Shown here: piece after piece, positions 1 through 20,124 of the stretch
Layout: every line of letters starts with the position of its first letter
Numbering within the stretch: position 1 is the stretch's first letter
DNA from: a virus
DNA: 20,124 nucleotides
Direction: 5' to 3' (one strand)
IMG/VR virus record: IMGVR_UViG_3300020141_001036
Coordinates: 1 to 20,124 of that record
Notes under the pieces: model-generated
Databases searched by the model: none
Told to the model about the DNA's origin: nothing
What the model saw: only the letters and a program-made list of their open reading frames with translations
Made by a program: the position numbers and the translations under genes

Positions 1-1719
1 ATCACCGTCCGTGAGGATGATGGTGTTCAACACTTCAACACGATGCTTCTCCTTGAATTGTTCAGCCAACTTTCGAAGAACCAGAATGCTTTCATTCAAC
101 GGCGTACCCCCTAAATACATGTTCTTTGGAATTGAAAATTCCTGAGCATGTCCAGAATAATACCGGTGTGAGCCGCGGCGAAATCCTTCTGCTGTAAGAA
201 GAAGATTCTTAATGGCATTATTGAATTCTCCAATGCGCATGCCCGAGTGTACAAATTGTTTCAGGCGAAACCTTTCATTTGAAATTTGAAGATCACCTTT
301 TGCATCACTGTTACGATCAGTGGAATCAAAACTGGTGCAAGAATTCTTCCAATGATCCATGGTGACCAGGGACTTCCATCCAATGGATTTGAAATACTCA
401 ATTTCATCGTCCGTGTATCCCGTGTCAAAAAATCCATACACATCAAATGGAATATTCACCTTTCGGCAAAACAACACCAGAGACACCAGCTGTTCAATGG
501 TGCCTGCAATGCAATTATCCATTGAACTGGACATGTCAACTAGCATCAGCATGCCATGATTCTTTCCATTGGGCACGATGGTGGATTGCAGAAACAGATC
601 CTCAGAAATCTGATATTTCCATATTTTATTAATATCGAGCTTACCTGTTTTGCTCACCTTTGCCTTGGCAAACTGTGCAGCGTTCCGACGAAGCTCAAAT
701 TCCTTCACCAGATAGGAAATGTAACTCTTGGTGCTTGACATGAAGTTGGTGTACACTTCCTCTCGCTTACTCATCACGAACGGTGAAAAATGCATACCAG
801 CATGCAGCACATGTGCCGGCACCACAAATTTCTTGGTGTCCAGATCCGGCATGGTGACATATGTTGAAGGATATGCTGTATCGTCAATCAGCCTTTCAGA
901 ATTTTTCTCTAGTGAATTCTGAGTCAAGGATTCAGGAGAATTATCAGCTCCAGCATCACCTGACCGAGATTCCAATTTTTCCATGATCTTTTCCTGCATT
1001 TCCTGTGACGCCTTCTCCAGCTGGTCGGCAAGATCCTCGCGACCATTATTGCGAAGATTTTCAATGAGCTTTTCAATTGACTCACCTGATTCACCGTCGC
1101 CTGCTGCGGTGTCATCCAGATTGTTCATGATTTCATCAAACGCCGTTTGCAAATCATCATTTTCTTTTTGTGCCACATCAAACAATTCCTGCGCCAAATT
1201 CAGCACATCATCCCAAGTTTCAGCCAAGGCCACTCGGTCAATGAGAGATTGTTCTTCATCATTGAATGTTGCGCCAGCTCGGGCGCCGAGCTTGAAATGC
1301 ACATTCATACGATCCAGAAAAGACAACCCCTTCATTTCATCCATGCTATATCCAAAAAATCCGCGATTCACCAGCTCCGTGTACCCATTGTACATGGGGC
1401 GACCCAGACCTGGGAACTTTCGCTTCATTTTCTTTTCAATGCGTGCATCTTCAACCAGGTTGAGAATCTGTTTGAAACGGCCACCTTGTTCCTTTGCCTT
1501 TTCCAGCCATCCTTCCGCAGGAGTGAATAGTGCATGTCCCACTTCATGACCAATCATCAGGTCATACAAATCAGAGGTGACATCCTTCCAAATAGGAAGC
1601 ACCAATGTCCTTTCCTGAACATCGAAATATGGTCCACGCACCTGACGATGCTCAATTCGGATGTTTTCTGCTGCCAGTAGCTTACCCAATGTGCTTTTAC
1701 TGGTGTTTAGTACGTTCAT
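1..1719 (-). CDS. Metallopeptidase-like protein with C-terminal VWA domain (3' end cut by window)
   Basis: The reading frame is open from ATG at 1719 to the left window edge (573 codons, no stop), so the C-terminus is missing. The start has SD GAGGTGG just upstream. Residues 58-62 read HEVGH, a gluzincin-type zinc/catalytic HExxH. About 30 residues later comes NLVEDARIE (87-95), which could supply the third zinc ligand. A charged linker of roughly 200-300 residues follows. A von Willebrand factor A domain then begins with the MIDAS motif DMSSSM (D395, S397, S399), and TDGD lies at the window edge. This arrangement matches the CobT-like/DUF2201-type family (putative metallopeptidase plus VWA), which is known in bacteria next to AAA+ ATPases and occurs in some T4-like phages. 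Its phage role is unknown; substrate binding or host-protein processing is inference. It is the last gene of the cluster and has its own promoter. Confidence 0.82.
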   Translation of the reverse strand, partial: MNVLNTSKSTLGKLLAAENIRIEHRQVRGPYFDVQERTLVLPIWKDVTSDLYDLMIGHEVGHALFTPAEGWLEKAKEQGGRFKQILNLVEDARIEKKMKRKFPGLGRPMYNGYTELVNRGFFGYSMDEMKGLSFLDRMNVHFKLGARAGATFNDEEQSLIDRVALAETWDDVLNLAQELFDVAQKENDDLQTAFDEIMNNLDDTAAGDGESGESIEKLIENLRNNGREDLADQLEKASQEMQEKIMEKLESRSGDAGADNSPESLTQNSLEKNSERLIDDTAYPSTYVTMPDLDTKKFVVPAHVLHAGMHFSPFVMSKREEVYTNFMSSTKSYISYLVKEFELRRNAAQFAKAKVSKTGKLDINKIWKYQISEDLFLQSTIVPNGKNHGMLMLVDMSSSMDNCIAGTIEQLVSLVLFCRKVNIPFDVYGFFDTGYTDDEIEYFKSIGWKSLVTMDHWKNSCTSFDSTDRNSDAKGDLQISNERFRLKQFVHSGMRIGEFNNAIKNLLLTAEGFRRGSHRYYSGHAQEFSIPKNMYLGGTPLNESILVLRKLAEQFKEKHRVEVLNTIILTDGD

Positions 1720-1738
1720 ACCCACCTCATAGAAACAG

Positions 1739-1783
1739 TTGATGTTCAGGGCTTACATATTAAATGTAACTCCTGAACATCAA
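1739..1783. repeat. Long inverted repeat overlapping a promoter (possible operator)
   Basis: Outer arms of 12 bases, TTGATGTTCAGG (1739-1750) and CCTGAACATCAA (1772-1783), are perfectly complementary. An inner pair TTACAT (1753-1758) and ATGTAA (1764-1769) shares the same centre, with two mismatched positions between the arms. No T-run follows on the minus strand, which argues against a simple terminator. The right arm sits in the spacer of the promoter at 1763-1791, and the left arm lies just past the expected transcription start. This is what an operator for a dimeric repressor would look like. It could also form a partial leader hairpin. Confidence 0.6.
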
Positions 1784-1791
1784 TTTGTCAA
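1763..1791 (-). promoter_or_regulatory. Sigma-70-type promoter for the VWA/metallopeptidase gene
   Basis: On the minus strand TTGACA (1786-1791) is followed by a 17-base spacer and TACATT (1763-1768). The -35 is perfect and the -10 matches TATAAT at 4 of 6. The -10 box lies about 43 bases upstream of the ATG at 1719. The inverted repeat at 1739-1783 overlaps the spacer, the -10 box and the expected start site. Predicted by eye only. Confidence 0.55.
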
Positions 1792-1824
1792 GTGCCGCGT
1801 AAGTGCTGTAAAATCAACAACTTA

Positions 1825-2445
1825 TCATTTTGTTGCCTTACGGGGTTTGGTGGTTTTCTTGGATTTTGGAGTCTTTTTCTTTGGTGTCTTTGGTGTTTTT
1901 GTGCTAAACTTGGTATGCAATCGTTTGGTAACTTCTTCTCCCGTCATCCAAATATCCTTGTTATCAAGAATGTTCTTAATTTCTGGTGACGATAAGAACC
2001 CACCATACACATCTTGCCAAAGTTTTTCACTCCACTTACGTTCATGCATGATGTTGTCATACATCTCGCCGCCTTTGCCTATGGTTGCACTACGGTAATT
2101 ATGAAACATGAACATGGAGTGATTGCTAATTTCCCAATTTTTTGCCGACAAAAAGATGATTGTGGCGGCACTCATACATGCCCCTTCAACAGATGCCACA
2201 AGGCTGGCTTTGCTTTCAGCCATCACTCGCATAAATTGAATGGCGGTGAATAAATCCCCACCGTAACTATTGATGTGTATACTAATTACATCATTTTCTG
2301 AACTGTTCCGAATGACTTCAAACCAAGAGATATACTCGGAAGGGGCTTTTATCTCACCTGACAGATAAAATTTATGAACCTTTGCAAGCGGTCGATCGGT
2401 GAATGCATTCATCAAACAACCACTTTCGAAATTTTTTTCAGTCAT
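1825..2445 (-). CDS. ClpP-like serine protease with basic TPKK-rich tail
   Basis: A 206-residue protein of the ClpP/crotonase-fold protease family (S14). The probable triad is Ser92 in GACMSAA, aligning with the ClpP Ser site four residues after the Gly; His115 in MFMFHN; and Asp164 in KDIWMTGEE, aligning with the ClpP DRFLS region. INSYGGD (58-64) matches the ClpP oxyanion/strand motif. ClpP-like proteases serve either as Clp-type chambers or, in phages, as capsid maturation proteases. Here gp21 is also present, so a housekeeping or host-directed role is as likely. The last 27 residues are almost all Lys, Thr and Pro, with TPK/TPKK units. The frame is open further upstream, but the ATG at 2445 overlaps the preceding stop (ATGACTGA) and has SD GAGGT, so the short form is chosen. 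Confidence 0.82.
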   Translation of the reverse strand: MTEKNFESGCLMNAFTDRPLAKVHKFYLSGEIKAPSEYISWFEVIRNSSENDVISIHINSYGGDLFTAIQFMRVMAESKASLVASVEGACMSAATIIFLSAKNWEISNHSMFMFHNYRSATIGKGGEMYDNIMHERKWSEKLWQDVYGGFLSSPEIKNILDNKDIWMTGEEVTKRLHTKFSTKTPKTPKKKTPKSKKTTKPRKATK

Positions 2446-2785
2446 AGTATTCAGTGACCTCAAGGATTTTATCAATTTGTTTTTGTATAATGTCTTTACG
2501 ATTAGGCCAATGAATATATTCCTTGTCAGGATTCTTTTGCAAATTGTAAAGAAGGGGAAGGATGAGATTTTCGATTTCTTGCAATTTAGATTTAGCTTCA
2601 ATCTTTAACAATTCCTTATGTTCTTCTACTAGCTTATCAATATCAGTGTTGTTGAACTTTTGTTCAAGCGTGGAAATTTTTGATAACAACTCATCTCGAA
2701 ATTCCACATCACCAGATGCAGGCGTGGGTGAACTAGCTGGTTCATTATCTTCAAACGTGAATCCAAAGTCGAAATTATTTACCAT
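2438..2785 (-). CDS. Small helical protein of unknown function
   Basis: A 115-residue acidic protein that I do not recognise functionally. It resembles a small protein seen near structural or metabolic genes in T4-like cyanophages, though I cannot name a family. Residues 1-25 are low-complexity and rich in Glu, Pro and Ser. From about 27 to 85 it is strongly helical with heptad-like Leu/Ile spacing, consistent with a coiled coil. A motif KNPDKEYIHWPNR lies near residues 86-98. The start ATG at 2785 has SD CAGGA and overlaps the end of the deformylase gene by 11 bases. The stop overlaps the ClpP-like start, so the three genes are probably translationally coupled. No signal peptide or membrane segment is visible. 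Confidence 0.7.
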   Translation of the reverse strand: MVNNFDFGFTFEDNEPASSPTPASGDVEFRDELLSKISTLEQKFNNTDIDKLVEEHKELLKIEAKSKLQEIENLILPLLYNLQKNPDKEYIHWPNRKDIIQKQIDKILEVTEYYD

Positions 2786-3314
2786 ATTTTGTCCTGCGTA
2801 AAAGTTTCTTTTGCTTTTTAGCCATCTTCCCCAAGGTGTACTTCAACTTGAAATTGGATGCATGATAGGTGAAATTGATTCCTTCCATGTGATCATACTC
2901 ATGTAGAATGATCCGAGCAGCAACACCTGAGAATGTTTTAAGCTGTGTTTCACCTTTTTCATTTTGATAGTCAACGGTAACCTTCTCAGGGCGACGGAGA
3001 GTAAGAAAGAATTCGGGAAATGACAGACAGCCTTCTTCCATTGTACTTTCTTCTTTGCTTACACCCACCACAGTGGGGTTGAATATTGCAAATCGTTGGT
3101 CTGCATTTCCAAACACAAACATCCTAACAGGAATTCCAACTTGATTGGCAGACAATCCAAAGCCATTCAATTGCAACATTTTCTTATGCAGTACATCTGT
3201 GAGTTCTTCTGCTTTCTCCACTCCTTCTTTTTCAAAATCAAAAAGAGGGGGCTTGGTTGTCATCACTTGATCAGCAAAATGAATCAATTTTAAATCATCA
3301 ATATTCCAAGTCAT
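2775..3314 (-). CDS. def: Peptide deformylase
   Basis: A 179-residue deformylase that would remove the N-formyl group from new proteins. The three family motifs are present. Motif I is GFGLSANQVG (51-60, Gln58), a variant of GxGxAAxQ. Motif II is EEGCLSFP (93-100, metal ligand Cys96). Motif III is HEYDH (138-142, metal ligands His138 and His142, catalytic Glu139). Phage-encoded deformylases are well known in marine T4-like phages, where they are thought to keep nascent phage or host proteins maturing during infection. A longer start at 3326 (MEDTM) is possible, but the SD GGAGG lies inside that extension and is ideally spaced from the ATG at 3314, so the internal start is chosen. The C-terminus is lysine-rich. 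Confidence 0.93.
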   Translation of the reverse strand: MTWNIDDLKLIHFADQVMTTKPPLFDFEKEGVEKAEELTDVLHKKMLQLNGFGLSANQVGIPVRMFVFGNADQRFAIFNPTVVGVSKEESTMEEGCLSFPEFFLTLRRPEKVTVDYQNEKGETQLKTFSGVAARIILHEYDHMEGINFTYHASNFKLKYTLGKMAKKQKKLLRRTKYGK

Positions 3315-3331
3315 AGTATCCTCCATATTTA

Positions 3332-5047
3332 TTAAACAATCACAGAAAAATTTTGTTTTTTAGTGAACTTCACAACGTTTTTAAACTTATCAAACAGTTG
3401 GTCACCCTTGTGTGAAATCACCCAGACATTGGTTTCTTCACCTATTGTGTTCAACAACATCATCACCAAATCAGTCGCGCTATTATCCAAACTGCTATCA
3501 AATACTTCATCAAGTATAAGCAGGTTAGTGCTAGCGCTATTCTTAAGCCGCGCAATGGTACGCCAGGTGAAAAGTAAGGCCAAATCAATTCTTTGCTTTT
3601 CTCCTTCACTGAAACTAGCATAGCTGAAATCATCTCTATACCGCGACTTAATACTCTCATCAAATTTCTCATCCAATGTGAACTGCACAAAAAAATCCAT
3701 GGCAGTTAAAAACTTGTTTACAAGTTTATTTATGGCAGGCAGATATTGTTTGATGATTTTCGTTTTAATCCCTGAATCTTTCAATAGAATAGCAGCGATA
3801 TCATAATAATGGCTTGTTTCATGCAGATCACCACGGTCCTTCACCACGGTCAATGTCTCTTTTGCCAAGTCTCGTAATTTTTCTTTTTCAACTTCAATGT
3901 TTCCTACTTTCTGACTCACATCTGCTTTTTCCAATTCAAGCCGTTGAGCATATCGTTCATTGGATGCAATTTCATTTTTCAATGAATTGATGTTGTCAGT
4001 GAGATTGGAAATTTCCTTGTTGATGATACCAATTTCTTTCAATCGTGCATCAAGTGCCTGCTTTTCATTTTCAATCTTGGCAAGTGTGGCGTCTATGTCA
4101 TGCAATTCTTTTTCATGATCATTGATAATCACCTTTTTAAAATCATGTTCAATGCCCTGTTTACATTTCGGACAAGTATCATTATCATGATAGAAAGAAA
4201 TTTCTTTATTGATTTTAGATGATGTTATTTCGAAACTTTGTATTTGCTGTAAAATTGATTGTATGCTGTCTGTGATATGATGTGAATCTGTAATAGAAGT
4301 AATACACCTAGACCGATCATCATCAAGCATGGCAAGAGTATTACGCTTTTCAATATTTTCATATTGGGTTTCTTGAATTTTGTGTAAGATGTCTGTGATT
4401 CTTGCTGTTCTATCATCCTGCAATGTCTTGATGTAATCCTGTTGTATTTCTGCTTTGTTTTTTGCAATAGTGATTTTATTCTCAACATCCACCAACTTAC
4501 TTTTCAACTCAGATATTTTTTCTCGCAACACAACATTCATGGAACTGAAAATTTTAATATCCAGAATATCTTCAATCACTTCGCGCCGAGCTGCTGCAGG
4601 CAATTGCATGAAGGGCGTGAATGACGCTGACCCTAGAATGACAATTTGTGTGAATGACTTGAAATTCAATTTCAACACGCTGTCTTCCAGATACTTTTGA
4701 TAATCACGGCTGGCAGCATCTTGATTCAGCAATGTTCCATCCACCCATATCTCAAAGATGGCAGGTTTAATCCCTCGGATGATTGTATACTTCTTGGTGC
4801 CAATCGTGAATTCAATTTCAACCAAACAATTTTTATTGTTGATGGTGTTTACAAGCTGGGGCTTATTGATATTCCGATAGGGTTTTCCAAATAAAGCAAA
4901 ACACACAGCATCCAACAATGTGCTTTTTCCACTGCCATTCTCTCCCACAATCAATGTGGTGGGATGTTTGTCGAGTTGTATTTCCGTGAAGGAATTTCCT
5001 GTGGACAGAAAATTCTTCCATTTAATTTTTTCAAAGATGATGGCCAT
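3332..5047 (-). CDS. 46: Recombination endonuclease subunit gp46 (Rad50/SbcC-like ATPase)
   Basis: A 571-residue SMC-like ATPase, close to the T4 gp46 length (560). Walker A is GENGSGKST (35-43). Two coiled-coil arms flank a zinc hook CPKC (292-295). The ABC signature is SFSEGEKQR (478-486), Walker B is LLILDEVFD (509-517), and the H-loop is VISHKGD (543-549). With gp47 it forms the Mre11-Rad50-type complex that resects double-strand ends to make 3' single strands for UvsX/UvsY-driven recombination and recombination-dependent replication, and helps degrade host DNA. The start ATG at 5047 has SD GAGGA and follows gp47 by 20 bases. This gene order (47 then 46) is the T4-like one. Confidence 0.95.
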   Translation of the reverse strand: MAIIFEKIKWKNFLSTGNSFTEIQLDKHPTTLIVGENGSGKSTLLDAVCFALFGKPYRNINKPQLVNTINNKNCLVEIEFTIGTKKYTIIRGIKPAIFEIWVDGTLLNQDAASRDYQKYLEDSVLKLNFKSFTQIVILGSASFTPFMQLPAAARREVIEDILDIKIFSSMNVVLREKISELKSKLVDVENKITIAKNKAEIQQDYIKTLQDDRTARITDILHKIQETQYENIEKRNTLAMLDDDRSRCITSITDSHHITDSIQSILQQIQSFEITSSKINKEISFYHDNDTCPKCKQGIEHDFKKVIINDHEKELHDIDATLAKIENEKQALDARLKEIGIINKEISNLTDNINSLKNEIASNERYAQRLELEKADVSQKVGNIEVEKEKLRDLAKETLTVVKDRGDLHETSHYYDIAAILLKDSGIKTKIIKQYLPAINKLVNKFLTAMDFFVQFTLDEKFDESIKSRYRDDFSYASFSEGEKQRIDLALLFTWRTIARLKNSASTNLLILDEVFDSSLDNSATDLVMMLLNTIGEETNVWVISHKGDQLFDKFKNVVKFTKKQNFSVIV

Positions 5048-5067
5048 TATATTATGTCCTCATAACA

Positions 5068-6111
5068 TTATTCTGATAAATGCTGGGCTTCAACATATAA
5101 TGTTTTCAGCAAGGTTTTCAACCTGTCCTTGTCCTTGGCCGACTCCACTGAGTCCACATATTCGGACAACAAGGTCATGGTATCTTCAATGTTCACATTT
5201 TCATTTTCCAATGCGTCCGATTCAAATTCAGAAAAATCTTCGTGAATTGTCAATTCATACACTTCATTAATATATAGTGCGTCAACAAATTTGTCAAACT
5301 TTGCGTAATCATTTTTATTCGTGATAATCACCTTTACGCATGCCTTTCGGAACTGCGAAGGATCAGGCAAAGGTTTTCTATCATCATAGTATATTTTGTG
5401 AAAAATATTATTGGGATTCTGAATGAATTCCAAATCTCGCGTCTTGGTATCCAAGACATGAAATCCGCGATCATCTCCATAATCGGACCACGTGAACCCA
5501 TACGGGCTGCCGAGATAATAAATGTTATCGTCGGTGCTTCGATGATGAAAATGTCCTGTCAACACCATGGAATATTGCTGGAGAAGTTTTCTGTCCATGC
5601 CCCCATCATTCTTCACACCCCGAAACATATCAAAACCAGCAACCTCAAAATGTCCTACACAAATATCACCTGGCTGCTGAATGGCTTGCATGGATTCAAC
5701 ATAATTGTCAGCACACAACCAAGGAACAAATGTAAATGACCGATCATCAAATGTCATCACAGAAGGACGTTCAATCACGTTGATGTTATCATATTCACGC
5801 AATAGTAAATCTATTGAATTCACATCATTGGTGTTTTTATAATAGGTGTCATGATTGCCTGGGATCACATACATATCAACCCCGTGTGCATGCAAGGGGT
5901 CAAAGAAATATTTTTTACAGGATCGTAACGTATTAAAGTTGATGTATTTTCTCCTGTCAAACACATCACCCAAATGAAATACCGTTTTGATACCTGTTTT
6001 TTCTAGATAGGGAAAAAACACATCGGTGTAAAATGTTTTAAAAAATTCATCAAACGATGAGGAATCATTTCTTGCGCCAAAATGTGTATCTGTGATAATG
6101 GCGATTTTCAT
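5068..6111 (-). CDS. 47: Recombination endonuclease subunit gp47 (Mre11/SbcD-like)
   Basis: A 347-residue metallophosphoesterase, similar in size to T4 gp47 (339). Metal and catalytic motifs appear in the expected order: DTH (8-10), GDVFDRR (48-54), GNHD (85-88), GHF (153-155) and GHFHHR (186-191). It is the nuclease partner of gp46, cutting DNA ends with a two-metal centre. The ATG at 6111 lies immediately after the stop of the queD-family gene and has SD GAAGG, so the recombination pair seems to be cotranscribed with the deazaguanine block. A consensus-like promoter sequence inside its 3' part (5269-5297) might raise gp46 expression. Confidence 0.95.
   Translation of the reverse strand: MKIAIITDTHFGARNDSSSFDEFFKTFYTDVFFPYLEKTGIKTVFHLGDVFDRRKYINFNTLRSCKKYFFDPLHAHGVDMYVIPGNHDTYYKNTNDVNSIDLLLREYDNINVIERPSVMTFDDRSFTFVPWLCADNYVESMQAIQQPGDICVGHFEVAGFDMFRGVKNDGGMDRKLLQQYSMVLTGHFHHRSTDDNIYYLGSPYGFTWSDYGDDRGFHVLDTKTRDLEFIQNPNNIFHKIYYDDRKPLPDPSQFRKACVKVIITNKNDYAKFDKFVDALYINEVYELTIHEDFSEFESDALENENVNIEDTMTLLSEYVDSVESAKDKDRLKTLLKTLYVEAQHLSE
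5269..5297 (-). promoter_or_regulatory. Possible internal sigma-70-type promoter inside gp47
   Basis: On the minus strand TTGACA (5292-5297) is followed by 17 bases and TATATT (5269-5274). These are the same two hexamers and spacing as the promoter in front of uvsY. It lies within coding sequence, about 220 bases upstream of the gp46 start. The match is strong, but being inside a gene lowers confidence. Confidence 0.35.
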
Positions 6112-6555
6112 TTAACCTTCAAAGATGGCAGAATTGCTTCCATGTTCAAAACATTCCACCGATTTCAATCGCACACGCCGTTGTGTTTCATCGTGGACTC
6201 GCTGTGAAATGTCTGTGTACACCATTTCTGCAAATCGTTCACACCCGACAGCTGGAAGAATTCGAAGATCACATGTTCCTGCATTTTCCAATTGCTTAAA
6301 CATGTCTAGCTTGGGGTCATCTTCAGACACCGCCAAGGTGTGATCAAAGGTGTGATCAAGATATTCTTTGATCCATTTAGTATTTCCAAAATCATACACC
6401 CAATTTCGATCATCCAGTGTGTCGGCTTCAAAAATGAAACGAAAGCCTAGACTGTAACCATGTAGTAGATTGCAATGTGAATCAGCTCTCCATTGCCGAA
6501 AAGCACAACTCAATCCACGATCATTTCCAAATGTCTTTGTAGAATAGAATTTCAT
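6112..6555 (-). CDS. queD: 6-carboxytetrahydropterin synthase-family protein (QueD/PTPS), variant metal site
   Basis: A 147-residue T-fold protein. QueD converts dihydroneopterin triphosphate to 6-carboxytetrahydropterin, the second step towards preQ0. Family hallmarks are DSHCNLLHGYS (25-35, catalytic-type Cys28), VYDFGNTK (53-60) followed by YLDHTFDHT (65-73), and a C-terminal Glu-rich segment VECFEHGSN (133-141). Canonical QueD binds zinc through one His in an AAH motif and two in HGH. Here the first position reads AFR (Phe19) and HGH is HGY (Tyr34), so two of three ligands seem replaced. Similar variants occur in T4-like phages, so this is a family trait rather than a broken gene. SD AGGT precedes the ATG. 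It lies between the glycosyltransferase and gp47. Confidence 0.82.
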   Translation of the reverse strand: MKFYSTKTFGNDRGLSCAFRQWRADSHCNLLHGYSLGFRFIFEADTLDDRNWVYDFGNTKWIKEYLDHTFDHTLAVSEDDPKLDMFKQLENAGTCDLRILPAVGCERFAEMVYTDISQRVHDETQRRVRLKSVECFEHGSNSAIFEG

Positions 6556-6557
6556 AA

Positions 6558-7589
6558 TTACCTCACAAGATTGCGATACATGATTGTAGGTGTCAAATAC
6601 TGTTGAATTAACACACCACGCTGCGCTTCAAGATCATCATAGTACTCATTGTAATTTACTACTTTGTCATGTATAAAGTCAATGACAAGATGTTTATATT
6701 TCTCGAAATTGTCTAATGAACTTGTCCATTCAGAAGGATATTTAAATTTCTTGGAATACATTTCAGCATAACTACACCTATCAGGAACAATAGGAATAGC
6801 TCCTGCCAAACATCCTTCCATCATGCTAATACCTAAATTCTCATGTAATGCACAACTGAACATTGCTTTGGCAGACCCTAATAAAGAATAATAGTCATCT
6901 TTATTTAAATTCATTTTTTGAGTGATCACCATATCTAACTGTTCAGCAATTGCGGGTTGTTTGTCGGCATTATATCTATGAGGCCAAATCACTACATCTT
7001 TTTTCGGATATGATGCATACTTCAACAACGGTAACACAATGGCTTGATGGGGTTGGCCACTGCGTACTGCCTTGGCATGATGTGTTTCTTCTATTTGCAA
7101 ATTTTTCAAAAACATATTTTTGTGAAATTCAGTTGCAAAATAATTGTAATCACATGCATGAAACCAACTTCTTTCCACATGAGGCGCCCATGAACCAGTC
7201 ATCTTCATCCCAAGAATGTCTGATGGGTCATAATTGCCCGCATGCCAAATGCCATGAATTTCCACAGGAACATCTAACAAATCACTCATGTACCGAATGG
7301 ATGTGATGGCGAAATTCCATGCATCAGTTACTAGAAATTTATCACCTGACTTCACTTCACCATGTTGAAATGCCAGAGCAATGGCTTGAATTTGTGCTGC
7401 CTTGTATGCATTGGTGAATGCAAAATTTAAAAATGCGCCTTGAGTTGTTTGGGTTCCTTCATTGATAAGACCATCAACATTACGAATTGCAACATTCAAC
7501 TTTCGTAAATCTTCTGGAATGTTGTCATACCATTGTTTCGTGTATCGTTGATCAATGGGTTCAATGGGAACTATCCAAACAGTTTTCAT
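6558..7589 (-). CDS. GT-B fold glycosyltransferase (GT4-like)
   Basis: A 343-residue retaining-type glycosyltransferase. The C-terminal nucleotide-sugar half shows the EX7E signature HENLGISMMEG (Glu250 and Glu258), followed by GAIPIVPDRCSYAEM, which is the GT4 pattern. WPHRYNADKQP (202-212) matches the start of the C-terminal Rossmann half. The N-terminal half has the HGIWHAG and FATEFHKNMF segments typical of the acceptor side. The ATG overlaps the stop of the T-fold gene (ATGA), so it is tightly coupled to the deazaguanine genes. The acceptor is unknown: DNA base, protein or host glycan. Its position inside the modification operon makes a modified DNA base a plausible acceptor; this is inference. 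No signal peptide or transmembrane segment is visible, consistent with cytoplasmic action. Confidence 0.83.
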   Translation of the reverse strand: MKTVWIVPIEPIDQRYTKQWYDNIPEDLRKLNVAIRNVDGLINEGTQTTQGAFLNFAFTNAYKAAQIQAIALAFQHGEVKSGDKFLVTDAWNFAITSIRYMSDLLDVPVEIHGIWHAGNYDPSDILGMKMTGSWAPHVERSWFHACDYNYFATEFHKNMFLKNLQIEETHHAKAVRSGQPHQAIVLPLLKYASYPKKDVVIWPHRYNADKQPAIAEQLDMVITQKMNLNKDDYYSLLGSAKAMFSCALHENLGISMMEGCLAGAIPIVPDRCSYAEMYSKKFKYPSEWTSSLDNFEKYKHLVIDFIHDKVVNYNEYYDDLEAQRGVLIQQYLTPTIMYRNLVR

Positions 7590-7963
7590 ATGGTGATGTC
7601 CTCATGGGGATGATATTTCAATACTGCACCATTCTCGCCATCTTCACTTACACTTGCTTCAATATAACGACCAGGATATGCCTTGGAAATGTATCCAATC
7701 AACTGCTCTGCAATCATTTCACAACTCATGTAATCTAGAAAAAATAAATTATCATTGTATAATGATTCCAACTCACGCTTAAACAGGATGAATTCAATGT
7801 CACGGTCATTATGACTCACTGCTACACGAACCCGAAAATGAAAAATATGTCGATGTGGATATCCTAGAAACCGGACTGCCGCCAACTTGGGATCTTCTAA
7901 TGCAGCGGGATATTTGTGAACCCCTTCTCGCTGAAATGTCACTTCAATATATCGTAAGATCAT
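7586..7963 (-). CDS. T-fold (QueD-like) protein with intact histidine triad
   Basis: A 125-residue protein that I do not know by an established name. The pattern GVHKYP (His16), then YPHRHIFHFRV (His37 and His39), and SVSEDGENGA (104-113) resembles the QueD/6-pyruvoyl-tetrahydropterin synthase fold. In that fold three histidines bind zinc, and a C-terminal Glu binds the pterin or purine. The Cys that normally precedes HGH in QueD is absent; Cys81 lies elsewhere in MSCEM. It could be a second pterin enzyme, a base-binding subunit or an accessory factor for the DpdA-like enzyme. Start and stop overlap the neighbours by 1 and 4 bases (TAATG and ATGA), and SD GGAGGAT is strong. Assignment to the fold is by motif only. 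Confidence 0.65.
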   Translation of the reverse strand: MILRYIEVTFQREGVHKYPAALEDPKLAAVRFLGYPHRHIFHFRVRVAVSHNDRDIEFILFKRELESLYNDNLFFLDYMSCEMIAEQLIGYISKAYPGRYIEASVSEDGENGAVLKYHPHEDITI

Positions 7964-9249
7964 TAAAAATCCTCCGGGAGGCTGGATGGTTGGCCATCTT
8001 CAATGGGTGAGCTATCTAAACTGCTGCCAGCATGATGCAACCAGTATTCAAAATCTTCTCGCGTTTTCACATTACGAAAATCATTCATCACACCAAATGT
8101 TTGTTCATCAACAACGCTGTGTGCATGTTCAAAGTTTTGTGATACCTGATCAACATGCCGAATGAAATTCATGGTACTTCCCACAAAGAATGCACTAAAT
8201 GCTTCGATAGGAGGCAGAAATTCGCCGTTGTGAAGGCTTTGATATTTCCGAACAGGTACATTCATTGCTTCTTGGAAAAATTTATCCTCAACAATGTAAT
8301 CAGTAACATGCTTTCGAATGTCAGCATTAATGAACGAGTAATCTTTAAATTTATCAGCAGCAAACTCTCCAGTGGATTCATCTAGATATGCTCTGCCGGG
8401 AGTGATCCATTGACAGTCAGGACCATAATACCGCCCCATTTGAACACCAGAGGTGTGAGTTGTGCTATCATAACTGATTGTGGTGTTGGCATACACTTCA
8501 TGATGTTGAAGCGCAATCACAGGAAGTAATCGTGATACTGATCCCACACCCAGCAAATGGAAATGATGTGTTGTTTTAGATAATGGCAATTGTGTGTAAT
8601 AGAATGCACGCTTACAATCTTCAAGTGTGCCTGTACCCAAGGCAACAGCACCTAATGCCACGCCGCCAATGTGTGAATGAAGTTCTTGAGGAATTTGTTC
8701 CAATGCCAATTCTGTCCATTTCACATAACTATCTAAATCATTGCCTTGAGCAATAAAGAATGGACGGGCATCGGATTTCATGTTAATGAACGTTTCAATC
8801 TGGTCACGAATATTTCGTCCTGATTGTTTAGCACACCATTCGAATTTTTCTCTGTCAAAATATTTGCTAGATGTATCAGACCGTGATGAACGTGATCCCT
8901 TCATTGATACAGGAATCTCATCGAAACTCATGGCACAATCTGAATACATTCCTTGATTGTTGTACACATCTTGCTTCAATTGAGGTGTGATGGTCTTGCC
9001 CAAGGTGATCATTTGTAGACCGCCTGAGTCAGCATAAATTTGTTTCACACCTTTCCCACGATACACACCTTTAAAGAATTCACCAAATTCTTTTTCAATG
9101 AACGCATTATATAGAAAGGAAAATTCGTGATTGTGTTTACCACGAAGTAGAGCCCACATGTCATTCAATCGTTGTGCCGTGGCTCCTTGGTGTGATTCTT
9201 TAAATCTAACTCGGAGAAAGGACAATCCTGATGCAACATATTCAAACAT
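7963..9249 (-). CDS. dpdA: DpdA/tRNA-guanine transglycosylase-like 7-deazaguanine DNA transglycosylase
   Basis: A 428-residue TGT-superfamily TIM barrel. Motifs in order: YADSGGLQ (72-79, catalytic-type Asp74), MSFDEIP (107-113, Asp110), IAQG (166-169), IGGVALG (194-200), HLLGVGS (231-237) and SYDSTTHTSG (259-268, probable nucleophile Asp261). These align with the TGT DSGGFQ, QG, GGLAVG, GVG and nucleophile-Asp motifs. The C-terminal CxCxxC zinc site of bacterial TGT is not visible, which fits the DNA-directed DpdA branch better than tRNA enzymes. DpdA exchanges guanine in DNA for a preformed 7-deazaguanine, protecting phage DNA from restriction. It is encoded with folE, queD and queE, which supports this role. 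SD AGGAG precedes the ATG. A tRNA substrate cannot be excluded from sequence alone. Confidence 0.82.
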   Translation of the reverse strand: MFEYVASGLSFLRVRFKESHQGATAQRLNDMWALLRGKHNHEFSFLYNAFIEKEFGEFFKGVYRGKGVKQIYADSGGLQMITLGKTITPQLKQDVYNNQGMYSDCAMSFDEIPVSMKGSRSSRSDTSSKYFDREKFEWCAKQSGRNIRDQIETFINMKSDARPFFIAQGNDLDSYVKWTELALEQIPQELHSHIGGVALGAVALGTGTLEDCKRAFYYTQLPLSKTTHHFHLLGVGSVSRLLPVIALQHHEVYANTTISYDSTTHTSGVQMGRYYGPDCQWITPGRAYLDESTGEFAADKFKDYSFINADIRKHVTDYIVEDKFFQEAMNVPVRKYQSLHNGEFLPPIEAFSAFFVGSTMNFIRHVDQVSQNFEHAHSVVDEQTFGVMNDFRNVKTREDFEYWLHHAGSSLDSSPIEDGQPSSLPEDF

Positions 9250-9253
9250 GACG

Positions 9254-9757
9254 TTAACTCCTGAAAATTTTTAATAGATGATGAGTCTGGTGTGTGGCAT
9301 CATCTAAAGCATTGTGATATGTGCCTTCACGGGATGTTTCAGGAATAGCAATTACTTCTCGCATTGTGCGATAGCATCTATTTTTCCAAGGACTCCATGG
9401 ACGTTTCATTTCAACTGCCTTGTATGCATTTTCCATGATGACATTATCGAAGTCGGAACCACATGCCCATGTGGGAAGTTGTTGAGTTCCATACCATTTG
9501 GAAAATGCAGTTAACGCATCAATCAATGACAAATTATTTTCACGCAATGATTCCAGGACTTCCTTGGGCTGTTTACTCCACCAACGAACGGTGTCAGCAG
9601 AAATGTCCAACCCATGCGCCTTGCAATCAGCAGCATCCACGGTGCAGTAAAATGTGTCTACAATACCTTCTTCAAGGGTAAATTTTACTGCACCAATGGA
9701 ACAAATTGCTGCATTTGATTCAGTACTCATGGTTTCCAAATCAAGCATCACATTCAT
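9254..9757 (-). CDS. DEDDh 3'-5' exonuclease (RNase T/DUF5051-like)
   Basis: A 167-residue RNase H-fold exonuclease. The acidic motifs are DLET (6-9, Asp6 and Glu8), SDFDN (101-105) and HNALDDA (148-154, His148 plus Asp152/153), together the DEDDh arrangement. The short single-domain form with WWSKQP (59-64) resembles the 3'-5' exoribonucleases of T4-like phages and the Rv2179c-type family. The substrate, RNA or DNA, is not known. A GTG at 9769 would add four residues, but SD AGGTGA overlaps the folE stop and is well spaced from ATG 9757, which is chosen. The gene sits between folE and dpdA, so a link to the modification system is possible but unproven. Confidence 0.87.
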   Translation of the reverse strand: MNVMLDLETMSTESNAAICSIGAVKFTLEEGIVDTFYCTVDAADCKAHGLDISADTVRWWSKQPKEVLESLRENNLSLIDALTAFSKWYGTQQLPTWACGSDFDNVIMENAYKAVEMKRPWSPWKNRCYRTMREVIAIPETSREGTYHNALDDATHQTHHLLKIFRS

Positions 9758-9765
9758 GGTCAATA

Positions 9766-10467
9766 TCACCTAATCAGATGCATGAATTCAGAACGAAGTG
9801 CGGGATCAGCTTTAAAGGCACCACCCAATTTAGAAGTGACTGTTGTGGAATGGGGGTCTTGAACACCACGCGCCTTCACACAGAAATGTTCTGCATCAAT
9901 CACAACAGCAACATCATCAGTTTCCAGAATGAATGCCAGTGCATGATAAATTTGTTCAGCTAGTCTTTCTTGAACTTGTGGACGGCGCGAAAAATATTCC
10001 ACGACACGATTCAGCTTACTTAGTCCAAGAACTTTCTTACGAGGGATATAGGCCACATGCGCCACACCTGAAATGGTCACGAAATGATGCTCACAGCATG
10101 ATGTCACTGTGATGTCACGCTCCAACACCATTTCATCATACCCCATTTTGTTTTCAATGGCAGTACACTTGGGGAACATTGCCGGATCCAATCCCCAAAA
10201 CAATTCATTCACAAACATTTTAGCAACACGCGCAGGACTATCCATGAGACTGTCATCAGTCAAATCCATGCCAAGTGTTGTCATGATCTCAGTGAAGTGC
10301 TTTTCAATCTTCTTCACCTTCTTGTCTGCAAACTCACCTGTGTCATTGAAAGGTGTTTCAACACCCAACTCCACGAGATGCTTATGCACCTTTGCTCCAA
10401 GTTCTGGGTCACATTTACCCAAGGCGTTACGAATGGAGTTTGCGTTATACCGCTGTTGTGCTTTCAT
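9766..10467 (-). CDS. folE: GTP cyclohydrolase I
   Basis: A 233-residue enzyme making dihydroneopterin triphosphate from GTP, the shared entry step to folate and 7-deazaguanine synthesis. The zinc site is complete: TSCCEHHF (122-129, Cys125 and His128) and EHFCVKARG (193-201, Cys196). The family segments GVAHVAYIPRKKVLGLSKL (134-152) and RRPQVQERL are intact, as is the C-terminal HSTTVTSKLGG. The frame is open up to 10530, but that would overlap queE by about 60 bases and lacks an SD. ATG 10467 follows the queE stop by one base with SD GGGAG six bases upstream. Context with queE and the queD-family gene points to 7-deazaguanine rather than folate. Confidence 0.95.
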   Translation of the reverse strand: MKAQQRYNANSIRNALGKCDPELGAKVHKHLVELGVETPFNDTGEFADKKVKKIEKHFTEIMTTLGMDLTDDSLMDSPARVAKMFVNELFWGLDPAMFPKCTAIENKMGYDEMVLERDITVTSCCEHHFVTISGVAHVAYIPRKKVLGLSKLNRVVEYFSRRPQVQERLAEQIYHALAFILETDDVAVVIDAEHFCVKARGVQDPHSTTVTSKLGGAFKADPALRSEFMHLIR

Positions 10468-10468
10468 A

Positions 10469-11374
10469 TTATCTCCCAATGACGTTGCCAAAGACATAAC
10501 AATGATTTCGTGTGGCAACCTTATAACCACGATTCATTGCTTCAATACATAATTCACCAATACCTGCATCTTCCTGGACATCCTTCGTGGCACCCACAGG
10601 CATCACCCAGACAGCAGGCATGTTGTACTTACATAGAAATCTAATCGCATTCACATGATTGTCAAGTTCATTCCAGTTTTCTGTTGTACCATTACATACA
10701 AATTTTAAAATGGATGTGCTATTGGTCAAGGTGTACTCATGGATGTTTTCTGCACTCACTACATGGTTTTCACCAGATACTGTGAACAATTTCGGACTCA
10801 TTGCCCAATGCCAGCGTGTTTTTTCTGTGGACAGGAATGGGAATTCTGAACTAATGAAATTTCGTAGTTCATCAGAAATGGTTTGTGTGGCATTGGTTTC
10901 CACCGTGACAATTGCAGGCGCATTATTTCTTCGATGCAATTCACGAAGAATTTCCATCATCGCCTTTTGCTGCATCATGGGTTCACCACCAGTGAAGCAC
11001 AGCATGATGGGTTGATTGGTTTTCGGATGAATGAATAATCCTTCTGGATTATGTTCGCTTGTATTCGCGGCAATCAACCGATCAGCAATTTCTGCTGGGT
11101 TGGCGTCTTGTGCCAGATGTTTGAAACGCTGTGACCAGGAATATGATGAGTCACACCCAAACTTCCATACAGGAAGATCATTGACACTTTTTACTGAATC
11201 CACATCAAACGTTTGAAATGGCAATTCATATGTGGAGGGATCCGTTGGATTCTTTTGACCAAAGCCATTGCAATTTAAATTGCAACCAAAGAATCGGAAC
11301 CAAACAGAAGGTGTGCCTGCCAATTCAGCTTCACCTTGGAATGAATAGAAAATTTCAGAATATCGAATACGCAT
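10469..11374 (-). CDS. queE: Radical SAM 7-carboxy-7-deazaguanine synthase-like protein (phage QueE)
   Basis: A 301-residue radical SAM protein, longer than typical bacterial QueE (about 210-240). EIFYSFQGEAELAGTPSVW is the QueE N-terminal signature. QueE normally carries CxxxCxxC. Here GCNLNCNGFG gives Cys31 and Cys35, the third position is Phe38, and a Cys appears after an insertion of about 35 residues in FGCDSSYSW (Cys74), which matches the usual WCDTxYSW context. So the cluster motif seems split by an insertion, as in other phage QueE-like proteins. LCFTGGEPMMQQ and TVETNAT are the SAM- and substrate-binding strands. QueE contracts 6-carboxytetrahydropterin to carboxydeazaguanine. SD GAGGTGA precedes the ATG. 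It is the first gene of the operon behind the 11401-11428 promoter. Confidence 0.88.
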   Translation of the reverse strand: MRIRYSEIFYSFQGEAELAGTPSVWFRFFGCNLNCNGFGQKNPTDPSTYELPFQTFDVDSVKSVNDLPVWKFGCDSSYSWSQRFKHLAQDANPAEIADRLIAANTSEHNPEGLFIHPKTNQPIMLCFTGGEPMMQQKAMMEILRELHRRNNAPAIVTVETNATQTISDELRNFISSEFPFLSTEKTRWHWAMSPKLFTVSGENHVVSAENIHEYTLTNSTSILKFVCNGTTENWNELDNHVNAIRFLCKYNMPAVWVMPVGATKDVQEDAGIGELCIEAMNRGYKVATRNHCYVFGNVIGR

Positions 11375-11400
11375 TAGTCACCTCACATAGTATAACAAGT

Positions 11401-11428
11401 AATATACACATTATTTAGGAATTGTCAA
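11401..11428 (-). promoter_or_regulatory. Sigma-70-type promoter of the deazaguanine operon
   Basis: On the minus strand TTGACA (11423-11428) is followed by a 16-base spacer and TATATT (11401-11406). It lies in the short gap after gp55, and the -10 box ends 26 bases before the queE ATG. This repeats the layout in front of uvsY. Host RNA polymerase would be expected to use it early in infection. Confidence 0.72.
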
Positions 11429-11431
11429 TCT

Positions 11432-12070
11432 TCAATCGTATTCAATTTCCACGATGTTCACCTTTTCCACTAATTCATCAATCAATTCATTTTCTTCCAT
11501 CATGGAAATTTCACGGTGTTCAGCATCTTTTTTCTGTAGATATTTTGGCTTTCTTTTTACTGTTGTGTCTTTCTTCACATCATGCAATTCTTGATTGGCT
11601 AAATCAACCTGAGTTTTCAAATATTTTAAAAATCCATTGTCATAGCTGCCTTCATCATGCACTTGGCGAATAATGCCTTCCACATCCATGGATTCAATGT
11701 ATCGGTATTTGGTTTGAAGATGCCGTTTTTCTTTTTGAATCCGTCGAACAAATGCATAATATGCGATTTGTGTGAAATAGGCGAACGGATTACTGGACTT
11801 GGCGGGATCAAAATTGTCCATGTAAATTAAACAATTTTCAATTGCGTCGAGAATCATATCTTCTCGGAAACTGTAATTGATGAAATTGCTTTTGTAGGCA
11901 AGATGATTGGCAATTTTAATGAAACAATCACCTATGTAATCAGGAACTTGTGGTCGTTCTTCATTTACAGCTTTAGCTGCATGAACTAGTTGTTTAAAAT
12001 CAATGAGTGATTGTAAAAACTTTTTATTATCAATGTAATGTCTGTTTTCATCCTTCTTCATCTTCGCCAT
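11432..12070 (-). CDS. 55: Late-transcription sigma factor gp55
   Basis: A 212-residue homologue of T4 gp55 (185 residues), the diverged sigma factor that directs host RNA polymerase to TATAAATA late promoters. Recognisable blocks are the N-terminal YIDNKKFLQSLIDFK (10-24), and the core-binding/DNA-binding segment FREDMILDAIENCLIYMDNF followed by NPFAYFTQIAYYAFVRRIQKEK, which closely follows T4 gp55 (SWKQEMI..NFDE..NPHAYITQ). The C-terminal tail is acidic and hydrophobic, as expected for sliding-clamp (gp45) contact. Several ATGs occur at the N-terminus; ATG 12070 has SD GGAG at good spacing, so it is preferred over 12097. Exact late boxes in the same window supply its targets. Confidence 0.93.
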   Translation of the reverse strand: MAKMKKDENRHYIDNKKFLQSLIDFKQLVHAAKAVNEERPQVPDYIGDCFIKIANHLAYKSNFINYSFREDMILDAIENCLIYMDNFDPAKSSNPFAYFTQIAYYAFVRRIQKEKRHLQTKYRYIESMDVEGIIRQVHDEGSYDNGFLKYLKTQVDLANQELHDVKKDTTVKRKPKYLQKKDAEHREISMMEENELIDELVEKVNIVEIEYD

Positions 12071-12485
12071 ATTGTTCTCCATGATTATCAATGTCAATTA
12101 TTCGAACTTCACCTGGTGTAACTTCACGGAGAAATTCTATAACAGCATTAGAAATCTCCAATCTTTTTTGTGTTTCAGTTACATGAAACATGTATCTATC
12201 ATATTGTTCTCGTACTTCAGGTTTCAAATCGCCCATGGTAAGAACAATGTCAGCACTAATCACAAACTCTGTGCTGTCACTCAATCCAATCCAAGGACGC
12301 AACATGAAACTTTCACCTATAATTTGATTGTCTTTGCGTGTTTCACGCATTGGAACCACTTGCACCGGTAGATTTAAACATAGATGTGTTTCAGTTGCCG
12401 ATGACTGTATATCTTGTTGCATAGTACAGATGATGGATTCACCTGTTTTCAATCGAATAACTTTGTAAAAATTATCATTGTCCAT
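12048..12485 (-). CDS. Conserved small phage protein, possibly Sm-like barrel
   Basis: A 145-residue protein between uvsW and gp55. I do not recognise a proven function. The N-terminal half (FYKVIRLKTGESIICTM and later GESFMLRPWIGLSDSTEFVIS) is rich in short beta strands, with a pattern reminiscent of Sm/LSm-like barrels; this is a weak inference. The C-terminal part, EQYDRYMFHVTETQKRLE, is helical, and the tail is acidic. A start at 12527 is possible but would overlap uvsW by over 50 bases. ATG 12485 overlaps the uvsW stop by 11 bases, which suggests translational coupling, though its SD is weak. The same position is occupied by an uncharacterised gene in related T4-like phages. Confidence 0.68.
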   Translation of the reverse strand: MDNDNFYKVIRLKTGESIICTMQQDIQSSATETHLCLNLPVQVVPMRETRKDNQIIGESFMLRPWIGLSDSTEFVISADIVLTMGDLKPEVREQYDRYMFHVTETQKRLEISNAVIEFLREVTPGEVRIIDIDNHGEQYGEDEEG

Positions 12486-13959
12486 GAAGTGGTACCGTGA
12501 GAAATTTATACGAAAATCCTTCTTCATTGTATATCTTTACACGTTCAATGAGATGCAGCAGGGTGTAATTCTTGTGTGTCTTCCAAGAAAGATTATCCCC
12601 GATATCATATAATTTACAACTTGCCTTTTGTTCACCAAGACGGAGTCCACGACCGATACTTTGTAAGTTTCTGATTCGAGATTTCGTTGGAGAAGCAAAC
12701 ACCACGTTGTGTAAGTTTCTAATATTTATCCCAGTTGAAAACGTACCGTAGGACGCTACAATGATGGCATCATGTTGTGTTTCGGTGATGGCTCGGATGT
12801 GTTCTCTATCTTCTGCTTCCACGCCCCCGTGCACAAAAAATATTTTTCGGTTGCCATCAATCTTGTCTTTCAACAATTCATACAATATTTTTCCATGTTT
12901 TTCAACAAATTGAAACAACAACAAGGTGTTTCCTTTTTGATCCAACACTAAATTTCGAATAAACAAATTTCTTTTCGGATGAGTAACCAACCAATCCAAT
13001 TCTTGTTGGTAATTGAAATTCTTGCATAGCTGTTTTTCTTCATCCGAGTAATCTAGTTGTAAACAACAAATTTTCAACTCCGCCAATTGTTTTGTATCCA
13101 TCAACTTTTTTGTAGTTGTCACTTTATGAACAGCACCAAATAATCCTTCTAGCACCAGTCGATGTGTTTTTGTCCCATCCAATGTACCTGTTGTTCCTAT
13201 TTTATACGGTGCTTTGGTACACTTATGTAGAATGGAAGTTAATGATTTTGCTTTGAACAAATGACACTCATCTCCATAGATCACATCAAAGTTTTCAAAA
13301 TAGCTTTTCGGCATCTTGTAAATACTTTGCCATGTGGAAATCACCACGGAAACATCGGTGATTTTTTCCTTGCCCGAATAGATGCGCGCGCAGTTCTCAG
13401 ATACTTTCCAATCCTGCGTTGTAGCATAATCAGCAAAGTCACCATATAGTTGCTCCACCAATGAAGTTGTAGGTACAATAATCAATTGCCGTCTATTGAA
13501 CTGTTGATGCCACCGAACAAGTGTGTAAATGATTAAACTCTTTCCACTTGCGGTTGGTGACAACAACAATGTTCGTCCTGTTGTGATGGAATGTTGCACA
13601 GCATCAAGTTGATAATCTCGGATGGCAACAGGCTTTCCATTTGAATGATAGTTTAACGATTGTATAAAGGTGGGTAAAGCAGCAATATCATCACCAATGA
13701 ACTTGGTGGCATCGTGAAACTCATACGAATTGGTTTTACAAAATTCTCTAACATACGGCAAAAGCCCGACATATAATTCTCGGGTGAAGATGCTCAGTAA
13801 ACGAATTTTACCATCCCAGAGCTTTGCACGATATTGTGGTGTGAATTGAGCACCTGGGACAGCAAACGTGAAAAAATCATTGAGTTCAAGTAACACATCA
13901 GGATCAGCATCCACATACAAGTACACATCATCTTTCTTTTTCAATGTGATTTTACTCAT
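12475..13959 (-). CDS. uvsW: Recombination DNA-RNA helicase UvsW
   Basis: A 494-residue superfamily 2 helicase, close to T4 UvsW (503). After an N-terminal substrate-binding domain (about 1-110), motif I is SPTASGKS (134-141) and motif II is DECH (230-233). Motif III is TTGTLDG (256-262). Motif V is GTFSTGINI, followed by motif VI QSIGRGLR in the second RecA-like lobe. UvsW unwinds R-loops and branched DNA, and switches the phage from origin-dependent to recombination-dependent replication. It overlaps uvsY by ATGA, as expected for a coexpressed UvsY-UvsW pair. Both belong to the unit driven by the 14422-14450 promoter. Confidence 0.95.
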   Translation of the reverse strand: MSKITLKKKDDVYLYVDADPDVLLELNDFFTFAVPGAQFTPQYRAKLWDGKIRLLSIFTRELYVGLLPYVREFCKTNSYEFHDATKFIGDDIAALPTFIQSLNYHSNGKPVAIRDYQLDAVQHSITTGRTLLLSPTASGKSLIIYTLVRWHQQFNRRQLIIVPTTSLVEQLYGDFADYATTQDWKVSENCARIYSGKEKITDVSVVISTWQSIYKMPKSYFENFDVIYGDECHLFKAKSLTSILHKCTKAPYKIGTTGTLDGTKTHRLVLEGLFGAVHKVTTTKKLMDTKQLAELKICCLQLDYSDEEKQLCKNFNYQQELDWLVTHPKRNLFIRNLVLDQKGNTLLLFQFVEKHGKILYELLKDKIDGNRKIFFVHGGVEAEDREHIRAITETQHDAIIVASYGTFSTGINIRNLHNVVFASPTKSRIRNLQSIGRGLRLGEQKASCKLYDIGDNLSWKTHKNYTLLHLIERVKIYNEEGFSYKFLTVPLHGQ

Positions 13960-14396
13960 ACACCACCATTGGTGAACTTATACCATTCAATTGAGGATTT
14001 GATGTCCCATGTTCTGCTGTTAATGCTCTTGATGATTTGTTCCAATTGATACAACACCGTTTTAATGTATTCCAATTTATCCATGGCACGGATCATATCA
14101 TCATCGGTGTTCATGGTGTCCTCCATTTCATTTTTCAATGGACGATTGCTCAAAAATTGGTCCCATCCAAGTTCCACCAATTCCTCCTTGGACAGTTCAC
14201 CACGATAATAGCGTTGCTTGAGTTTCCGCAACCGTAAACAATCCGCCTCGGCTTTCCGATATTGAAGCCGAGTGGATGTTAACATGTTAAGATATTTGGC
14301 ATGCAGTTCAGGAACCCGGGCAGCACTTCTTCCCAAATTGGTTTGATCTATTTTACAATCATCCACCCAAAGACTTTGAATTTCAATCAGTTTCAT
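13956..14396 (-). CDS. uvsY: Recombination mediator UvsY
   Basis: A 146-residue, helix-rich, charged protein of the same size class as T4 UvsY (137). It matches in layout: an N-terminal DDCKID segment, a central basic helix ending RLRKLKQRYYRGEL (positions about 55-68, compare ALKARLDYYSG in T4), and a C-terminal helix with IIKSINSRTWDIKSSIEW (compare LDAIKSRGFAIKHI). UvsY loads the UvsX recombinase onto gp32-covered single-stranded DNA. Position directly before uvsW is the T4-superfamily norm. The start ATG at 14396 has the strong SD GGAGG and lies about 25 bases behind a consensus promoter. Confidence 0.9.
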   Translation of the reverse strand: MKLIEIQSLWVDDCKIDQTNLGRSAARVPELHAKYLNMLTSTRLQYRKAEADCLRLRKLKQRYYRGELSKEELVELGWDQFLSNRPLKNEMEDTMNTDDDMIRAMDKLEYIKTVLYQLEQIIKSINSRTWDIKSSIEWYKFTNGGV

Positions 14397-14421
14397 ATCC
14401 CTACCTCCACAATATATACAA

Positions 14422-14450
14422 AATATAAGAGATGCTAGCTATGCTGTCAA
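14422..14450 (-). promoter_or_regulatory. Consensus sigma-70-type promoter before uvsY
   Basis: On the minus strand TTGACA (14445-14450) is followed by 17 bases and TATATT (14422-14427): perfect -35, near-perfect -10, ideal spacing. The -35 overlaps the last codons of the tail gene. The uvsY SD follows directly, giving a leader of about 20 bases. The expected user is unmodified host RNA polymerase, early. Confidence 0.8.
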
Positions 14451-15082
14451 GTCCTGGTGATTAAACTTTCCACGGTGAAGTAGTTGTATTTGAACTGCGC
14501 TTGTGCTGTGAAATATTGGGTGCTTCCAGTTGATACATCGAAATCCAACCCAGACAGTGATATTGGAAAGCAGTTGATGAAATTCAATCTGGCGATGGGA
14601 TGATTGTTGGAATCCAATGCCAACAAGGATGCATCACTGAAATCCGTGGAGTCAGTGTTTCTGACAACTGGTGTGCCATCCGCCAATCGCCCAGATGGAT
14701 TTCTTCCTGGATTTTTCAAAATGGATTGATTCTCGAATCGTTGTTGAAACCGATCGTTGTTATCAGGTGCTCCTAGATCCAGCAACCAGTTGTACAATTC
14801 AATGTAGTTTGCCATATCTTCTTGGATCATGAACCGAATACTCAGTTCACCATAGGAGAGTTTTTCACCTGGATACGGGAGGTCCAGCAAAGGTGTTTGT
14901 TGAATTGCATATCCCAGATTGATTGAAGGGATATTGGCAGATTGACAAAAGTATGTCACCTTTGGAAGATTTTGAAGCACAAACCGAAAACCATTAGGCC
15001 GTAGATAATCCAACTTGGTTGGTTGACGATTTTCCCATGATGCTTCAGGAAGGGTGATTTTATTGGATGTAATAGTTGTCAT
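14447..15082 (-). CDS. T4 gp19-like tail tube family structural protein
   Basis: A 211-residue virion protein. RPNGFRFVLQNLPKVTYFCQ (28-47), PSINLGYAIQQTPLLDLPYPG (positions about 52-72) and GELSIRFMIQEDMANYIELYNWL form the beta-sandwich-plus-helix pattern of the myovirus tail-tube superfamily (gp19/gp54-like). The C-terminal part ends in FTAQAQFKYNYFTVES, the typical last strand. In T4-like cyanophages a tail gene, often gp3, sits between gp23 and uvsY, so position also fits a tail component. Whether it is the main tube protein, a tube initiator or a terminator cannot be settled here. It is expressed from an exact late box at 15171-15178. Its own SD is poor. Confidence 0.75.
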   Translation of the reverse strand: MTTITSNKITLPEASWENRQPTKLDYLRPNGFRFVLQNLPKVTYFCQSANIPSINLGYAIQQTPLLDLPYPGEKLSYGELSIRFMIQEDMANYIELYNWLLDLGAPDNNDRFQQRFENQSILKNPGRNPSGRLADGTPVVRNTDSTDFSDASLLALDSNNHPIARLNFINCFPISLSGLDFDVSTGSTQYFTAQAQFKYNYFTVESLITRT

Positions 15083-15170
15083 TGGATAAACTCGTTACTT
15101 GACATCCCCTTGACAAGGTGTTAACATTACTATGTCTGGGATAACATGAATAAACCTAAAGAATATAGAA

Positions 15171-15178
15171 TATTTATA
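15171..15178 (-). promoter_or_regulatory. T4-type late promoter for the tail gene
   Basis: The minus-strand octamer TATAAATA is an exact match to the T4 late consensus recognised by gp55. It lies about 90 bases upstream of the tail gene ATG (15082) and downstream of the gp23 terminator, which makes the tail gene a separate late unit. Confidence 0.85.
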
Positions 15179-15190
15179 AGATAAACAGCA

Positions 15191-15225
15191 AAGCAAAAGG
15201 AAAGAGAGAGTCCCGAAGAACTCTC
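15191..15225 (-). terminator. UUCG-tetraloop intrinsic terminator after gp23
   Basis: On the minus-strand RNA GAGAGUUC, loop UUCG and GGACUCUC form an 8-pair stem (15206-15225) with the stable C(UUCG)G closing. A U-rich run, UCUUUCCUUUU, follows. One pair is a G-U wobble on the minus strand and would be a C-A mismatch on the plus strand, so the hairpin is built for minus-strand transcripts. It starts 28 bases after the gp23 stop and should isolate the abundant capsid mRNA. Confidence 0.85.
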
Positions 15226-15253
15226 CCTTTTCTTTTTTTACTGCTATGATCAT

Positions 15254-16555
15254 TTACAGAAGGTTTGTAACCTTCATGCGACGATAGTAGTGGTTGATAT
15301 TTGATGTGAATGTATCTTGGTCTGCAGCACCTGTTTGTAGACCGTTCGTTGTTACGAATGGATTTGACACCATGCCGTAACGTGTCTTGAATCCAATCTT
15401 CGGCTGGAATGAAGAAGGATCAATTGCACGAACCATTTGGAGCGGGATGTATGGGCAGTAGAAGATACCTGCGTCATATGCTGATGTGCCCTTGTATCCA
15501 ACTACTACGAATTGTGAAGCAGAATTGATGTTGGCTGAATACGGGTCAATGAACACCTTGAAGCGACCATTCAACGTTCCTGCAAATGTGTTGCCTGTGT
15601 CATCCATCGAGATGGCATCATTGCCTTGTAATCCTGTGCCGTAATCCAACTTGCCAGTCATGGCAAGAGCAGCTGCAACGTCTGATGAACAGACGATGAA
15701 ATTACCACGGCCGCGACGAGTTTGCTGCGCGATAACGTTGGCGTCACGTTCAATCTGGAACATAAGTCCCTTGAAACGTTCCACTGACCAACGACCATTT
15801 GAATCAACGTCCAAGTCGAACGTTCCTGGTGTTGCTGTTGAAGCAGCACCTGGCTTGGCAACCTTGTAGATGGTACGAATCACTTCACGATTCATTTCAG
15901 CAAGAATTTCTTGTGAAAGAATGTTTGACAATTCGCTTTCAGCATCAAGACCATGAATTGCCTTCAAGTCTTGTGCCAATTCCACTGTGTATTCCGCCTT
16001 CAAAGCACGTGTTCTGGCTGTTACTGTGGTCTTCTCAATTGAGAAAGCCATTTGACCAAAATCACCTGCGCCGCCGCCTGTACCAAGAGCTTCACCATCG
16101 GCAGTGGTTAATCCTGTGCCGCGTGTGTATGATCCGTCAACTGGGTTTGATCCAGTTTGTGAACCTGTGCCTGAGAAGGAGGTGTCAGCTTCGTTGAATA
16201 ACGCTTCTGTGCCTGCTTGTGTAGTGAAATTCGACTTCATGGCGAAGATCAAGCCTGTTGGGCCCGTCATGGGCTGCACACCAGCTACGTCATACGCCAT
16301 CAAGTTTGGAAGTGAACGACGAACCAAAGAAATAAGAATTGGATCGTAACGATCAATATCTGTAGCGCCTGAACCTGCAATGTTGTTGGCAGGAACGGCT
16401 TCGAAAAGAGAAGCCTTTTCTTCACGAAGGGCGCGTTCTTGGTTTTCAAGAACTACCGCTGTGACTGCACGCTTGTAGTTGTCCTTGATGGAAGGCATTG
16501 ATTCATGGTCAAGAACCGGCGCCCACTTCTTTTGTAGATTTTCTGATAAAAACAT
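15254..16555 (-). CDS. 23: Major capsid protein gp23
   Basis: A 433-residue HK97-fold major capsid protein of the T4 type (T4 gp23 is 521, so this is a shorter form as in environmental relatives). Signature blocks include LVRRSLPNLMAYDVAGVQPM (77-96) and GPTGLIFAMKS, the internal EYTVELAQDLKAIHGLDAESEL, and the C-terminal DPSSFQPKIGFKTRYGMVSNP. Residues 50-53 (LFE before Ala53) match the L/I-x-E cleavage pattern of the gp21 protease, giving a probable mature N-terminus at Ala53 (T4: Ala66). A Gly/Thr/Ser-rich stretch at about 120-165 lies where the E-loop/insertion region would be. The ATG has SD AGGAG. It is expressed from an exact late box and ends just before a strong terminator. Confidence 0.97.
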   Translation of the reverse strand: MFLSENLQKKWAPVLDHESMPSIKDNYKRAVTAVVLENQERALREEKASLFEAVPANNIAGSGATDIDRYDPILISLVRRSLPNLMAYDVAGVQPMTGPTGLIFAMKSNFTTQAGTEALFNEADTSFSGTGSQTGSNPVDGSYTRGTGLTTADGEALGTGGGAGDFGQMAFSIEKTTVTARTRALKAEYTVELAQDLKAIHGLDAESELSNILSQEILAEMNREVIRTIYKVAKPGAASTATPGTFDLDVDSNGRWSVERFKGLMFQIERDANVIAQQTRRGRGNFIVCSSDVAAALAMTGKLDYGTGLQGNDAISMDDTGNTFAGTLNGRFKVFIDPYSANINSASQFVVVGYKGTSAYDAGIFYCPYIPLQMVRAIDPSSFQPKIGFKTRYGMVSNPFVTTNGLQTGAADQDTFTSNINHYYRRMKVTNLL

Positions 16556-16606
16556 GTAATGTCTCCTGTTTAATGATGTTACTTGGTTTCTGTTAAACGT
16601 TACTAA

Positions 16607-16614
16607 TATTTATA
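16607..16614 (-). promoter_or_regulatory. T4-type late promoter for gp23
   Basis: Exact TATAAATA on the minus strand, in the 65-base gap between the gp22 stop and the gp23 start, about 50 bases before the ATG. It gives gp23 extra late transcripts beyond read-through from gp22. Confidence 0.9.
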
Positions 16615-16620
16615 CAACAA

Positions 16621-17844
16621 CTATTTTCCAAACGTATTACGAGACAACAATTCAGCATATTTTTGTACTGAACCTGAAACTTCTTCAGTGATGGTATCTT
16701 CTTCTGTCAATGAAGCTGCTACTGAATTGCCACTCTTTGGGAAGTAGTTGTTCTTGATGACTGAGAGCTTTTGTTCAAAAATTTCTTCGTTGTCGAATTC
16801 AACTGCTTCAACCAACCCACGAAGTTTTTCAGCTTCAGTGTTTGCTAAATCTGATGTGACCTTGTTGAATACCACATCGCGCTTTGATTCAATCAAGGCG
16901 GTGTTTAATTCAACTGCTTCAGAAATTGTTTCATTCAATTTAGCAGTGAGTTCTTCAATTTGTGCTTGCATTTCGCCAAGAACATCATACTTTTCTTCTG
17001 GGACTTCAATGTAATGTTCCTTGAACAACACCTTCAATCCGGAAATGAAATCTTCTGTTACTTCAGCGCGTAAGCCTTCAACAATGGCAACTTGATTCTG
17101 TTCCATCCAATGTTCGGCAACATATGAAAGATATGAATCAACTTTTTCCACCAATGCGTTTTCTATTTCAGCAATGGTGTCAACAGCCGCTTCAGCAAGC
17201 ACATCTTCCATTTGTTCAACTTCATGTGCCACACGTGCAATCACAACGGCTTCAAACAATGATGCTGCTTTGTTCTTGAAATCTTCTGACAGATCAGCTT
17301 CTGATGCAAAAAGATTTTCCACATCATGTGCCAATTCTTCCTTCATTTTCTTCATCATGGCTTTTTTCTTGGCAGACATCTTGGATTCCTTTTCATCTTC
17401 TTCCTTTTCATCTTCCTTGTCATCTTCCATTTCATCTTCTTCTGTTAAATCAAGAGCTTCATATTCTGCCTTTTCTTCGTCAGAAAGAGCATTGTATTCT
17501 TCTTCGGTGATGAAATCTTCGTTGCTCACTTCTTCTTGTTCATTGTGAACATTGCCCTTGGAAGTGGCTTGATTCACCACTGATGAAGGATCCGCAACAG
17601 TTGTGAAGTTGGGAGCAGCTCCAGCACCCTGTGCAGTTGGCACGGGTTGCTTCTTGGCTTTGGCAGATTGTGTCTTGCCCTGTGAGGCTTCATCATCTTG
17701 AGTTGCAATTGTGGCATCTTCTGATGACCCTTGCTTTGCTGGTGCTGCTTCTTTAGCTCCTGCACCTGGCTTCAACATATTGGAAGAATGAGCTTCTTCC
17801 AATTTGTGAGACATCATTTCTCTAATCTTGTTTTCTACGGACAT
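16621..17844 (-). CDS. 22: Prohead scaffolding core protein gp22
   Basis: A 407-residue scaffold protein between gp21 and gp23, the universal T4 order (T4 gp22 is 269). It has no predicted globular domain. Residues 1-100 are Ala/Gln/Lys-rich and low in complexity. Residues 105-153 are extremely acidic (runs of Glu/Asp). Residues 155-170 are basic. The rest is a long amphipathic helix region. SLFEA at 195-199 fits the gp21 cleavage pattern and is nearly the same as the site in gp23, consistent with the scaffold being digested during maturation. Residues 78-98 carry a motif shared with the 19682 gene (see findings). SD AGGAG precedes the ATG, and an exact late box lies 39 bases upstream. Confidence 0.92.
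   Translation of the reverse strand: MSVENKIREMMSHKLEEAHSSNMLKPGAGAKEAAPAKQGSSEDATIATQDDEASQGKTQSAKAKKQPVPTAQGAGAAPNFTTVADPSSVVNQATSKGNVHNEQEEVSNEDFITEEEYNALSDEEKAEYEALDLTEEDEMEDDKEDEKEEDEKESKMSAKKKAMMKKMKEELAHDVENLFASEADLSEDFKNKAASLFEAVVIARVAHEVEQMEDVLAEAAVDTIAEIENALVEKVDSYLSYVAEHWMEQNQVAIVEGLRAEVTEDFISGLKVLFKEHYIEVPEEKYDVLGEMQAQIEELTAKLNETISEAVELNTALIESKRDVVFNKVTSDLANTEAEKLRGLVEAVEFDNEEIFEQKLSVIKNNYFPKSGNSVAASLTEEDTITEEVSGSVQKYAELLSRNTFGK
17551..17613 (-). repeat. Shared 21-residue motif, copy in gp22
   Basis: Encodes PNFTTVADP, two variable residues, then VVNQATSKGN (gp22 residues 78-98). It matches the segment at 19449-19511 in 14 of 21 residues, mostly through different codons. Confidence 0.8.
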
Positions 17845-17882
17845 TGAGTATCTCCTAATTTGTCGTTACAAATTCGTATTAT

Positions 17883-17890
17883 TATTTATA
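17883..17890 (-). promoter_or_regulatory. T4-type late promoter for gp22
   Basis: Exact TATAAATA on the minus strand, just past the gp21 stop and about 39 bases before the gp22 ATG. It should drive gp22 and read through to gp23. Confidence 0.88.
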
Positions 17891-17894
17891 TGAA

Positions 17895-18548
17895 TTACTT
17901 CTTTGAAATGCTGTGCAAGAAGTTTTCAAACACACGCAATTTCACTTCTTCGAGCTGTTTAACCTTGGTTTGTTCCATAATCTTCTTGGTTTCATCAATG
18001 TGTTGATAGGTCCATGACCCATTAAGAAACATCCATTCTCTGTTTTCCATGATACCTTGTACAAACGCATCTGGTGCTGAAGGATCAGCAACAATATCAG
18101 CAGCTGTTGCCAGATAGAAATCATCTTGAACTTCATTGATTCCGTCATTGTTTATTTTCAATGACCCCATACCCCGTGATGATACACCGAGTTTTGCTCC
18201 GCCATCAATTAAATTCTTCACAATGTTACCCATGGGGGTATTCATAATTTTTGCACGACCAACGAAATTGTTTCCGTTTTCTTTCAATGATGTGATCATG
18301 TGTGAAACACGATCCAGATTGATGGTGGGTCCTTCGGGGTGTCCCAATTCTCCGAATGCTCTTCCTGCCTGCACATATTCCTTCATGTATCGTGAAACTT
18401 CACGCTCCATGATGTTCTTGGGATAAATACGTCCATTTCTATTCTTCATTTCAGATTGCAAGAAAATCCCTTCGATATACAACTCTTTGTTGGTTCCTTC
18501 TGTGATGTATTGCACATCTTCAACAATTTCAGCAATGAGTTTCATCAT
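17895..18548 (-). CDS. 21: Prohead core protease gp21
   Basis: A 217-residue serine protease (T4 gp21 is 212) that digests the scaffold and trims gp23 and other head proteins. Recognisable blocks are MKNRNGRIYPKNIM (34-47), FGELGHPEGPTINLDRVSH (65-83, catalytic-type His70), and GGAKLGVSSRGMGSL (116-130, catalytic Ser at 123 or 124). The C-terminal half PSAPDAFVQGIMENREWM is typical of the gp21 family. The gene begins with tandem ATGs (18548 and 18545) behind SD GGAG; either could be used, and the second has the better spacing. It overlaps the preceding stop. Cleavage sites LFE before Ala in gp22 and gp23 match its T4 specificity. Confidence 0.94.
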   Translation of the reverse strand: MMKLIAEIVEDVQYITEGTNKELYIEGIFLQSEMKNRNGRIYPKNIMEREVSRYMKEYVQAGRAFGELGHPEGPTINLDRVSHMITSLKENGNNFVGRAKIMNTPMGNIVKNLIDGGAKLGVSSRGMGSLKINNDGINEVQDDFYLATAADIVADPSAPDAFVQGIMENREWMFLNGSWTYQHIDETKKIMEQTKVKQLEEVKLRVFENFLHSISKK

Positions 18549-18922
18549 GGTTCTCCATCTGATGGATTTCTGTGTTGTGTGTTACCATATCCAGACACCT
18601 TCAGCAATTCAAGAATTACTGTGCCACCTTCAGCAGGAATGGTCACCACGATATCATATGTGTTCAATGTGTTGTCACTGAATCCATTGAATTGATGGCT
18701 GTATGCCCCTACTAAAGGCCATTGAGTAACGTTGTTTCTTTTTATAGTTGCTCCAGTGGTTCCTGGTACTGCCCAATGAATGGCAGAAATGTTTACTGTG
18801 GGTGTTGCTGCTGTTTGATTTGTGTGTAACAAATCCGTTGCCAATGCAATTGTTTGTGCACCAACACCCGTGACTTTAACAACAGCATGAATAGGTGTAT
18901 TTTTTAAAACGACGAGTGCCAT
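18545..18922 (-). CDS. Small beta-rich virion-type protein, function unknown
   Basis: A 125-residue protein directly before gp21. I recognise the type, small beta-rich proteins in the head cluster of marine T4-like phages, but no assigned function. It is rich in Thr, Val and Asn with alternating hydrophobics, consistent with an all-beta fold. Blocks include HAVVKVTGVGAQTIALATDL (12-31), NTYDIVVTIPAEGGTVILEL and a C-terminal SGYGNTQHRNPSDGEP. There is no signal peptide, membrane segment or catalytic motif. A head decoration or small outer capsid role would fit position and composition, as inference. SD GAGGA precedes the ATG. Confidence 0.72.
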   Translation of the reverse strand: MALVVLKNTPIHAVVKVTGVGAQTIALATDLLHTNQTAATPTVNISAIHWAVPGTTGATIKRNNVTQWPLVGAYSHQFNGFSDNTLNTYDIVVTIPAEGGTVILELLKVSGYGNTQHRNPSDGEP

Positions 18923-18938
18923 TTATATATCCTCTTGT

Positions 18939-19682
18939 TTACTTTTTCTTTTTATATACAGAAACTGCTATAACCGTGCCTTTACCTTTTTCTACACCCT
19001 TCTTTGTGAAGCCTTCAGGAGGACGAAAGAATTGTTTGGCATTGGATACACGTGGCAATCCATTTCTTTTAGTACCCTGAACACCTCGTTCAGTATTTCT
19101 ATATGGAGTGAGATTGGATTCACTCATTTGTGATTGCATGTATTGGGCAGCCGTGACAATATAATCTTCTGCCAACGTTATTTTTGATTGCACCCATTCA
19201 GGTAAATTGGTGTCATCTTCCAGCATATCATGAAGCATTTTGGCATTATACACAATACTGCGAAGTTGACTTTTTGCCATGTCCCCTTCATAATCATATT
19301 CTCCTTGATCTTCTTCCTTTGCCTCGCCCATGGCAACAGATGCAACTGCACCTGATAAATCTTCAACACCATATCTCATGGACTTCACACGAATTGTTTT
19401 GAACGGTTTTCCTGTCTTTCGTGTAGCCGTTTGCAATGTCACATCTCGGTTACCTTCCGATGCCGGTTGATTGATCACATCTTCAGGTTTGGCAACTGTG
19501 GTGAAATTTGGTACATCTGGTATATCACTGGTGTGAGGCCCGTCATCTTCAGGAATATCTCCAATAGCATCCTTCACTAGATTGTCCATATCCATTTGTT
19601 TATACTTAGGATATTCAACAGAAGATCCTTGAGTTGGATAATGACTTTCTACAATGTTTCTGATATCTTTAAATGTTTTCAC
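18939..19682 (-). CDS. Prohead-region protein of unknown function sharing a motif with gp22
   Basis: A 247-residue protein that I do not recognise. A GTG start at 19682 is proposed: it follows the previous stop by one base and has SD GGAG six bases upstream, whereas the ATGs at 19739 and 19715 have no SD and would overlap the upstream gene. The N-terminus then reads MKTFKDIRNIVE, a common phage style. Residues 40-55 are acidic. Residues 58-78 hold the motif shared with gp22 (PNFTTVA..P..V.NQ..S.GN). Residues 140-215 look helical, and the C-terminus is basic and Lys-rich. Position between the head genes and gp21 suggests a core or internal head protein; this is inference. Confidence 0.7.
   Translation of the reverse strand: MKTFKDIRNIVESHYPTQGSSVEYPKYKQMDMDNLVKDAIGDIPEDDGPHTSDIPDVPNFTTVAKPEDVINQPASEGNRDVTLQTATRKTGKPFKTIRVKSMRYGVEDLSGAVASVAMGEAKEEDQGEYDYEGDMAKSQLRSIVYNAKMLHDMLEDDTNLPEWVQSKITLAEDYIVTAAQYMQSQMSESNLTPYRNTERGVQGTKRNGLPRVSNAKQFFRPPEGFTKKGVEKGKGTVIAVSVYKKKK
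19449..19511 (-). repeat. Shared 21-residue motif, copy in the 19682 gene
   Basis: Encodes PNFTTVAKP, two variable residues, then VINQPASEGN (residues 58-78 of the GTG-started protein). It is the partner of the copy at 17551-17613. The first seven residues are identical in protein, yet five of the seven codons differ at the third base. Confidence 0.8.
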
Positions 19683-19683
19683 A

Positions 19684-20124
19684 TCAATCTCCGTGATACG
19701 TACCAGGTTTTGCATTGTTGTAACTTGCTGCAGCACCATTATTGTATGCAGCGGTTAATTTAGATTTGTATTTTTTAGTAAGAGAAGCATTTGCATTACT
19801 AATGCCCTTTACTTGTTTTTTAGCTGTGGAATCTCCTTTACGAGCTGCATCAAGTTGTCCTGGCTTTGCCCGTTTACTAATATACGACCGTAACGTGTCT
19901 GCATCCAATTCCTGCAAGTTCACATCTTCCTGGACGCGCTTTCTTGCAAACATTTTAGTTTCAGTGTCGCTCAATTTGCCAAACACCTTTCCACGAATGA
20001 TGTTTCGGACTGGAGCTTTCTTCGGCGCATAGTTATCAATGCCTTTCTTGATGCTATCAACTTCATCTGTTCGCCGGCTGTCAACACGCCGCTGTGAACC
20101 ACGATCTAAATTTTTATTTGCCGC
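19684..20124 (-). CDS. Partial basic protein, 5' end beyond the window
   Basis: The frame is open from the right window edge to the TGA at 19684 (146 codons plus stop). No ATG lies inside the edge part, so the start is outside. A GTG at 19986 could start a short 100-residue form but has no clear SD. The edge part is strongly basic (Arg/Lys with QRRVDSRR and NYAPKKAPVRNIIRGK). It is followed by LQELDADTLRSYISKRAKPG, a motif that I recall in small proteins of T4-like phages but cannot name. The C-terminus is Ala/Asn/Lys-rich. Its position before the gp21 cluster, where T4 has gp20, gp67 and gp68, makes a prohead core component possible. Function is not assigned. Confidence 0.65.
   Translation of the reverse strand, partial: AANKNLDRGSQRRVDSRRTDEVDSIKKGIDNYAPKKAPVRNIIRGKVFGKLSDTETKMFARKRVQEDVNLQELDADTLRSYISKRAKPGQLDAARKGDSTAKKQVKGISNANASLTKKYKSKLTAAYNNGAAASYNNAKPGTYHGD

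Follow-up and report, generated by a model that had tools for sequence, protein, structure and literature searches.

The prohead scaffold protein gp22 of a set of uncultured T4-like phages and a second protein encoded among the same head genes, here called X, share, as comparison of their sequences and homologues shows, a bipartite element larger than first described, in which the residues QGSS are followed about 40 residues later by a 21-residue motif. X very probably belongs inside the prohead core, and the shared element may well dock both proteins at one site while the core is being assembled.

The window, by which we mean the whole stretch of DNA analysed, is an IMG/VR record of 20,124 bases from a T4-like phage. 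Its head genes lie on the minus strand in the order X, a 125-aa protein, gp21, gp22, gp23, tail tube protein, and UvsY. X itself (18939-19682; 247 aa, candidate prohead-core protein) starts at a GTG at 19682, and the 125-aa protein between X and gp21 (18545-18922) had no family match. gp21 (17895-18548) is the prohead protease of the Peptidase_S77 family (Pfam PF03420, E = 4.8e-41), and gp23 (15254-16555) is the major capsid protein (PF07068, E = 3.1e-136). The scaffold gene gp22 (16621-17844) encodes 407 aa (PF25623, E = 1.7e-60; PHROG 237, E = 2.9e-66; AF2 model), made up of a disordered N-terminal extension of about residues 1-166 and a T4_CASP core at residues 172-388; this PF25623 domain and the position of the gene between gp21 and gp23 identify it as a T4-type scaffold.

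The two motif copies lie on the minus strand at gp22 residues 78-98 (PNFTTVADPSSVVNQATSKGN; 17551-17613) and at X residues 58-78, counted from the GTG at 19682 (PNFTTVAKPEDVINQPASEGN; 19449-19511). When the alignment was recomputed, 14 of the 21 residues were identical, as the initial annotation had claimed, and its count of synonymous differences at five of the first seven codons also held. Synonymous codon differences were found at 8 of the 14 shared residues overall, and the DNA identity of the two copies is 40/63. Pairwise BLASTP of gp22 against X returned E = 1e-6 for the motif segment and nothing else significant, and the local alignment score of the two proteins, 94, compares with a maximum of 73 in 2000 full shuffles and of 81 in 2000 window shuffles.

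The two proteins had been described as looking unrelated elsewhere, but their local alignment begins upstream of the motif, at QGSS, and is gap-free through to the motif. QGSS occupies gp22 residues 38-41 (17722-17733, minus strand) and X residues 18-21 (19620-19631, minus strand), in each case 40 residues before the motif. Nearly all gp22 homologues have it: its distance upstream of the motif is 40-49 residues in almost every gp22 extension, where QGSS often occurs twice. In X, all 14 proteins that bear the motif and include the upstream part have it at a distance of 40 or 42 residues. QGSS was counted 107 times in gp22. Among ORFs of 90 aa or more unrelated to gp22 and X it turned up once, where composition predicts about 5 occurrences over the whole set. 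The gene concerned (L109; 115 aa from its ATG) itself occupies the X slot before gp21 and has a start resembling the capsid-targeting sequence (CTS) of T4. Because QGSS matches in both proteins and was found only once elsewhere, we regard the shared feature as bipartite.

Codon comparison places both motif copies under purifying selection relative to the linkers. Motif pN/pS was 0.24 in gp22 and 0.32 in X, and in the 32 codons just upstream it was 0.83 and 0.61, respectively; these values are approximate: they are proportions, synonymous sites are close to saturated, the linkers were aligned ungapped, and the motif sets were picked out by a pattern. They agree with the earlier proposal that it is the peptide, not the DNA, that is conserved, and near-saturation at synonymous sites led us to reject DNA-level conservation or recent gene conversion. 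Mean information was 3.51 bits over gp22 residues 77-99, 1.99 over the rest of the extension, and 2.70 over the core, the motif being at least as conserved as the folded gp22 core (conservation figures for the gp22 set from our IMG/VR motif scan are biased upward, the set having been picked by part of the motif). AF2 gave pLDDT below 50 for gp22 residues 79-109, which predicts disorder, and this combination of high conservation and low predicted order is typical of a short linear interaction motif. The initial annotation had placed both copies in disordered regions; the AF2 result bears this out for gp22, whereas for X the poor whole model (mean pLDDT 53.7) establishes no disorder. A Foldseek search with that low-confidence model gave no usable match. 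The residues KPED and GNR, which are specific to X, recur in most X motif copies.

Scanning IMG/VR with the motif alignment yielded 110 stretches encoding a relative. A profile built from the motif matched gp22 N-terminal extensions and X, and no other of the proteins searched. Of the 8512 ORFs in the related loci, the carriers were gp22 and X, together with a few unclassified ORFs that are truncated or split gp22. The motif occurred at most twice per contig in 19 whole contigs, and exactly twice in a related contig of 178 kb; no third carrier was found in the 8512 ORFs or the 19 contigs. INPHARED yielded no match to the motif in sequenced isolates at E values up to 10. The motif is kept in homologues of both gp22 and X, whereas the initial annotation would have taken a lack of conservation in either family as a sign of accidental resemblance. 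Among loci found via the whole of X or gp22, 27 gp22 proteins with the N-terminus of this clade carry the motif and in four contigs (L022, L023, L052, and L058) it has decayed, three cyanophage-type proteins caught by the same gp22 filter having been set aside. The gp22 motif is thus not essential in every lineage.

Counted by hand per contig after merging loci of one contig, the motif was present in both proteins in about 10 contigs, in gp22 only in about 18, in neither in 4, and in X only in none. This distribution is consistent with dependence on gp22, though statistically not decisive. Three loci that had appeared to be X-only (L044, L105, and L155) are one contig in which gp22 is split over two frames, and they were excluded from the count. 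Separate frames for the gp22 extension and core were seen in L127 (4459-5738; Pelagibacter phage HTVC008M) and L044 (4634-5970); sequencing error, insertion, or frameshifting are possible causes. Another unusual gp22, of about 1000 aa, is encoded in L019 (6631-9630), with a very large insertion between extension and scaffold core.

In trees of gp21 and of gp22, motif-bearing X proteins fall on deep branches, and the X copy is therefore old and has been kept; its distribution suggests that it is probably ancestral and has been lost repeatedly. Many relatives have the motif in gp22 and an X without the whole module, and even the near-identical genomes L012 and L024 differ in whether X has it, so that the X copy is dispensable. 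The idea that the motif might serve to package internal proteins in general does not fit this pattern, in which many relatives carry it in gp22 only and the X copy behaves as an addition that can be lost.

The assignment of X to the prohead core follows from its N-terminus and its gene slot before gp21. Read from the GTG at 19682, X begins with VKTFKDIRNIVE followed by S, and GGAG lies upstream at 19692-19689. Homologues have an ATG at the equivalent place (L005, MKHFKELRE; L014, MKSFRDIRTISE), and with the upstream GGAG this is why GTG 19682 is preferred to the less likely, longer start at ATG 19739. The N-terminus, V(M)KTFKDIRNIVE (19647-19682, minus strand), fits the pattern MKT[FY]..[FI] followed by an [LI]xE site, with cleavage by gp21 predicted after E12, before S. 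In T4 (NC_000866), ipII and ipIII start MKTYQEFIAE, cut before A, and ipI starts MKTFKEF. We searched about 1 Mb of related loci for CTS-like starts, defined as a start codon then K[TSNHQ][FY][KRQE][DEQTN][FILM], and 19 of the 21 distinct N-termini recovered belong to the slot upstream of gp21, lying 743-1836 bases before gp21 where the locus includes that gene. Some motif-bearing X proteins (L010 and L012 among them) have a different N-terminus and no CTS-like start. Outside the X slot, L036 (at 9086) and L061 (at 8144) encode another protein family whose start is CTS-like (MKTFKEFLSEEAPANSVG...), a candidate internal head protein.

X had no match in Pfam or PHROG, and its mature part showed no homology to a described internal protein family; we have not filed it as an IP homologue. 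Its helical module (about residues 127-189, EYDYEGDMAK...LPEWVQSKITLAEDYI; 19116-19304, minus strand) is common to many T4-like phages and is also found in cyanophage S-WAM2, behind a start reading MKTFKQLREE. Genes in the X slot are mosaic, gaining and losing modules and even changing their order. In several of them (including L010, L012, L014, L019, and L109) modules recur and are often joined by [LI]xE linkers resembling VELDE or QIDE, and such genes give the impression of encoding polyproteins for gp21 to cut. The version in L019 (4908-5522) is permuted, with the helical module first and the QGSS and motif module second.

In T4, the CTS directs internal proteins to the core, gp21 cuts after L/I-X-E, and internal proteins co-purify with gp22 (PMC9026906). 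The CTS is not shared with other T4 core proteins, how these are localised to the core has remained mysterious, and the structure of the core is unresolved (PMC9958956). X resembles T4 IPII and IPIII in having a short, very similar N-terminus of the core-directing type with a predicted gp21 cut. The T4 CTS, however, is N-terminal, whereas the motif of X and gp22 is found inside the protein, in X downstream of the CTS-like part, and occurs in the scaffold itself as well. The C-terminal part of gp22 is a clear member of the T4 gp22 family (T4_CASP, PF25623), but in this clade, unlike in T4, gp22 is extended at its N-terminus by about 170 disordered residues, which contain QGSS and the motif. The gp22 of cyanophages of the P-SSM2 type likewise has a conserved short motif, EDLGGPTPENYRPDDDSAKL, in a scaffold N-terminal extension; its sequence is different, and each genome has it at a single place, which in annotated records is gp22. 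It is strongly conserved in L126 (4620-5720; P-SSM2 gp22) and about 120 phage records. A search for an analogous duplication in P-SSM2, HTVC008M, and Melnitz found one copy in each. CTS-type targeting and gp22 are already known; a limited literature search found no different, internal element common to a scaffold and a CTS-bearing protein.

From these observations we infer a docking role for the shared element, a reading that has about an even chance of being right. X would be a minor internal protein of the T4-like prohead core, and residues 1-12 would act like the T4 capsid-targeting sequence and be removed by gp21. Behind them X bears QGSS-(about 40)-NFTTVAxPxxV[VI]NQxxSxGN, homologous to the element of the gp22 extension. 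The two copies would recognise one type of site, which could belong to a partner common to both (portal, protease, or the inner face of the capsid) or to the core, and X would thereby be co-incorporated with the scaffold during core assembly. We suggest more tentatively that the element could constitute a second core-targeting code apart from the CTS, with a mosaic core protein copying the bipartite element of the scaffold and so recruiting changing cargo modules. A peptide common to scaffold and core protein offers a testable handle on the placement of T4 core proteins, might serve as a cargo tag in phage heads, and gives reason to assign the widespread, unannotated mosaic genes upstream of gp21 to the prohead core.

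It is also conceivable, but rather unlikely, that gp21 cuts out the gp22 extension as a large peptide retained in the mature head, where it would act on packaged DNA, the capsid wall, or the next host, with X as a second source of the peptide. Applying the [LI]xE rule carried over from T4, we found sites in gp22 at 17 and 114 and none between, so that, if gp21 follows this rule, residues 18-114 (17503-17793, minus strand) would be released as a single peptide of about 97 aa. In 46 distinct gp22 extensions there was 1 [LI]xE site and 9.5 were expected by shuffling, and the remainder of gp22 had 860 sites and 431 expected, a contrast that may be partly due to the coiled-coil composition of the core. 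An [LI]xE site was absent from all 59 gp22 motifs, and the median predicted fragment was 126 aa. Because gp21-type sites avoid the motif region, the motif peptide may persist uncut in mature heads, and the mature T4 head does keep some gp22 product along with internal proteins (PMC9026906). Apart from the borrowed cleavage rule and the composition of the core, what argues against this reading is that the motif has no obvious DNA-binding character.

The identical type of element in gp22 and X, and the repetition of QGSS in many gp22 extensions, would also fit a self-binding element, through which gp22 N-termini associate with one another and X, having its own copy, is brought in. In T4, gp22 outnumbers every other core protein (PMC9958956), but AF2 shows the region as unstructured in the gp22 monomer, and we think it unlikely that the element works in this way. 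Improbable too is that the X copy lacks a function and is left over from a duplication that carried the gp22 extension into a gene prone to rapid shuffling: the mosaic X genes, with modules gained, lost, and permuted to the point of the reversed order in L019, give this reading some appeal, but the copy persists on deep branches at a pN/pS of 0.32 with synonymous sites near saturation, and KPED and GNR recur across most X copies. Chance or compositional likeness of two disordered regions, for which one could cite the low-complexity setting of both copies and the predicted disorder of that in gp22, is ruled out for practical purposes by the shuffles, the conservation in both families, and the second matching element, QGSS.

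Elsewhere in the window, a minus-strand gene group at 6112-11374 is possibly a 7-deazaguanine DNA modification set. It includes GTP cyclohydrolase I (9766-10530), a protein of the 6-pyruvoyl-tetrahydropterin-synthase family (6112-6555), a protein that looks QueE-like and has a 4Fe-4S match (10469-11374), and a 428-aa protein (7963-9249) that, by reading only and without a Pfam match, resembles a tRNA-guanine transglycosylase/DpdA relative. The phage also encodes a Clp-protease-like protein and a peptide deformylase (1825-2601 and 2775-3326, both on the minus strand).
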